Assembly (NCBI RefSeq): GCF_033472595.1
Contig: NZ_CP137642.1
Location: forward strand, 1,783,384 to 1,847,383
Source of the DNA: Methanoculleus receptaculi
GTDB lineage: Archaea > Halobacteriota > Methanomicrobia > Methanomicrobiales > Methanoculleaceae
Direction of reading: 5' to 3'
Length of the DNA: 64,000 nucleotides
The notes beneath the pieces were generated by a model. The model was not told the origin of the DNA. It made no database searches and saw only the letters and a program-made list of their open reading frames with translations. Of the stretch, positions 1 through 64,000 are shown one piece after another (position 1 is the first letter of the stretch; every line of letters starts with the position of its first letter). A program made the translations under genes and the position numbers.

Positions 1-1
1 G

Positions 2-784
2 GACGTCGTCGCGGCAAACGAACCGGTCCTCGCGGACTACGAAGCCGCGAGCATCCGGTTCGTCCGGGAGGTCGCCCAGCAGAACCCCGAGAAGCCCACG
101 GTCTCCTACTCCGGCGGAAAAGACAGCCTCGCGACCCTGCTCGTCGTCTTAAAGGCGCTCGGCCCGGTGCCGCTCCTCTTTGCCGACACGGGATTCGAGT
201 TCCCGGAGACCTGCGAGAATGTGGACGAGGTGGCGGAACGCTACGGGCTCGAAGTCCTCCGGGTCTGCGACGAAGAAGCATTCTGGAAGATGTTCGATGA
301 GAACGGCCCGCCTGCCGTCGACGACCGCTGGTGCTGCACGGTCTGCAAACTCCACCCCGTCGGCCGCCTGATCGGCGATCACTGGGGTGAATGCCTCTCG
401 TTCATCGGGCAGCGGAAGTACGAGTCGGTGCGGCGGATGCAGAGCCGGCGGGTCTGGCGGAACGCCCATGTCCCGCAACAGCTCTCGGCGGCCCCCATTC
501 AGCAGTGGACGGCGATGCACGTCTGGCTCTACATCTTCCGCGAGAAAGCCCCCTACAACCGCCTCTACGAGCGGGGGCTCGACCGCATCGGGTGCTTCAT
601 GTGCCCCTCGAGCGACCTTGCGACGTTTGCAATCATCGGGGTATCCCACCCCGAGCTCCTGGCGATGTGGCACGGCAAACTCGCCCGCTGGCAGGAGAGG
701 CAGGGGCTCTCTCCCGACTGGATCGAGCGCGGGCTGTGGCGAAAACGGGGAGATGCGGATGAAGAAGAAGATAGTTATAATTGA
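2..784 (+). CDS. PAPS-reductase-like PP-loop protein, 5' end outside window
   Basis: The reading frame is open from the window edge, so the N-terminus is missing. A PP-loop motif SGGKDS lies about 38 residues into the visible part, followed by LLFADTGFEFPET, as in phosphoadenylyl-sulfate reductase and related ATP pyrophosphatases. Cysteine clusters WCCTVCK and GCFMCPS look like the metal site of archaeal members that have an extra C-terminal zinc or Fe-S module. The family reduces or activates adenylated sulfur compounds, or acts as a PP-loop ATPase; the exact substrate cannot be read here. The 3' end overlaps hisH by 26 bases, so the two are probably translationally coupled. A DNA-modification (Dnd-type) or tRNA-thiolation role is possible but not indicated by the neighbours. 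Confidence 0.85.
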   Translation, partial: DVVAANEPVLADYEAASIRFVREVAQQNPEKPTVSYSGGKDSLATLLVVLKALGPVPLLFADTGFEFPETCENVDEVAERYGLEVLRVCDEEAFWKMFDENGPPAVDDRWCCTVCKLHPVGRLIGDHWGECLSFIGQRKYESVRRMQSRRVWRNAHVPQQLSAAPIQQWTAMHVWLYIFREKAPYNRLYERGLDRIGCFMCPSSDLATFAIIGVSHPELLAMWHGKLARWQERQGLSPDWIERGLWRKRGDADEEEDSYN

Positions 785-1367
785 TTACGGTCTCGGCAAC
801 CTGCGGAGCGTGCTGCGGGGCCTGGAGCGGGCGGGAGCAGCGGCGAGGATAACGGGGGATGCTGAGGAGATCACGGCAGCAGATGGGATCGTCCTCCCAG
901 GGGTGGGGGCGTTTCGCGAGGGGATGGAGATGCTCGGCGATCTCCAGGTGACAGTCGTCAACGCCGCTCGCGATACGCCGCTGCTCGGGATCTGTCTTGG
1001 TATGCAGATGCTCATGGACTCGAGCGAAGAGCACGGGCTCCACCAGGGGCTCGGGATGGTGCCGGGGGAGGTCAGGCGGTTTATACCGACCGGCGGGGAG
1101 AAGGTGCCGCATATGGGCTGGAACACCATACGCGTCCAGGCAGGGGCACCTATCTTCGATGGGCTGCGCGAGGAGGAGTACGTCTACTTTGTCCACTCCT
1201 ACTATGCGGCGGCCGCACCGGAGAGCGTCATCGCGAGCACCACCTACATCCACCCATTTGCATCCGCGGTCAGGTGCGGGCAGACATACGGTCTCCAGTT
1301 CCACCCGGAGAAGAGCGGTGCGGTGGGGCTGAAGATCCTGGAGAACTTCATCGAGCAGATCTGTTAG
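759..1367 (+). CDS. hisH: Imidazole glycerol phosphate synthase, glutaminase subunit
   Basis: A class I glutamine amidotransferase of 202 residues, the usual HisH length. It begins with the HisH signature IIDYGLGNLRS. The nucleophile is the Cys of GICLGMQ (about residue 79) and the His/Glu pair is in QFHPEKS near the end. It hydrolyses glutamine and passes ammonia to HisF, which forms imidazole glycerol phosphate and AICAR in histidine synthesis. Of two in-frame ATGs at 753 and 759, the second is preferred because GGGGAG sits six bases upstream of it. No hisF lies nearby, so the his genes are dispersed. The AICAR by-product feeds into purine synthesis, where PurH (11210-12697) acts. Confidence 0.95.
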   Translation: MKKKIVIIDYGLGNLRSVLRGLERAGAAARITGDAEEITAADGIVLPGVGAFREGMEMLGDLQVTVVNAARDTPLLGICLGMQMLMDSSEEHGLHQGLGMVPGEVRRFIPTGGEKVPHMGWNTIRVQAGAPIFDGLREEEYVYFVHSYYAAAAPESVIASTTYIHPFASAVRCGQTYGLQFHPEKSGAVGLKILENFIEQIC

Positions 1368-1586
1368 GCCAGGTATACTCCTCTCTCGCTGCCGGGACTC
1401 CCGTTTCTGCCTCGCACCCCTGCTCCAGCCAGGATAGACCGCAGCGGTGTTCACCAAAAAGAGTGCGTTCGGCTGAGATATGGAGATAGAGGCGGAGATG
1501 ATCTCGCCCTCCGCGGCGTTTGCTGTCTTCCTCGCGCTTGCAGGATCCGCAGCCGCGCCTGACCCCGCACCCCGCTAACCCGGCTT

Positions 1587-2078
1587 TCAGGAGCCCAAGC
1601 GCACCTCTTTCAGCCTTCGCTCAATACGAGCCCCATGCGACCCCATCCAGTAGAGTTTCCGGCAGGCTGGGCACCACCAGAACTCCCTTTCCGGGGGCGA
1701 GGACGGTGCGTATGGGGTCTCCCGGATCTCACGCCGCGTTGCCGGTCGAAGGCGCGTGTTGCAGAGCGAACAGCGACTCATCCTGACCTCCGGCTCGATC
1801 AGACCGGCGTCGGCAAGTTGCCGGATCTGTGACATGATATCTTCAGAAGCGATGTAGACCGCCTGCTCCCCGCCCCGGCGCGCGAGTTCACGATCGCGGG
1901 TCAGGAGGACACGATCCTCACAGGTTGCGATCTCTAGCAGCAGCGAATCTTCCCGCGTGCTGCCGGGGGGGAGGCCGTTTGCACACAGTGTGTCATACCC
2001 CATGAACCGGAGGTAGCGCGTCAGCGTCCCGAGCATCCTGTCGGTCAGGAAACGGCGTTCACCGGATCTCCGAGACAT
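1587..2078 (-). CDS. Mut7-C RNase domain protein with zinc ribbon
   Basis: A 163-residue protein that starts at an ATG overlapping the 3' end of the upstream radical SAM gene by 20 bases. The N-terminal part has the Mut7-C/PIN-like pattern FLTDRMLGTLTRYLRFMGYDT, with the conserved early Asp and a later LLTRDREL. The C-terminal part has CSLCNTRLRP and WWCPACRKLYWMGSH, a four-cysteine zinc ribbon. Mut7-C proteins are predicted RNases of the PIN fold; the archaeal stand-alone forms are uncharacterised. The rest of the same frame upstream of 2078 overlaps the coding sequence of amrS and is not a real extension. Confidence 0.85.
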   Translation of the reverse strand: MSRRSGERRFLTDRMLGTLTRYLRFMGYDTLCANGLPPGSTREDSLLLEIATCEDRVLLTRDRELARRGGEQAVYIASEDIMSQIRQLADAGLIEPEVRMSRCSLCNTRLRPATRREIRETPYAPSSPPEREFWWCPACRKLYWMGSHGARIERRLKEVRLGS

Positions 2079-3072
2079 ACTCGATGCGCCCCCCGCATCT
2101 CGTGCAGGAATGCCCTTCAAGCCCCCGTATCCGTATGGCGTAGCCCGCCCGCTCGATGATAAGGTTTCCGCAGGATGGGCAGTAGGTGCTCTCGTAAGGG
2201 TGGCCTCCGACGTTTCCCAGGTATGGGTAGTTGATCCCGAGTTCTTTTGCCCGTTCGTAAATCTTCTCCAGCGTCCTGACCGGTGTCGGCCAGAGATCCA
2301 GCATCCTGTATTCAGGGTGGAACCGGGTGAAGTGCATCGGCGTGTCGGGTCCGAGGTTCTCAAGCACCCACCGGATGAGCCCCTCCATCTCCTCCATAGA
2401 GTCGTTCTGGCCCGGGATGACAAGTGTAACCGTCTCGATATGCATACCGAGTTCCTTTGCAAGCAACGTTGCGTCCAGGACAGGCTGAAGCCTCCCGCCG
2501 CAGACCTTCCGGTAGAAGGCATCAGAGAACGATTTGATGTCAACACGGAAGGCGGTGAGCATACCGGCGAGGTCGCGCAACCCCTCCTCGGTGATGTAGC
2601 CGTTTGTGACATAGACCGTTCCAAGACCTTTCTGCCGTGCAAACGCCCCCATCTCAAGCGGATACTCGTGCCATATGGTGGGCTCATTGTATGTCCAGGC
2701 GATGCTTGCAGAACCCGACGCAATCGCCCGCTCCACTCCCATCTCGGGGCTGATATCCCTGAACCCTCCCATCTCCAGAGTTTGCTGGGAGATCTGCCAG
2801 TTCTGGCAGTGCACACAGTGGAAGTTGCAGCCAACGCTGCCAAGCGAGTAAGAGAGGCTCCCCGGCAGGAAATGATACAGCGGTTTCTTCTCGATGGGAT
2901 CGACCGCTTCAGCGATCACCTTGCCGAATGTGGCGGCATACAGCGTGCCGCCGCGGTTGATGCGGACACCGCAGATACCATGCTTCCCATCTTTAATGGT
3001 GCACCTGTGGGCGCAGAGCGAGCACCTGACGGTGTTATCCTCCAGTTTCTGGTAGAGTCGCGCCTCATGCAT
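2059..3072 (-). CDS. amrS: AmmeMemoRadiSam system radical SAM enzyme
   Basis: A 337-residue radical SAM protein with the CxxxCxxC cluster at Cys82, Cys86 and Cys89 (GCNFHCVHCQNWQ). An N-terminal zinc-type motif CSLCAHRC and a C-terminal CPSCGN...CTRCGG ribbon are also seen, which matches the AmrS family. AmrS proteins occur with the AMMECR1 and Memo-like partners and are thought to make a radical-dependent modification; the substrate is not established. Neither partner is in this window. The gene is followed by an overlapping Mut7-C gene and preceded by a tiny zinc-ribbon gene on the same strand, so the three may form one transcript. Confidence 0.92.
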   Translation of the reverse strand: MHEARLYQKLEDNTVRCSLCAHRCTIKDGKHGICGVRINRGGTLYAATFGKVIAEAVDPIEKKPLYHFLPGSLSYSLGSVGCNFHCVHCQNWQISQQTLEMGGFRDISPEMGVERAIASGSASIAWTYNEPTIWHEYPLEMGAFARQKGLGTVYVTNGYITEEGLRDLAGMLTAFRVDIKSFSDAFYRKVCGGRLQPVLDATLLAKELGMHIETVTLVIPGQNDSMEEMEGLIRWVLENLGPDTPMHFTRFHPEYRMLDLWPTPVRTLEKIYERAKELGINYPYLGNVGGHPYESTYCPSCGNLIIERAGYAIRIRGLEGHSCTRCGGRIEYVSEIR

Positions 3073-3102
3073 ATGATCTCCCCCTGTCGGGAAGCATGAT
3101 AG

Positions 3103-3264
3103 TTATTGCGGGAGGTGCCGCCTATCCACCTCTCCATCCTCTCTGTCATACTCGACAACCAGGGCGCCGCGATACCCGCAACGCTTGCAGCGGTAGAGAG
3201 AACCGATGTATCCTCCGGTAACCGGCCATACATCGGTTGAGTTGCAGACCGGGCAGTGCAGCAT
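3103..3264 (-). CDS. Small zinc-ribbon protein
   Basis: A 53-residue protein with CPVCNST near the start and CKRCGYRG about twenty residues later, a classic four-cysteine ribbon, followed by an acidic tail. The ATG at 3264 is used here; a GTG two codons upstream (3270) is also possible. It lies 30 bases upstream of amrS on the same strand and is divergent from pyrH, with only 46 bases between the starts. I cannot assign a function. Small ribbons of this kind are common in methanogens and may bind RNA or act as adaptors. Confidence 0.7.
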   Translation of the reverse strand: MLHCPVCNSTDVWPVTGGYIGSLYRCKRCGYRGALVVEYDREDGEVDRRHLPQ

Positions 3265-3310
3265 CTTCACAACAGGTATATGAGTGATATCCGGGTAATA
3301 ATAGGGTGGG

Positions 3311-4015
3311 ATGAAGAAGATCGTTATATCTCTGGGCGGCTCGATTCTGGTCCCCTCGCTTGAATCGAACAATATCGCTCGATACGTATCCGTTCTGAAG
3401 AAGATCTCCGGGATATGCCGACTGTTCATTGTTGTCGGCGGTGGCGGGGAGGCGCGCAGGTACATCGGGGTCGCTCGCGGCCTTGGCGCCGGCGAGGCAG
3501 CGGCGGACGAACTCGGCATCATGGTGACCAGGCTGAACGCGCGTCTTCTCATCGCCGGTCTCGGCGAGGCGGCCTACCCGCGTGTTGCCGAGAACTACAC
3601 AGAGGCGCTTGAGTTCGCGCTGAGCGGAAAGATCGTGGTCATGGGCGGGATCACTCCTGCACAGACGACTGACGCCGTATCGGCGGTGCTTGCCGAGAGC
3701 GTTGGTGCCGATCTCCTCATCAACGCCACGTCGATCGACGGGATATACAGCGCCGACCCGAAGAAAGATGCCAGTGCAGTGAGGCACGAACGCCTCACTC
3801 CGCGAGAACTCCTGGAGATCCTCACAGCAAACAGAATGAACGCGGGCGCCAACACCGTTCTCGATATCGTGGCCGGGAAAGTTATTGAACGCTCCGGGAT
3901 CCCTCTTCTGGTGATCGACGGCCGTGAACCGGATAACCTCTACCGGGCGATCGCGGAGGGCGCGTTTCTCGGCACCATAGTCTCAAAAGAGGGTGCAGAA
4001 CCCCGGCCGGCCTGA
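3311..4015 (+). CDS. pyrH: UMP kinase (archaeal type)
   Basis: An amino-acid-kinase-fold protein of 234 residues, the length of archaeal UMP kinases. The N-terminal nucleotide-binding strand-loop is VISLGGSILVP, followed by the glycine-rich VVGGGGEARRYI and the C-terminal DGIYSADPKKD that binds the nucleotide. It phosphorylates UMP to UDP with ATP in pyrimidine synthesis. GGGTGGG precedes the ATG at short spacing. The gene is divergent from the zinc-ribbon gene and converges on the disrupted membrane gene downstream. Confidence 0.93.
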   Translation: MKKIVISLGGSILVPSLESNNIARYVSVLKKISGICRLFIVVGGGGEARRYIGVARGLGAGEAAADELGIMVTRLNARLLIAGLGEAAYPRVAENYTEALEFALSGKIVVMGGITPAQTTDAVSAVLAESVGADLLINATSIDGIYSADPKKDASAVRHERLTPRELLEILTANRMNAGANTVLDIVAGKVIERSGIPLLVIDGREPDNLYRAIAEGAFLGTIVSKEGAEPRPA

Positions 4016-4545
4016 ATTCGCAGGGGGAAAAAACTCCCCTCCAGGGGTCAGGTGGGAGCAAAAAGGATTCTAAACCCAACTAGACAGGGACCTGGAGATG
4101 ATCTGCCTTGCCGCCAGAACGAACCCGATTACCGCAGAGAGAGCCTGCAGCGCAAAGGAGGGGTTCTCTTTCCAGGTTCAAACCCCTCTTAATGATCGAT
4201 ACCACGTTTCTTGAGTTCATCAGACTTCTTCTTAGAGCATGCCTCACATCGAAACTCTGGCGCCGGGTCGCTGGTTCTGTCGTAGTTCTTTGCCCTGACG
4301 AGGCGGTAACCCCGGGCAACCCTGCCGCAGTCCACGCACCTGATATCGTCTCTCACCTCCCACTGTGCGGCGAGGGCCTCGGAGGTGAAGATAAACCGAT
4401 CGACCCAGAAGAAGATGAGACCTCCCACCAGGTTGGCGATTATCGTCGCGGCAAGCGCCCCAAGGCTGCCGAGCAACGCAAGCACCCCGGCCAGGATCGG
4501 CGTCGAGAGTTGCCACCGGACGAGATACAGGCCGTATCGTGTGAA

Positions 4546-5733
4546 CTACCCCGCCCTGAAGGGCGGGGCTTCCTGCTTCATGGCCAACACTTGCACCACA
4601 GAGATGTGATGTAGAGGTCTTGGCTCCACAGGCTCAAAGGGCTGTTCCATCCCCACGCGGTGGATATTTACCGCAGCATTGTAATCTCTATCGGCAACAA
4701 ACCCACAGTATGGGCATTCGTGGACTCTCTCGGAGAGCGTCTTTTTCACGATGCTTCCGCAGTTCGAACACATCTGTGTCGTGTCGCGGGGATCGACTTT
4801 GACGAGTTCCGTACCAGCACTTTCAGCCTTGTACGAGAGGTAAGAATAAAATCGTCCCCACGACGCACTGTGGATACTTCTCCGGAGCCCGCGAGATTTG
4901 CCGTTCTCTTTCAAATACTTGATATTCAGGTCTTCAACACAGATCGTCGCATAGGTGTCAACGTACTGACGGGAGAGTTTGTGCAGGAAATCGTTCTTCT
5001 GGTTGGCGACATGATCATAGACCTTCTCCAGTTTCCTTTTTGCCTTCTTCCAGTTTTTCGAGAACCGTTTTTTCCGGGCAAGACTCCGCTGGATCTTCTT
5101 GATCCTGCCCAGAGAATGTTCATAGAACCTGGGGTTCTCGATCACCGCACCGTCACTATCGACCGCAAACGAGTTCAGACCGAGATCGATACCGACAGAC
5201 TGCCCTTCACGCTTTGATGAAGACACTGTCTGCTCTGTCTGAATGATCACATACCATCTATCGCCGGAACGGGTGATCAGGACACCCTTCACCTTCCCGG
5301 TGTAGGGTCGGTGCATGTTGAACGGAATCGTTCCGATCTTCGAGAACGTAATCGAACTATGCTCGCGATCGATCTTGAAACCCGACTGATTATAATTGAG
5401 CGTCCGGTATCGGGCTGCACTCTTGAATCGGAGTTTGCCGATCTTCCGTCCTCTCTTCTTTGTCTGCGAGAGTGCAGCGATGTTGCTCCAGAGGGTGTAG
5501 TTGACCATCTGGAGCACTTTAGAGTACACGTCCTTGAGTGCAGGATTCTCCTCTTTCAGCGTGACGATCCGCGCCTGCGTTCCTTGCATCGTCGGAGAGA
5601 TTCCATTCTCTCGTGCCGTGTTGCATTCTTCGAGAAGTTTGTTGTAGAGCCACCTACAGGTATCGAGCGCGGCATTCAGCCGAACTTCAGTGGTTGCATC
5701 GGGATACGCTCGGTACTTGTAGGAAACGATCAT
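4546..5733 (-). CDS. tnpB: TnpB, RNA-guided nuclease of the IS605 element
   Basis: A 395-residue TnpB with the three RuvC acidic residues: Asp183 in GIDLGLNSFAV, Glu267 in ICVEDLNI and Asp350 in ADRDYNAAVNI. The zinc finger CSNCG...CPYCG lies between the second and third. The protein ends in PPFRAG, encoded within the right-end hairpin. TnpB proteins cut DNA guided by a right-end RNA, next to a motif equal to the element's target, and so favour retention of the element. The ATG directly abuts the tnpA stop codon, indicating coupled translation. Nothing essential is missing. Confidence 0.95.
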   Translation of the reverse strand: MIVSYKYRAYPDATTEVRLNAALDTCRWLYNKLLEECNTARENGISPTMQGTQARIVTLKEENPALKDVYSKVLQMVNYTLWSNIAALSQTKKRGRKIGKLRFKSAARYRTLNYNQSGFKIDREHSSITFSKIGTIPFNMHRPYTGKVKGVLITRSGDRWYVIIQTEQTVSSSKREGQSVGIDLGLNSFAVDSDGAVIENPRFYEHSLGRIKKIQRSLARKKRFSKNWKKAKRKLEKVYDHVANQKNDFLHKLSRQYVDTYATICVEDLNIKYLKENGKSRGLRRSIHSASWGRFYSYLSYKAESAGTELVKVDPRDTTQMCSNCGSIVKKTLSERVHECPYCGFVADRDYNAAVNIHRVGMEQPFEPVEPRPLHHISVVQVLAMKQEAPPFRAG

Positions 5734-6141
5734 TTACTTCTCCATCTGCGAGTCAACATACTCTTTCAGCGCATCGAGGCTTACCTGTCCTGATGTTGCA
5801 AGGAAATATGACGGAGACCAGAAGGAATCTCCCTCTAGCAAATTCTTCGTTGCAGGGAACTCCTGCCGTAGTCTCCGTGCCGATACTCCCTTGATCACGT
5901 TGACAACATTGACGAGGTTGGTTTTCGGAGTCGCCTTGAAGAGAAGATGATAGTGATCTTCCGCAGGTTCGTGAGCAACAACGTCTATACCCAATTCGTC
6001 CGATAGGTTCCACACGATATCTTTCAGACGCTCCCGAATATCGTCAGAATATAACGCTTTCCGGCGATACTTCACTACTATCACCAGATGATAATAGAGA
6101 GCAAAGACCGAATGCGCTGACCTATCAAGTTTATACTTCAT
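5734..6141 (-). CDS. tnpA: TnpA, Y1 HUH transposase
   Basis: A 135-residue Y1 transposase of the IS200/IS605 type. The HUH pair is seen as His63-Tyr-His65 in EDHYHLLF and the catalytic tyrosine is Tyr128 in LKEYVDSQ. It excises and inserts the element as single-stranded DNA using the subterminal hairpins. The length is normal for the family and there is no frameshift. Its stop codon touches the tnpB start. Upstream, within 40 bases, are two near-identical copies of a motif centred on GGGTATACC that may form part of its control region. Confidence 0.95.
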   Translation of the reverse strand: MKYKLDRSAHSVFALYYHLVIVVKYRRKALYSDDIRERLKDIVWNLSDELGIDVVAHEPAEDHYHLLFKATPKTNLVNVVNVIKGVSARRLRQEFPATKNLLEGDSFWSPSYFLATSGQVSLDALKEYVDSQMEK

Positions 6142-6143
6142 GT

Positions 6144-6177
6144 TGGGTATACCATATTATTTGGGTATACCATACTA
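6144..6177. repeat. Tandem GGGTATACC-centred repeat before tnpA
   Basis: Two consecutive copies of TGGGTATACCATA(T/C)TAT, about 17 bases each, lie immediately upstream of the tnpA start. Each contains the palindrome GGTATACC. A partial third copy (GATACCCAAG) follows at about 6180. On the tnpA strand an A/T-rich GATATATC stands about 50 bases before the ATG and could be its TATA box. The repeats could be an operator or a structure that limits tnpA translation. Confidence 0.6.
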
Positions 6178-6340
6178 TGATACCCAAGATGATATATCTA
6201 TCGCAGGAAGGAAGGGCGGCTCCGCTTTCATCCCCATCGTGAACGGTGGGGACTTCCCACTCCGCCCCCTTCACCCCCGCAAGTTAATTTCCACGGATAA
6301 TATTCAACCCCCTGAGTCATAAATCCTGGCGGGGACGACC

Positions 6341-7294
6341 TCAGGAGAGCACCAGGATCCGGCGAGTCAGGCTCTTGTGCACCCGCTGCTCGTGCTCCTG
6401 CAGGATGGTGAAATAGCAGGCGGCGATAGACGTTATGTCACGGTTCGTCACAACGACCGCGCGCCGCCCCGACCGGAGGATACGCCGGATCTCCGCAAGC
6501 GACCCGTCGTACAACTGATCCATGCTCTCTGCGCGGACCCTGACCGACTGGCCGTAGGGTAGATCTGTCACAACGGCGTCGATAGCACTGTCACGGATGG
6601 GGACTGCCGCGGCATCTGCAACCATCACATCCTGGCAAGGGAGGTTGCGCCTGCAGCCCTCGATCATCTCGGGGTCGAAGTCACTCCCAAGTATACTGGC
6701 ACCTACCTCCCTCGCCTCAAGGAGGATCCCGCCTGTGCCGCAGAAAGGGTCAAAGAGCCGCTCACCTGGCGCAACAAGAGATATATTGACGAGCGCCCTG
6801 GCTATCCGGGGCATCATCACGCCAGGGTGGAAGAACGGCCGACGCGTGGGGTTCCGGGCCTCAAACGCCCCTCGGTCGATCCTGAAAATTACGCGGCCGA
6901 AGTAACAGCGATCACCGGAGACGATGGCACGGTACTCTTCGACGGGGTTGCGCAGCGAGACCGGCCCGGTGATCAGGCTCCCGATCAGTCGCTCGGCCTC
7001 AAGGCTAGATATGTCCATACGCGCCCCCTGAACGGTCTTCACCCTGCCGGCAAACGGTCGTGTGGTCGTGATGCCAAGGTCCCGAAGCAGACCCTCAAAC
7101 GCTGCAGCCGTAGGTTCGCACTCGCCGAGATACTCCATAACCACGTGCGTCAGGGAAAGTCTTCTGGTAGCCTCCGGGTCAGGGCATTCCGCGACCGCAA
7201 CCTGCGTCCGCCGGGAGAGCACCCTGCCCACGCACTCGAGCTCCGCGACCGGCAGACCAGGGTGCTCACCGGAGAGTTCGAAGAGCAGCTTCAT
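6341..7294 (-). CDS. tRNA (guanine-10-N2) methyltransferase
   Basis: A 317-residue protein of the archaeal Trm-G10/TRM11 family. The N-terminal half matches a THUMP-type RNA-binding region. The C-terminal half is a Rossmann methyltransferase with motif I FDPFCGTGGILLEA and the N2-guanine signature TDLPYGQS. It mono- or dimethylates G10 of tRNAs using SAM. The gene was probably followed closely by the small membrane gene that is now disrupted by the IS. The 166 bases upstream, to dnaJ, contain a short hairpin (CCATGC...GCATGG) but no gene. Confidence 0.9.
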   Translation of the reverse strand: MKLLFELSGEHPGLPVAELECVGRVLSRRTQVAVAECPDPEATRRLSLTHVVMEYLGECEPTAAAFEGLLRDLGITTTRPFAGRVKTVQGARMDISSLEAERLIGSLITGPVSLRNPVEEYRAIVSGDRCYFGRVIFRIDRGAFEARNPTRRPFFHPGVMMPRIARALVNISLVAPGERLFDPFCGTGGILLEAREVGASILGSDFDPEMIEGCRRNLPCQDVMVADAAAVPIRDSAIDAVVTDLPYGQSVRVRAESMDQLYDGSLAEIRRILRSGRRAVVVTNRDITSIAACYFTILQEHEQRVHKSLTRRILVLS

Positions 7295-7460
7295 CCTAAC
7301 GATATTGGGCTGGATTGAGATAAAATTGGAGTAGACGCAGAAAAGATCGGGTCACGATGGGGGATCTTACCCATGCTGCCAGGGCATGGCAACAGAATCA
7401 GTCGGTCCTGAGCGGGCCAATAGAATTACCAGGATCACCAGATACCGGCAGAGACCGCTC

Positions 7461-8633
7461 TCACTTTACCGTCTCTTTCATCCGGTCGACAACGTCGTGG
7501 AAAAAGCCCCTGCCCTTCTTTGCGCCCTTCATTGAAGAGGGTTTGCGCCCCTCCACCTCGAGCAGACGCTCATACAACTCCCGCTCCTCGTCTGTCAGGC
7601 GTTCGGGGATGACGATACTCACCCGCACCAGCATATCCCCGGGTTTCGTCTGCCAGCGCACACCCTCCCCGCGTATCCTGAGCCGGGTATCATGCTGCAC
7701 GCCGGCCGGGACGCTGAGACTGACCGTGCGGCCGTCGATCGTCTGCACCTCCACCTCGGAGCCCAGCGCCGCCTGTGCGGGGGTGATATCGACAGTGGTC
7801 TCCAGGTCGTCGCCACGACGGGTGAACGCCCTGTCCGGCGCGACGGTTATCTCCACGTAAAGGTCGCCCGGCGGCGCACCGTAGTCGCCAAAGTCGCCGT
7901 AGCCCTCCATCCGGAGACGCATGCCCGTATCCACGCCCGGCGGGATCCGGACCTTCACCGTCCGCCGGGCACGCCGGTGGCCGGTGCCGTTGCATGTCCT
8001 GCACCGCGTCTCCGGGACCCTCCCCCGGCCATTGCAGGTGCTGCATGTGCTCATCCGTACGAAGTTCCCGAAGAGAGACTGGCTCATCTGCCGCATCTGG
8101 CCGGTGCCGCCACAGGTCGGACAGATGACCGTCTTCTTCGTCTCGCTCCCGGTTCCATCGCACTCGAGACAGGGCTCGATATGTTCTACTTCGACCTCCT
8201 TCTCCGTCCCGAAGACCGCTTCCTCAAGCGTGATCCTCAACTTCACCAGGATGTCCGCACCCGGCCGCGGGCCAGTATTCTGTCTCCCCCCGCCTGCAAA
8301 CCCGCCGCCGAAGAAAGTCTCAAAGATATCCCCGAACCCGGAGAAGTCAGCGCTGAACCCGCTGGAATATCCACCACCGGAGTATGAACCGCGGGAGGCG
8401 CTGCTGTAGGCCTCATGTCCCATACGGTCGTACTGGGCGCGTTTCCCGGGGTCGGAGAGGACGCTGTAAGCCTCATTGATCTTCTTGAAACGCTCCTCGG
8501 CCCCCGGCTCTTTACAGACGTCTGGATGATACTTCCGTGCAAGGTTCCGGTAGGCTTTCCTGATCTCCTTATCGTCGGCGTCGCGTGAAACACCGAGGAT
8601 ATCATAGTAGCTTTCCGGACCCATCCCTCTCAC
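7461..8633 (-). CDS. dnaJ: Chaperone DnaJ
   Basis: A 390-residue type I DnaJ. Domains in order: a J domain with HPD in ARKYHPDV (about residues 5-70); a glycine/phenylalanine-rich linker; four CxxCxGxG zinc repeats ([32 protein letters not shown]); and the C-terminal substrate-binding domain. It delivers unfolded proteins to DnaK and stimulates its ATPase. The start overlaps the dnaK stop by 4 bases (ATGA type). The operon order grpE-dnaK-dnaJ and the full zinc region suggest ancient acquisition from bacteria, as known for DnaK systems in mesophilic archaea. Confidence 0.97.
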
Positions 8634-10435
8634 TCTTTGACTTCGTAATCAGCATCGACGACGTTGTCATCCTTCCCCGCGGCAGTCCCCGCCTGCGCAC
8701 GCTGATACACCTTTGTCGTGAATGCATATACTGCTTCGGTCAGGGCATCCATCTTCTGCCGGATCGCCTCGGTGTCGTCACCCTCAAGAGCCTTCCTGAG
8801 ATCGGCGATCGCACTCTCTATCCTATCCCTGTCAGCAGCCTCGATAGTCTCCTTTGCATCACTGATCGCACGTTCCGCAGTGAAGATCGCGGTATCAGCG
8901 GCATTGCGCAGCTCAATCTCCTCGCGCTTCTTCCGGTCCTCCTCCTCAAACCTCCTGGCCTCGTCCATCATCCGCTGGATCTCCGCTTCGGATGGACGGG
9001 AGTCCTGCGGTTTGATGGTGATCGACTGCTCGTTCCCGGTACCGAGGTCCTTTGCAGAGACATGGACAATACCGTTTGCATCGATATCGAAGGTTACCTC
9101 GATCTGCGGGATGCCACGAGGTGCGGGCGGAATCCCTGTCAGCTGGAACCGGCCAAGTGTAAAGTTATCCTTCGCGAGCGCCCGCTCGCCCTGCACCACA
9201 TGGATCTCGACCGATGTCTGCCCATCGGCGGCGGTCGAGAAGATCTGGCTTTTCCGCGTCGGGATGGTGGTGTTGCGCTCGATCAGTTTCGTCGCGATGC
9301 CGCCAAGCGTCTCGATGCCAAGCGAGAGCGGGGTCACATCCAGGAGCAGGACATCCTTCGTCTCCCCCGTGAGGACGCCTGCCTGGATGGCAGCACCCAG
9401 CGCAACACACTCGTCAGGGTTGATCCCCTTGTCAGGCTCCTTGTTGAGGATCTTTCTCACAGTCTCCTGGACCAGCGGAACCCTGGTCGACCCGCCCACA
9501 AGGAGAACGTGATCGATATCTTCCGGACTCAGTTTGGCATCGGCCAGCGCCTGTTTCACCGGTCCTATGGTCGAGTCCACCAGGTCGGCGATGAGACTCT
9601 CAAACTTCGCACGGGTGAGATCGATATCCATGAATTTGGGGCCACTCTCCGTGGTGGTGATGTAGGGGAGATTGATGTTGGTCTTCTGGACGGTTGAGAG
9701 TTCGATCTTTGCGTTCTCGGCCGCATCACGCAGACGCTGCATGGCAACCCGGTCTTTTCGGAGATCGATTCCTTCCTTCTTCCGGAACTCCTCGACCAGA
9801 TAATCGACGATCCTTCTGTCAAAGTCGTCGCCACCGAGATGGTTTATGCCAGCGGTCGCCTTGACCTCAAATACGCCATCCCCGAGCTGGAGGATAGATA
9901 CATCAAAGGTGCCGCCACCCAGATCGTAAACGAGCACTGTGGCCTCTTCTTCCTTATCGATGCCGTAAGCAAGAGCGCTTGCGGTCGGTTCGTTGATGAT
10001 CCGGAGCACCTCGAGGCCTGCGATCTTCCCTGCGTCTTTGGTCGCCTGCCGCTGGGCATCGTTGAAGTAGGCGGGCACCGTGATGACCGCTTTTGTAATC
10101 TTTTCACCCAGGTACTGTTCCGCATCCACCTTCAACTTCTGGAGGATCATCGCGGAGATCTCCTGCGGGGTATAGGCTCTGTCCCCGATGGTGACCTTCT
10201 CGCTTGTACCCATCCTGCGTTTGATCGACTGGATGGTGCGTTCGGGGTTCGTGATCGCCTGCCGTTTTGCGGCGCTGCCGACCAGTCTCTCACCGTCTTT
10301 TGTGAACGCCACGACCGAGGGGGTGGTCCTGCCGCCTTCCGCGTTGGGGATGACCGTCGGCCGACCGCCTTCCATGATCGCCATGCATGAGTTGGTTGTT
10401 CCAAGATCGATGCCAATGACCTTCTCTGAAACCAT
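8630..10435 (-). CDS. dnaK: Chaperone DnaK (Hsp70)
   Basis: A 601-residue Hsp70. The ATPase domain shows the phosphate-1 loop GIDLGTTNS, the [14 protein letters not shown] signature and LVGGSTRVP; the substrate domain has the [14 protein letters not shown] linker. The C-terminal lid is shorter than in E. coli DnaK and ends [10 protein letters not shown]. It refolds proteins with DnaJ and GrpE in the cytoplasm. The start lies 4 bases after grpE on the same strand and the end overlaps dnaJ. No defects seen. Confidence 0.98.
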
Positions 10436-10439
10436 GTGA

Positions 10440-10970
10440 TTATTCCTCCTTTCCTTTAGACACTACAACTTTTGCGCATCTGATGACCTTATCCTGCATG
10501 CAGTAGCCGCGAACGACCTCCTCGATCACACTGCCCTCCTCCGCCTCCGACGGGACGCAGGCGATAGCCTCCTGGCATTCCGGGTCAAAAGGTCGGTTGA
10601 GGCACTCGATAGGCTTGATACCGTGCCGTTCCAGGATGCCCATAAGGAGTTTTTGTATCTGCTGCATACCCTCTCCAAGACCGCCAGCCTCGGCTTTCTC
10701 CGCCCGCTCAAAGTTGTCCACAACTTCGAGCAACTCGACCGCGAGATCCTCGATGGCAAGCCTCGTCAGGTTTTCACGTTCACTGGCCATCCTTTTGCGG
10801 TAGTTCTCAAAATCTGCTGCAAGCCGGAGATACCGGTCGTTAAGGTCATCGTATGCAGATTTCAGTTCATCATATGACGTTTGCATCTCTTCACGCTCTC
10901 GAGATGCCGCATCTGCCTTTTCTGCAATAGGCTGCTGCTCCTCAGCTCGTCTGGATGTATCCTCCTTCAT
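10440..10970 (-). CDS. grpE: Nucleotide exchange factor GrpE
   Basis: A 176-residue GrpE. The first ~70 residues are a charged coiled coil ([29 protein letters not shown], shown in parts by its heptads) and the C-terminal beta domain ends with [22 protein letters not shown]. It releases ADP from DnaK. It is the first gene of the grpE-dnaK-dnaJ operon. An A/T-rich region lies upstream with candidate TATA elements. Confidence 0.95.
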
Positions 10971-11027
10971 ACGCCTAACCTGCTTTTAAAAAGTATCCTC
11001 TGTTTATTATTTATTGTAATGGGGTTC

Positions 11028-11036
11028 TATATATTA
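11028..11036 (-). promoter_or_regulatory. Candidate TATA box for the grpE-dnaK-dnaJ operon
   Basis: AATATATAG on the minus strand lies about 60 bases before the grpE ATG, placing a start site near 11005 and a leader of about 35 bases. A second A/T-rich element, TTTTTAAAAG at 10983-10994, is closer to the ATG and could be an alternative. No known heat-shock operator is recognised. Confidence 0.35.
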
Positions 11037-11209
11037 CTAACTGTCGCTGCAGGTATTTACCCCCCCTCCTTTGTCGGATTTACGATCAGACATAAATCCA
11101 CAGAGATTCCTTCTGCAAGATAAAACCTATCGGGACGGGGTCGCCATCTTCGCCAACCGGTTTTGCGGCAAGCGCCAGGTATATCTCTCCACCTCACTTA
11201 CGTGTAACC

Positions 11210-12697
11210 ATGAAATGGGCACTGCTGTCTGTCTGGGACAAGACAGGCATCGTCGATCTCGCAAAGGTGCTCATCGAGCACGATTATCGTATCCTGAGTT
11301 CCGGGGGCACCGGGGCAGCGCTGGATAAGGCGGGGGTCCCATTCACCGATGTATCCACCTATACCGGTTCTCCCGAAATGATGGACGGCAGGGTCAAGAC
11401 CCTCCATCCAAAGATTCACGGCGGGATCCTGGGACGCCGGGGTATCGACGACGCTCAGATGCAGGAACACGGCATAGAGCCTATCGACCTCGTCGTGGTG
11501 AACCTCTATCCCTTCGAGGCTATGAGCGGGAAGGGGCTCCCGATCGATAAGGTGATCGAGTACATCGATATCGGCGGCCCGGCGATGGTGCGGGCGGCGG
11601 CAAAGAACCACAGATACGTTGCCGTGGTGGTGGATCCCGCTGATTACGACAAAGTTGCAGAGGCCATCAGGAGAGGCGGATTCACAGCCGAAGAGCGCCT
11701 GAACCTCGCTGCAAAGGCGTTTGCCCGAACCGCAGCCTACGATGGCGCGATCTCAAACTACTTCACCGGCATCGGCCAGCCATTCCCGACGATTCTCACT
11801 CTCCAACACAGGGAAGGTAGAACGCTGCGTTACGGCGAAAATCCCCATCAGGCGGCAGCGGTCTACGGGGAGGGGGGTATCGCCGGCGAAGAGCCGCTCC
11901 AGGGCAGGCAGATGTCCTACAACAACTATCTGGACGTTCATGCAGCGGTCGGGCTGCTCCGGGAGTTTAATGATGGGTGTGCTGCTGTCATAGTCAAGCA
12001 CAACAACCCCTGTGGTGTGGCTATCGGGAACGGACTCCTTGAGACTTATATCGCCGCACGGGAGGTTGATCCAGTCTCAGCCTATGGTTCGATCGTCGCC
12101 GTGAACCGGGAGGTGACGGAGGATGTTGCCCGCGAGATAACAAAGACGTTCGTCGAAGTTCTGATCGCTCCATCCTACACCACTGGCGCGCTTGAGATTA
12201 TGAAGGCCAAGGAAAATATGCGGGTGCTCCGGCTTCCCGACCCTATCATCCACGATGAGATCCGGAGCATCGATGGCGGCGTCCTGGTCCAGCGCACAGA
12301 ACCATACCGGGAGGACTGGCGTGTCGTGACGGAGCGGGAACCAACGGCCCATGAGATGATGGCAATGGAACTCGCCTGGAAGGTCTGCAAACACACGAAG
12401 AGCAACGCCATCATATTCGCCGACGAGAAAGCGGTCATCGGGATCGGAGCCGGGCAGATGAACCGCGTCGAGTCAGCGGAGATCGCGGTCAGGAAGGCCC
12501 GAAAATCCCTTGCGGGATCGGCGGTGGCATCAGATGCATTCCTCCCGTTCCCCGATACGCTGGAGGTTGCAGCGGCGGCAGGGGCGACCGCGCTCGTCCA
12601 GCCTGGAGGGTCCATCCGCGACCAGGAGGTCATCGACGCGGCGAACAGGCTCAACGTCGCGATGATCTTCACCGGGGTTCGCCACTTCAGGCACTAA
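11210..12697 (+). CDS. purH: Bifunctional AICAR formyltransferase / IMP cyclohydrolase
   Basis: A 495-residue PurH. The N-terminal MGS-like IMP cyclohydrolase domain shows ILSSGGTGAALDKAG and GGRVKTLHPKIHGGIL-type residues (DGRVKTLHPKIHGG). The C-terminal formyltransferase part has LRYGENPHQ, IVKHNNPCGVA and the late GAGQMNRV. It catalyses the last two steps of IMP synthesis. Archaea often use unlinked PurP/PurO instead, so a bacterial-type PurH is notable but known in methanogens. A TATA-like GTATATC (11180-11186) is about 27 bases before the ATG, suggesting a nearly leaderless mRNA. Confidence 0.96.
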   Translation: MKWALLSVWDKTGIVDLAKVLIEHDYRILSSGGTGAALDKAGVPFTDVSTYTGSPEMMDGRVKTLHPKIHGGILGRRGIDDAQMQEHGIEPIDLVVVNLYPFEAMSGKGLPIDKVIEYIDIGGPAMVRAAAKNHRYVAVVVDPADYDKVAEAIRRGGFTAEERLNLAAKAFARTAAYDGAISNYFTGIGQPFPTILTLQHREGRTLRYGENPHQAAAVYGEGGIAGEEPLQGRQMSYNNYLDVHAAVGLLREFNDGCAAVIVKHNNPCGVAIGNGLLETYIAAREVDPVSAYGSIVAVNREVTEDVAREITKTFVEVLIAPSYTTGALEIMKAKENMRVLRLPDPIIHDEIRSIDGGVLVQRTEPYREDWRVVTEREPTAHEMMAMELAWKVCKHTKSNAIIFADEKAVIGIGAGQMNRVESAEIAVRKARKSLAGSAVASDAFLPFPDTLEVAAAAGATALVQPGGSIRDQEVIDAANRLNVAMIFTGVRHFRH

Positions 12698-12828
12698 AAA
12701 CCTTTTTTGTCGTCAGTGTGTTATTTACATCCTTTTACCGCATCCGGCTGGAGACCTGCCAGACGCTCGATGCCCCTGGATGGCTTACCCTGACCTACCT
12801 GATATGTCCAGAAAAGAGGATGTTTTTC

Positions 12829-12915
12829 ATGAGCGATGCAATTCAAAAGAGGGTTTTGCATAATGTAGAGGAGATGGGCAAGAAAATATCTGATGGAGGA
12901 GAGGCCGCGCTTTGA
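12829..12915 (+). CDS. Possible 28-residue peptide
   Basis: A short frame MSDAIQKRVLHNVEEMGKKI... with a GAGG about nine bases before its ATG; a second in-frame ATG lies three codons upstream. It reads as an amphipathic helix and is charged, but composition alone cannot prove coding. The surrounding 308 bases between purH and the Mop gene contain nothing else recognised. It may be a remnant. Confidence 0.25.
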   Translation: MSDAIQKRVLHNVEEMGKKISDGGEAAL

Positions 12916-13005
12916 GGGCCATGATATCCGGGCAGAGACTGAATCTGCTGGTTTGATGGCCTCAGTGCCCGGGATCTCCACCGACCACAGATGAACGTCC
13001 GGTTA

Positions 13006-13215
13006 TCAGTCGATGGCAACCATGACCTCAGTTGACTTTACCACCGCATATACTCTCTTGCCGACGGCAAGCCCAAGGCTCTCGACGGATTTTCTGGTAA
13101 TGACCGAGACTAGGTCGCCGCCGCCGTCCAGTTCGATGACAACCTCGGCGGTGACAACACCCTCGGTGATGGACTTTATCTTTCCTGGAATCTGGTTTCG
13201 CGCACTCAACTTCAT
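13006..13215 (-). CDS. Mop-type molybdate-binding protein (TOBE domain)
   Basis: A 69-residue protein with the molbindin pattern MKLSARNQIPGKI...VTAEVVIELDGG..LVSVITRKSVESLGL..GKRVYAVVKSTEVM. Mop proteins oligomerise and bind molybdate or tungstate for storage or regulation. The ATG at 13215 is chosen because homologues start with SARN; an in-frame ATG 12 codons upstream would add an unrelated leader. A molybdate/tungstate ABC transporter lies at the other end of this window, and formylmethanofuran dehydrogenase in methanogens needs Mo or W. Confidence 0.9.
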   Translation of the reverse strand: MKLSARNQIPGKIKSITEGVVTAEVVIELDGGGDLVSVITRKSVESLGLAVGKRVYAVVKSTEVMVAID

Positions 13216-13302
13216 GCCACTCACAGCACAGGATGGCCCATTCTCTCCCATATAGGTATCGATCGCGCTGATTTGCCTAAAAAGAGCCTGAAAACCAAAT
13301 CA

Positions 13303-13376
13303 TGGGCCTGTCCGGATTCGAACCGGAGATCTTTGCCGTGTAAGGGCAACGTCATGACCAGCTAGACCACAGGCCC
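13303..13376 (-). tRNA. tRNA-Val (anticodon UAC)
   Basis: Read on the minus strand, the acceptor stem GGGCCUG pairs with CAGGCCC and the discriminator is A. The anticodon stem UUGCC/GGCAA encloses the loop CUUACAC, giving anticodon UAC. The T arm contains GGTTCGAATCC. No intron is seen and CCA is not encoded. It reads GUA codons and other Val codons by wobble. Confidence 0.96.
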
Positions 13377-13869
13377 CGTGGATGCCTTAGAGTATTTTGC
13401 GCCTTGATGGATAAACGTGTTGCCCGCCGGAATTCCCGGGGGGGGGCGGGCATGGTTTGTATCAACCCCGGAATGGGGGACCACAGCACCGCATAAAGGG
13501 CCGCCTCAAATCTGCGGGGCGGGCGGCCGCAAGCCCTCCTGATGGTAAAAGCCGGTCTTAAAAAAGAAGCGATCAAATCAACGACCCGGACTGTAGAATC
13601 TCAACTTTTTTCCTTTTAGTATGCCCGTCGATCCTCAAGCAAGTTCACCGGTGCTCTCAAATCACTCGCATTGAACGCCTTTCGCCGACCAGCTCCCCAC
13701 ATCCTGCTCTCGCAAAAACCCCAGGGCTACCGGCAGATGGTGGTTCTGTCAGCGGTAATTCACAGACCTCCTGGGAACGCCCCGGCAAGGGTTAATCAAA
13801 ACCCGGCACAGCCTGGAAGTATCGGTTCAATAGCCCAAAAAAGGACGCTGGAGATAGAAAAAAAGTGTT
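13377..13869. other. Gene-free interval between tRNA-Val and mch
   Basis: No coding pattern, tRNA or guide-RNA motif is recognised. A run of nine G within CCCGGGGGGGGGCGGG (about 13427-13442) is conspicuous. T-rich stretches at about 13604-13617 could act as terminators on the plus strand. Confidence 0.5.
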
Positions 13870-14817
13870 TTAAAGGAACCCAAACGACTTCAGGGTAACC
13901 TCGGGGTTGACAGCCCCAACATGGTAGACAGCACCCTCAGATAGTTCGTTTATGACCACCTCTGCCGGCGAGAAGAGCGAGGTGTCGATCTGGTAGAAGT
14001 CGAAGTCTGCCTCCTTAAAGATCTCATAGAACGGTTTTCCGTAACCCCTGGACTTATTGCTCGGGATCTTCTCGAGATAATCCTTGATCTCCGGTGCCTT
14101 CATCGTCAGCATGATGCTGCCATAGTAGATCGTTGCGTCGTTGGTGCTGCCCATCGCTTTTGTGCCATCCTTCTTTACAGGTGCGATCGGTGCATGCCCG
14201 ATACCCGCGGTGATCTTCTTTGCATCGAACCCGAGTTCGTTCAACTTGTAGACCGCCGTCTCGACACACCGGCCCGCAACCTGGATTGAACCGACAAGCG
14301 ATGCCGTTGGGGCAACGACCGCACAGGTGTTGGCCACATCCACGTTGCACGCATCGGCGATATGCTCCATCACGCCGGCGTTTGGAAGATGGTCGCTCTC
14401 AAGACAGATGACCGCATAATCGAACTCATCCTCGTAATCAATGACCTCATAGGTGTGGCGCGGCTTGAGAGAGAGCGCCCTTGCAGGACCGCTACCCATG
14501 GCGAAGTACTTGTTGACATTGATCGTCCAGCCAGCCTTCTGTGCCCCAAGGCACGCAATCGCCGGGAAATCGGTGCTGACCTCTATGAATGGGAGAGGAA
14601 CATCCCTGATCCGGCCCATCGCGATGTCAACCTCACCGAGCCCGCCCATACAGATCTCGATAAACCTTCGCCCTGCCAGGTAGCCACCTGAAGTGCTGAC
14701 CCCGCAGTCGACTATCCGTGCACCGTTGTCAAGTTCGTGCGGGACGGCACAGAACTCCTCGGCGTATTCGAAAAGTTCCTCAAAAATATCCAGTGCAAGT
14801 TCGTTCACGCTGAGCAT
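13870..14817 (-). CDS. mch: Methenyl-tetrahydromethanopterin cyclohydrolase
   Basis: A 315-residue Mch, the normal length, starting MLSVNELALDIFEEL. It converts formyl-H4MPT to methenyl-H4MPT in the hydrogenotrophic methanogenesis pathway in the cytoplasm. Family-typical stretches include DCGVSTSGGYLAGRRF, GSGPARAL and GSTNDATIYYG. The ATG at 14817 is preferred over an upstream frame extension because GAGGT sits seven bases before it. It lies 49 bases downstream of orc1/cdc6 on the same strand. Confidence 0.97.
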   Translation of the reverse strand: MLSVNELALDIFEELFEYAEEFCAVPHELDNGARIVDCGVSTSGGYLAGRRFIEICMGGLGEVDIAMGRIRDVPLPFIEVSTDFPAIACLGAQKAGWTINVNKYFAMGSGPARALSLKPRHTYEVIDYEDEFDYAVICLESDHLPNAGVMEHIADACNVDVANTCAVVAPTASLVGSIQVAGRCVETAVYKLNELGFDAKKITAGIGHAPIAPVKKDGTKAMGSTNDATIYYGSIMLTMKAPEIKDYLEKIPSNKSRGYGKPFYEIFKEADFDFYQIDTSLFSPAEVVINELSEGAVYHVGAVNPEVTLKSFGFL

Positions 14818-14866
14818 GTGGAAAACCTCATCAGAGTACAAACGGTGGTGAAACAGATAAGAGTTA

Positions 14867-16012
14867 TTAAATCGACTGCGCCACTCCAAGGTGTTCAAGC
14901 ACGCGTTCGGGGTCGTATCGGAGGCTGATCAGCCGTGTCCGCCCACGTCCCTGACGATAATAGTGAAGGTTCAGGAGCCGCATGGTATCGAACTTCTGAA
15001 TCATCTCGTAGAACTTGGTGTAACTGACGCCAGCCCTCTCCTTTACGAAGCGGTAGACGTCTCCAGTTCTCATCTCTGCATCCTCACGGACCGACATCTC
15101 CGCGATCCCGGCAAGAACCTTACGCTCCTCGGCTTTGAGCGCCCGAAGCGAGAACGCAAGGTGAAGATACCTGGAAACCTCGTATGCCTTGCAGATATCC
15201 TCCTCCTCGATCGACCTGCGCGCATCCCGCTCGGCGTTCAGTGCAGCACGCTTGAGTAGATCGATCCCGACACGAAGGTCGCCGCTCTTGAGGGTCTGCT
15301 CGACAACGAGATCCAGCATCTTCTGGCTGAGGACGTTCGGGTAAAATCCCTGAATAACCCGTTCCTTGAGGATATCATGGACTTCCGCCGCTGAGTAGGG
15401 AGGGAAGTATATCTCAGTCGGCCGGAAGACCGACGCCACACGTACATCGACCTCATTCTGCAGCGAGACCGACATATCGCTGACTATGGCAATAACACCT
15501 ATCCGAACATGCGGGTAGGCCTCGTACGAGCGCAGGAGGGTGTATAGGACCTGGTTTATCTCCTTCTCATAGAGAAGGTAGTTCGCGTCATCGAGCGCCA
15601 CAAGCAGTACAGCGTCCTCCTTCTGCAGGAAATGGGCCAGGGCTTCGAAGACCCGTTTGAAAGAGGTTCCAGAGGATGGTGGCGACCGGCCGGTGACGCG
15701 GCGGTAGATCTGTGAGAAGATGGCAAACCTTGTGTTGTCGATCTGGCAATTGATGTATACGGGAACGAGTTTCCTGGTTGCATCCTCGATCTCGGAAAAC
15801 ACCTTCTTGACGCTGGTAGTCTTCCCTGTTCCCGGGATACCCCGGCAGATGGTGTTAAGCGGCCTGCCGCCACGCAGCCCGGGTCTGATCTGGAAGGCAA
15901 GTTCCTGGATCTGCGCTTCACGGAAGTTGAACTGCTCGGGAACGTAATCGATCTCGAATACGTCGGGATCGCGAAATAGCGTCTCGTCCCACATGAGCAG
16001 ATCCTTCTTCAT
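14867..16012 (-). CDS. Orc1/Cdc6-type replication initiator
   Basis: A 381-residue AAA+ protein. Walker A is GIPGTGKTT (about residues 59-66) and the Walker B region is LLVALDDANYLL (Asp141-Asp142, rather than the common DE). The C-terminal third is a winged helix that would bind origin DNA (TGDVYRFVKERAGVSYTKFY and LLNLHYYRQGRGRTRLISL, shown by pattern). It recognises origins and helps load MCM. The start at 16012 is used because GAGGAG lies six bases upstream; a start six codons earlier would place that motif inside the protein. I searched nearby gaps by eye for ORB-like repeats and found none, so an origin here is not claimed. Confidence 0.92.
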   Translation of the reverse strand: MKKDLLMWDETLFRDPDVFEIDYVPEQFNFREAQIQELAFQIRPGLRGGRPLNTICRGIPGTGKTTSVKKVFSEIEDATRKLVPVYINCQIDNTRFAIFSQIYRRVTGRSPPSSGTSFKRVFEALAHFLQKEDAVLLVALDDANYLLYEKEINQVLYTLLRSYEAYPHVRIGVIAIVSDMSVSLQNEVDVRVASVFRPTEIYFPPYSAAEVHDILKERVIQGFYPNVLSQKMLDLVVEQTLKSGDLRVGIDLLKRAALNAERDARRSIEEEDICKAYEVSRYLHLAFSLRALKAEERKVLAGIAEMSVREDAEMRTGDVYRFVKERAGVSYTKFYEMIQKFDTMRLLNLHYYRQGRGRTRLISLRYDPERVLEHLGVAQSI

Positions 16013-16093
16013 TATACACTCCTCGTCCACTGTAGTATTTATACTCTCCAGGTCGAGGTGCTCCTCCTTTGTGCAGGTATCCTGAGGGGAAGT

Positions 16094-16705
16094 TCAGGGC
16101 CGTTCCATGCATTTCTTGCAGAGCGTCCGGCTCATAAAGAGCTGTGAGAGTTTCGCCTGAGTCTTCGGGACCGCCGCTCCACAGACCTCACAGACATCTT
16201 CTTCCTGCGCGGGGGAGGGCTTTGCCGGCACTGTCTCCTGCTCTGGCGGCTCAGGTCTCACCGGGGGAGATGCAGGCTGAGCCTGCGGCTTTTCTTCCTT
16301 TCTCCGGGTCAGCAACGGTTCCTGGCATTCCGGTTGGGGGCGTGTGGTGGGTTCTGCCCGGTCGGGGATCGGTTCCTCCCACACCAGCGGCTTTGCCTGA
16401 GTCTCTGCAACAGGGAGCGGTTCACGCTCTTCGGGCTCTGGAGATTTGACGGAGACCTCCTCCTTCCGGACTGCCCCTTCTGGTGCTGCCGCCCCTGACG
16501 AGAAAACCCGCCGCCGGTACGCATCCACACGCTCTGCGGTCGCGGGATCACCCCGGCCGAGCCTGGCAAGGATCTCGTCCAGAAAGAGGATGAGGTTCTC
16601 AACATCCTCCTGCGTCTCTGCATCACCCTCGACCTCGAGCCGTATGTTCTCGTAGTTATCGAGGTTGATGGTGATCCCGATGCTGACTTCCTTCTTGCTG
16701 GACAT
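16094..16705 (-). CDS. Unknown protein: acidic N-terminal domain, Pro/Glu linker, C-terminal zinc ribbon
   Basis: A 203-residue protein in three parts. Residues 1-70 form a compact region (SIGITINLDNYENIRLEVEGD... VENLILFLDEILARLG). Residues ~75-165 are a low-complexity Pro/Glu/Arg-rich linker. The last ~35 residues hold CEVCG...CKKCM, a likely zinc ribbon. I do not recognise a named family. It lies 81 bases upstream of orc1/cdc6 on the same strand, so a link to replication or to mch expression is possible but only by position. The N-terminal part resembles small proteins that form beta sheets in single-stranded-DNA or RNA-binding folds, though this is speculation. Confidence 0.8.
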   Translation of the reverse strand: MSSKKEVSIGITINLDNYENIRLEVEGDAETQEDVENLILFLDEILARLGRGDPATAERVDAYRRRVFSSGAAAPEGAVRKEEVSVKSPEPEEREPLPVAETQAKPLVWEEPIPDRAEPTTRPQPECQEPLLTRRKEEKPQAQPASPPVRPEPPEQETVPAKPSPAQEEDVCEVCGAAVPKTQAKLSQLFMSRTLCKKCMERP

Positions 16706-16978
16706 ATCTAAATAAATATTGGACTCCAAGATATACAGTTCCACCGGTGGCCCACAGGCGACCGCAGATTGGCATGATGAAACCGCAAAAAAAACATCGC
16801 GGGCTGCAGAACCTGTGCGAGCAGTCTTCGGCGGGGCATTAATCGATCCCCCGCGGGCAATCAGCAGGCACATCCTGCAGGCCGCAAAGAAGGATGCGTG
16901 GAGGTTCGCCATAACACGCAGAGGGTCTATCCGGGGAGTTTTAATATCCCTGACCTGTAACCCGTACCCGGGTGGGGA

Positions 16979-17037
16979 GGTGCAGATGATGAGAGTTACC
17001 CCCACTGAGTGATGATGATGCAAGGGGCTGATGCACC
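16979..17037 (+). ncRNA. Box C/D guide sRNA candidate
   Basis: All parts of an archaeal C/D sRNA occur in order: terminal stem GGTGCA (16979-16984) pairing with TGCACC (17032-17037); box C ATGATGA (16986-16992); a 12-nt guide; box D' CTGA (17005-17008); box C' GTGATGA (17009-17015) or the overlapping ATGATGA (17012-17018); a 12-nt guide; box D CTGA (17028-17031). The 12-nt spacing of both guides is the known archaeal norm. L7Ae, Nop5 and fibrillarin would use it to direct 2'-O-methylation; L7Ae is encoded at 33628. It sits between the unknown zinc-ribbon gene and the lyase/RFAP-synthase gene. The flanking stretches 16706-16978 and 17038-17180 hold no gene that I recognise. Confidence 0.8.
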
Positions 17038-17180
17038 GCCTGTCCTTCCGGAGCGATCCTCCCTCCCTTTTCCACGTATCACCCTGTTTCCATCTCAACG
17101 CCCCAGGAAAGATCCTGCGCATCCCCGCGCTCCAGTCCAGACGCACGGGCATGGCCTGCAGCAGGAGAGAGGGACGCCTC

Positions 17181-18728
17181 TTAACCTGCCCGCATCTTCG
17201 CCCCGCAGTTCCTAGCCCTGGTCAGGGTCACCAAACCGCCGTGGCCGACGAGCACCTCTTCTGCCGCCCGGGCAAGATCAGCCATACCGGAATCGCCTAT
17301 GGCATAGACCGTCGGCCCGAAAGAACTCAACCCGGCTCCGGCGGCACCCGCCTGAACCATCGCCTCCAGCAGCGCCGGAACAACCGGGTGCTGCAGGCCC
17401 ACCTCCACCTTCTTGAATCCCAGTTGCTGCGTCCGGTTTACCGCCGAGCCAAAGAGGTCGAGATCATGCTCAACTATCCCCGGGATCATCCGCATGAGCA
17501 CCTCATGGCAGACCTCTCGAACCTCCTCGAGCGGCACAGGACAATGGGTGCGGAAGATATCGACCTCCGCTGTCCCGTGCACCCCGGCACTGACATCCGG
17601 CGTCACCAGCAGGATCCCCCAGTCCTCGGGGAAACGGTGCCGGGCGAGAACCGGAGGCGGTGCGATCCCTCTTGATGCGGCCGACGGCCGGAAACCATCT
17701 TTCCCGCCCGGGGAACCGAACCGGTGCCCCCCATCAAGGATGAAACCCCCCTGCTCGAACGCCGCCGTGCCGATCCCCGACGTCCCGCCGCGGCCGACAA
17801 CCTTTGCAAGGTCAGCGACTGGAACATCCCGCTCGTACAGGCGGCATATGGCGGCGGCCGTGGCAAGCGCGATCTGTGTCCCGCTCCCGAGACCGGCGTG
17901 CTGCCTTGCGATGGAGTGGAGGGCTATCTCCGCACCGCCAGGAAGGCCGAACGCTTCCTTCGTTGCCCGGGCCGCATCGGCAACCCTGCGACGCGCTTCA
18001 TCGTTGCCACCGCGAACCTCTATCCCGGTGGCCTTGCGCGCATCCAGGACACACCCCGGCTCATCGAGCGTGACCCCGACCCCGCCATCAACCCTGCCGG
18101 AGGCCCCGTTCATGTCGATCAGGGTGATATGTAGCCGGGATGGTGCATCGACCACAACCCGGATCTCGTCCGTGAAAGCGGTGCAGGGGAAGATCTCCTC
18201 GATTACTATCAGCGGCTCCTCCTGGTGGATGATCCGGTATCTCCGCGAGACCATCGGCTCGCAGCGGTTGACCTTGAACGACCGTGCAAGGTCTGCACCG
18301 GCCCGGATGACCCGGGCATCGGTGATCTCGCGGCGCGACTCAATCCTGTGGTGACGCAGGATCCTGCCTATGGGGATATCCGCCCGCATCAGGTCATGCC
18401 GGAACTCCGGGGCGAGACGCCGAAGCGGGGTGATGGAGACCGCGTATATGAGCACTTCTCCAGTTACGCTGTCTCTCAACTCCACAATGCGGTAGTTGAT
18501 CTCTTCACCGGGCTCGATATCGAGCTCAGTCGCCGCCCCGGCATCGGCACTGAGAACGTCCTGGACAAGGGTGGTGATGCTGACCGGGTGGCCGGTCGCC
18601 ATCTCAAGCAGCCCTGTCACCGAACCGTCGGTCCCGATGAGGACTTTCTGCATCGGCGAGAGCCTGCCCACACCCTCCTCGATCTTGCGGATCTTCTCGA
18701 CGATCCCTTCTGTCGTGAGGGGTTCCAT
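17181..18728 (-). CDS. Chorismate lyase-like / beta-RFAP synthase fusion
   Basis: A 515-residue protein with two enzyme domains. Residues ~1-185 match the DUF98 chorismate pyruvate-lyase family (VLIGTDGSVTGLLE, IPIGRILRHHRIESRREI, RRYRIIHQEEPLIVIEEIFP). Residues ~190-515 match the GHMP-kinase-fold beta-ribofuranosylaminobenzene 5'-phosphate synthase family (DAPSRLHITLIDMNGASGRVDGG, ARQHAGLGSGTQIALA, GLSSFGPTVYAIG). The first would give 4-hydroxybenzoate from chorismate. The second condenses a benzoate with PRPP at the start of the benzene moiety of methanopterin. The fusion therefore joins consecutive steps. The ATG at 18728 is chosen because the lyase homology begins within a few residues of it. 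Confidence 0.88.
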   Translation of the reverse strand: MEPLTTEGIVEKIRKIEEGVGRLSPMQKVLIGTDGSVTGLLEMATGHPVSITTLVQDVLSADAGAATELDIEPGEEINYRIVELRDSVTGEVLIYAVSITPLRRLAPEFRHDLMRADIPIGRILRHHRIESRREITDARVIRAGADLARSFKVNRCEPMVSRRYRIIHQEEPLIVIEEIFPCTAFTDEIRVVVDAPSRLHITLIDMNGASGRVDGGVGVTLDEPGCVLDARKATGIEVRGGNDEARRRVADAARATKEAFGLPGGAEIALHSIARQHAGLGSGTQIALATAAAICRLYERDVPVADLAKVVGRGGTSGIGTAAFEQGGFILDGGHRFGSPGGKDGFRPSAASRGIAPPPVLARHRFPEDWGILLVTPDVSAGVHGTAEVDIFRTHCPVPLEEVREVCHEVLMRMIPGIVEHDLDLFGSAVNRTQQLGFKKVEVGLQHPVVPALLEAMVQAGAAGAGLSSFGPTVYAIGDSGMADLARAAEEVLVGHGGLVTLTRARNCGAKMRAG

Positions 18729-18970
18729 ATCAATGTAGGCATTTAATATGTAGAGCACAAAAAGGTGGCGGCTCGTCAACAGACGTGACCGCGGAAGGCC
18801 ATCGAAGGCCATCAAACCAGTTCCTCCAGGCTCTGCCCTTGATTTGATGAGCCGCGCGCCTGGAACAGCTTACGGGAGGTATCCGCATCGCCGCAGACCG
18901 CCTTCCCCCTCTGTCCCGGGGTGGCTGGGGTATTTTTTGTGAGATGCAGTTTCTGGAATCATACACGAGA

Positions 18971-19143
18971 CAGGGGGAGGGTAAAGTACCCCCTCCCGTC
19001 AGTTCCACCCCCCGGGGGTGATTCTCCAGCGATACGGTGCCACGGAGGGGATCTCTATGACGTCTCCATGAAATCCCTGGCACAGCCACCGGGAGTATCG
19101 CCCCGCACCGTCCGCTCCCCTCGAGGAAGCGGGAGGAGGGGGT
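18971..19143 (+). repeat. Dispersed intergenic repeat, copy 1
   Basis: In the 536-base gap between apgM and the lyase/RFAP-synthase gene. The copy begins with a hairpin (18973-18996, GGGTA/TACCC around AAG, flanked by G and C runs). It continues with GATTCTCCAGCGATACGGTG (19020-19039) and GGATCTCTATGACGTCT, then GGGAGTATCGCCCCGCACC and a final GC-rich hairpin with GCGGGAGG. The same blocks recur in reverse orientation at 23610-23749 and in forward orientation at 41715-41911. No gene is seen in the rest of the gap. Confidence 0.65.
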
Positions 19144-19264
19144 GGTCGGCAAAAGACGATCACCGGGCGGATTTGACCGCTCCCGCAGATACCACGAGAA
19201 GAGGCGGGGAGATATTATCCCAGACAGTTGAACTCACAGGTTCCCTGCCCATGCAGAAAGAGGT

Positions 19265-20419
19265 TTACGTCGAGAAGAGCATCGGAAGAAATGCAGCCCC
19301 CTCCATGAGCCCGAACGAACCTTTCCGTGCCTCCCGTTCGGAGAAACCCTTGACGCCATCCTTCCCCTTCCCGAGCACAGCAAAAGGTACCGGGTCGGCG
19401 GTATGCGTCCTGCAGCGTATCGGGGTGGGGTGATCCGGGAGAACCGCGACCACCGTCTCCGGGCGCTCAAGGATCAGCCCTATCGCCTCGTCGAGCCGCT
19501 CGATCGCCCGCACCTTCTCCTCGACGCTGCCCATGTGCCCCGCCTCATCAGGGGCCTCGACATGCATGTAGACAAAATCCAGGCGGTCGAGGGCATCGAC
19601 CGCGTATCGGGCCTTCGCCTTGTAATCGGTATCGATGAACCCCGTGGCGCCCGGAACGAAGATCACCTCCATCCCGGCAAGGCGAGCGATGCCGCGGAGG
19701 AGATCGACTCCCGAGATCACCCCGCCGGCAAGGCCGTACTTCTCGCGGAAAGGCTCAAGCGACGGTCTCTTCCCACCGCTCCATGGCCAGATCCCGGTTG
19801 CCGGATTCTTCCCCTCCTGCACGCGGCGGCGGTTGACCGGGTGATCGGCAAATACCTCACATGACCGCTCCATGCACTCAAGGAGTACAGCGGCATCATC
19901 GCCACGCGGGAGGTACTCCTGTATGAAGCGGCCGACGATGTCGTGTGGGGGGGTGGTGAGGGACCCGCGCCCCTCCGGGAGGACAAGGAGGTTGCGGTAA
20001 CTGATACCCGGGTATACCCGGACGCCCCCGAGCACGAGATCCAGATCGCGCAGCAGGGCCGCCCCCTCGGCGCTCGAGATGTGCCCTGCGTTGAAGTCCA
20101 CCATCAACCCGTCCCTGACCGTGACCAGGTTGCAGCGGTATGCCATCTCCCCTTCCCGGAGATCGATGCCCATGCTGGCCGCCTCAAGCGGTCCCCTACC
20201 GGTATAGGAGACGCGCGGGTCGTAGCCCAGGACGGAGAGGTTTGCAATATCGCTCCCGGGTTCAAACCCCTCCGGCACGGTCCGGAGCATCCCGCAACAA
20301 CCTTCGCGCGCGATCCTGTCCATGTTCGGCGTCTCTGCGTACTCAAGGGGTGTCCTGCCCCCCAGTTCGGCAAGCGGCTCATCGGCCATGCCGTCTCCGA
20401 GAATGACGATGTATTTCAT
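19265..20419 (-). CDS. apgM: Cofactor-independent phosphoglycerate mutase (ApgM type)
   Basis: A 384-residue alkaline-phosphatase-superfamily mutase, starting MKYIVILGDGMADEP. Metal-binding and nucleophile regions are seen as GDGMAD and GSDIANLSVLGYDP (catalytic Ser). A late VVAVLPDHPTPI and HTADPVPF complete the metal site. It interconverts 3- and 2-phosphoglycerate in gluconeogenesis and glycolysis. The internal ATG at 20419 is used instead of an extension because homologues start there. The upstream epimerase gene ends 24 bases before it on the same strand. Confidence 0.94.
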   Translation of the reverse strand: MKYIVILGDGMADEPLAELGGRTPLEYAETPNMDRIAREGCCGMLRTVPEGFEPGSDIANLSVLGYDPRVSYTGRGPLEAASMGIDLREGEMAYRCNLVTVRDGLMVDFNAGHISSAEGAALLRDLDLVLGGVRVYPGISYRNLLVLPEGRGSLTTPPHDIVGRFIQEYLPRGDDAAVLLECMERSCEVFADHPVNRRRVQEGKNPATGIWPWSGGKRPSLEPFREKYGLAGGVISGVDLLRGIARLAGMEVIFVPGATGFIDTDYKAKARYAVDALDRLDFVYMHVEAPDEAGHMGSVEEKVRAIERLDEAIGLILERPETVVAVLPDHPTPIRCRTHTADPVPFAVLGKGKDGVKGFSEREARKGSFGLMEGAAFLPMLFST

Positions 20420-20443
20420 GAAAAATCCCTGCACCGTGCCACT

Positions 20444-21373
20444 TTATCCCAGCATGGCGCGGACGGCGCTGCGCACGCTCTCTTCCGAGGTCGTCCGGCA
20501 CCGCCAGCCGAGGTTCCTGAGTTTCTCAACCGAGAGCTGCATCCTTGGCACATCGCCGACCCAGCCGCGCGCACCTCCCGTGAACCGATAACGGACACCC
20601 GATAGCCCCATCTCTTCCGTGACTATATCGGCGATTGCGACAACGTCGATCCAGTCCTCAGAACCGATGTTGAAGACGTTCACCGGGTCGTGGGAGTTCT
20701 CGATCCCGAACTGCACAGCACGGACACACTCCCTGACCTCAAGGTAGGACTTCGTCTGCCGGCCGTCGCCGAGGATCTCGAGTTCGCGCGGGTTCTCGCG
20801 AAGTTTCCGGATGAAGTCAGGTATGACGCCATGACCGCTCCGTTCGCCGATGATGTTTGCAAACCGGTAGATCCAGGACGTCATACCAAACGAGTGGCAG
20901 TAGGATGATATGAGCGCCTCGCAGGCAAGTTTCGTCGCCCCGTATACGGATATCGGTTCAAGCGGGGAATAGGTCTCGGGTGTCGGGATGACGGTGGCAT
21001 CGCCGTAGACCGTCGAGGTTGAGGTAAAGACAAGTTCGGGCACTCCATGAGCCCGCATCGCCTCGAGAACCCGGTAGGTGGCGATGATGTTGTTCCTGAC
21101 CTGCGAGTCGGGGTTTACGGCGCTCTGCCGGACATCGGGGTCAGCCGCGATATGGTAGACCCGGTCTGCCCCACAAAACCGTTCCTGCCACCCATCGTCG
21201 AGCAGGTTCTGCCGGATGAGACTGACCCTGTCGCCAGCCTGGTGGTGCGCAAGGTTCTTCTCGCTACCGGCACTGAAATCATCTATGACCAGCACCTCGT
21301 CCCCTGCTGCAGCCAGGGCGTCGACGATGTGTGATCCGATGAAACCGGCACCGCCCGTTACGATACAGAACAT
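20444..21373 (-). CDS. NAD-dependent sugar epimerase/dehydratase (UDP-glucose 4-epimerase type)
   Basis: A 309-residue extended short-chain dehydrogenase. The NAD-binding motif is TGGAGFIGSH at the N-terminus; the catalytic Ser-Tyr-Lys set is TSTSTVYGD and VYGATKLACE. It likely converts nucleotide sugars for envelope glycans. The start ATG at 21373 places the dinucleotide-binding loop at residue 7, as in the family. It may share a transcript with apgM. Substrate cannot be fixed from sequence. Confidence 0.9.
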   Translation of the reverse strand: MFCIVTGGAGFIGSHIVDALAAAGDEVLVIDDFSAGSEKNLAHHQAGDRVSLIRQNLLDDGWQERFCGADRVYHIAADPDVRQSAVNPDSQVRNNIIATYRVLEAMRAHGVPELVFTSTSTVYGDATVIPTPETYSPLEPISVYGATKLACEALISSYCHSFGMTSWIYRFANIIGERSGHGVIPDFIRKLRENPRELEILGDGRQTKSYLEVRECVRAVQFGIENSHDPVNVFNIGSEDWIDVVAIADIVTEEMGLSGVRYRFTGGARGWVGDVPRMQLSVEKLRNLGWRCRTTSEESVRSAVRAMLG

Positions 21374-21672
21374 TGTACAGTAATATCCTTCCGATGCTAT
21401 AGGATTACTGGATGGCCTCGCGGACATGAGCAACCCGAAAGGATCGCTGTGGTCGGGCGACGATGTCCTAACCGCCGCTGCTTGCGTCACAACGGCACAT
21501 ATTTTTCGTAAGAGGCTCCACGGTATAGAAAACCAGGAGTTGTCCGATTGAGATCGTCATTTTGCCACCGGAGAGAGGATCGATTCCCGCGCGCCCATAT
21601 CCTTCCCATGCAGGGTTTTGACCTGCTTACGGCTGGAGACTACCGCATCGAGATCTCTCGTGGAGCCAGGTC

Positions 21673-22545
21673 ATGAATCTGCGGCCGGATATCCGGGAGC
21701 ACGCCGGGATCTACCTGCGCGGTCTCATGATGGGTGCCTGCGACATAATCCCCGGCGTCTCAGGGGGGACGATCGCCCTGATCACCGGGATCTACGAGCG
21801 ACTGATCGCGGCCATAGGGAGCATCGACCTGAACCTGGCAAAAGACCTGCTGAGGGGCGACACTGTAGCGTTGCGAGCGGATCTCGAGAAGATCGATATA
21901 CCATTCCTCCTCGTCCTCCTCGCCGGCATAGGCACCGCATTCCTCCTGGTCTCGCGGGTGATCCTCACGCTCCTCGCCGATTATGCAGTCGAGACCTACT
22001 CCTTCTTCCTCGGTCTGATAGTTGCCTCCGCGATCGCCATATTCCTCGATATCCACTCCCATAGCCATGCAACCGTCGCCTTCCTCTTCATCGGGGCAGG
22101 TGCCGGCTACATCATAGGGGGTCTCGGCCACATGGCTATCGGGCACTCACTGCCGATCCTTTTCTTCACCGGGATGGCGGCGCTCTGCGCGATGATCCTG
22201 CCCGGGATATCGGGAGCATACATCACCCTTGTGCTGAACCAGTACGAGTTCATGCTCGCGGCGCTCAGGGCGCTATCGATACCCGAACTCCTTGCATACA
22301 TGGTAGGGGGTATTGTAGGGCTCATCCTCTTTGCAAAGGCCCTCAAGTATCTCCTCTCGACCTACCACGAGGTGATGCTTGCCTCCCTTACCGGGCTGAT
22401 GCTCGGTTCGGCCCGTATGCTTGTAGAGAGGGGATCAGAGGCCGGGAACATGCTGCCAGGAGGCCTGATCTTCTTCCTTGCCGGTCTCATCGTTGTCGGC
22501 GCGGTGGAGTACGCGAAGAGGCGGTACCAGGCCAACACAGCCTGA
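21673..22545 (+). CDS. DUF368 family polyprenyl-phosphate transporter-like membrane protein
   Basis: A 290-residue polytopic membrane protein with about eight hydrophobic segments. It shows the two family signatures MGACDIIPGVSGGTIALITGIYE and MILPGISGAYITLVLNQYE, an inverted repeat of GxSG loops. Bacterial DUF368 members (PopT) were recently linked to recycling of C55 polyprenyl phosphate across the membrane. In archaea the equivalent would be dolichyl phosphate, used for N-glycosylation, which is an inference. The 299-base gap upstream holds no clear gene. Confidence 0.88.
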   Translation: MNLRPDIREHAGIYLRGLMMGACDIIPGVSGGTIALITGIYERLIAAIGSIDLNLAKDLLRGDTVALRADLEKIDIPFLLVLLAGIGTAFLLVSRVILTLLADYAVETYSFFLGLIVASAIAIFLDIHSHSHATVAFLFIGAGAGYIIGGLGHMAIGHSLPILFFTGMAALCAMILPGISGAYITLVLNQYEFMLAALRALSIPELLAYMVGGIVGLILFAKALKYLLSTYHEVMLASLTGLMLGSARMLVERGSEAGNMLPGGLIFFLAGLIVVGAVEYAKRRYQANTA

Positions 22546-22613
22546 GTTCCTCGCCTTTTGCACCGCGCGATCCGGAAACTTACTATCCCATTGTGATACA
22601 AAGGTGATACTTA

Positions 22614-23486
22614 ATGTTCATCGGTATCGACCACGGCACCACAGCGATGCGCTTCTCTAACGGCGAGGCGGAGTTCAAGATCTCCCGTGAAGAGGCAAGG
22701 TATTTCTCGGCGGGTGACCTTGCCCGGCTCGGCCCACTCGACGAGATCGAGGGAGTTGCCGTCTGCTACTCGATGGGTGACGGGATCACGGCCATCACCG
22801 ATATCAGGGGGGTCGAGAACCGCGGTGTGGCCTCACAGGAGGGTGCAGGAAAACATATCGGCGGCGGCACCAGGGTCTACGATGCAATCAGGGAGAGCGG
22901 CCTTCCCGCCATCGTCATCCCGGGGCTGCACCGCGGTTCGCCGACCGACCCGCGGTTCAAGGCCTACTCGCATCAGGCAAGCCCGGAGAAGATCGGGATC
23001 GCCTACCAGGTCGTGCACGACATTGGAGACGACGTCGTGATCTGCGACGCGAGTTCAAACACCGTCAGCCTCCTTGTGACCGGTGGCAGGATCACCGGCG
23101 CGTTCGACGCCTGTATCTTCGCCCCAGGGACGGAGCACGGGGCTCTTGACGTGAACGCCATACGCCGGATCGACCGGGGAGAGATAACGGCAAACGACGC
23201 CTTCCTCCACGCAGGTGTGAACTACACCATGGACGCCGACCTCAGGGTGGAGACGATGGCGATGTTTGCCGCGATGGAGTGTGCTGCAATGCTCCTCCTC
23301 AACCCGAGTGCAAAGGTCGCCATCGCCGGGAGCATGGCCCCCCTCATCGCCACTGAGGTGGAGGCACTCCTCTCCCGGAAGGTCGCGGTTTACGACGAGT
23401 GGTGTGCGGCGCGCGGCCTCGTCCGGATCGCCCGCGACGTCTTCTCCGGGGCGACCGGTATCCTCGGGCTTGCGGTGGAACGCTGA
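22614..23486 (+). CDS. Methanogenesis marker protein 12
   Basis: A 290-residue protein of the methanogen-specific marker 12 family, with an ASKHA (acetate kinase/Hsp70/actin) ATPase look: FIGIDHGTTAMRF at the start and ICDASSNTVSLLVTGG in the middle. Its biochemical role is unknown, but the family is confined to methanogens. It follows the DUF368 gene by 68 bases. Downstream is a dispersed intergenic repeat. Confidence 0.92.
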   Translation: MFIGIDHGTTAMRFSNGEAEFKISREEARYFSAGDLARLGPLDEIEGVAVCYSMGDGITAITDIRGVENRGVASQEGAGKHIGGGTRVYDAIRESGLPAIVIPGLHRGSPTDPRFKAYSHQASPEKIGIAYQVVHDIGDDVVICDASSNTVSLLVTGGRITGAFDACIFAPGTEHGALDVNAIRRIDRGEITANDAFLHAGVNYTMDADLRVETMAMFAAMECAAMLLLNPSAKVAIAGSMAPLIATEVEALLSRKVAVYDEWCAARGLVRIARDVFSGATGILGLAVER

Positions 23487-23609
23487 GTGGGGCGATCTCG
23501 TCCTAACCGATCGGCAGCCTCTGACTTGAGAGGGGCACACCGATCTCCCCCCATATACAGAGGTCATCAAACATCCCGGGTATCTCTCGAAACCACTCGC
23601 GTTCCGCTG

Positions 23610-23749
23610 CCTCCCGGTGCTTTCAGAGGGGGCGGGCAGTGCGTGGCGATTGTCCCGGCGGCCGGGCCACGGACGGAGACCGGATCTTTTGGGGGTCTCA
23701 CCGCGAACGCTGGAGATGCTCTTCCCTGGCACTGTATCGATGGAGAATC
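23610..23749 (-). repeat. Dispersed intergenic repeat, copy 2 (reverse orientation)
   Basis: In the 472-base gap between marker 12 and hxlB. Read on the minus strand it gives GATTCTCCATCGATACAGTG, then CATCTCC, then CGGGACAATCGCCACGCACT followed by GCCCGCCCCCTCTG and GGGAGG. These match the blocks of copies at 19020 and 41763 in the same order. The rest of the gap shows no gene. Confidence 0.65.
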
Positions 23750-23958
23750 AGAGACTGAAGAGACCGGGCTGACAGCGGAGAGCGCCGTCCGCGGCGATGA
23801 ACGTCCAACGGAATCCATTCGGAGATGGGTTCATCAAACCAGGGTACAGCCTGGCAGTAATGTTTGAGGAGCCAGGATACGAGACAACTTTTTCCAGGCA
23901 GGGAAATCTATTAACTGCGCCATGTTGTATAGAGACTACAAGGTGGGAGACAGCGACC

Positions 23959-24576
23959 ATGCCACAGGAATTTCCCAGTATCACCGATTTCATGCTTCAG
24001 ATGACATCGAGCCTCGAAGAAGTGGCGCGCAACATAGACCGGGAGAGCGCGAACCGATTTCTGGAGGAGATCCTGAACGCAAAACGGATCTATCTCGCCG
24101 GCGCCGGTCGTTCCGGGCTTGTAGCACGTGCATTCGCCCAGAGGCTGATGCATCTGGGGTTTGAGAGTTATGTCATCGGCGAGACAATCACCCCGGCATT
24201 TAGATCGGGCGACGTGCTTATCGCGGTCTCGGGTTCGGGTGAGACCCGTTCGGTCGTTGACGCCTGCGAGACCGCCAGGGAACTCGGGGGGACGGTCTCC
24301 CTTATCACTTCAACACCCGACTCGAGCATAGGCCGTATCGCCGACTGCATTGTAGAGATCGGGAACAACCGGGTCAAAGACCAGGGGCTTCCAAGCGACT
24401 TTGAGATCCGCCAGCTCACCGGTCAGTACCGTTCGGTCTCCGCATCGTTTGCCCCTCTCGGGACACTCTTTGAGACCGCTGCGCTGGTCTTTTCCGACGC
24501 CGTTGTCTCAGCCCTGATGGAGATACGCCAGTGCACGCCTGAAGACCTCAAAAGCCGGCTTGCAAACGTCCAGTGA
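23959..24576 (+). CDS. hxlB: 6-phospho-3-hexuloisomerase
   Basis: A 205-residue SIS-domain protein. Typical motifs are YLAGAGRSGLVARAFAQRLMHLG and IAVSGSGETRSVVDACE. It interconverts fructose-6-phosphate and hexulose-6-phosphate. In archaea this serves ribose-5-phosphate formation by the reverse ribulose monophosphate route. The ATG at 23959 is used because GGTGGGAG lies about ten bases upstream; the frame is open further up, but that stretch has repeat-like rather than coding character. hxlA is not in the window. Confidence 0.9.
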   Translation: MPQEFPSITDFMLQMTSSLEEVARNIDRESANRFLEEILNAKRIYLAGAGRSGLVARAFAQRLMHLGFESYVIGETITPAFRSGDVLIAVSGSGETRSVVDACETARELGGTVSLITSTPDSSIGRIADCIVEIGNNRVKDQGLPSDFEIRQLTGQYRSVSASFAPLGTLFETAALVFSDAVVSALMEIRQCTPEDLKSRLANVQ

Positions 24577-24667
24577 GCGCCCTGCACAATTTCCTTTACC
24601 GGCAGGATGCATCCATCTCCCGGAGTGATTGATGCTCCACCAGGTGCGCCCCTCCGGGAGTGCCGGA

Positions 24668-24677
24668 TTTTTATATT
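24668..24677 (+). promoter_or_regulatory. TATA box for the por operon
   Basis: TTTTTATATT lies about 37 bases before the porC TTG codon. That predicts a start near 24700 and a leader of about ten bases that holds GGGGTT. The region is A/T-rich compared with its surroundings. Confidence 0.5.
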
Positions 24678-24709
24678 ATTGATCATTAAGATTTATTGGG
24701 GGTTATTGA

Positions 24710-25255
24710 TTGAGAGAGTTACGCATTCACGGCAGGGGCGGCCAGGGTTCCGTGACCGCCGCCGAACTCATCGCCTGCGCTGCATTTGAGGGCGGTGTGT
24801 TCTCCCAGGCGTTCCCTGCTTTTGGCGTGGAACGCCGGGGTGCCCCGGTTCAGGCGTTCGTCAGGTTCAGTGATAGAAAGATCCGGCTGCGTAGCCAGGT
24901 CTACGAGCCCGACTACATCATTGTGCAGGACCCCACCCTGATCGGGGATGTGGATGTCTTCAGCGGCATAAAACCTGGTGGAATCGCTATCATCAACACC
25001 GAGAAGACGGCCAGTGATTTCCGCGTTCCTGAGGGTGTAACCGTCTACACGATAGATGCAACCACCATCGCGCTGGAAGAACTCGGCCTGCCCATCACCA
25101 ACACAACCCTGATGGGCGCTTTCGCTGCAGCCACCGGCGAGATCGGGCTTGAACCACTCAAAGGCGCGCTGCGGAACCGGTTCGGAGAGAGACTGGCCGA
25201 GAAGAACATCCGTGCAGCAGAGCGCGCATATAAACTGGTCGGGGGTGCCGCGTAA
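24710..25255 (+). CDS. porC: Pyruvate:ferredoxin oxidoreductase, gamma subunit
   Basis: A 181-residue gamma subunit with HGRGGQGSVTAAELIACAAFEGG at the N-terminus and the FPAFGVERRGAPVQAF motif. It is part of the four-subunit enzyme that reversibly carboxylates acetyl-CoA to pyruvate with reduced ferredoxin in methanogens. The start is a TTG, supported by GGGGTT a few bases upstream and by alignment of the first residues. It begins the operon porC-porD-porA-porB, in the standard order. Confidence 0.95.
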   Translation: MRELRIHGRGGQGSVTAAELIACAAFEGGVFSQAFPAFGVERRGAPVQAFVRFSDRKIRLRSQVYEPDYIIVQDPTLIGDVDVFSGIKPGGIAIINTEKTASDFRVPEGVTVYTIDATTIALEELGLPITNTTLMGAFAAATGEIGLEPLKGALRNRFGERLAEKNIRAAERAYKLVGGAA

Positions 25256-25515
25256 TGGCGCTCCGTGTTGGTTGCGCCGCGCCGCCAGGCAAAGCGCTTG
25301 ACAACAAGACGGGCACCTGGCGGGTCTTCAAACCGGTCTTTGACCCTGAGACCTGCAACGGGTGCGGCATATGCGCCCAGTTCTGTCCCGAAGGCTGTAT
25401 ACGCGAGACCGATGAGGGGAAGTTCGAGCCCGACCTCGACTACTGCAAGGGTTGCGGCATATGTGAAGAGGTCTGCCCGAAAAAGTCCATCAGGATGGAG
25501 AAGGAGGAGAAATAA
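25255..25515 (+). CDS. porD: Pyruvate:ferredoxin oxidoreductase, delta (ferredoxin) subunit
   Basis: An 86-residue ferredoxin with two [4Fe-4S] motifs: CNGCGICAQFCPEGC and CKGCGICEEVCPKKS. It carries electrons between PorB and external ferredoxin. The ATG overlaps the porC stop by one base and its stop overlaps the porA start. Full length. Confidence 0.96.
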   Translation: MALRVGCAAPPGKALDNKTGTWRVFKPVFDPETCNGCGICAQFCPEGCIRETDEGKFEPDLDYCKGCGICEEVCPKKSIRMEKEEK

Positions 25516-26669
25516 TGCTGGAGATTATGGAAGGATCGCACGCGGTGGCCGAGATTGTGAAGCGCTGCCGCCCGCAGGTGATCGCAGCCTATCCCATCAC
25601 ACCGCAGACGCATATCGTCGAGGCCCTTGCCCAGATGGTGGCGGATTGCGAACTCGATGCTGACTACATCACCGTCGAGAGCGAGTTCTCGGCCCTCTCA
25701 GCCTGTCTCGGTGCGAGTGCAGCGGGTTCAAGGGTATACTCGGCAACGACATCACAGGGGCTTGCCCTGATGTTTGAGGTCTGCTTCAACGTTGCCGGGC
25801 TGCGCCAGCCGATCGTGATGACGATCGCGAACCGTTCGCTCGGCGCGCCGCTCTCGATATGGAACGACCAGCAGGACTCGATATCGCTGCGCGACTCCGG
25901 ATGGCTCCAGGTCTACGCAGAGGACAACCAGGAGGCCGTCGACCTTCACATGATCGCATATCGGGTCTGTGAAGACCACGATGTCCTCCTGCCGGCGTTT
26001 GTCTGTTTCGACGGCTACGTCCTCACTCACACCTATGAACCGGTCTCCATCCCGACGCAGGAGGAGGTGGACGCCTACCTGCCCGCGTTTAACCCATACC
26101 AGCGGCTCGATGCCAGTAATCCACTGAGTTTCGGGATGTACGCAACTCCAGATTACTACATGGAGTTCCGCTACGAGATCGATCGGGCACAGCATCGTGC
26201 AAAGGAGGTCTTCGCGAAAGCCGGTCGTGAGTTTGCCAGGCAGTTTGAGAGAGACTACTCCGCGCCCGTTGAGGGCTACCGGCTGGAGGATGCCGATACC
26301 GCGATTGTTGCAATGGGCTCCATCTGCGGCACCGCAAAGGACGCCGTCGACGAGATGCGCGATGCCGGGAAGACTGCAGGACTCTTAAAGATCCGGATGT
26401 TCCGACCGTTCCCGGCAGAGGAGATCAGGGATGCGCTCAAGGGGGTCTCTACCGTGGCGGTGCTCGACAGGAACATCTCTCTCGGGAGCGGCGGAGGTGT
26501 TGGCACCGAGGTGAAAGCGGCTCTCTCCGGTTCCGGCACTGCCGTATACGACTACATCGTCGCTCTCGGCGGGCGTGATATACGCAAGAAGGATATCGCG
26601 GGGATCGTCGATCTCGCAGAGGAAGGAAGAGGAGATATGTTTTATGGACTGCGGACGGAGGTGCTCTGA
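25515..26669 (+). CDS. porA: Pyruvate:ferredoxin oxidoreductase, alpha subunit
   Basis: A 384-residue alpha subunit. The N-terminal pyrimidine-binding region contains AAYPITPQTHIVEAL and VESEFSALSACLGASAAGSRVYSATTSQG in parts. The C-terminal transketolase-like half has LLKIRMFRPFPAEEI and VLDRNISLGSGGGV. It supplies half of the thiamine-diphosphate site together with PorB. Its ATG overlaps the porD stop by one base. Confidence 0.96.
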   Translation: MLEIMEGSHAVAEIVKRCRPQVIAAYPITPQTHIVEALAQMVADCELDADYITVESEFSALSACLGASAAGSRVYSATTSQGLALMFEVCFNVAGLRQPIVMTIANRSLGAPLSIWNDQQDSISLRDSGWLQVYAEDNQEAVDLHMIAYRVCEDHDVLLPAFVCFDGYVLTHTYEPVSIPTQEEVDAYLPAFNPYQRLDASNPLSFGMYATPDYYMEFRYEIDRAQHRAKEVFAKAGREFARQFERDYSAPVEGYRLEDADTAIVAMGSICGTAKDAVDEMRDAGKTAGLLKIRMFRPFPAEEIRDALKGVSTVAVLDRNISLGSGGGVGTEVKAALSGSGTAVYDYIVALGGRDIRKKDIAGIVDLAEEGRGDMFYGLRTEVL

Positions 26670-27578
26670 ATGACCGCGGTACCGGAAGGGTGTGACCTAT
26701 TCACCCCCGGACACCGGGCGTGCGGCGGATGCGGCCCCGCGCTTGCAGCAAGGCTGCTCCTGAGGGCCACCGGGGAGAACGTGATCGTTGTCAACTCGAC
26801 CGGGTGCATGGAGGTCTTCTCAACACCCTACCCCGAGACCGCCTGGGGGGTTCCATGGATTCACTCGCTCTTCGAGAACGCTGCGGCGGTTGCATCCGGG
26901 ATTGAGGCGTCGCTGAAGAAGCAGGGACGCAGCGAGAAGGTTGTCTGTATCTGCGGTGATGGTGCCACGTTCGATATAGGTATGCTCTGCATCAGCGGCG
27001 CTTTCGAGCGGGGCCACGACATCACCTACGTCTGTTACGACAACGAGGCCTACATGAACACGGGCATCCAGCGTTCCGGTGCAACGCCGTATGCCGCAAG
27101 CACCACAACAAGTCCGGCGGGTGCGTGCTCACCGGGCAACGTCCGCCCAAAGAAGGATATGCCCGCGATCCTGGCAGCCCACGGGGCACCCTACGTTGCG
27201 ACCGCCTCGATCGCATACCCGGCCGACTTCGAAAAGAAGGTCAGGCGTGCGATCAATACACCCGGCCCCTGCTATATCCAGGTGCACACCCCCTGCTGCA
27301 CCGGATGGGGCTTTGAGTCGAGTGAGACGATCAACATGGCCAAACTCGCCATCGAGACCGGTCTATGGGTGAACTACGAGATGGCCAACGGTACGGTGGA
27401 GAAGGCAAAGAAGGTGAAACGTAAACCCGTCGAGGAGTATCTCTCCAGGCAGAAGCGGTTCCAGCACCTCTTCAAACCCACCCGCCGGGACGACCTGATT
27501 GCCGAGATCCAGAGGATCGCAGATGCAAACGCTGAGCGGTTCGGGATCGATATCAGGTCGAAAGAACCGAGAGAATAA
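26670..27578 (+). CDS. porB: Pyruvate:ferredoxin oxidoreductase, beta subunit
   Basis: A 302-residue beta subunit. Cysteines CGGCGPA and later CCTGWG hold the proximal Fe-S cluster. The thiamine-diphosphate motif runs from GDGATFDIG to DNEAYMNTG. It completes the por operon. The ATG directly follows the porA stop. Its 3' end overlaps the oppositely oriented LysE-like gene by 26 bases. Confidence 0.96.
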
Positions 27579-28128
27579 AGTAGAGCCCAAAGAGCATCAT
27601 GGCGAGTCCACTCGCCTGCACCACTTTTTTGTAGTGGCGGCCAAGGAAGTTTGCCCCCCGTGAGACCGCAACGGCAAGCAGCCCGAGCCAGACGATATCC
27701 GCGCCTATGTGCCCGAGGTAGAACGCGGTAAACGATGGGTGGAGCGCGAGAAACCCGACGCCGAAGGTGAGCCACCAGACCCACCAGTAGGGGTTGCCCA
27801 GAGTGCAGGCCAGCCCGAAGGCAACCGGCATCGGGGTCTTCTCGCTCACAACGAGAGTGTCACCAGCACGCAGGAACTGCATGGCGCCCAGCGCAATAAG
27901 AACGCATGAACCAAGGAGAGCGACAAGGTCGATGTGCGGAACGTCTCGCACGCCGCAGGCTATGCCAGCGACCATGACCGCTTCAGGAACGCCGTGCCCG
28001 GCCACAAGCCCCGTGACGAAACGCAGCGGCTGCCGCGAACCGATACCAAGAACCGAGGCGGTCAGCGGGCCAGGGGATGCAGCCCCCGAGAACCCGATAA
28101 TGAAGGATGCGGCGAAGACCTCGATCAT
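27553..28128 (-). CDS. LysE/RhtB-type exporter
   Basis: A 191-residue membrane protein with six predicted hydrophobic segments. The N-terminal [20 protein letters not shown] carries the LysE-family ASPGP motif, and GNPYWWVWW is a second conserved loop. Members export amino acids or metals; the substrate here is unknown. The ATG overlaps the stop of the upstream gene (ATGA). It converges on porB. Confidence 0.88.
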
Positions 28129-28754
28129 CTGCCGCCCCTCCTGCGCGAGATGAGGAGGGGGAAGACGAGGACAACCGCGACCGCAAGCCATATGGTGCCG
28201 AAGGTGGTGAGCAGGATCTCGCGTTCAGCGGTGTAGAACCTGACCTCCACGACCCTTGCCCCCTCCCACGCAATTTCCGTGGTTTCATTCGGACCCGGCG
28301 ATACAACCCCGCCGGTGCTGACCATACCTATGAGCGGGTTATCTACCTTAAAAACCGGAGGAAGAACGACCGTCACGTTATACGGCGTATCAAAAGCTGC
28401 AACTAACTGATTATTCCTTACCGGAACCCTGTAAGAGATGGTGTAGTTCCCCTCGGGAAAGGTGATTACGCCCCTTCCTTCCTCACGGTACTCAACCGGG
28501 CCCATGGGACCGAGCACCTCAAGATCCTCCACCTGGAGCGGGACGCGCTCCCCCAGGAGCCCCGGCGTCCAGAGGGTGTAGGTGTCCCCCGAGACCTCTA
28601 TTGAGGCTTCATAGGCAGTGCCATCCGGCAGAACCTGGAAGACGGCCTCCTGCGCTGCCGCCGGTGCGCTGATAGCCGGTGCGCTGATAAGGATCAGCGC
28701 AAGACAGAGAGCAGCGATGATATGTCCGCGTCGATCTCGACTGGAGGTTCGCAT
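28125..28754 (-). CDS. Secreted, C-terminally anchored protein (DUF5803-like)
   Basis: A 209-residue protein with an N-terminal signal-like segment (residues ~10-35, rich in Ala, Leu and Ile), an all-beta extracellular middle, and a C-terminal membrane helix followed by SRRRGGR. It resembles archaeal DUF5803 proteins, which are of unknown function; that assignment is tentative. The start lies inside the 3' end of thrC (61-base overlap) and the stop overlaps the LysE-like start, so the three are probably co-transcribed. Confidence 0.75.
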   Translation of the reverse strand: MRTSSRDRRGHIIAALCLALILISAPAISAPAAAQEAVFQVLPDGTAYEASIEVSGDTYTLWTPGLLGERVPLQVEDLEVLGPMGPVEYREEGRGVITFPEGNYTISYRVPVRNNQLVAAFDTPYNVTVVLPPVFKVDNPLIGMVSTGGVVSPGPNETTEIAWEGARVVEVRFYTAEREILLTTFGTIWLAVAVVLVFPLLISRRRGGR

Positions 28755-29896
28755 TGTCGTACAACCGTTTCTGGATCTTTCAATAGATGACCGGTCACCA
28801 CACAGACGATCCTCTCATCCCTATCGATCAGACCCTGCTCGACGAGTCTCCGAACACCCGCAACCGAGGCGGCTGAGGCAGGTTCGACCCCGATCCCTTC
28901 TTTCCGCGCCAGGTCCTTCTGCATCGCAAGAATCTCCTCATCGGTAACGGCCGCCGCGGTCCCACCGGTGGCGCGGATGGCAACAAGCGCCTTCTCCGCG
29001 TTTACAGGGGCGCCGATCCTGATCGCGGTGGCTACAGTCTCAGGATTGGATTCCGGGATCAGAACATTGAGGTTCTGTTCGATCGCCCTCACCACCGGCT
29101 GTGAACCGGCTGCCTGGATACCGGTCATCATGGGCAACCGGTCTATGAACCCAAGAGCCTCGAGCTCTTTGAGCCCTTTGTAGACAGCGGATATGTTACC
29201 GGCGTTCCCGACCGGGAGAACCATCCGGTCCGGCACCCCGCCAACCTGGTCGATCACCTCAAACCCGATCGTCTTCTGCCCCTCCAGGCGGTAGGGGTTG
29301 ACCGAGTTTAAGAGGTAGAGGCCGTGGCTGACGCAGAGTTCATGCACCATCTCGAGCGCCCGATCGAAGTTGCCGCGTATGGAGATGACCCTGGCGCCGT
29401 GCATCAGCGCCTGGGTGACCTTGCCAAGGGCTACCTTCCCGGCAGGCAGGAGGACAACACAGGGAACACCGGCCTTTGCAGCATAGGCGGCGAGGCTTGC
29501 GGAGGTGTTCCCGGTGCTCGCACAGGCAACGCTCTTCATACCGAGTTCAAGCGCCATACTGACACCAACGGTCATGCCGCGGTCCTTGAACGAACCGGTC
29601 GGGTTCATCCCCTCGTGTTTGGCATAGAGTTCGGGAAGACCCAGATCTTTTCCGATTTTCTTCAGATGGTAGAGAGGGGTGCCTCCCTCCTGGAGGGTGA
29701 CCGGTTCACCGCGGAGAGGAAGAATCTCGCGGTAGCGCCAGACCGATAGGCGGCGGCGGTTCCACTCGCCCCGCGAGACTTCGATATCATCGAGGTCATA
29801 CTCGACACTCAGCAGGTGCCCACAGCGGCTGCACGTGTAGATGATCTGGTCCTGCGGGTAGGCTGCACCGCAATGAACGCAGACGAGACGGTACAT
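28694..29896 (-). CDS. thrC: Threonine synthase
   Basis: A 400-residue PLP enzyme. An N-terminal zinc ribbon (CVHCGAAY...CSRCGHLL) precedes the catalytic fold. The PLP lysine is in NPTGSFKDRGM and the phosphate loop is in PVGNAGNISAVYKG. It converts O-phosphohomoserine to threonine. The ribbon is typical of archaeal enzymes. The 3' end overlaps the next gene by 61 bases, which is unusually long for a functional overlap. Confidence 0.95.
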   Translation of the reverse strand: MYRLVCVHCGAAYPQDQIIYTCSRCGHLLSVEYDLDDIEVSRGEWNRRRLSVWRYREILPLRGEPVTLQEGGTPLYHLKKIGKDLGLPELYAKHEGMNPTGSFKDRGMTVGVSMALELGMKSVACASTGNTSASLAAYAAKAGVPCVVLLPAGKVALGKVTQALMHGARVISIRGNFDRALEMVHELCVSHGLYLLNSVNPYRLEGQKTIGFEVIDQVGGVPDRMVLPVGNAGNISAVYKGLKELEALGFIDRLPMMTGIQAAGSQPVVRAIEQNLNVLIPESNPETVATAIRIGAPVNAEKALVAIRATGGTAAAVTDEEILAMQKDLARKEGIGVEPASAASVAGVRRLVEQGLIDRDERIVCVVTGHLLKDPETVVRQCEPPVEIDADISSLLSVLR

Positions 29897-29940
29897 GCAA
29901 GATTGTTGTTCGCGAATCTACGTATAGATATGGTTTCACC

Positions 29941-30687
29941 TCATCCACAGCGTCGTTCGCGCCTTACACCAGAGACGAGCAGGAACAGCAGCCAGAGGAT
30001 GAAGGCGGCAGCAGGCGCGATGAACCGGAGTTCATCCGCTGTCAGATCGGTCACGAACGGCGCGATTAGCACTCCCGCCGCCGCTATCAGAAGAACAGCG
30101 GCAAAGATTGTCGGGCGCACCTCAAAGGACCTCTGCGCCCTGACACGCCCGGAGACCCGCCGGCGGGAGAAGGGGTAGAACCAGGCGACGCCGGAAGGGG
30201 TGCAGGCATCCTCCAGCAGGTGAAGGAGAGACCCCCCAAAGAACCCGCAGCCGAATGCTGGAAGGAGCGCGAGGGAGACTCCGAGCCAGGCCAGGATTAT
30301 GGCCAGGTACGCGGAGAGGATGAGCGTGGTCAGGCCGACACCCGGTAGCGAGTGAAGCAGTCCACGGTGGCGGTGGCGGTAGTTCTTCCGGAGGAGGAGC
30401 GTGAAGACCAGCGAGATCGGGTAGTAGATGAGGTACCTGATGGTATAGCCAAAGATCGGAAGCACCACTGCAAGGCCGTTTATTACCTGGCCTCGTTTTC
30501 CTTTCGCCCCGCTGACGCGACCGTTGAATATCGCTGCATCGGTGGCATCAGCGTCCGGGGCAACCGATCCAACAAATGTGCCAAATAGGAGGACGACGGC
30601 CGTGAAAGGGTCGATAATACTGAGATTTGGAGCGATAAGGAGCGCTGCCGTTGTAAGACTGAGCGATACGTGCTGGTCACCCCGCAT
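29941..30687 (-). CDS. YdjM/DUF457-type membrane-bound metal hydrolase
   Basis: A 248-residue membrane protein with a metal-binding pattern: SVAPDADATD near the N-terminus, HRHRGLLHSLPG in the middle and LLHLLEDACTPSGV later. This is the arrangement seen in LexA-binding inner-membrane hydrolase (YdjM) relatives. The His and Asp residues probably bind a metal at the membrane. The substrate is unknown. It starts ten bases after the nitrilase-like gene on the same strand. Confidence 0.85.
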   Translation of the reverse strand: MRGDQHVSLSLTTAALLIAPNLSIIDPFTAVVLLFGTFVGSVAPDADATDAAIFNGRVSGAKGKRGQVINGLAVVLPIFGYTIRYLIYYPISLVFTLLLRKNYRHRHRGLLHSLPGVGLTTLILSAYLAIILAWLGVSLALLPAFGCGFFGGSLLHLLEDACTPSGVAWFYPFSRRRVSGRVRAQRSFEVRPTIFAAVLLIAAAGVLIAPFVTDLTADELRFIAPAAAFILWLLFLLVSGVRRERRCG

Positions 30688-30696
30688 GAGATATCT

Positions 30697-31500
30697 CTAC
30701 AATCTGGAGAGCAAATGTTGATAAAGGTCACTTCTGCGGTCTGAAAGTGAAGGGAGGCTGGATCGGGCGTCATGGACCGCCGCCGGGTCGATCTCAACGA
30801 TCAGGATCTCTTCACCGGCGCCGCATCTGCCGATTATGACGCCGTCCGGGTCGGCGGCAAGCGATCCACCGCAGCAGGCGCCGCCCGGCATGCCGGGGGT
30901 GTTGACCCCGGCAACGTAGTAACGGTTCTCAAGTGCCCTGGCGGGGAGGAGGGTCTCCCAGTGCGAGAGCCTTGAGCACGGCCATGCCGCGGGCACCAGG
31001 ACACACTCCGCCCCCGCGAGAGCATAGATCCGAAAGAGTTCCGGGAACCGCAGGTCGTAGCAGACAGCAAGCCCAAAGACCGTACCATCAAGGGTAAACG
31101 TGGCGATTCTGTCCCCCGCTTCGTAGGCCCGGTCCTCTCCATCCGGCGAGAAGAGGTGGATCTTCGCGTATGCTGCCAGGAGTTTGGCGTCTGCGCCGGT
31201 TACCACAACGGTGTTTTTAGGGCGGCATCCCACACTGGACTCTATGATCGACCCTGCGACCGCGATCCCGCAGCGCTCCGCTATATGGCTAAATGCCGTT
31301 GCAAGCGGACCGTCAAGGGGCTCACCCGCCACCGGTGGAACGTCCGGTGACCAACCGGTCACGAACTGCTCGGGAAAGCAGATGAGCGATGCCCCTCTCC
31401 CCGCAGCCTCATCCGCCATCCTGGCAACTGCATCGAGCAAACCCACCCGACCGCGCCAGGCATCGGTGGCAACCTGGGCAAGCGCTATCGCTGTCATCAT
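30697..31500 (-). CDS. Carbon-nitrogen hydrolase (nitrilase superfamily)
   Basis: A 267-residue hydrolase. The catalytic triad is visible as Glu44 (CFPEQF), Lys113 (AKIHLF) and Cys147 (AVCYDLRFPE). It would hydrolyse an amide; omega-amidase or N-carbamoyl hydrolase are possible. The ATG at 31500 shares a base with the stop of the upstream small membrane gene; the next codon is also ATG. Confidence 0.92.
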   Translation of the reverse strand: MMTAIALAQVATDAWRGRVGLLDAVARMADEAAGRGASLICFPEQFVTGWSPDVPPVAGEPLDGPLATAFSHIAERCGIAVAGSIIESSVGCRPKNTVVVTGADAKLLAAYAKIHLFSPDGEDRAYEAGDRIATFTLDGTVFGLAVCYDLRFPELFRIYALAGAECVLVPAAWPCSRLSHWETLLPARALENRYYVAGVNTPGMPGGACCGGSLAADPDGVIIGRCGAGEEILIVEIDPAAVHDARSSLPSLSDRRSDLYQHLLSRL

Positions 31501-31700
31501 CAAGAGGAACTCGTCTCCAGGCTCCTGGAGGAGTGAATCAGCATGGCAGCGCCGATGACGATGAGGATCGAGAGTGTCACCATGATGTAGGGAGCAAACG
31601 GGACTGTTACAGCAAACATCTGCACTGCAATGAGGATCCCGACGAGAATGATGCTGGTGCTGACCATGATCGCGCCAATCTGAGCAAGGGCGGGTGTCAT
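31500..31700 (-). CDS. Small two-helix membrane protein
   Basis: A 66-residue protein with two hydrophobic segments (about residues 6-28 and 35-55) and a serine-rich tail. The start overlaps the marC stop and the end touches the nitrilase start, so it is embedded in a tight operon. No family recognised. Confidence 0.75.
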   Translation of the reverse strand: MTPALAQIGAIMVSTSIILVGILIAVQMFAVTVPFAPYIMVTLSILIVIGAAMLIHSSRSLETSSS

Positions 31701-32350
31701 GCGAAGCCTCCCGAGAGGAGGGGGAAGGCAGATTTGATACCGACTATGATGAACTGGACGGCGATCGCGATGAGGAGCATACCCATAAGTCGGTTGACAG
31801 CACGATACTCGCGCTGGCCGATGCGTCGGACAATGACATCGGCGTTCTTCATCATGTAGTAGTTGATCCCGATGGCTGCAACAACCGCGATCGGCACAGC
31901 GGCAATTGCAGCAGGCCCCATCTCAAGCGCCTCATTCATCAGCACGATGACGGAGGTGATCGCCCCGGGTCCCGCTATCATCGGGATTGCAAGCGGCATG
32001 ATGGCGATGTCATCTGTATCCTGCCCTTCATACTTCTCGGTTGCGGTCATCTTCGTCCGGGATGTCTTTGCATAGACCATGTCCATACCTATTCCAAATA
32101 GGAGGATGCCGCCTGCAATTCGAAAAGCCTCGATGGATATACCGAAGATCTGGAGTATCCAGCCGCCTCCAAAGGTGAATATCAGCAGAATGGCCAGAGC
32201 AAACTCGCTTGCTTCGCGCGCGATCTTGAGTTTTGCGGCCTGATCCATACTGCCGGTAAGGGAGACAAAGATCAGGGTGGCTGCAAGCGGGTTCACTACG
32301 ATGATGATCGAGGAGAGGCTCAGCAGGACGAAACTCAGGAGATCTGGCAT
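31697..32350 (-). CDS. MarC family membrane protein
   Basis: A 217-residue protein with six hydrophobic segments. Family signatures are IVVNPLAATLIFVSLT, GGILLFGIGMDMV and MPLAIPMIAGPGAIT. MarC/UPF0056 proteins are widespread; the transport role is not settled. It heads the marC-small membrane-nitrilase operon. The upstream gap to ndk (32351-32756) contains no gene. Confidence 0.9.
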   Translation of the reverse strand: MPDLLSFVLLSLSSIIIVVNPLAATLIFVSLTGSMDQAAKLKIAREASEFALAILLIFTFGGGWILQIFGISIEAFRIAGGILLFGIGMDMVYAKTSRTKMTATEKYEGQDTDDIAIMPLAIPMIAGPGAITSVIVLMNEALEMGPAAIAAVPIAVVAAIGINYYMMKNADVIVRRIGQREYRAVNRLMGMLLIAIAVQFIIVGIKSAFPLLSGGFA

Positions 32351-32550
32351 CTACAGTCATCAGGTATGCAATAAGACCGATATTAGCACTTGTGGTTTGT
32401 AGAGGGGATAGTCGATACGTTTCCCTGAAACCCTGTTATAGTAAAGGATTTTTCCAGGGGTTTTTGCGAGGGAGAGGAGGGAAAGGGGGTGCTCCTCTTC
32501 AGTTCCCGGTTTGACCCGCAGAAATTCGGTCCACGTGACCGAAAACGGCT

Positions 32551-32585
32551 TCCAGGGGGCAATTGCCACAGAATGCCCGCCACCA
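32551..32585 (+). repeat. Partial copy of the dispersed repeat
   Basis: Within the 406-base gap between marC and ndk, GGGGGCAATTGCCACAGAAT followed by GCCCGCCAC matches the second core block of the copies at 41860 and 23650. The first core block is not visible, so this copy is partial or decayed. The remainder of the gap (32351-32756) shows no convincing gene on either strand. Confidence 0.4.
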
Positions 32586-32756
32586 CACAGGCCGCCGGGT
32601 TTTCGGCGAAGGACGATCGACGCGAGCGATTCGGGAGCACCGATGAACTGGTTTGACCGCCCCCCGCGCAGACTTGAGGTGCCCACCCACACCTTCCAGA
32701 CAGTATCGTGATTCCAAAAAAATATGTTCTGCCACCGGAATCCGGCGGCACGGTAT

Positions 32757-33206
32757 TCACTCGTAGATTACCGGTTCATCGATCCGGGAGTAGTCAACCA
32801 GTTCCCCCGGCGCGAAGTGGATGCCGAGTTCCCGCACCGCGCTCTCTGGGGAGTCGGATGCATGGATAACGTTCCGGCCGATATCAAGCCCGAAATCGCC
32901 GCGAATTGATCCTGGTGCGGCTTCTGCGGGATTGGTAGCGCCAACCATCCGCCGGACAACCGCGACCGCATCCTTTCCTTCCCAGGCCATCAGGAAACAG
33001 GGTCCACTCATGATGTAAGCCGCTAGACCGGGGAAGAAGAGTTTCTCCATGTGTTCACGGTACTGCTCGACAACCCGGTCCTCGGGAAGGACCTCAAGTC
33101 TCGCCGCTGCGAGTTTGAGCCCCTTCGCCTCGAACCTGGAGACTATCTCCCCGATGAGCCCACGCTGGACACCATCGGGTTTGATCATCACGAAGGTGCG
33201 CTCCAT
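32757..33206 (-). CDS. ndk: Nucleoside diphosphate kinase
   Basis: A 149-residue Ndk. The start [19 protein letters not shown] and the active-site histidine motif [13 protein letters not shown] are clear. It equilibrates nucleoside triphosphates. It is the last gene of the rpl7ae-rps28e-rpl24e-ndk operon, an arrangement common in archaea. Confidence 0.97.
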
Positions 33207-33212
33207 GGGAGA

Positions 33213-33404
33213 TCACTCTTTGCCGCGGGCCCTGCGTCCGGCGGCAGTCCACTCGACGCGGCGCGGCACCCGGCCGAGCCTGTAGTTTTTCTGGCACTTG
33301 GTGCTACAGAAGTAGTAGATTGTTCCGTCCCTGCGCACAAACATCTTGCCGGTGCCGGGTTCCAGAACCTCACCACAGAAACTGCAGACGTACTTCTCGA
33401 CCAT
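33213..33404 (-). CDS. rpl24e: Ribosomal protein L24e
   Basis: A 63-residue zinc-binding ribosomal protein: [13 protein letters not shown]...[20 protein letters not shown]. The ATG at 33404 is preferred because GAGG lies eight bases upstream; a GTG at 33410 overlaps the rps28e stop and is an alternative. Confidence 0.95.
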
Positions 33405-33406
33405 GG

Positions 33407-33616
33407 TCACCGCCTCGAGAGTTTCTTCGCCTCACGCTCGGTCTCGAGCAGCGAGAGGATGTCTCCCTCCCTGATCGGGCCTACCGTGTTGCGGGTGATG
33501 ATCCGGCCTTTGTTCGGGCCGTCAAGAACCCGGCACTTCACCTGCCTGGCTTCGCCGTGCATCCCGGTTAGGCCGATGATCTCGATGACTTCTGCTGGCG
33601 TTCCCTCGCCTGTCAT
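33407..33616 (-). CDS. rps28e: Ribosomal protein S28e
   Basis: A 69-residue small ribosomal protein with the typical [17 protein letters not shown] and [22 protein letters not shown] segments. It lies eleven bases after rpl7ae and touches rpl24e. Confidence 0.96.
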
Positions 33617-33627
33617 GACTTAATCCC

Positions 33628-33996
33628 TCACGCTCTCAGTGCAGCAATCTGCTTTGCGATCTCATCGACCAGGTCTTTTGCCTTGCCGGATTTGACGATC
33701 GCTGCGGCTGCGGAGCCTACCTCCAGACCGCTTGCGGAACCGATCTCGTTCTGCTTCGAGATGTAGACGTACGGAATCCGCTTCTCGTCGCAGAGCGGTG
33801 GGAGGTGCATCACAATCTCCTGGGGCTCAACATCAGAACCGATAAGAACCAGCTGTGCAGTGTTCCGTTCGACGGCTTTTGTCGTCTCGTTTGACCCTTT
33901 TTTCACCTTTCCGGTATCCCTTGCGATCTCAAGGGCTTCAAGGGCCTTGTTCTGGATCTCTTCCGGAACCTCGAACTTTACATAGGTCGTTGCCAT
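33628..33996 (-). CDS. rpl7ae: Ribosomal protein L7Ae
   Basis: A 122-residue L7Ae with the RNA-binding [19 protein letters not shown] motif. It binds kink-turns in 23S rRNA, box C/D and H/ACA sRNAs and RNase P. The ATG is preceded by GAGGTGA. Immediately upstream of this Shine-Dalgarno site is a candidate kink-turn (34007-34040), which fits self-regulation as reported for other archaea. Confidence 0.97.
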
Positions 33997-34006
33997 AACT
34001 CACCTC

Positions 34007-34040
34007 TTTCAGGGGCAGCCCTCTGCTGCCCCATCATCAT
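34007..34040 (-). promoter_or_regulatory. Kink-turn-like leader of rpl7ae
   Basis: On the mRNA strand an 8-bp stem GGGGCAGC/GCTGCCCC (34032-34025 and 34019-34012) with a 5-base loop AGAGG is flanked on the 5' side by ATGAT and on the 3' side by TGA. The flanks combine with the last stem pair to give a box C-like AUGAUGG and a box D CUGA, the pairing set of a k-turn (tandem sheared G-A, U-U). The outer stem is weak (one clear pair). The rpl7ae ribosome-binding site begins four bases after the motif. Confidence 0.5.
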
Positions 34041-34104
34041 TCATCAGTAGCGTAGCTGATCGAATGCGCTGTATTATGTCAATAGGAGGGGTGATAAAGG
34101 TTTG

Positions 34105-36105
34105 TCACGCAGGGATCCGGTATATCTGGACTCCTTTCTCATCATAGATGAGTTCAAGCGCCCCGATAGGGAGAGAGACGTTGTAGCGTTCGCGCTCTGG
34201 ATCACCCACGTAGAGGAGTGTGGCGTTGTAGGCACGCGCAAGGTCGATTGCAAGGTCTGGCTGCTCGTAGATCGTCCTCACATCAGCGACCCGCTCGCTT
34301 ATCGGCCCGTAATCTCCACGCCACATGTACTCGTGAGATGGCATCCCGATGATGGTCGGGATCCCGGTGAATGTTGACATACGGGAGTAGTAGGTGTAGT
34401 CGCCGCCCTCTGCCTCGACGAGGATCTGATCGCCAGGAAGATCACAGAGGAAGGCGATCGCCGCCGCATCACCGGGATGTGAGACTGCAAGGTATGCCGC
34501 CCCGTCGAGCGTGCGGCTCCCGGAACCGAAGTCAACACCGATCGCGAATGGTGCAACCAGGAAGAGAATGATAGCCAGGGCCGGAATGGCTTTCCCGAGG
34601 CGGGGAGGTATACGTCGGTCGATCCCGAACCGCTGGCTCCACTCCCCGATTATGGCAAGGCTCGCTGTCGCCATCATGAACCAGGCGGGAAGGTAGAACT
34701 TGAAGACGGTGTTCATACGACAGTAGATCCCCCCCATCATGTCCACCAGGTAGACGAATTCCGTGCCGATGATGATCAGGAGCCCGAGGATGGCAAGCGT
34801 ATCGATGACCGAGAACCGGCGGCGGGCGATCAGGTAGACCAGCGGTATGGCGGCGATGGCCGCGGCCGGGTATCCGGCAAGCGCAGGCACCACCGCGATA
34901 AGCAGCAGGTAGGGGCGCTTTCTGATATCTGGAGCGCAGTAAGCGGTAAGGATCGCCAGGAAGAAGCCGTGAACCAGGAGGAACTCAAGAGGTGCAGAGG
35001 GTTCAGGGACGATTCCGACTCCGCCGATACCGGGGGTATTGAGGTGGAGGTAGAAGGGGAGGTATGCAAGGACGGCAAGCGGCGGCACCGCGCCGAAGAT
35101 CATCCATGACCTGCTCTCATCGCGCCCGAACTTCCCGTAGCGGCGCCAGACCATGAGACCGAAGAGAAGCGTGACGGGTGCGTAGACCAGGACGTCCCAG
35201 GAGTTGAAAGCAGGCATTGACCCGAGGGAGAGGGCGGTAAGCCCGCAGAGGACACCCCTTCCCTTCATAGAGAGATCACCCCACCGGAGATAGGCAAAAA
35301 CCAGTAGAAAGAGAAGGAACCCCTGGTTGAAGAAACTCATAACATGAGGATGAACGTCGCCCCAGAGCATGGAGAAGAGCGGATACTCGTTGATGGTGTT
35401 CTCAATCGTCCTGGTGCTGCCCCAGAGAACGTCAAACCAGGAGTCCCCGATCAGGATGTGATAGATTACGGAGGGGTTCGGGATGAAGAGCGCAAGCACC
35501 GGGAGCCACCGGTGGCGGTCGAGGATGAGGTGGCCGAGAGCGTAGAACGAGACGACAGTGAGGCCGAGCACCGTCGGGAGGGCAAGGTTGAACGCCACTG
35601 ATGACGGTGCACCGGACAGAAGCCCGAGAGCCCCGTTCATCCAGTAACCCATGTAGTAGTAGACGTCGAGCACCCCCCCGGCATACCAGGGATCAAGCGG
35701 CGGGACGATGGGCTGGCGCATGATCGATGCCAGGATGGCGTGGTCCATAAACTTCTCGCCGGAGGAGATGGCCGGGTTGATCCAGCGCACCTCGAGCATG
35801 AAGAGGAAGGGGATCAGGAAGGCGAGATCCCATTTGAACGACGAATACAATCGTTCCTTTGTGTAGAATCTGCCTGAAGCGGCATAGATTATCGCTGCAG
35901 CAAACGGGATGAGAGCAAGCAGGATCGGGAGACCAGAAAGAGCGCAATACCAGGAGAGAAGCGTGAAGAGGAGGATCGATGCCGGGTAAGCGGCGGCCGG
36001 AGCAAGGCGGCCCAGGGTGCGGTCGAGCGCCGGCCAGATGGATAACTGGAGCACCTTGATGATCGCAAGCCAGATCAGAACGGGGACGAGAAACTCACCC
36101 GCCAA
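34105..36105 (-). CDS. DUF2298 large membrane protein
   Basis: A 666-residue polytopic membrane protein of the Chlor_Arch_YYY/DUF2298 family, with about 14 hydrophobic segments. Conserved loops include RWINPAISSGEKFMDHA, LWGDVHPHVMSFFNQGF and FKFYLPAWFMM. The topology resembles C-type glycosyltransferases that use dolichyl-phosphate sugars, but function is not proved. It overlaps the upstream UPF0104 gene by 11 bases and ends the FAD-GT2-UPF0104-DUF2298 operon. Confidence 0.9.
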   Translation of the reverse strand: MAGEFLVPVLIWLAIIKVLQLSIWPALDRTLGRLAPAAAYPASILLFTLLSWYCALSGLPILLALIPFAAAIIYAASGRFYTKERLYSSFKWDLAFLIPFLFMLEVRWINPAISSGEKFMDHAILASIMRQPIVPPLDPWYAGGVLDVYYYMGYWMNGALGLLSGAPSSVAFNLALPTVLGLTVVSFYALGHLILDRHRWLPVLALFIPNPSVIYHILIGDSWFDVLWGSTRTIENTINEYPLFSMLWGDVHPHVMSFFNQGFLLFLLVFAYLRWGDLSMKGRGVLCGLTALSLGSMPAFNSWDVLVYAPVTLLFGLMVWRRYGKFGRDESRSWMIFGAVPPLAVLAYLPFYLHLNTPGIGGVGIVPEPSAPLEFLLVHGFFLAILTAYCAPDIRKRPYLLLIAVVPALAGYPAAAIAAIPLVYLIARRRFSVIDTLAILGLLIIIGTEFVYLVDMMGGIYCRMNTVFKFYLPAWFMMATASLAIIGEWSQRFGIDRRIPPRLGKAIPALAIILFLVAPFAIGVDFGSGSRTLDGAAYLAVSHPGDAAAIAFLCDLPGDQILVEAEGGDYTYYSRMSTFTGIPTIIGMPSHEYMWRGDYGPISERVADVRTIYEQPDLAIDLARAYNATLLYVGDPERERYNVSLPIGALELIYDEKGVQIYRIPA

Positions 36106-37075
36106 ACGTATCCTCCATCTCGATCTCTCTTTTGAAAGCCTTCTTCAGGAGTTCGACCGACCAGTCGCCGAAGTAGTATATCGAACCGACACCACCGACG
36201 AGCGTGACCAGGTTTTTTATCAGGTGATCTATGACCGCGATCAGAGTCGCCGTGGCCGCCGCCATCCCTGCCAGCCCGAAGGTAAGTGCGACCGCAACCT
36301 CATATGTCCCCACGCCGCCCGGCGTGAGAGGCACCGCTTTTACAAGGTTGCCGATTACGATCGCAAGGATGACCACAGAAAACGGCATCGACTCCTGAAA
36401 CATCAGGACTACCGCGTAGCAGACCAGCACGTCGACGACCCATATAAAAATCGATGAGATACTGAGCGCCGCGAGTGCACGGGAATGAAGGGAGGCCCGT
36501 CTCACCTCGTCGAGCATCTGCTGGATGGCGATGAGGATCCGGTTCTCGGAGTTCATCCTGCCCGAACTGAGGATAACAGCGAAGAAGATGCAGCCTGCAC
36601 CGAGAGGCAGCGCAATGGCGATGATGAACCAGTCGGGGACATCAAGAACTGTGAGAACAAGCAGGAGCGCAACGACGCCGAGCACCGCGACCATCATGAC
36701 ATCGAAGACCCGCTCGACGACAAGGGAGGAGAACCCCTCGGAGTAGGTGGCATCATCCTCGTGTTTGAGGATGAGCAGCCGCACAAGGTCGCCGAGACGC
36801 GCCGGGACGATGAGGTTCGCCGTCTGGGATACAAGGATGCAGGCTGTCGAGAACCAGACACCCTTTTCGACACCGAGTCCATGGAGGATGAACCTGTATC
36901 GGAAACCACGGAGTATCCAGGCAGCGACGCAGATCGCGACAGCCGCAACCAGGAACGGCAGAATCGCGTGCTCGAGCGTCAGCATGAGGTCGTCCCACAC
37001 GCGGTATAGCATATACCCGATGATCCCTGCTGCGATCAGGGTGGGTATGACGATAGCGCTAACTTTTTTCCACAT
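36095..37075 (-). CDS. UPF0104 / LPG-synthase-like flippase domain protein
   Basis: A 326-residue membrane protein of the lysylphosphatidylglycerol synthase TM (UPF0104) family with eight or so helices. Signatures are RGFRYRFIL, ANLIVPARLGDLVR, VVERVFDVMM and PLTPGGVGTYEVA. It may flip lipid-linked sugars. The ATG at 37075 overlaps the end of the GT2 gene by 17 bases; an upstream frame extension overlaps GT2 coding and is not used. Confidence 0.88.
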   Translation of the reverse strand: MWKKVSAIVIPTLIAAGIIGYMLYRVWDDLMLTLEHAILPFLVAAVAICVAAWILRGFRYRFILHGLGVEKGVWFSTACILVSQTANLIVPARLGDLVRLLILKHEDDATYSEGFSSLVVERVFDVMMVAVLGVVALLLVLTVLDVPDWFIIAIALPLGAGCIFFAVILSSGRMNSENRILIAIQQMLDEVRRASLHSRALAALSISSIFIWVVDVLVCYAVVLMFQESMPFSVVILAIVIGNLVKAVPLTPGGVGTYEVAVALTFGLAGMAAATATLIAVIDHLIKNLVTLVGGVGSIYYFGDWSVELLKKAFKREIEMEDTFGG

Positions 37076-37778
37076 GAAGCCGCCACCAGAGATGCACAAT
37101 TGCCGATCCCATCTTGAATACATCTTTCGCGCGAACGGTTGTCCCATCGCCCTGCCGCCACCGCACAGGGATCTCCCGTATCCGGTAACCCTTCCTCTGA
37201 GCCCGCACCAGCACCTCCGTGTCCCAGAACCAGTGGTCTGCCGTGACGGAGGGGAGCAGGGAGGGCAGACGGTCACGCCGGAACGCCTTGAATCCGCACT
37301 GGTGATCATGCAGCCTGCTCCGGAGGATCAGGCGCACCAGCATGTTGTAGCCCCTGCTTGCGATCTCACGGCCGCCGCTCCGGATGATGGTGCTCTCGGG
37401 AAGGAGACGGGAGCCTGTTGCGATATCGCATCCCTCCCGAATGGAGCCTATCAGTTCAGCGAGGTGCTGCATATCGGTTGCGAGATCTACATCGTAGTAA
37501 CAGACGATCGATCCCCTCGCCGCGGCAAACGCACGGTTGAGCGCGCGGCCCCGTCCGAGTCTCTCATCGGCATGGAGCAGCCGAACCCGGGGGTCCCGCT
37601 CCTCATACTCCCTGACAAAATCCGCGCTCCCATCGGTGCTCCCGTCCTCGGCGACTATCAGTTCGAACCTGCCTGGCGCGATCTCTTCGAGCGTCTCAAG
37701 CGACCGCGGTATGGCGATTCGGAGCGCCGCAAGATCGTTGTAGACCGGCAGGACAGCGCTCACCTCGATCTCAGCCAT
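37059..37778 (-). CDS. Family 2 glycosyltransferase (dolichyl-phosphate sugar type)
   Basis: A 239-residue GT-A enzyme. VLPVYND starts the nucleotide-sugar site, IVAEDGSTDGS follows, and the DxD motif is YYDVDLATD. HQCGFKAFRRD and WFWDTEVL are typical of dolichyl-phosphate glucose/mannose synthases. It would load a lipid carrier for N-glycosylation. The ATG at 37778 overlaps the FAD gene stop by eight bases. Confidence 0.9.
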   Translation of the reverse strand: MAEIEVSAVLPVYNDLAALRIAIPRSLETLEEIAPGRFELIVAEDGSTDGSADFVREYEERDPRVRLLHADERLGRGRALNRAFAAARGSIVCYYDVDLATDMQHLAELIGSIREGCDIATGSRLLPESTIIRSGGREIASRGYNMLVRLILRSRLHDHQCGFKAFRRDRLPSLLPSVTADHWFWDTEVLVRAQRKGYRIREIPVRWRQGDGTTVRAKDVFKMGSAIVHLWWRLHVEKS

Positions 37779-39003
37779 TCGCAAACCTCTCAAGAACCCT
37801 TTTTGCCACCTCCTGTCCAGCGATGACCGAACCATTCATGCTCCGTTCGGGGTAGTTCGGCGGGCTGAACATCCCGGCCATGAAGAGACCGTGCTCCTCG
37901 TAGTCCGGCAGTCGTTTCCGAAGCCCGGTCGTGTAAACAGGTCCTGCGTATGGGTCCACGGCCAGGCGATGCCAGTGCACCTCCCCTTCGTCGACGGAGA
38001 AACGCCTGCAGAAATCGACGAGCATCTTCTTCTCAAACCCTTCCGGGAGCCGGCCCGTGAAGTAAGATGCAAGGTAAACGATCTGCTCGCCGTACCACTC
38101 AAGGGGGGCGAAGTTGGTGTGCGAGACAACCGCACCGTATGGGGCCTTATCCTTCATGTTCAGCCAGTATATCCCGTCGGTAACGTCACGGTCGAGCGCC
38201 AGGGTCATGCAGGCGGCGCCCTGGTAGGGAACGGGGGCGATATCCAGACCGGTAAGTGTTGCGGTCACCTGGGGAGGGAGGGTCGATACAACGGCGTCGT
38301 AAGGTTCACCGTTTACAAGCCAGGCTTCGCCATCCCGCCGGATCTCATCAACAGGCGCACCGGGCATTATCGATGCACCCTGTCGCGACGCCGTCTCCTC
38401 AAGCCGCGCAATGAAGTGCTGGAATCCTCCCTTCAGGTAGCCAAGCCGCTCCCCTCCGACACCCCGGTCAGACCTGATGGCGATGCGAGAGATCAGCCAG
38501 GCCGCAGATACCTCCCACGCCCGGTCTCCAAACTTGCTCTTCAGGAGCGGTTCAAAGAACGAGGCATAGACCCCCGGCCCGAGGTTGTCAAGGATAAAGT
38601 CCCTCGCGGTGACCTCGTCGAGCGCTGCCACGTCAAACCGGCGGGAGCGCAGCGTCAGCAGTCCCAGGCGGACCTTCTCGATGAGCGTGAGGTGGGGGTA
38701 GCGCAGGATCTCGGTCGGGGTGGTGAGGGGGTGGACTACCCCGTCGACGAAGTAACCGGTGGTCCCCTTGAGCCATACCAGCCGGTCGATAACCCCGAGA
38801 TTCTTGAAGAGTGCAAGCAGCGCAGAATCCCCCGCAAAACAGTGGTGATAATACTCCTCGATCCAGTAGTTGCCGATCCGGTAGGATCCAAGGCATCCTC
38901 CCGGAACAGGCCTTCTCTCGAAGAGATCTACCTCATGTTCCCCGACGAGTTCAAGTGTCGAGACCAGACCGGATAAACCTCCCCCCACAACGCAGATCTT
39001 CAT
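37771..39003 (-). CDS. FAD-dependent amine-oxidase-like oxidoreductase
   Basis: A 410-residue flavoprotein. The N-terminal VVGGGLSGLVSTLEL is the FAD-binding fingerprint, followed by LFERRPVPGGCLGSY. The middle ALDEVTARDFILDNLGPGVY and C-terminal GLFMAGMFSPPNYPERSMNGSVIAGQE match protoporphyrinogen-oxidase/UDP-galactopyranose-mutase relatives. It heads the glycan operon, so it may act on an isoprenoid or a sugar nucleotide. The start lies 124 bases from the divergent CetZ-like gene. Confidence 0.88.
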   Translation of the reverse strand: MKICVVGGGLSGLVSTLELVGEHEVDLFERRPVPGGCLGSYRIGNYWIEEYYHHCFAGDSALLALFKNLGVIDRLVWLKGTTGYFVDGVVHPLTTPTEILRYPHLTLIEKVRLGLLTLRSRRFDVAALDEVTARDFILDNLGPGVYASFFEPLLKSKFGDRAWEVSAAWLISRIAIRSDRGVGGERLGYLKGGFQHFIARLEETASRQGASIMPGAPVDEIRRDGEAWLVNGEPYDAVVSTLPPQVTATLTGLDIAPVPYQGAACMTLALDRDVTDGIYWLNMKDKAPYGAVVSHTNFAPLEWYGEQIVYLASYFTGRLPEGFEKKMLVDFCRRFSVDEGEVHWHRLAVDPYAGPVYTTGLRKRLPDYEEHGLFMAGMFSPPNYPERSMNGSVIAGQEVAKRVLERFANG

Positions 39004-39126
39004 TGATCACCCCTGTATATGAAAGATATAAGAGTAGTTTTTGATAAAACTTCTAACTCTGTATGCATGGTCTTTATACATAAGCATGGATATATTTAAT
39101 CAGGCAATATGAGGGTGTGAAGTTAG

Positions 39127-40299
39127 ATGAGGGTCTTCTTCATAGGATTCGGCCAGGCAGGGGGCAAGATCGTCGATATGTTCGTCGAGCAGGACAAACG
39201 ATCTCAGACCCAGAGTTTCAGGGGCCTCGCGGTAAACACAGCACGAACCGACCTGATGGGGCTTAAGCATATAGAACTCAAGGACCGGCTGCTTATCGGC
39301 CAGACAGTGGTGAAAGGTCACGGTGTCGGCACCGATAACGTGACCGGCGCGCGGGTGACTGCCGATGAGATCGATTCCATTATCAATGCCATCGATTCAC
39401 GCGGCACCCACGATATCGACGCCTTCGTCATTGTAGCCGGTCTTGGCGGCGGAACAGGTTCGGGTGGTTCGCCAGTCCTGGCCCGCCACTTAAAGCGCAT
39501 ATACCGGGAACCGGTCTATGCGATCGGCATCCTGCCCGCCCCAGAAGAAGGCCGACTATACTCATATAACGCTGCCCGTTCCCTCAGCACCCTGGTGAAC
39601 GAAGTGGACAATACATTCATCTTCGATAACAGCGCCTGGAAGAATGAGGGGGAGAGTGTAAAGGACGCCTATTCAAGACTGAATGACGAGATTGTACGGC
39701 GGTTCGGCGTGCTCTTCCGGGCAGGTGAGGTCGGCAAAGCAGGTGTCGGTGAGATGGTTGTGGATTCAAGCGAGATCATCAATACCCTCCGGGGCGGCGG
39801 CATCAGTTCTGTCGGTTACGCCATCAGCGAGAAAGTCAATCCGCGCACAAAGCAGCAGAAGAAGAGTCTCTTCTCCAGCCTGACGCGCAGCAATAAGGAT
39901 AAGACCGAGCAGGTGCTGACAGGTGAGGACAAGTCAGCAAAGATCATCGCTCTTGTCAGGCGGGCCATGCTCGGGCGCCTCACCCTGCCCTGCGACTACT
40001 CGACGGCTGAACGGGCTCTTGTCCTTCTCGCCGGCCCGCCAGAGGAAATGGACCGCAAGGGCGTGGAGAAGTCAAAGAGCTGGGTTGAGGAGAACATCGC
40101 CGGCGTTGAGGTGCGTGGCGGGGATTACCCTGTGCAGAGCGACTACATCGCGGCAGTGGTGGTCCTCGCGACGATCGGCAACGCTCCCCGGATTACAGAA
40201 CTCCTTGAGACCGCAAAGTCCACAAAGGAAGACGTCCTTAAGTCAAAGGAGAAGCGTACGACCATGTTCGACGACGGAATTGAACCTTTGTTTGAGTGA
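39127..40299 (+). CDS. CetZ/FtsZ-like tubulin-superfamily GTPase
   Basis: A 390-residue tubulin-superfamily protein. The N-terminal FIGFGQAGGKIVDMF and the tubulin/FtsZ signature GLGGGTGSGG (about residues 105-114) form the GTP site. It is nearer the CetZ group than FtsZ1/FtsZ2 by general pattern. CetZ proteins affect cell shape in haloarchaea. A TATA-like ATATATTTAAT (39089-39099) lies about 30 bases before the start. The next gene encodes a membrane-anchored coiled-coil protein, 13 bases downstream. Confidence 0.9.
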   Translation: MRVFFIGFGQAGGKIVDMFVEQDKRSQTQSFRGLAVNTARTDLMGLKHIELKDRLLIGQTVVKGHGVGTDNVTGARVTADEIDSIINAIDSRGTHDIDAFVIVAGLGGGTGSGGSPVLARHLKRIYREPVYAIGILPAPEEGRLYSYNAARSLSTLVNEVDNTFIFDNSAWKNEGESVKDAYSRLNDEIVRRFGVLFRAGEVGKAGVGEMVVDSSEIINTLRGGGISSVGYAISEKVNPRTKQQKKSLFSSLTRSNKDKTEQVLTGEDKSAKIIALVRRAMLGRLTLPCDYSTAERALVLLAGPPEEMDRKGVEKSKSWVEENIAGVEVRGGDYPVQSDYIAAVVVLATIGNAPRITELLETAKSTKEDVLKSKEKRTTMFDDGIEPLFE

Positions 40300-40312
40300 G
40301 GGAAAGGCTATT

Positions 40313-41404
40313 ATGGAGAAGGCAAGCATCGTAAGGTGGTTTATCCTTCTGCTGGCACTCCTCTGTGCCGTGCAGGGGGCATCGGCGTTTAACATTAAAA
40401 CCGAGACCATCAACCCTGCCACCGGCCCACTCGAGCCGGGGCAGCAGGTGACCGCACGCTACGTGCTCACCTATGATATGGTCACTACGGGTGACCTGAG
40501 CGATGAGACGTTCGAGTTGAGCACGGGGCTGCAGAATCCAGTCTGGGATATCATCGTCTATCGCGATGGGATTGCCGTCTACACCACCAAAAAAACCGGT
40601 TACTATCCCGTTCTGACGGAGTTTGAGATATCGTACGGTGAGGGCGACACCGAACTGGATATACAGTTGCGTGGCACCGTCCCCTCGAGCACGACCGGGC
40701 AGGTTCTGATAATCAAGATCGAGCACCTGCGCGGCAGTGATGTGAAAGACTCCCATTCGGTGAGCCGCGACGTCGTGAGCGCTGCCGATATCAAGGGTGC
40801 GCTTGACGCCCAGCAGCAGCGCCTCAAGGATCTGAAGGCCGATATGGATGCAAAGGCGGCAGAGGGCGTGGACATATCTGAGGTTCAGGCAAAGTATAAT
40901 GCTGCAAGCAGTGCGCTCACCAGCGCCGCATCGGCAGGGCCAGCACAGGCAAAATCTTACATCGACACCGCGAAGTCGAATATCGATGAAGCGATCAAAC
41001 TCCTGGACAAAGCATGGGCGGAGAAGGCGGTTGCCGATACCGGTGCGGCAATCGAGTCGCTTGACGGGATGATAAACTACTTTGTCGAGAACAGATCCAT
41101 GGGGAGCGATCCGCAGGTTGTTGCCATCATGACCAAGCGCGAGAGTGCCGTCCAGTTCTACACCCAGGCACAGGACTACCTGAACGCCGGCAACTACGCA
41201 ATGGCGCGCTCAAAGGCTACGGACGGCATGAACAAGGCAAACGAGGCACTGGCAGACGCAGCCGCGCTCCGGGAGAAGATCGGTGAGGGGTTCAGCCTCA
41301 GCGGCAACCTCCTCCTCTACATCGGGATCGGGGTTGCTGTAGTTCTTATCGTTGTGGGTGTTGTGCTGCTCCGGAAGAGGAAGCGCTGGGACGAACTTGG
41401 ATGA
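40313..41404 (+). CDS. Membrane-anchored coiled-coil protein paired with CetZ-like GTPase
   Basis: A 363-residue protein. Residues 1-25 form a signal peptide ending SAFN. A beta-rich domain (about 30-145) follows, then a long alanine/lysine-rich helical region (about 155-310) with heptad patterns. A single membrane helix (LLLYIGIGVAVVLIVVGVVLL) sits before the basic tail RKRKRWDELG. The C-terminus would be cytoplasmic. GAGGGAAAGG precedes the ATG. Tight spacing to the CetZ-like gene suggests a shared function, such as anchoring filaments or sensing the envelope. No family name is known to me. Confidence 0.82.
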   Translation: MEKASIVRWFILLLALLCAVQGASAFNIKTETINPATGPLEPGQQVTARYVLTYDMVTTGDLSDETFELSTGLQNPVWDIIVYRDGIAVYTTKKTGYYPVLTEFEISYGEGDTELDIQLRGTVPSSTTGQVLIIKIEHLRGSDVKDSHSVSRDVVSAADIKGALDAQQQRLKDLKADMDAKAAEGVDISEVQAKYNAASSALTSAASAGPAQAKSYIDTAKSNIDEAIKLLDKAWAEKAVADTGAAIESLDGMINYFVENRSMGSDPQVVAIMTKRESAVQFYTQAQDYLNAGNYAMARSKATDGMNKANEALADAAALREKIGEGFSLSGNLLLYIGIGVAVVLIVVGVVLLRKRKRWDELG

Positions 41405-41714
41405 GATCATTGACCCTCAGATCATTTCCCCACATCTTTTTCCACACCCCCTTCTCACACCTTTGCTGGTTCACCAACCACAACGCAACCTGCCCTTTCG
41501 CTGCATCTCTTTGTCTCTAAGTGACGTTTTTACCATGAAACTGGCCTTTGCCCGGGGGCTAAAATAGATTACAAACTCTACGAGGCTGGGTGTTGACGGA
41601 TGTACAATGTTTGAGTCGAGAAAGATTTTCCAGAAGTGGGCGGTGTGTCCGCGAGAGCAGTCGGGTGGCGGGGGTGTTTGATGTCAGACGTTTACCAGGA
41701 GACGCAGGAGACAA

Positions 41715-41911
41715 GGGGGGACGTGCCGTCCCCCTCCCCGCCAGCCCTACCGCCGGTTACAACGATTCCCCATCGATACACTGTCCGGGGATTGCATCTC
41801 TCTGGCGTCTTAGCGAAACCATTCGGGAAATTCCATTCCTGTTCCGTGCACGGCCATCGGGGCAATCGCCATTCACTTGCCCGCCCCCTGTGAAGGGGAG
41901 GCGGGGGTGTT
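41715..41911 (+). repeat. Dispersed intergenic repeat, copy 3
   Basis: In the 678-base gap between two convergent genes. A hairpin GGGGGACG/CGTCCCCC (41715-41733) is followed by GATTCCCCATCGATACACTG, then CATCTCTCTGGCGTCT, GCACGGCCATCGGGGCAATC and a second hairpin region with GCCCGCCCC and GGGGAGGCGGG. These match copies at 18971-19143 and 23610-23749. The rest of the gap (41405-42082) has no gene that I recognise. Confidence 0.65.
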
Positions 41912-42082
41912 TCCAGAGGCTAAAACACTGTCACGGTGACACGCATAGACGGCGGTGGGAGGAGAGATCGTCTCCCCGGTTCTCGCGGGGTAACGTAACG
42001 AGTTCCAGGCTTCCCCCTATAGCACGGTTTTCCGGGGACAGCCTCACGCTGTCAACGGCGTCCCGAAGGGGAGAGGAGAGCA

Positions 42083-43771
42083 TCAGGTGGTCGTCCCAGC
42101 AGAGGTCCTCGAGAATACCTCGAGTATCCTGCTGCCGACCTTTCCGTCCCTGAAGAAGTAGTAGGCAAGCAACCTGTCTTTGTTCTCCCCGTATGAGAAC
42201 CAGTAGTTCAACCTGCAGGTCTCCTTAACGTAACCGTCGAGTGCCGGGTAGGTATCAGCATCGTGAGTGACAACAAGGTCAAAGTTCCCGCTGTATATCG
42301 TCTCCTCGCTCACCTTCTGGCCATAGTAAGCGATTTTTGAACTCCGGTCGCCCCGGTAGTACCAGGGCAGCGGCCAGTAGGAATCGGTTGCTATTGCCAC
42401 ACGGTCGGCGGCATCGATCTTTGCAAAGAGCCACCGGAGGTCCTCGGAGTTCTGGACCTGAACTATGGGTTCGTTTATGTCTGCCGGTGTGAACGCCACG
42501 TGAAACGTCATCGCGACCAGGAGGATGCTCGCCGCGACGGCGATTACCGCCTTCTTCGTTGTCATCTGATAAACCGCAACGAAGATCATGGGCAGAACCT
42601 GGTGGAGGATCAGCCAGGGCACCTTCTCGCCGATGTAGGCGTATGCCGCAAGCGATAGAAGCATCCAGAATATGGCGAACCTTGCAAACTCCTTCTGCCG
42701 ATCGATCTGCCGGATCTCCCCGCTCCCAGAGATTATCTCGCGAAGCCGCCCCCTCAGGCCCGGGGTCGCCACCTCCGGCGGCGGGGGCAGAGGGTCAGGG
42801 GTCTCTTCTCTGTCAACATTGTCAACATCAGTTACCCCGGTCTCACCGGGTTTCTCCATATCCCGTCTTCGCTCTCTCCAACTGGAGATTATGCCCGCGA
42901 CATCGAAAAACTGCAGAACCCCGACGATGGCAAGGATCAGGATCGGTACCTCGTAGAGGATGAAGAGCAGGATATAGAAGTAGGGCGGCCCCCCGATACG
43001 CTGCATCTCGTGCATCGCCGTCCAGTGCTCGATGGCCCGAAGCCACCAGTCCAGGGCCATCTCTGGATGGACACCAAACGAGGAGTAAAAGGCCGTCGCA
43101 ATACCGACCGCGACGACAACGCCGAGCACAAGATCCCTGACCCAGTGGGCCGGAAGCCTGACCTTCCTCGTCCAGATCAAGTAGATTAGGTATAACCCGA
43201 AGATCAGGATAACGATGGGCATGTTCTCCTTGGCAGACATTCCCAGCCCTATCGCTGTTCCAGCGAGCAGGGCATACCTTGTCTGCCCCCGCTCAAAGTA
43301 GTAGAGCAGAGCGACAAGGAGCAGCATCGTAAAGAAGACTATAAAGATATCGTTCCGCAGGAACCGCGAGAAGTAGACCATGTTCGGCGATACCGCAAGG
43401 AATAGCGCCGCTACCAGGGTCTGTTTCTTATCCAGGTAGCCGAGCCTGTAGATGGGGTAAAGCAGTAGGAGAAGCAAGCTGCCAAACAGCGCAGGGAGGA
43501 GCCTTCCCGTGAGATCGGAGTCACCAAGGAGCGAAAAGACCCCGGCCGTCACGTAGTAGAGGAACGGCCCATGATACATGGGATCGTAGATATACGTCCC
43601 GTCAGTCAGGAGATTGTAAGCAAACCACGCATGAACGGCCTCATCGTGGTGGAACAACTTTAAGTCAAGAGCATAAAAACGAAGGGCAACTGCAGCCAGA
43701 AATATGAGGAGGAAAACCACCTCTAATGAGAGATTTTCACGGACCCTCGCCGTGAACGCAGCGGCCTTCAC
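42083..43771 (-). CDS. Agl23-like flippase-associated / family 39-type glycosyltransferase membrane protein
   Basis: A 562-residue protein with about 12 membrane segments. The first extracellular loop FHHDEAVHAWFAYNLLTDGTYIYD has the acidic motif of C-type glycosyltransferases, followed by YHGPFLYYVT. It matches the archaeal TIGR03663 family, which often occurs together with DUF2298 proteins like the one at 34105-36105. A role in N-glycosylation is likely but unproved. The start is 13 bases after rps10. Confidence 0.88.
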   Translation of the reverse strand: MKAAAFTARVRENLSLEVVFLLIFLAAVALRFYALDLKLFHHDEAVHAWFAYNLLTDGTYIYDPMYHGPFLYYVTAGVFSLLGDSDLTGRLLPALFGSLLLLLLYPIYRLGYLDKKQTLVAALFLAVSPNMVYFSRFLRNDIFIVFFTMLLLVALLYYFERGQTRYALLAGTAIGLGMSAKENMPIVILIFGLYLIYLIWTRKVRLPAHWVRDLVLGVVVAVGIATAFYSSFGVHPEMALDWWLRAIEHWTAMHEMQRIGGPPYFYILLFILYEVPILILAIVGVLQFFDVAGIISSWRERRRDMEKPGETGVTDVDNVDREETPDPLPPPPEVATPGLRGRLREIISGSGEIRQIDRQKEFARFAIFWMLLSLAAYAYIGEKVPWLILHQVLPMIFVAVYQMTTKKAVIAVAASILLVAMTFHVAFTPADINEPIVQVQNSEDLRWLFAKIDAADRVAIATDSYWPLPWYYRGDRSSKIAYYGQKVSEETIYSGNFDLVVTHDADTYPALDGYVKETCRLNYWFSYGENKDRLLAYYFFRDGKVGSRILEVFSRTSAGTTT

Positions 43772-43783
43772 GCCGCACCAACC

Positions 43784-44092
43784 TCAACTCTCCAGCACAA
43801 TCTCAATGCCGATGTCTTTTGGAACTTGTATGCGCATCAACTGGCGCAGCGCGCGCTCGTCGGCATCGATGTCTATGAGCCTCTTATGCACCCGCATCTG
43901 CCAGCGATCCCAGGTTTCAGTACCCTCACCATCAGGGCTCTTCCTGGCGGGGACCACAAGTTTCTTCGTGGGTAGCGGTATCGGACCTGCCAGATTGACG
44001 CCGGTACGCTCTGCAATCTCTTTGATCCTGTCACAGACCATCTCGATCTTCTCAAAGTCGGTTCCTGAAAGACGTATTCTGGCCTTCTGCAT
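43784..44092 (-). CDS. rps10: Ribosomal protein S10
   Basis: A 102-residue S10 with [17 protein letters not shown] and [37 protein letters not shown] segments. The ATG at 44092 is preceded by GGTGG at good spacing. It follows the EF-1alpha gene, as usual in archaea. Confidence 0.97.
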
Positions 44093-44122
44093 CTGCAACC
44101 ACCAAAAATGTAGTAATTCTTC

Positions 44123-45400
44123 TTATCTCATCTGCTTTGGTGTAATGTCGATGCACATGCCTGCCGCGATGGTTGAGCCCATATCACGGACTGCAAACCG
44201 TCCGAGCTGCGGGATCTCCTTGACCTTCTCGATGACCATTGGACGGGTAGGCCTGATCTTGACGATCGCGGCATCACCGGTCTTGAGGAAAGTGGGGTTC
44301 GTTTCCTTGACCTGACCGGTACGGGGGTCGAGTTTCTTCTGGAGCTCGACAAATGTGCATGCGATCTGGGCGGTGTGGCAGTGGAAGACCGGTGTGTAAC
44401 CGACGGTCAGGGCGCTTGGGTGGTGAAGCACAACAACCTGCGCAACAAACTCCTCGGCAACGGTCGGCGGCGCGTCAGCAGGGCCGCAAACATCACCACG
44501 GCGGATATCCCCCTTACCGATACCGCGGACGTTGAACCCGACGTTGTCACCTGGAAGCGCCTCGGGAATCTCCTCGTGATGCATCTCGATAGACTTGACC
44601 TCGCCCTCCTTGTTAGCGGGCATGAAACTGACCTTCATGCCTTTCTTCATGACACCGGTCTCGACGCGGCCTACTGGCACGGTTCCTATACCGGAGATGG
44701 AGTAGACATCCTGGATAGGAAGACGCAGGGGAAGATTGGTGGGCTTCTCGGGTTCGTTGAGCATGTTAAGCGCTTCAAGAAGCGTCGGGCCCTTATACCA
44801 GGGAGTGTTCTCACTGTGCTTGGAGATGTTGTCACCCTTGAACGCGCTCATCGGGATGAAGGTGACGTTGTCGGGCTTGTAACCGACGATCTTGAGCAAC
44901 TGGGAGAGTTCTGCCTTGACCTCATTGAAACGCTTCTCATCATACTTGACGGCATCCATCTTGTTGATGCCAACGATCAGCTGATTGATCCCGAGTGTGC
45001 GGGCCAGGAAGACATGTTCCTTGGTCTGTTCCATCACACCGTCCGGCGCGGCCACAACCAGGAGCGCAGCGTCCGCCTGGGACGCGCCCGTGATCATGTT
45101 CTTGACGAAGTCACGGTGACCAGGGCAGTCCACGACGGTAAAGTAGTACTTTTCGGTATCGAACCGCCTGTGAGCGATATCAATGGTGATGCCACGCTCA
45201 CGCTCTTCCTTGAGGCTGTCCATAACCCAGGCAAACTCAAACGAGCCCTTGCCCTTGGCTTCGGCCTCTTTCCTGTAGGTCTCAATGATGTGGGGCGGTA
45301 CGGTTCCGGTCTCAAAGAGCAGCCGACCTACGGTGGTAGACTTCCCGTGGTCGATATGTCCGATAACTGCTAAGTTCATGTGGGGCTTTTCAACTGCCAT
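44123..45400 (-). CDS. tuf: Translation elongation factor 1-alpha
   Basis: A 425-residue EF-1A. The GTP-binding motifs are [17 protein letters not shown] and NKMD. It delivers aminoacyl-tRNA to the ribosome. A strong GGAGG is found before the ATG and the promoter is upstream. It is the first gene of the tuf-rps10 pair. Confidence 0.98.
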
Positions 45401-45480
45401 AGATTATATCCTCCACTCATATAGGCCTGTCAGCTCAAACAGCCTGCTTATGCGAGTAACTTATACGTGTGCCGTCTACC

Positions 45481-45487
45481 ATATAAA
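45481..45487 (-). promoter_or_regulatory. TATA box for tuf-rps10
   Basis: TTTATAT on the minus strand lies about 81 bases before the tuf ATG, predicting a start near 45455 and a leader of about 55 bases that ends with GTGGAGGAT. Confidence 0.45.
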
Positions 45488-45578
45488 GCATTTCTATGCG
45501 CTTCAATGGCGCCCATGCTTCAAAAACCCATGACAGTCGACAGAATCTTATTTCTGGAGAGTCTATGTTCCTCGTAAC

Positions 45579-45881
45579 ATGAAGTTACTTGAGTTTCACC
45601 GTGATGAGGCAAAAGACAGGGTGACTGTAACCTGCGCGGGCCGGGAGGTATCGGTCTACTCGCACTGTGCTTACTGCCGCTACTGTGCTGGTGTCCGGGT
45701 GGGCAGGCGGACAATGGAGACACCACAGCGTCAGGCGCTGAGTGGTGTCCGGCATGGCTCAAACCCGGATGAGAACCTATTAAACGCGGCCATGATGTTT
45801 AACTCACTCGTTCGGGACGGCACCGGTATTGAATGCGAGGACGAGGCTGGAGAGGGGTTCGCCTCGATGTACTACCGTTAG
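45579..45881 (+). CDS. Small unknown protein with HCxxCxxC motif
   Basis: A 100-residue protein with HCAYCRYC near residue 29, an arrangement that could bind zinc or an iron-sulfur cluster, and an acidic C-terminus. Basic residues surround the cysteines. No Shine-Dalgarno site is seen, but a TATA-like TCTTATTTC (about 45546-45554) lies near 30 bases before the ATG, which fits a leaderless mRNA. I do not recognise a family. Confidence 0.6.
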   Translation: MKLLEFHRDEAKDRVTVTCAGREVSVYSHCAYCRYCAGVRVGRRTMETPQRQALSGVRHGSNPDENLLNAAMMFNSLVRDGTGIECEDEAGEGFASMYYR

Positions 45882-45939
45882 AAGGGGCTAGCCCCCCGAC
45901 CTGCTCCTTTCCATATCGTATATCTATCGGCTTCTCCCT

Positions 45940-46461
45940 TTACTGCTTCTCCTCTGAGGGTTTCGGCCCGAACTCCTTCTGGATCTCTTCTCTGAACTTA
46001 GCATATCCGATCTCATCCATCTGATCGGCCAGCGGCCTGCCGCTCCAGGCACTCCGGTAGACCCAGTAAACGATGCGGTCGACCACCTCAACCACCTCCT
46101 CAGCGGTCTCGACTGTAACAAGTTCCCGCCCTGCGGCAGGAGAGGCCCCACGTCGACCGCCGACCGTGATCTGGTAATGGTCATACTCCGATTTCAGGAG
46201 ATGGTATGGGCAGGAATGTATGCAAACGCCGCACTGAACGCATTTGCTCTCATCAAGGACTGAGACACCGTTTTTAAGGGCAATGGCGTGCTGTTTGCAG
46301 TACTCCACGCAGGTGCCGCAGCCGGTGCAGAGGCCGGGAATGCGCAGAGGACGGATCCTGCCGATGATCCCGATGTCGTTTAGAAGCGGACTGTTGCAGA
46401 TGTAGGTGCAGCTGGATATGGCGATGCGGAGCCGTATCGGGAGTTCCCTCCCGAAGACCCG
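45940..46461 (-). pseudogene. 5'-truncated siroheme-reductase-like paralogue
   Basis: Only the C-terminal half of a protein like that at 47568-48446 remains. It reads from RVFGRELPIRLRIAISSCTYIC to the end PSEEKQ in one frame and is stopped upstream by a TGA at 46464-46462. The siroheme-site part shows substitutions (SCTYIC in place of GCPYMC), while the two ferredoxin motifs are nearly identical in DNA to the intact gene. The N-terminal half is missing; 46470-46561 shows no coding match. Confidence 0.85.
45962..46380. repeat. 419-bp direct repeat, copy 1
   Basis: This block matches 47587-48005 with only two base differences by eye (offset 1625). Homology continues beyond on the upstream side of the coding strand but drops to roughly 80 percent, and the coding tails differ. 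That sharp boundary suggests gene conversion rather than a simple recent duplication. Confidence 0.9.
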
Positions 46462-46561
46462 TCATCACCATCTCAGTCCCTCGACGGTCTCGGGTTCACC
46501 GAACGATTCTATCTGGTTTTGAGGAAGCAAGCGCTGGTGATGATCGTGGTGCCCTATCTGT

Positions 46562-46966
46562 TTATATCCCCGGGTTACCGATCTCGCTTTCGCACCATGT
46601 TACAACGCTCTCAGCGATAGCAACTGCCCGCTGGTATTCCTCCTCTTTGACTGGCGAAAGGAAATGCGGATACCGGGTCGTAATGGCGAACCGTGTTAGT
46701 TTCGCGGCTTCTTTCACGCGATCCGGCACGCAAATCCCGTTCATCATGATGATGGTAACAAGTGCGGCAAGATCGTGGACATACGGATACTCGATATGAT
46801 GAAGGATACAGACCGCCTTGAGCGCTTTTTCTGCTGCCTGCTGGGCGTTGAAGCAGAGATCTTCCAGGTAGACGGATGTATCGGCACGGCTCCTGGCAAT
46901 TGCAAGGTTTGAATGTGCCCGGTTTAACCATTCCCGTGGATCTTCAGGTTGAAACCTCTCCGGCAT
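46562..46966 (-). CDS. HEPN-domain protein (toxin or RNase partner)
   Basis: A 134-residue HEPN protein with the early WLNRAHSNLAIAR helix, FNAQQAAEKALKA and the late TRYPHF. It is the partner of the MNT nucleotidyltransferase gene, which it overlaps by 23 bases. In such pairs HEPN is usually the RNase toxin, and MNT neutralises it by AMP transfer to a tyrosine near the RxxxxH motif. The classical R-x4-6-H appears here as a compact RYPH segment. Confidence 0.88.
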   Translation of the reverse strand: MPERFQPEDPREWLNRAHSNLAIARSRADTSVYLEDLCFNAQQAAEKALKAVCILHHIEYPYVHDLAALVTIIMMNGICVPDRVKEAAKLTRFAITTRYPHFLSPVKEEEYQRAVAIAESVVTWCESEIGNPGI

Positions 46967-47288
46967 GGTAAACCTCGCGGCCCTGCTGGAGTGCAGGGTA
47001 TACTATAAAGTAAGGGGAATTCCGGAACCGCTCCATATCCAGGGAAGAGATAACAATAATATCGACGGCCTTGCCGATACCGATCAGGTTCATATAGATC
47101 TCTTCCGTGAGACTCCCGGCATCGAACTCACCGCTCTTTATCACGAGCAGATCGATATCGCTTGCCGGTCCCATCTCACCCCGCGCACCAGATCCGAAAA
47201 GAACTATCTTTTCCGGGTTTGAACAGGCAACAATCCGGCGGATAATCTCCTCCAGCACTTCCGGATCTACTGTCCCTTCTTTCATCAT
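46944..47288 (-). CDS. MNT-type nucleotidyltransferase (antitoxin)
   Basis: A 114-residue minimal nucleotidyltransferase with the GSGARGEMGPASDIDLLV motif (GS...DxD) and a third acidic position in VDIIVI. It overlaps the HEPN gene and would be translated first. The two form a type VII-like toxin-antitoxin module. They lie between two copies of a 419-bp repeat. Confidence 0.9.
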   Translation of the reverse strand: MMKEGTVDPEVLEEIIRRIVACSNPEKIVLFGSGARGEMGPASDIDLLVIKSGEFDAGSLTEEIYMNLIGIGKAVDIIVISSLDMERFRNSPYFIVYPALQQGREVYHAGEVST

Positions 47289-47352
47289 TTTTTCTTCACC
47301 AGCGAGACCGGTTTTGTATTCAGATTACCTATGCACTACGGCCCATGTATCT

Positions 47353-47378
47353 CGCTCATGCCGCCGTCGGCATGAGCG
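47353..47378. repeat. Perfect 11-bp inverted repeat
   Basis: CGCTCATGCCG and CGGCATGAGCG are separated by four bases. It lies about 65 bases upstream of the MNT start and past the 3' end of the siroheme-reductase-like gene. It may be a terminator or an operator. The rest of 47289-47567 holds no gene. Confidence 0.6.
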
Positions 47379-47567
47379 GGAGATGAACGCGGCGCCCCTT
47401 TATCGGGATCACCCCGCCCCGCGCACAGCCTGCCTTCATGTCAGAGGGGATCTGATATGATTGTATCGTATGCTGGGTAATGCATCAAACTCCCTGTAAT
47501 TTGTCCAGGCCTCATCAAGCCTATCGATTCAGAGAATGGGCATGATCTGATGGGATCTGACCGCCTC

Positions 47568-48446
47568 TCATTCCTCCGCCTGCTCCTTCGGCCCGAACTC
47601 CTTCTGGATCTCTTCTCTGAACTTAGCATATCCGATCTCATCCATCTGATCGGCCAGCGGCCTGCCGCTCCAGGCACTCCGGTAGACCCAGTAAACGATG
47701 CGGTCGACCACCTCAACCACCTCCTCAGCGGTCTCGACTGTAACAAGTTCCCGCCCTACGGCAGGAGAGGCCCCACGTCGACCGCCGACCGTGATCTGGT
47801 AATGGTCATACTCCGATTTCAGGAGATGGTATGGGCAGGAATGTATGCAAACGCCGCACTGAACGCATTTGCTCTCATCAAGGACTGAGACACCGTTTTT
47901 AAGGGCAATGGCGTGCTGTTTGCAGTACTCCACGCAGGTGCCGCAGCCGGTGCAGAGACCGGGAATGCGCAGAGGACGGATCCTGCCGATGATCCCGATG
48001 TCGTTCAAGAGCGGACTGTTGCACATGTAGGGGCAGCCGGATATGGCAATACGAAGCCGGATAGAAAGTACCTTCCCGAAGACACGCTCATCAATCTTTC
48101 TGGCGAGGTCGATAGTCTCGCAGTTGGCATACTTGCATCGCTCCGTACCCGGGCAGGCCATGATGTTGACAACCTCGTTCTGCTCCGCACCTAGCGGTGT
48201 GCCGTTCTTCTCAAGGGCTTTTGCAACCTTTTCAAAATTATCCGGCTTTACGTGCGGGATCTCCACGGTCTGGCGCATGGTGAGGTGGAGCGTGCCATCG
48301 CCGTACTTCTCGCTGATCTTTCCCAGTTGCCTGACCTGCGCCGCGGAAAGAACACCTGCCGGAATCCGAACCCGCACCGTTGCATATTCTGCATCCCGTT
48401 CGGTGATGATCCCTCCCCGGGAGTATAGGGTCTGTTCCTGCATCAT
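47568..48446 (-). CDS. Small siroheme reductase-like protein with two [4Fe-4S] domains
   Basis: A 292-residue protein. The N-terminal half resembles assimilatory/dissimilatory sulfite or nitrite reductase, with VRVRIPAGVLSAAQVRQLG and the siroheme-Fe-S cysteines in ACPGTERCKYA (C-x5-C) and SGCPYMC (C-x3-C). Two ferredoxin motifs follow: CTGCGTCVEYC and CVQCGVCIHSC. It is shorter than classic sulfite reductases and matches the small sirohaem proteins of methanogens, whose substrate is not settled. Two adjacent ATGs start it (48446 and 48443). Confidence 0.88.
   Translation of the reverse strand: MMQEQTLYSRGGIITERDAEYATVRVRIPAGVLSAAQVRQLGKISEKYGDGTLHLTMRQTVEIPHVKPDNFEKVAKALEKNGTPLGAEQNEVVNIMACPGTERCKYANCETIDLARKIDERVFGKVLSIRLRIAISGCPYMCNSPLLNDIGIIGRIRPLRIPGLCTGCGTCVEYCKQHAIALKNGVSVLDESKCVQCGVCIHSCPYHLLKSEYDHYQITVGGRRGASPAVGRELVTVETAEEVVEVVDRIVYWVYRSAWSGRPLADQMDEIGYAKFREEIQKEFGPKEQAEE
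47587..48005. repeat. 419-bp direct repeat, copy 2
   Basis: Partner of 45962-46380, in the same orientation. The two copies bracket the MNT/HEPN gene pair, so recombination between them would delete the pair and fuse the reductase gene with its paralogue. Confidence 0.9.
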
Positions 48447-48483
48447 TCTACAGTAGTAGATAACGCCAGGATAAAAAAGATGG

Positions 48484-49194
48484 TTATGCGAGAGCAAGGA
48501 GGAGGATGACACCGGCCCGGACTATCTCGTTTGATGCCCCAACGATATCCCCATTTACCCCGCCAAAGACCCTCCGGGAGAGCACAAGCATAAACGCGGT
48601 TATGGCGGCGGTGGCTGCAAGGGCAAGCACGAGAGCCAGCCGCGGCAGCGGCAGCAGGAATAGCGGAAGCGTCAGCAGGAATGCCGGGACCAGAAACCAG
48701 GGTTTTGCAAAACTATGGAGATAGGAATGCATACCCTCGCGAAACGGTCTACCGAGGGTCGTGAGCCAGGACATCGCGGTCTTGGCGCAGACCTCGGCGG
48801 TAAGTATGGTTAGAGGAATGTTTGCGACGGCCTGGAGCCCGGAAAACGCAAGGAGCGTGACGAGGATCCCCGCCGCAACAGCGCCCGCCCCTGTTGTCCG
48901 ATCGGTCATTGCCGCGATCCTCTTTTCCCGCCTGCCGTGGGCCATAAGTCCGTCGCCGAAGTCCAGCAGGCCGTCGAAGTGGTTGCACCCGGAGAGGAGG
49001 AGCACCGCGGCGATGGCGACGGCCGCTCCCACAGGGGGTGATGCTATCCAGAACGTGACAATGGCCGCTATCCCGCCGATGAGATAACCGGCAAGGGGGT
49101 AAAGGTAAGAACGGCGGGCGAAGTGCTCGAACTCAACCGGTCTGCCAAGAGGGAGGGATGTGCAGAACTGGAAAAGGGCAAGAACCGATCTCAC
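48484..49194 (-). CDS. cobS: Cobalamin-5'-phosphate synthase
   Basis: A 236-residue membrane protein with about six helices. GCNHFDGLLDFGDGLMAHG carries the acidic metal-binding motif, and DRTTGAGAVAAG is also typical. It joins adenosylcobinamide-GDP to alpha-ribazole phosphate. The GTG start overlaps the cobZ stop (GTGA). Confidence 0.95.
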   Translation of the reverse strand: MRSVLALFQFCTSLPLGRPVEFEHFARRSYLYPLAGYLIGGIAAIVTFWIASPPVGAAVAIAAVLLLSGCNHFDGLLDFGDGLMAHGRREKRIAAMTDRTTGAGAVAAGILVTLLAFSGLQAVANIPLTILTAEVCAKTAMSWLTTLGRPFREGMHSYLHSFAKPWFLVPAFLLTLPLFLLPLPRLALVLALAATAAITAFMLVLSRRVFGGVNGDIVGASNEIVRAGVILLLALA

Positions 49195-49634
49195 ACCGAT
49201 CCCATCGACTCACTGTAGAGGCGCGATGTGCAGCCAGCGATCAGCCCGGCGACGGCGTCATCCAGGAACGGCCCGAGTTTGCTTAAGATCCCCGGTTTTT
49301 TCTGGTCGTAGCGGGTGAACTCGAACCGCGCGTATGTCCCCCCGATCACCTCGGCGATAGCCATCCCGATGATCTCGTCCGAGAGGAGGAAGACCGGATC
49401 GTCGGCGATCTCGGAGTTCTTCCGCTTCCAGTAGAGTTCATCCTCGAGCAGAATGGCGCCAAGGAGAAGCGAGGATACGTTTGGGTCATCGAGAACCTGC
49501 CCGATCTTCGCATCCAGCCTGCCTGCGGCCTCATCCTCATCTATCCCGTGGGGGATGTAGAGTTCCATTGCGGAAGCGATGATATCTCTCCTTGCGATAC
49601 CCTTCTCTTCCAGCCTGCGCTCGATCTCGAACAT
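49191..49634 (-). CDS. cobZ: Alpha-ribazole-5'-phosphate phosphatase CobZ
   Basis: A 147-residue protein of the PgpA-like fold. Seen are GAILLEDELYWKRKNSEIADDP and GGTYARFEFTRYDQKKPGIL, as in the archaeal CobZ characterised in Methanosarcina. It dephosphorylates the cobalamin precursor, substituting for bacterial CobC. It overlaps cobS and is divergent from cobT. Confidence 0.88.
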   Translation of the reverse strand: MFEIERRLEEKGIARRDIIASAMELYIPHGIDEDEAAGRLDAKIGQVLDDPNVSSLLLGAILLEDELYWKRKNSEIADDPVFLLSDEIIGMAIAEVIGGTYARFEFTRYDQKKPGILSKLGPFLDDAVAGLIAGCTSRLYSESMGSV

Positions 49635-49959
49635 TGTTCATGTATTGAGCCCGGCGGGTATTTCCGCGTTTGGATATGGTGTTTGCGATAACATTCCGGA
49701 GGATGGCTGCCTCGTGGGGGGTGGCTGTTCGCCAGGCGTTCAGGTGTGGGCCCGGGCTGCCCTTTTGGGGGGAGGAAGATGCTCACGGTCTCCCGCAGAG
49801 CAGAGAGCCAGCCCCCCGGAGGATGCAAGGTTACGACCCCGGGCCCCCATCACCTCCGGGCAATTGTGCGCCCTGGCAACGGTTGTGCCGGAGACCCGCT
49901 GCCCTGAGCCACCCTGCCGGCAGCAACCTCTTCTATCCTCCAGCACCCACTCTGTACTG
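49635..49959. other. Gene-free interval between cobZ and cobT
   Basis: No coding pattern or RNA motif is recognised. G- and C-rich runs occur at 49767-49773 and 49808-49815. The cobT start has no clear Shine-Dalgarno site. Confidence 0.4.
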
Positions 49960-50976
49960 ATGTCTAACCCGTTCCTCTCTGAAGACCCGGGGATACGGCC
50001 TCGCCGCCCGATGATGGCGGTGGTGCTTGGAAACACCATGCTATCAACCGTTCCCGGCATATCGGGTGCAGGGCCGACACCGGAGAAGACGCTGCTAACG
50101 CCGGTTCTGGATGCAGAACTCATCACGAACGGCGCGATCACGAGCATGCCGGCCAGGCCCAACACCCCCACGGGGTGCCCAACACCCGCCTCCATCACCC
50201 GGTCGATGATGGAACTGACCGGGCTATCCCCCATCTTCATCAACTCCGGGCTTGCACACACACCCACCGTTCCCTGTCTGGACGTCTACGGGAGACCCGG
50301 CGGCGATCCCCGCCGGGAAGATGCGGTGCCGGATGCGCCGCTCCTCTTTGAACGGGGGGAGGCGATCGGCCGGATTCTTGCAAACTACAGCGACCTCCTG
50401 ATGCTTGGCGAGTGCGTCCCCGGCGGGACGACCACCGCCCTCTGCGTCCTGCGGGCGCTCGGATACGACGCATCGGTCAGCAGCGCCTTCCCGAGAAACC
50501 CCCTTGACCTGAAGGAGGCCGTCTGTCGTGAGGTGTTCACCAGGATCCGGGAGACCGGGGTGGAGGAGCCCGTGGGTATCCTCCGCGCCGCTGGCGACCC
50601 CATGATGCCAGTCGCTGCAGGGATCGCGAGCACATACTCCGGTGAGATAATCTTTGCCGGCGGAACCCAGATGCTGGCCGTTGCGGCCGTCCTGAAAGCC
50701 CTGGGACGGAGGGTGCCGCACCTTGCGACAACGGTCTATGTCAGGGACGATCCCTCCGCAGGGTTCAGCCGTTCCGTAGCCGAAGTCGGCACCACCGCCT
50801 ATTACGTTGACCCGGACTTCAAGAATATCGGCCACCCAGGACTTGCCCGATACTGTATCGGCGAGGTGAAGGAAGGGGCGGGTGCCGGCGGAGCCATGGT
50901 GCTTGCATACCTCATGGGCCACAGACCGGAGGAGATCTCACGAAAAATACTCGATTTTGTAATGAAGTATGCCTGA
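49960..50976 (+). CDS. cobT: Nicotinate-nucleotide-dependent phosphoribosyltransferase (archaeal CobT)
   Basis: A 338-residue protein of the archaeal CobT (UPF0284) type, with VVLGNTMLSTVPGISGAGPTPEKTLLTP and GECVPGGTTTALCVLRALGYD. It activates the lower ligand base for cobalamin. Homologues begin shortly before RRPMMAVVLGN, supporting the ATG at 49960. Confidence 0.92.
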   Translation: MSNPFLSEDPGIRPRRPMMAVVLGNTMLSTVPGISGAGPTPEKTLLTPVLDAELITNGAITSMPARPNTPTGCPTPASITRSMMELTGLSPIFINSGLAHTPTVPCLDVYGRPGGDPRREDAVPDAPLLFERGEAIGRILANYSDLLMLGECVPGGTTTALCVLRALGYDASVSSAFPRNPLDLKEAVCREVFTRIRETGVEEPVGILRAAGDPMMPVAAGIASTYSGEIIFAGGTQMLAVAAVLKALGRRVPHLATTVYVRDDPSAGFSRSVAEVGTTAYYVDPDFKNIGHPGLARYCIGEVKEGAGAGGAMVLAYLMGHRPEEISRKILDFVMKYA

Positions 50977-51015
50977 GGGAAGGACTATTACCCTTTTACG
51001 TCCATTTATTAAGCA

Positions 51016-51570
51016 ATGCTTCCACTCTATGTGGTCAATAACCATGGACAGTTCAACCACCTGATCCTCCGGACACTCCGCGATATGGATATAGAGGCCG
51101 GGATGATCTCGAACATGACGCCGCCTGACGAGGTCGCCAGCGGCTGCCGTGGAATCATCCTTGGCGGCGGACCCACCTTGGAACGCGCCGGTCTCACCGG
51201 CGACTACCTCGACCTCGATATCCCGGTCCTCGGGATCTGCCTCGGGCTGCACATCATCGCAACAGCGCGTGGAGGCGCGATCCGCCGGGGTGCGAGCGGA
51301 GGTTTCGGGGGGGTTGAGGTGGAGGTCCTGGAACAGGATCCTCTCCTCCAGGGCTACCCCGAGAGGATGCAGGTATGGGCTTCGCATGCAGACGAGGTCT
51401 CGGTGGTGCCGGAGGGGTTTCTCCGGGTTGCAAGATCGGCCATCTGCGATGTGGAGGCTATGGTCTCTCCAGAAGAACGCCTCTACGGGATCCAGTGGCA
51501 CCCGGAGGTCAGCCATACTTTTAACGGCCGACTTTTATTCGAGAATTTTGATAGGATATGCTCGGAGTAG
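51016..51570 (+). CDS. guaAA: GMP synthase, glutamine amidotransferase subunit
   Basis: A 184-residue class I amidotransferase subunit. GICLGLH holds the catalytic cysteine and GIQWHPEVSHT the His/Glu. In archaea it pairs with a separate synthase subunit to convert XMP to GMP. It overlaps the next gene by 13 bases. Confidence 0.95.
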   Translation: MLPLYVVNNHGQFNHLILRTLRDMDIEAGMISNMTPPDEVASGCRGIILGGGPTLERAGLTGDYLDLDIPVLGICLGLHIIATARGGAIRRGASGGFGGVEVEVLEQDPLLQGYPERMQVWASHADEVSVVPEGFLRVARSAICDVEAMVSPEERLYGIQWHPEVSHTFNGRLLFENFDRICSE

Positions 51571-52100
51571 ATGAGATCGCAGAACGACTCGGGTCGATAG
51601 GCTTCTGCTGCAGGGAGTGTGGCAGGTGTTGCCAGAGGGTCGGGGAAGACTCAAACCTTGTGCTGGTGGGCGCCGCTGAACTTCGTGAGATCATGGCTGC
51701 TACCGGGATGAAGAGGGAAGAGATTGTTGAGCCCTACCCGGAGTTTATCAGAGCAGGAAACGGTGGTGAGTACACCCTGGCCTGGTGCCTTCGGCGAACG
51801 CTCGATGCGTGTATCTTCCTCAAGGATGGCCGGTGCTCGATCTATGAGCATCGTCCGTGGATCTGCCGCACCTACCCTTTCATGCTGGTCGATGATGACC
51901 TGATTATCTCGGAATGCCCGGGTCTCGGCGCTTCCATATCCCCCAGCGCTGCACGCGATGCTGCTGCCGATCTCTGCAGGCGCCAGGCCGCGGAGGCCGA
52001 GGAGGAGGCAGAGATCCGCGAAATCTTTCGGGAGACGGAGATTCCACCGGGAAAGAGGGTCGTGATCGATAGTGAGGGCATGAAGGTGCTCGATGGCTGA
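51558..52100 (+). CDS. YkgJ-family cysteine cluster protein
   Basis: A 180-residue protein with FCCRECGRCCQRVG at the N-terminus and CIFLKDGRCSIYEHRPWICRTYPF in the middle, the cysteine pattern of the Fe-S or zinc YkgJ family. Function is unknown in archaea. It is coupled to guaAA upstream (13-base overlap) and to the TraB gene downstream (8-base overlap). Confidence 0.9.
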   Translation: MLGVDEIAERLGSIGFCCRECGRCCQRVGEDSNLVLVGAAELREIMAATGMKREEIVEPYPEFIRAGNGGEYTLAWCLRRTLDACIFLKDGRCSIYEHRPWICRTYPFMLVDDDLIISECPGLGASISPSAARDAAADLCRRQAAEAEEEAEIREIFRETEIPPGKRVVIDSEGMKVLDG

Positions 52101-53292
52101 GATCCGTCTCGTCGGGACGGCGCACGTCTCGCAGAGGAGTGTCGAGGAGGTAAGATCGGCCATCGAGGAGTTCCAGCCCGATATCGTCGGTGTCGAACTC
52201 GATCGGGGCAGGTTTATCTCACTCACCGAGGAGACGGCCGAACCATCGGTGACGGAGATCCTGAAGAGCGGGAACTTCGGCCAGATCCTGCTCCAGTGGA
52301 TACTCACATACATCCAGCAGCGTATCGGCGCTGAGACAGGGGTTAAACCCGGTTCCGAGATGCTTGCCGCCATCGAGGAGGCGCGCGCGCACCAGAAACC
52401 CGTGGCATTCATAGACCGCGATATCAGGATCACGCTCTCCCGATTCTGGGGTCTGATGGGGATCCGGGAGAAGATCAGGCTCGTATGGGCGCTCCTCTAC
52501 TCACTTGTGAGCGTCGATCACCAGGAGCTTGAGATCGACGAACTCACGGATCAGGATGTGGTAAGCGTCGCGATGGAGGAGTTCCGGAAGTTCTCCCCGC
52601 GGGGCGCTCAGGCACTGATCGATGAACGGGACGCCTACCTTGCCCACCAGATCCTGATGCTTGCCAGGCGCTATGACCGTGTTCTGGCGATCATCGGTGC
52701 CGGGCACATCAGGGGGGTGCAGCGCTACCTTGACGCCCCGGAGACGCTGCCGCTGTTATCTGACCTGACCGCCGAAGTGAAGAAAGGACTGCCGTGGGCA
52801 AAGATCCTGGGAGCGGGTGTCACCATCCTCTTTCTCCTCCTGATCGCCGCGATAGCCTTCTCGGGGGTTGGACTGGATGTCCTGCTGACCGCCATCATAT
52901 ACTGGGTGGTGATCAACGGTCTCCTGAGCGCCGCATTCACGTTTATAGCCGGCGGGCACCCACTCTCGGCGGTCACGGCGTTTGCCGTCTCCTGGATGAC
53001 CTCGCTCAACCCGCTGCTTGCGGCGGGATGGTTTGCGGCCATCGTCGAGGCGAAGATAAGGAAACCTGCCACCGGGGAGATCAGGCAGATAATGGAGGCC
53101 GGAACCTTCTCCGAGATGCGGCGGATCCCGCTATTCCGGGTGGTGCTGGTCGCGGCTCTCGCGAACATCGGGAGTTCAATCGGGGCTTTCGCCTACTTCC
53201 TCTTCATCTTCCCGGTCCTCGGGATCGATCCGTCGGTGGTCATCGGGGATGGGTTGTCGAATATGCTTCAGGCGATAGCGGGTCTCCTCTAA
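52093..53292 (+). CDS. TraB/PrgY-like protein with C-terminal membrane domain
   Basis: A 399-residue protein. The N-terminal TraB domain has LVGTAHVSQRSVEEV, VGVELDRGRF and the late IIGAGHIRGVQRYL. The C-terminal ~150 residues carry four to five membrane helices. TraB proteins are related to proteases of the TIKI type that process peptides, and some block pheromones. The role in archaea is unknown. Confidence 0.9.
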   Translation: MAEIRLVGTAHVSQRSVEEVRSAIEEFQPDIVGVELDRGRFISLTEETAEPSVTEILKSGNFGQILLQWILTYIQQRIGAETGVKPGSEMLAAIEEARAHQKPVAFIDRDIRITLSRFWGLMGIREKIRLVWALLYSLVSVDHQELEIDELTDQDVVSVAMEEFRKFSPRGAQALIDERDAYLAHQILMLARRYDRVLAIIGAGHIRGVQRYLDAPETLPLLSDLTAEVKKGLPWAKILGAGVTILFLLLIAAIAFSGVGLDVLLTAIIYWVVINGLLSAAFTFIAGGHPLSAVTAFAVSWMTSLNPLLAAGWFAAIVEAKIRKPATGEIRQIMEAGTFSEMRRIPLFRVVLVAALANIGSSIGAFAYFLFIFPVLGIDPSVVIGDGLSNMLQAIAGLL

Positions 53293-53371
53293 GCCCCCAA
53301 CCTGTTGCGGGAACGCAGCATCCAATCCCGTTCCCCAAGGTATTTAGGCCTGGAATACCCACAATCGTTGT

Positions 53372-53902
53372 ATGAGCTCGATTGGTGGAGCGGTTAACCT
53401 TGCTGTCACGGTGATCCGGAGCAGACACAGCGTGCGGAAGTACAAAGACACGCCCATAGATGACAAGATTGTGAAAGACGCCCTTGACTGCGCGCACCTT
53501 GCGCCGACCGCAAGAAACGAGCAACCCTGGCTGTTCGGGGCGATCCGCGACCGCGATACGTTGAAGGCGATCGCGGGCCTGGCCGATAACGGCCGGTTCA
53601 TCGCCAATGCTCCAATCTGTTTTGCAGTCTTCGGGAAGAAGGACGCTAAATACTACCTGGAGGACTGCTGCGCGGCAACGATGCAGCTCATCCTGGCGCT
53701 CCAGGGATGGGGTGTCGGGTCATGCTGGGTCGCGGGGGCAAAGAAGGACTATGCCGAGGATGTCCGGAAACTTCTGAACGTTCCGGAAGACTACACCCTC
53801 GTCTCGCTGGTGCCGGCGGGATACCCGGAGGAGATATCGATCGCGAAGAAGAAACCCCTCGACGAGGTTACATTCTTCGATCGATACGAAGAAGAGGAGT
53901 AA
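53372..53902 (+). CDS. Nitroreductase-family flavoprotein
   Basis: A 176-residue FMN protein with VIRSRHSVRKYKDTPI at the start, LAPTARNEQPWLF and GWGVGSCWVAG. It would reduce nitro or quinone substrates with NAD(P)H or F420H2. It stands alone. Confidence 0.92.
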   Translation: MSSIGGAVNLAVTVIRSRHSVRKYKDTPIDDKIVKDALDCAHLAPTARNEQPWLFGAIRDRDTLKAIAGLADNGRFIANAPICFAVFGKKDAKYYLEDCCAATMQLILALQGWGVGSCWVAGAKKDYAEDVRKLLNVPEDYTLVSLVPAGYPEEISIAKKKPLDEVTFFDRYEEEE

Positions 53903-53973
53903 GCCAGCACCTTTTTACCCGAAAGACCTGATTCTGCGGCCAGGGGTGCAGGTATACCATTCGCAACGCAGAT

Positions 53974-54531
53974 TCAGGTCTCAGTCTGTTTTGCCGGGCA
54001 GTAGGGGCAGAGAGCGTTCTCGACATCGTTGGCCTTATCCCTGACAGGACAGAGGTATTCTCCGTTCCTGATCTCGACCATGAACCCGCCGGGAAACGGC
54101 GTCCCTACCGGGTGAGCGGGGAGGTCAAGGACAAAGATGTTAAAGGCGGCAAGGAGGAAGTAGAGGAGTTCGAGGTGCTGTTCATCCTCTTCTCCGGCAA
54201 GGCACGTCCTCTCGACCATATCGCAGAACTCCTCGTATTCAGGGGGAAGCGGTTCTCCCCCGACCCGAAGCCTCCCCTGGCGAATGGTAGAGATGAGGGC
54301 ATGGTGCGTATCAAAGACCTGCTCCACCAGCCTCGGATACAGCCGCTGCCGGTAGGCGGGTGGGACGAACCTGAGGTCGCGCTCAACCCTACCCCGCACC
54401 GCCTGCAGGTCAGATAGCGAGTAGCGGGATACCTCCTGGTAGAGGATCTCTGCAAGTTCCGCGCGGGTTTTTGCTGACCTCAGACGGGTGCAGACCCGGC
54501 GTACATTCTCTTTTCCCTTCTCCGCGCTCAT
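53974..54531 (-). CDS. DUF2115 (UPF0305) protein
   Basis: A 185-residue archaeal protein with FNIFVLDLPAHPVGTPFPGG near the C-terminus and cysteines in the tail (CPVRDKANDVENALCPYCPAK). It matches the DUF2115 family found in methanogens, whose role is unknown. The cysteine tail might bind a metal. Confidence 0.85.
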   Translation of the reverse strand: MSAEKGKENVRRVCTRLRSAKTRAELAEILYQEVSRYSLSDLQAVRGRVERDLRFVPPAYRQRLYPRLVEQVFDTHHALISTIRQGRLRVGGEPLPPEYEEFCDMVERTCLAGEEDEQHLELLYFLLAAFNIFVLDLPAHPVGTPFPGGFMVEIRNGEYLCPVRDKANDVENALCPYCPAKQTET

Positions 54532-54674
54532 TGCGTCACGAATACACTTTGATCATCAAACCGTATCAGTCCTCCCCCCAGAGCAGCGCGGTAGAAAATA
54601 TTTATGAGTAGAAGAAGGAAATTTCTTTCCATGCACTGTAGACGAGTATCTGTTCCGGTTCCGGAGGCCGCCGG

Positions 54675-55281
54675 ATGATCGACTCCGGCACCACGGCCTT
54701 TATCCTCATATGCACGGCACTGGTCATGCTGATGACACCGGCTGTGGGGCTCTTCTACGGCGGACTTGTCAGAAGGAAGAACTTCATATCGATGATAGCC
54801 CTTGCGTTCATCGCATTCGCCCTGGTCAGCATCCAGTGGATCGTCTGCGGCTACAGCCTCGCGTTCGGCACCGATATCGGCGGACTGATCGGGGGTCCGG
54901 ACCATATCTTCCTGCAGGGCGTCGGGATTGAGGGTGACGGTATCCCTGACCTCCTCTTCGTGGTCTTCCAGATGGTCTTTGCGGGCCTTGCGCTTGCAAT
55001 CGTGACCTCCGGGGTTGCAGAGCGGATAAAGATCAGTTCGTTCATAGTATTCGGCCTGCTCTGGACCACGCTGGTCTACGACCCTCTCGCCCACTGGGCA
55101 TGGGGCGGTGGATGGGCGGCACAACTCGGTGCGCTCGACTTTGCCGGGGGCACGGTCGTCCATATCTCCTCGGGTTTCTCTGCTCTGGCGCTTGCCCTGA
55201 ACATCGGGAGACGTCTCGGGTTCGGCAGTCACGGCATGGAGCCGAACAACATCCCGATGGTTCTCCTGGGCGGGGGGCTCA
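54675..55281 (+). pseudogene. amt: Ammonium transporter remnant, 5' half
   Basis: About 200 residues of a normal Amt are readable: the start is [25 protein letters not shown] and the last family match is [22 protein letters not shown] precedes the ATG. The reading frame then leaves Amt and ends at 55331. The C-terminal half, with the remaining membrane helices, is missing. The break coincides with the start of a glnB-like match, indicating a deletion. Confidence 0.88.
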
Positions 55282-55470
55282 GAAAGGTATCGCCCTCCGG
55301 TTCAGGGGAAAGACAGTGCCGGTCGACCTGATCCCGAAGTTGAAGATCGAGATGGTCGTAAGGGATGCCGATGTTGAGCGGATCATCGGGATCGTGCGGG
55401 CGCACGCCAGGACCGGCCGGCCCGGCTCTGCAGGGTGCGGACGGACGATGAGGATCCGCCCGAATCCTGA
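55272..55470 (+). pseudogene. glnB: PII protein (GlnB) remnant, 3' half
   Basis: In a different frame from the amt remnant, [20 protein letters not shown] and [20 protein letters not shown], then ARTGRPG, match the second half of a PII signalling protein. A further shift is needed to read the end RVRTDDEDPPES and its stop at 55470, where the loop DGxIFV is missing. So the remnant has at least two lesions: the missing 5' half and an internal deletion. 55471-55614 is empty. Confidence 0.82.
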
Positions 55471-55614
55471 TCCCTCTCGCAGTCCTGAGTGGTTTTGCCA
55501 GGTACCCGCAGGGTCTGCACGCGTAAGGTGCGCCCTCTTCGTCTCAGGGTTGAGGTGCTCCCGCAACAGGACAGTCAGCGGCCAGACCAAGATCGCCCCA
55601 GCCGCTTCAGCGTA

Positions 55615-56034
55615 TCACCCCTCCACCGCATCAAACCATACGGGGTCGGGGCAGTCTGGCCGGCCACCGTAGTTGATCGTGATCTCCTCGCCCTCCCGGA
55701 TGTGGCGGTGAGCATAGATACGGATCTCACCCCGATGAACGTCACAGACGTGGTCAGCGTTCGCGTGGCTGGAGTGATTGTAGAGCGAACCGTATCCAAG
55801 CGCCACCGCAGCAAGTTCCCCCCACTCAAAGTAGTAATCAAAGAGGTGCGTCTTGTCCAGGAGTTCCTGCTCGTCTGCTCCACCAAGCACGATCACCGGG
55901 CAGACCTCGATCACCTCGCCGGCCAGGAGATCCCTGCGGGCGAAGACGCCACGCCCATGGCACTTTGACATAGCGACGTACACAGTATCTGGAGGATAAA
56001 CTACACTCCCCATCTCCACAGCACTATCGGTCAT
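55615..56034 (-). CDS. SET-domain protein methyltransferase
   Basis: A 139-residue SET domain: HGRGVFARRDLLAGEVIEVCP, LGYGSLYNHSSHANADHV with the SAM-site N-H motif, and GEEITINYGGRP. It lacks pre- and post-SET regions. Archaeal SET proteins can methylate lysines in chromatin or other proteins; the target is unknown. Confidence 0.9.
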   Translation of the reverse strand: MTDSAVEMGSVVYPPDTVYVAMSKCHGRGVFARRDLLAGEVIEVCPVIVLGGADEQELLDKTHLFDYYFEWGELAAVALGYGSLYNHSSHANADHVCDVHRGEIRIYAHRHIREGEEITINYGGRPDCPDPVWFDAVEG

Positions 56035-56249
56035 GGTATCGCCTGCAGCGTAGTGATGCGATCTCTCTGGTAAAATTGATATGCATCCCCTGCCACCGTG
56101 GACCAGGGATCCAGGCCGGCTTCTCTATCAAACAGCGGTGCAGAGTGCAGCCGCCCCGCGCACCACTCGCAAGAGAGGCCTGTAGAGCGAAAGGATGTTG
56201 TATCCACAAAACCCCATCTCTTACCCTGGAGGAATAGAGGATAGGGGAC

Positions 56250-57155
56250 ATCATCGCAGCGCACGACCTGGAGAAGCGGTTTGGCGACCTGATCGCGGTT
56301 GACCGTGTCTCGTTCAGGGTGAGGGAAGGGGAGGTCTTCGGGTTCCTGGGTCCGAACGGAGCCGGGAAGACCACAACCATGAAGATGATCCAGTGTATCT
56401 CTCCAAAGAGCGGCGGCAACCTCGAGGTCTTTGGCATGGACGTGGACACCCACCCCCGCGAGATCAAGAGCCGTATCGGCGTGGTGCCGCAGGAGAACAA
56501 TCTCGACCCGGATTTCACAGCATACCGGAACCTTCTGGTCTACGCCCGCTATTTTGGTATACCAAAGAGTGTGGCAGAAGAGCGGGCGGAAAGCCTCCTC
56601 GGGTTCATGCACCTTGAGGAGAAGCGGGACGTCCTGATCGAGAAACTCTCGGGCGGGATGAAACGCCGTCTGATCATCGCCCGTGCGCTCGTAAACGAAC
56701 CAGAACTGCTCATCCTCGATGAACCGACCATCGGGCTTGACCCGCAGGCAAGGCACCTGATCTGGGAGACCCTCCGTGGTCTCCGGGCTGAGGGAAACAC
56801 CCTCGTGCTCACAACCCACTACCTGGACGAGGCTGAACGCCTCTGCGACCGCCTGGTGATCATGGATCACGGCAAGATCCTGGTCGAGGGCGCCCCGGCG
56901 GATATCGTCAGCGAGTATGCCGGAAACGAGGTCATAGAGGTCGAGCGGACAGAAAAGACTGCAACCCTTCTGGACGAATTCGGCGTGGCCTACGACCTTG
57001 CCGGCGATCTGCTCCAGATCTTCACCGACCATCGCGCCGACGACCTGGCAGGCGAGTTGCTCGATCTCTGCCGGCACGAGGCGGCGGTCACCGTCCGTCC
57101 GGCAACCCTGGAGGACGTCTTCCTGCGCCTCACGGGTCGGAGCCTGCGGGAGTGA
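56250..57155 (+). CDS. ABC transporter ATP-binding protein
   Basis: A DrrA/CcmA-type ATPase of about 300 residues. Walker A is GPNGAGKTTT, the Q loop is VPQENNLDPD, the signature is LSGGMKRRL and Walker B is LLILDEPTIGLDP. The N-terminal strand and A-loop, AAHDLEKRFGDLIAV, are coded from about 56256, but no ATG, GTG or TTG exists between the TAG at 56235-56237 and GTG 56319. That GTG would remove about 23 residues of conserved domain. A non-canonical ATC or ATA start, or a lost start codon, must be assumed. It partners the permease 8 bases downstream. Confidence 0.85.
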   Translation: MIAAHDLEKRFGDLIAVDRVSFRVREGEVFGFLGPNGAGKTTTMKMIQCISPKSGGNLEVFGMDVDTHPREIKSRIGVVPQENNLDPDFTAYRNLLVYARYFGIPKSVAEERAESLLGFMHLEEKRDVLIEKLSGGMKRRLIIARALVNEPELLILDEPTIGLDPQARHLIWETLRGLRAEGNTLVLTTHYLDEAERLCDRLVIMDHGKILVEGAPADIVSEYAGNEVIEVERTEKTATLLDEFGVAYDLAGDLLQIFTDHRADDLAGELLDLCRHEAAVTVRPATLEDVFLRLTGRSLRE

Positions 57156-57162
57156 GGCGGCG

Positions 57163-57930
57163 ATGTTTGAGTGTATCCAGAGGGTGGGAAGCGTCTGGCA
57201 GAGGAACCTGGAAGCCTTCCTCAGAACATACCGTGTAAACTTCATCCCCCCATTCATCGAACCGCTCCTCTACCTGCTGGCACTGGGGTTCGGGCTCGGG
57301 ACATACATAGAGGCGGTAGATGGCGTCCCCTACCCGGTATTCATCGCACCGGCCCTGGTCTCGATATCGGTGATGAACTCGGCCTTCTACGAGTGCACCT
57401 ACTCCTCGTTTGTCCGTATGTACTACCAGAAGACGTTTGACGCCATCATCGCAACACCGGTCAGCATCGACGAGGTGATCGCGGGAGAGATGATCTGGGG
57501 CGCCACAAGAGGCGTTATCTACGCCGGGCTGATGCTCCCGGTGCTCATACTCTTCGGTGTTGCCGCCATGCCCTCCTCCCTGCTCCTCATCCCATTCGCG
57601 TTCATTGCAGGACTCCTCTTTGCAGGCATCGCGATGTGTTTCACAGCGATCACCCCGAGCATCGAGACGCTGAACTACCCCTCATTCCTCTTCATCACGC
57701 CGATGTTCCTCTTCTCCGGGACGTTCTTCCCGCTCGACCTTCTCCCGGAGGCTGTCCGCTACTTTGCCCTGGCCGTCCTCCCACTCACTCATGTTGTTGA
57801 GATAAACCGGGCGATAACGCTCGAGGCGGTTTCAGCGGCAAACCTGCTCAACCTTGCCTGGATAGCGGTGGCGACCGCGGTCTTCTGCAGCCTGGCCACC
57901 AGGCTGATGAAGAGGCGGCTTGTAGTTTAG
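57163..57930 (+). CDS. ABC-2 type transporter permease
   Basis: A 255-residue ABC-2 permease with six helices. A cytoplasmic N-terminus (RNLEAFLRTYRVNFIPPFIEPLLY) precedes them, and the family loop PLTHVVEINRAI lies near the end. It would export a lipid or drug with the ATPase. GAGG stands before the ATG. Confidence 0.92.
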   Translation: MFECIQRVGSVWQRNLEAFLRTYRVNFIPPFIEPLLYLLALGFGLGTYIEAVDGVPYPVFIAPALVSISVMNSAFYECTYSSFVRMYYQKTFDAIIATPVSIDEVIAGEMIWGATRGVIYAGLMLPVLILFGVAAMPSSLLLIPFAFIAGLLFAGIAMCFTAITPSIETLNYPSFLFITPMFLFSGTFFPLDLLPEAVRYFALAVLPLTHVVEINRAITLEAVSAANLLNLAWIAVATAVFCSLATRLMKRRLVV

Positions 57931-57948
57931 AGAGGGTCATCAAAAAAA

Positions 57949-58125
57949 TTAAAATCTGGGTTTTCTGTGCTTTGGGAGGCAGTCGCGGCAGTAGACTGGC
58001 CGACCCTCCGTGGGCTTGAAAGGTACTTCACACTCTTTGCCGCAGTCGGAACAGATCGCTTTGTGGTACTCGCGAGGGCGGTCCTGGTACGAACGGGGAC
58101 CCCTGCGGGGGTATCTCTCATCCAT
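57949..58125 (-). CDS. CxxC-x17-CxxC zinc-ribbon protein
   Basis: A 58-residue protein whose cysteines fit the CxxC-x17-CxxC pattern exactly: CSDC, 17 residues, CRDC. The N-terminus is rich in Arg and Pro. Such proteins are predicted to bind nucleic acid. The ATG at 58125 is used; a start in the upstream extension is less likely. Confidence 0.7.
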   Translation of the reverse strand: MDERYPRRGPRSYQDRPREYHKAICSDCGKECEVPFKPTEGRPVYCRDCLPKHRKPRF

Positions 58126-58431
58126 ATGCTTCAACCATGCAGATAGTCTGCACATAACCAGATGACCCTGCCTCCATATATAGATGCAACACTGGCAGTC
58201 CATGGCAACGCATCCATCCTGCGCTTGGGAGTGTGCGAGCGGGATATGCAGCGGAAGATCTCGCTCCTAGAGGGTTATTTCAATGGTGAGAGAGAGTCAT
58301 GGCACAACACTTTTATCGATACTATCCGATCGAATGACCATCCAGGTATGCAGACCAAAACCGTTCTCTTTTGTAAACCGGGAGGATACAGGTCCGATCC
58401 CGGAAAAGAAACCAGGGGATGCTGACCAAGC

Positions 58432-60421
58432 ATGAACGGCGAAGCAAACACCGATGAACCCCCCGATAGCAGGCGCCGGGGCAAACGCCAGGAGAGGAGG
58501 TCGCTTGGCCCCGTCCCGAATCTGGAGAACTACGTGAAGCCTGAGTGGTGGAGGGGTATCTTCAACAACCTCTACCTCAAGACTGATGGCGATGTTGTCG
58601 AAGATCCCCGGATCACCGCGAGCGAGATCGACAGGATCATCCGGCTCCTGCGCCTCCAGCCCGATGATAAGATCCTCGATCTCTGCTGCGGCCAGGGCAG
58701 ACATACCCTGGAACTTGGGCGCAGGGGGTATAGCGCCGAGGGGCTTGACCGCTCGCACTACCTGATCCAGCGCGCGCTCGATCGCAAAGAAAGAAGGAGT
58801 TGCGGTCAGGTTCAGGGAGGGAGATGCACGGAGGCTCCCATACCGCAACGACACCTACGACGTGGCTCTCGTCCTCGGGAACAGCTTTGGCTACTTCGAT
58901 TCCGTTGAGGAGGATATGCAGATCCTCAACGAACTCCGGCGCGTTCTGAAGCCCTGGGGACGGCTGCTGCTGGATGTTGCCGACGGCGGGTATCTCAAAA
59001 CGCACTTCCAGCCGAGGTCGTGGGAGTGGATCGACACCGGGATGTTTGTCTGCCGCGAACGGTCGCTCTCGCTGGATGAACAGCGCCTGATATCCCGCGA
59101 GGTTATCACCGACGTTGAGAAGGGTGTTGTGGCCGACCAGTTTTACGCTGAACGTCTATACACCCCCGATGCGCTCCAGAGACTCCTGGAACGGGCAGGT
59201 TTCTCCGAGATCGCATTCCATGAGATAGCCACCGAGTCAGAGCGCAACCAGGATCTCGGCATGATGGAGCGCCGATACATCGTCACCGCTCAGATACGGA
59301 AAGACTGGTCGACGACGAGGGCAAGAGGACAGGGCAGGACAAAACACGTCGCGGTGCTACTCGGCGATCCGGACAAACCCGATCCCCTGAAACCATCCTG
59401 CGTCTTTGATGACGATGATATCTACACCATCGATCGCATGAAGGCAGCCCTCCGCGAACTGCCGGGCTACCGGTTCACCTACCTCTGCAAGCACGAGACG
59501 CTGATCCGGGATCTCCAGAGGCTGAAAGGACGGGTGGACTATGTTCTCAACCTCTGTGACGAGGGTTTCAACAACGACCCAAGACGGGAACTCCACGTGC
59601 CGGCGCTTCTTGAGATGCTGAACCACCCCTACACAGGGGCCGGGCCGCAGTCGCTCGCGTTCTGCTATGATAAATCGCTCGTACGCGGGATTGCAAAGGA
59701 GATGGGGATACCGGTGCCGGAGGCATGCTTTATCGCGCCGGGTGACCGCACCTACGAGGTCGGGGTGAAGTTCCCGGTGATCGTCAAGCCGAACACGGGC
59801 GACTCCTCATACGGCATCACCGCTGCGAGCATCGCCCATACCATCGAGGAGCTCTCCGATGTCATCAACTCCCTGCGAGCAACGCTCGGCTACGACCGTT
59901 CGCTCCTTGTCGAGGAGTTCCTCACCGGTAAGGATATAAGCGTCGGGATCATCGGGAATCCCCTGGGACCATGCACGGTGCTTCCAATAATCGAGGAGGA
60001 CTACTCCACGCTGCCAGCCGACCTTCCCCGCATATGCGGCTACGAGGCAAAGTGGCTCCCGGACTCTCCCTACTGGAAGATCACGTCGAAACCTGCGGAT
60101 CTACCGGAAGAGACTGAGAAAGTGATCGTGAGATGCTGCATCTCACTCTTCGAACGTCTGGAGTGCCGCGATTACTGCCGGTTCGACTGGCGGCTCGATG
60201 CTCAGGGCAACCCGAAACTCCTGGAGGTCAACCCCAACCCTGGCTGGTGCTGGGACGGCCATCTTGCAAAGATGGCGAAGTATGCGGGTCTCTCATACAG
60301 CAGGATGCTCGGCCGGATCCTGAAATCTGCCGAGGAGCGGTTCGGGATGGAACCGGAGAACGGGGCACGGGGAGAAGAGAGGGCAGAACAGGTGTCGCTT
60401 GATGCCGGGGAGGCGGCCTGA
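58432..60421 (+). CDS. SAM methyltransferase / ATP-grasp (Ddl-like) fusion, frameshifted
   Basis: Two domains are readable across one frame change near 58783. The first frame gives the methyltransferase motif I, ILDLCCGQGRHTLELG. The second frame continues the same domain from AKKEGVAVRFREGDARRLPY and NDTYDVALVLGNSFGYFDS. After residue ~290, an ATP-grasp domain like D-Ala-D-Ala ligase starts at HVAVLLGDPDKPD and ends with LLEVNPNPGWCWDGH. Insertion of one base near 58783 restores a single frame of ~663 codons. The lesion may be a sequencing error or a real mutation; the second ORF could start at an internal codon. The peptide substrate is unknown, since archaea lack murein. Confidence 0.82.
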
Positions 60422-60557
60422 CATCAGGGAGGCAGTTAAATCCATACCCCTGGGGTGTGCCCCGATTTTGATTAACCTATCCCTGGGCGGATTCCAGGGG
60501 GATAGGGGATCAGGATTTTTGAGAGAACCCACTTCCCGGGTTGACAGCAACCATCAG

Positions 60558-60565
60558 TATATAAA
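60558..60565 (+). promoter_or_regulatory. TATA box of nifB
   Basis: TATATAAA is centred about 29 bases before the nifB ATG, which suggests a leaderless or near-leaderless mRNA. An inverted repeat (about 60477-60508) lies further upstream. Confidence 0.55.
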
Positions 60566-60590
60566 CCCCAGGCCACATAGATCATACCAT

Positions 60591-61502
60591 ATGGCCGACG
60601 AGTACCGGACCGCAACGATTGGGGGCAGGGAGGTTCCTTACGACCCGGAGCAACTGCGTAAGATCAGCGAACATCCCTGCTACTCCGATAAAGCATGCCA
60701 TGCATTCGGGCGGTGCCATCTCCCCGTCGCTCCAAGATGCAACATCCAGTGCAACTACTGCATACGCGACTACGATTGCGTTAATGAGAGTCGGCCGGGA
60801 GTGACGAGCAGGGTCCTCACCCCGGAGGAGGGGCTTGACCTGGTCAGGAGAGTCGTCAGGGATTTCCCCTACGTGAAGGTGATCGGCATCGCAGGACCTG
60901 GCGAACCTCTGGCAAACCCCGAGACGTTCGAGACTCTGCGGCTTGTCCACGACGAGTTCCCCCACCTGATAATGTGCATCAGCACGAACGGGCTGCTGCT
61001 CCCGGAGTATATCGAAGAACTCGCGAAGTACGATGTCGGGAACGTTACGGTGACGCTCAACGCCGTAGATCCGGCGATCGGGGAGAAGATCTACTCCTGG
61101 GTCGAGTATGAAGGAAAGAGGCATCACGGCCGCGAGGCGGCCGAACTCCTGCTATCCCAGCAGTTCCGCGGGATCGAGATGGCGGTTGCAAAGAAGATGT
61201 TTGTAAAGATCAACACCGTCTACATCCCCGGGATCAATGACGAACACATCCCGGCAATTGCAAAGAAGGTCGGCGAGATGGGAGCGTTCACCTTCAACGT
61301 CATCCCGCTCATCCCCCAGTACAAGTTCGCTGATATCACCCCCCCGACACCGGCGGAGAAGCGGGAGATGCAGGATAAGTGTGCTCCCTACATCAAGCAG
61401 ATGCGCCACTGCGCCCGTTGCCGGGCGGACGCTATCGGGAAACTCGGCCAGGACGTCCAGTCCTGCGTCTACCAGCAGATGAAGGATGAGAAGACCGAAT
61501 AA
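60591..61502 (+). CDS. nifB: Nitrogenase cofactor biosynthesis radical SAM protein NifB
   Basis: A 303-residue NifB without the C-terminal NifX domain, as in methanogens. The radical SAM cysteines are Cys50, Cys54 and Cys57 (PRCNIQCNYC). HPCYSDKACHAFGR and DCVNESRPGVTS are NifB-specific. It builds the NifB cofactor. No other nif gene is in the window. Upstream frames are not used because the NifB match starts at MADEY. Confidence 0.93.
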   Translation: MADEYRTATIGGREVPYDPEQLRKISEHPCYSDKACHAFGRCHLPVAPRCNIQCNYCIRDYDCVNESRPGVTSRVLTPEEGLDLVRRVVRDFPYVKVIGIAGPGEPLANPETFETLRLVHDEFPHLIMCISTNGLLLPEYIEELAKYDVGNVTVTLNAVDPAIGEKIYSWVEYEGKRHHGREAAELLLSQQFRGIEMAVAKKMFVKINTVYIPGINDEHIPAIAKKVGEMGAFTFNVIPLIPQYKFADITPPTPAEKREMQDKCAPYIKQMRHCARCRADAIGKLGQDVQSCVYQQMKDEKTE

Positions 61503-61529
61503 CCGACTCTTTTTTCCCCGCCGCCGGCC

Positions 61530-62432
61530 ATGAGGACGATCGTTCTCCGGCCTGACAGGCCGTTTAACCTCGACCGTACGCTCTCCTGCGGGCAGGCGTT
61601 CCGCTGGGAGGTGGTGGACGGTTGGTGGAACGGCGTCGTCGGCGAGGAGGCGATCCGGATACGTCAGGACGGCGACCGCCTTATCTTTACCGGTGCGGAT
61701 TCGCGGTTTATCCGCGACTACTTCCGGCTCGACCAGGATCTCCCGTCCATCCTGGCCTCGATAGATCGCGATCCAGTGATCGGCGCTGCCATCCAGGAAT
61801 GCATGGGTCTACGGCTGATCAGGCAACCGCCCTGGGAGTGCCTGGTCTCCTACATCTGCGCCACAAACACAAACATCCCGGCGGTGAAGCGACGGATCGC
61901 GCTTATGGCAGAGCGTTACGGGAGACCGATAGAGAGGCCGGGGGGGAGGGTGTATGCGTTCCCGGAACCGGATGCACTGGCGGAGCTCTCCTGCACGGAT
62001 CTGCGGGAGTGTAAGGTCGGTTACCGGGCGGAGGCGGTCAGGGAGGCCGCCCTGTATGCGGCGGATAACCCGGACTGGGCGGAACGGATCGCCGCCCTCC
62101 CGTTCGAGGAGGCACGAGAAGCGCTGATGCGGTTTAGGGGGGTCGGCCCGAAGGCGGCGGACTGCGTGCTGCTATTTGCGTTTGGATTCTTTGAGGCGTT
62201 CCCGGTCGACGTCTGGATCCACCGGATCATGACAGAGGCATATCTCCCGGAACTTGCCGGAAAGGGATGCACGCCGGCAGTCTACGAACGGATCCGAAAA
62301 TTTGCACAGGAATACTTCGGGGATTATGCCGGGTATGCGCAGGAGTATCTCTACTGCGTTCGCGAGAGTGGGATGCAAAAGATGGTGAAACCCACCTTCC
62401 TGAACCCTGCTACCCGACAAAACTCGCGATAA
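61530..62432 (+). CDS. 8-oxoguanine DNA glycosylase (Ogg1 type)
   Basis: A 300-residue HhH-GPD glycosylase. The N-terminal OGG domain starts RPFNLDRTLSCGQAFRW. The catalytic Lys162 (CKVGYRAEAV) and Asp227 (FPVDVWIHR) are present, as is the helix-hairpin-helix FRGVGPKAADCVLLFAFG. It excises 8-oxoguanine and nicks the strand. Its 3' end overlaps the opposite ABC ATPase gene by 23 bases. Confidence 0.93.
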   Translation: MRTIVLRPDRPFNLDRTLSCGQAFRWEVVDGWWNGVVGEEAIRIRQDGDRLIFTGADSRFIRDYFRLDQDLPSILASIDRDPVIGAAIQECMGLRLIRQPPWECLVSYICATNTNIPAVKRRIALMAERYGRPIERPGGRVYAFPEPDALAELSCTDLRECKVGYRAEAVREAALYAADNPDWAERIAALPFEEAREALMRFRGVGPKAADCVLLFAFGFFEAFPVDVWIHRIMTEAYLPELAGKGCTPAVYERIRKFAQEYFGDYAGYAQEYLYCVRESGMQKMVKPTFLNPATRQNSR

Positions 62433-63120
62433 GCCCGTTCTCTCGCATCCCGAGCACCTCCTCCGGCCTGCCACCAGCAACCAGCCGTCCGTACTCCATG
62501 AGGCAGAGACGGTCGCCAAGTTCCATGGCGTCACGCGGGTTGTGGGTGACAACGATACAGGGGATGCCGGTCTTCCGGATCCGCTCGCGAAGTTCCCTGC
62601 GCGTTGCAGCCCGGGCACGCATATCAACAGCGGCGAGAGGTTCATCAAGCAGGAGTAGATCCGGGTCGAGCACCAGTGCCCTGGCCAGGGCCACACGCTG
62701 TCGCTGCCCTCCCGAGAGGCGGCCGACGTTGACACCTGCGAGTTCGGAGAGGTTCATAGTTTCAAGTTGCTCAGCAACAGCACGTTTGATCTCCGGTTCA
62801 GGCAACTTCCTGCACCGGAGACCGAACGCCACGTTCTCAGCGACAGTCATGTGGGGGAAGAGGGCGTAGGACTGGAATAGATGGCCGATGTTCCGGTTCT
62901 CGGGCGGGACGTTGATCCGCTCCCCGCTTGAGAAGAGGAGACGATCGCTGAGCGTGATCTCGCCCTCGTCGGGCGTGAGGATGCCCGAGATCAGGTTCAG
63001 AACCGTGGATTTGCCCGCGCCGTTCTCCCCCATCATGACCAGCGTCTCACCGGGCTGAACAGAGAGGGCGAGATCCAGGACGAAGTCGCGCAGTGTTCGG
63101 ACAGCACGAAACTCAAGCAT
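62410..63120 (-). CDS. Molybdate/tungstate ABC transporter, ATP-binding subunit
   Basis: A 236-residue ATPase. Walker A is GENGAGKST, the signature is LSGGQRQRV and Walker B is LLLLDEPLAAVD. Its association with a ModB-type permease and a ModA-type binding protein indicates molybdate or tungstate uptake. The ATG overlaps the permease stop (ATGA). It lacks the extra TOBE regulatory domain. Confidence 0.9.
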   Translation of the reverse strand: MLEFRAVRTLRDFVLDLALSVQPGETLVMMGENGAGKSTVLNLISGILTPDEGEITLSDRLLFSSGERINVPPENRNIGHLFQSYALFPHMTVAENVAFGLRCRKLPEPEIKRAVAEQLETMNLSELAGVNVGRLSGGQRQRVALARALVLDPDLLLLDEPLAAVDMRARAATRRELRERIRKTGIPCIVVTHNPRDAMELGDRLCLMEYGRLVAGGRPEEVLGMRENGLIASFVG

Positions 63121-63962
63121 CAGTAGTTCCTCCGGGTGATGACCTTCACCGCGGCGATCACCACAAACGATATCACAACAAGGATGATCGCAAGGCTGAT
63201 TGCTGCATCCAGATCGCCCTGCATCGTTGTGTAGATGGCAAGCGGCATCGTCCGCGTCCTGCCCTGGTAGTTCCCGGCAAACATGATTGTGGCGCCGAAC
63301 TCCCCGAGCGCACGGGCAAACGAGAGTATTGCACCGGAGACAAGCCCGCCCCATGCAAGCGGGATTGTAACCCGGAGGGCGACGGTTGTCGGGGAGGCGC
63401 CAAGCGTCCTTGCTGCATCCTCGTAGTGGCGGTCAACCGCCTCGAAACTCGCCCTTGCCTGTCTGATGTAGAACGGCGAGGCGACAAAGACCTGCGCCAG
63501 AACAACCGCGACGGTGGTGAAGGCAATGGATACACCAAACTCATTGAGATACTGCCCGACCACCCCCCGGCGTCCAAACGCCATCAAGAGCGCGATGCCC
63601 GCCACCGCCGGCGGCAGGACTATCGGGAGATCTGTGAGGGTATCGACGAGCGCCCTCCCGGGGTATTCGTGCCGGGCGTTCAGAAGGGCAAGCGGCGTCC
63701 CGAGAAGGAGAACGATCGCCGTGCTTGCGGTTGCGGTGGTGAGCGAGAGTGAGAGAGCGTCGATCACCACCGGTTCGGCGAGGGAGCGGAAGAAGGCTTC
63801 CGGCGATATCCGCAGGAAGAGTGATACAACCGGCAGCGTGACAAACAGGAGGAACAGCACAAGAAGGGCGGCGGCGAAGAGGGTTTGAAACCCTCTTGAT
63901 AACCGCGCACGCCAGGCGTGCCGCAGCACCTCACGACCCTGCCGGGAGGGGGTCGAATCCAT
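63120..63962 (-). CDS. Molybdate/tungstate ABC transporter, permease subunit
   Basis: A 280-residue permease with six helices and the cytoplasmic EAA loop (DAARTLGASPTTVALRVTIPLAWGG in parts). LPPAVAGIALLMAFG and ALGEFGATIMFAGN are characteristic of ModB/WtpB. It overlaps the binding-protein gene by 32 bases and the ATPase gene by one base. Confidence 0.92.
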   Translation of the reverse strand: MDSTPSRQGREVLRHAWRARLSRGFQTLFAAALLVLFLLFVTLPVVSLFLRISPEAFFRSLAEPVVIDALSLSLTTATASTAIVLLLGTPLALLNARHEYPGRALVDTLTDLPIVLPPAVAGIALLMAFGRRGVVGQYLNEFGVSIAFTTVAVVLAQVFVASPFYIRQARASFEAVDRHYEDAARTLGASPTTVALRVTIPLAWGGLVSGAILSFARALGEFGATIMFAGNYQGRTRTMPLAIYTTMQGDLDAAISLAIILVVISFVVIAAVKVITRRNY

Positions 63963-64000
63963 AATCCTGCAGGATGGCGCTGCCGGCCGGGCCCCGGACG
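63931..64000 (-). CDS. Molybdate/tungstate-binding protein, C-terminal end (cut by window)
   Basis: On the minus strand the last 22 codons of a gene are visible, reading GSAILQDYGFDPLPAGS before a TGA at 63933-63931. The ...AIL..YGFDPL pattern is the typical end of ModA/WtpA-type periplasmic binding proteins. It overlaps the permease start by 32 bases. The rest lies outside the window. Confidence 0.7.
   Translation of the reverse strand, partial: VRGPAGSAILQDYGFDPLPAGS

Follow-up and report, generated by a model that had tools for sequence, protein, structure and literature searches.

The window analysed here, a stretch of 64,000 nucleotides from Methanoculleus receptaculi, contains two genes that follow each other on the forward strand, ORF1 (39127-40299, 390 aa) and ORF2 (40313-41404, 363 aa, with an ATG start at 40313). 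They are separated by exactly 13 bases, as an earlier note on this DNA had stated, and the same note's recognition of ORF1 as a CetZ-like GTPase is borne out by profile searches. ORF1 matches the Pfam models CetZ_C (PF21011) with 243.5 bits, against a curated cut-off of 21.6, and Tubulin (PF00091) with 109.5 bits, against a cut-off of 33. It stays below the FtsZ equivalog model TIGR00065 (80.6 bits, cut-off 295.2) and is therefore not FtsZ, and its closest PDB relative is CetZ1 of Haloferax volcanii (4b46, 414 bits over 376 residues), ahead of CetZ2 (262 bits). Judged by these matches, ORF1 is a genuine CetZ, namely a Halobacteria-like, CetZ1-related tubulin-family GTPase. Behind a variable linker it ends in the peptide GIEPLFE-COOH (40276-40296, forward strand), and endings in PLF, PLI, PLV or SLF (e.g., IEPLFE or LESLF) are found phylum-wide in nearly every CetZ of this group; since the peptide persists where the partner described below is absent, it is not partner specific. 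Upstream, a region of 123 bp (39004-39126) is shared with a divergent glycan operon, so that the divergent glycosylation operon of the earlier note is indeed present, although the region is one base shorter than the 124 given there. The first gene of this operon (37771-39003, minus strand) encodes an FAD amine-oxidase-type protein (PF01593, Amino_oxidase), and the remainder (34105-37835, minus strand) encodes a GT2 glycosyltransferase, an LPG_synthase_TM-type membrane protein and a DUF2298 membrane protein, which are conserved neighbours. Between 32757 and 39003, again on the minus strand, the glycan operon is accompanied by the genes for ribosomal protein L7Ae and NDK, in an order beside cetZ that is kept across Methanomicrobiales.

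The source genome has four tubulin-family genes. One of these, at a different site (minus strand, G000:C1 about 11487-13262, which is L338 988-2763), encodes a second, deep-branching CetZ of 591-615 aa; if read at its shortest (591 aa), it has a C-terminal extension of about 200 low-complexity residues that ends in GITWIL, and comparable long CetZs are found across Methanomicrobiales. This agrees with PMC9856176, by which Methanomicrobiales have one CetZ that is Halobacteria-like and a second that is not. In the terms of the same paper, ORF1 belongs to the Halobacteria-like group known for Methanomicrobiales and Archaeoglobales and is probably not a haloarchaeal CetZ1 as defined there; divergent glycan genes lie upstream of it where CetZ1 has nolA. 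An additional Halobacteria-like CetZ, with no partner adjoining, is seen in genus g8 (L097 7534-8694 and L099 7529-8692).

ORF2 encodes a type-I single-pass membrane protein. Its hydropathy profile shows two hydrophobic segments, at residues 10-28 and 333-351, the latter with a peak of 3.02. The first belongs to a signal peptide (residues 1-25, 40313-40387) that ends in QGASA and whose position is kept in 39 of 39 aligned partners, and the second to a C-terminal transmembrane helix (residues 333-356, 41309-41380). An AlphaFold2 model computed with 39 relatives (mean pLDDT 89) places between them two extracytoplasmic domains, a β-sandwich built of strands within residues 26-154 (40388-40774, pLDDT mostly 75-98) and a domain of five helices at residues 157-325 (40781-41287, pLDDT 91-98), followed by the membrane helix and a disordered tail. 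All these features lie on the forward strand, as does the cytoplasmic C-terminal motif WDELG-COOH (41387-41401), which was recognised by its conservation in the alignment. Hydropathy and model thus agree with the earlier note on the signal peptide, the outer beta domain, the helical region, the C-terminal helix and the basic tail. They depart from it on the coiled coil, which is probably not the right word: the modelled helical part consists of five successive confident helices, for which helical bundle is the better term. ORF2 has no match among Pfam, NCBIfam and PDB families, and a Foldseek search of the model against the PDB and viral folds returned only generic β-sandwich matches with low TM-scores. 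DUF4398 and other scattered weak Pfam and NCBIfam matches of family members were discarded as composition-driven helical matches.

The first finding of this study is that the two genes are kept together far beyond the genus of the window, so that the outcome by which the earlier note would have counted its proposal as refuted, a pair confined to this genus, did not occur. We surveyed 120 Methanomicrobiales genomes, with all 30 genera present in both the partner and the CetZ_C searches, and found a partner homologue in 116 and a CetZ_C protein in 118. Pairs were called by script from coordinates: in 113 of the 116 genomes with data, covering 30 genera and six families, the partner lies directly downstream of the Halobacteria-like CetZ on the same strand, the remaining genomes being incomplete or split at contig ends. 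Spacing is nearly constant (between the CetZ_C domain end and the partner match, the median is 104 bp). Across the order the partners share 24-74% identity with ORF2 (about 30%), as against 69-93% for CetZ with ORF1, and the Methanomicrobiales CetZs form a clade of their own in the CetZ tree.

The pair is also found well beyond the order. Searched with a partner profile, 217 of 393 phylum genomes gave a match. Among the 37 inspected closely, the partner adjoins the strong CetZ in part of f9, in f31, f26, f24, f19, f18, f16, f11 and f10, and in the haloarchaeal families f13, f17 and f29; f9 and f31 are taken to be Archaeoglobales-like, and several lineages with the pair are represented by MAGs. 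Within f9, the genera g43, g50, g58 and g71 and one g62 genome have the partner at a site unlinked to cetZ. In g71 (L197, L199 and L201), the neighbour of this unlinked partner is another, related membrane protein (352-381 aa) that ends in RRRDKW or RKKDKW. For haloarchaea we examined 80 named loci retrieved with H. volcanii CetZ1 as the query, a set of records that does not include H. volcanii itself. In 46 of them, including all 12 Haloferax species returned, the partner overlaps and follows cetZ1 and is in turn followed by cofC; the overlap in Haloferax is 32 bp, and the CetZs so linked are CetZ1 orthologues. This count includes one interrupted locus (Halogranum amylolyticum) and one with an assembly gap (Haloquadratum). 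The former (L255 5151-6000) is broken by a stop or frameshift, which may reflect gene decay or an error in sequencing, and an apparent fusion of the two genes in Haloquadratum sp. J07HQX50 (L289) was rejected because what joins them is a run of N. In Halorubrum, Halolamina, Halonotius, Halohasta, Haloparvum and Natronorubrum the partner is absent beside cetZ1, mostly with cofC directly after it, and no copy was found elsewhere in the ten partner-less genomes tested. The haloarchaeal partner profile has strong matches in f13, f17, f23, f27, f29 and f33, and profile-profile comparison aligns the Methanomicrobiales and haloarchaeal partners end to end, tail on tail (99.3% probability, E 2.5e-20). 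In H. volcanii, the partner is expected between cetZ1 and cofC, a gene that we take to be HVO_2203. There, cetZ1 is HVO_2204 (PMC9263693).

The trees of the two genes match. A CetZ tree and a partner tree of 51 pairs each, both quick trees in which the identities of f9 and others are inferred, show the same four groups (Methanomicrobiales, f9/f31, haloarchaea and the other lineages), and both have the same central split between Methanomicrobiales with f9/f31 on one side and haloarchaea with the remaining lineages on the other. Matching trees are what co-inheritance predicts, but species descent alone would give similar trees too. From these sequence comparisons, the pair appears to be a two-gene module inherited together over most of the phylum, and we regard a partnership of the two genes as very probable.

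The second finding is the tail of the partner, which is about 10 residues long, basic, and has the general ending aromatic-D-x-L. WDELG is the most conserved five-residue window of the partner alignment (98%, against a column mean of 47%), and its codons change synonymously, which shows that the constraint acts on the protein. Of 61 genomes, 56 have exactly one WDELG followed by a stop, in every case at the end of the cetZ-linked partner; of the other five, four are incomplete assemblies and the fifth has a partner ending in YDELF, and a control with the reversed pattern gave a single match in all 61 genomes. Other lineages have variants of the same ending. The tails of f9 read WDELR, WDELK or FDELK and are retained even where partner and cetZ are unlinked, those of f16, f18, f19 and f11 read WDRLG, WDKLGR, WERL and WGRL, respectively, and in f10, f24 and f26 the motif is weak or lost. 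Most haloarchaea have YDKLG, which is found before a stop once per genome and in the partner gene only; partner-less haloarchaeal genomes have no true YDKLG end, the lone match, in Halonotius, reading YDKFGW. Because the motif sits at the extreme C terminus, right behind stop-transfer basic residues, where degrons and sorting signals occur, it might be a signal for trafficking, stability or membrane insertion instead of an element that binds the cytoskeleton. We consider this very improbable, as a generic signal would be expected on other membrane proteins, whereas WDELG is unique in each genome and is missing from paralogues with the same ectodomain. Such paralogues are found in family f2 (L328-L333), where unlinked, secreted versions of the partner ectodomain, about 400-440 aa long and with Ser/Thr-rich linkers, have no WDELG tail.

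That specificity also bears on another account of the pairing, in which the two genes share only regulation and neighbourhood, and an envelope or glycosylation-related partner lies by chance in a stable gene block. The Methanomicrobiales block is indeed syntenic as a whole, comprising the divergent glycan operon, L7Ae, NDK and EF-1alpha, and at 37 of 39 partner-bearing loci the pair has divergent glycan or membrane genes next to it, with the amine-oxidase-type gene as a neighbour in 37. However, the pair is intact in families that have no other neighbour from the window, it is retained in the part of family f6 where downstream synteny is lost, and in haloarchaea it stands in a cofC/cofG setting quite unlike that of Methanomicrobiales. 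Together with a conserved cytoplasmic tail that is specific to the cetZ-linked gene, this makes mere neighbourhood an improbable explanation.

A natural chimera offers a view of what the tail may do. In a genome of the same genus as the window (G100:C56, L334 890-3289), a protein kinase domain (PF00069, E 2.8e-43) comes after a paralogous ectodomain and transmembrane helix, and the start of the same reading frame holds a degenerate remnant of a CetZ C terminus; it looks like a new Ser/Thr receptor kinase built from a copied cetZ-partner locus. With a kinase domain in the place of the tail, the chimera supports a type-I topology in which the C terminus of the partner is inside, and it suggests that the tail is an exchangeable cytoplasmic output. 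The receptor-like design of this relative, with a cytoplasmic Ser/Thr kinase joined to the ectodomain and membrane helix, favours the main rival to a mechanical role, namely that the partner is a surface sensor or receptor which regulates CetZ, or is read by CetZ-associated regulators, and whose tail serves to bind a regulator or adaptor, for instance a MinD-family ATPase. Control of CetZ1 localisation by MinD proteins in H. volcanii (PMC11621097) points in the same direction. Structure prediction may be read in this way as well, in that AlphaFold2 did not dock the partner on CetZ: in a read-through chain of the two proteins, the tail was undocked and disordered (pLDDT about 35, pTM 0.42). CetZ itself, however, was poorly modelled there on a shallow alignment, so that we draw little from this run. 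On the other side, the tail has only about 10 residues and no catalytic domain, and no co-conserved adaptor gene was found in the operon at the 39 partner-bearing loci, so that we hold a receptor or adaptor-based role to be unlikely, if the most serious competitor. Comparison of haloarchaeal CetZ1 columns that change upon loss of the partner gave only four conservative substitutions and no clear surface change; this indicates that CetZ can function without the partner, and it leaves no binding site visible. The earlier note's proposal of an envelope-linked partner of CetZ thus holds as far as genetic partnership goes (pairing, trees and tail), whereas the contact between the two proteins, undocked in the read-through chain, is something that we infer.

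We prefer to read the partner as a type-I membrane protein that uses its tail to couple CetZ filaments to the envelope, either directly or via an adaptor, and we give this reading a probability of roughly 55%. CetZ would form a tubulin-like filament, and the product of the downstream gene would be its dedicated envelope partner. Once the signal peptide is cleaved, the β-sandwich and helical domains would lie outside, under or in the S-layer, the single helix would span the membrane, and the basic tail ending in WDELG would be in the cytoplasm as a short linear motif recognised by CetZ filaments or by a filament-bound adaptor. In this way the tail would tie the filament to the membrane and the ectodomain would tie it to the surface layer, through which CetZ might act on shape, polarity or surface assembly. 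In favour of this reading, CetZ1 has no membrane segment, yet CetZ proteins are described as envelope-associated, and among the proteins of H. volcanii vesicles CetZ1 was the most abundant (PMC10927574).

The proposed coupling has parallels and differences with known systems. Like a tether, ORF2 is a membrane protein with a cytoplasmic segment that is genetically tied to a polymer gene, and its proposed job, connecting a tubulin-family polymer to the membrane, is that of the FtsZ tethers, i.e., archaeal SepF and bacterial ZipA, FtsA and EzrA. ZipA and EzrA have large cytoplasmic domains and SepF has an amphipathic helix, whereas the folded part of the partner is outside and a short tail alone is inside. 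No sequence or domain relation was found either: SepF, FtsA, ZipA and EzrA profiles gave no Pfam or NCBIfam match for ORF2 and none in Pfam for 39 + 18 aligned partners. In layout, the partner resembles integrin- or syndecan-like linkers, with an extracellular domain, one transmembrane helix and a very short conserved tail proposed to meet the cytoskeleton, a functional analogy for which no homology is claimed. Carried further along this analogy, the family may possibly be an ancient archaeal transmembrane linker, working with CetZ1 in Haloferax, with outer domains that would contact the S-layer and an invariant aromatic-D-x-L tail that would grip CetZ filaments, a broader idea that we advance tentatively. 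CetZ2 and the CetZ of Thermococcales, which PMC9856176 links to type IV pilus regulons, are likewise cases of cetZ beside surface-structure genes; in contrast, the linked gene here encodes neither a pilin nor PilB/C but a single-pass type-I protein, and the linkage holds over most of the phylum.

Neither the tail motif nor the linkage with haloarchaeal cetZ1 is in the earlier note, whose author knew of no described partner of this form, and the literature that we searched for the partner, HVO_2203, WDELG and CetZ anchors likewise contained no description. Nor do we know of any mechanism by which CetZ filaments are attached to the envelope. The text of PMC9856176, which covered cetZ1 neighbourhoods (nolA, cof and pur genes) and whose non-haloarchaeal synteny survey concerned cetZ outside the Halobacteria branch, mentions no gene like the partner, although the gene may stand unnamed among the uncharacterised arCOGs of its supplement.

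These findings have several consequences for archaeal cell biology. First, the shape shared by the CetZ and partner trees bears on the proposed horizontal transfer of the Halobacteria-like CetZ group. Second, Haloferax is the main laboratory model for CetZ, which governs rod shape and motility there; with one defined gene immediately after cetZ1 in Haloferax species, and five residues in it that can be mutated, the attachment of CetZ to the envelope becomes open to genetic tests. Third, the partner stands out as a strong candidate for what joins this cytoskeleton to the envelope, and if it is indeed such a linker, archaea would have a connection from the cell surface to the cytoskeleton.
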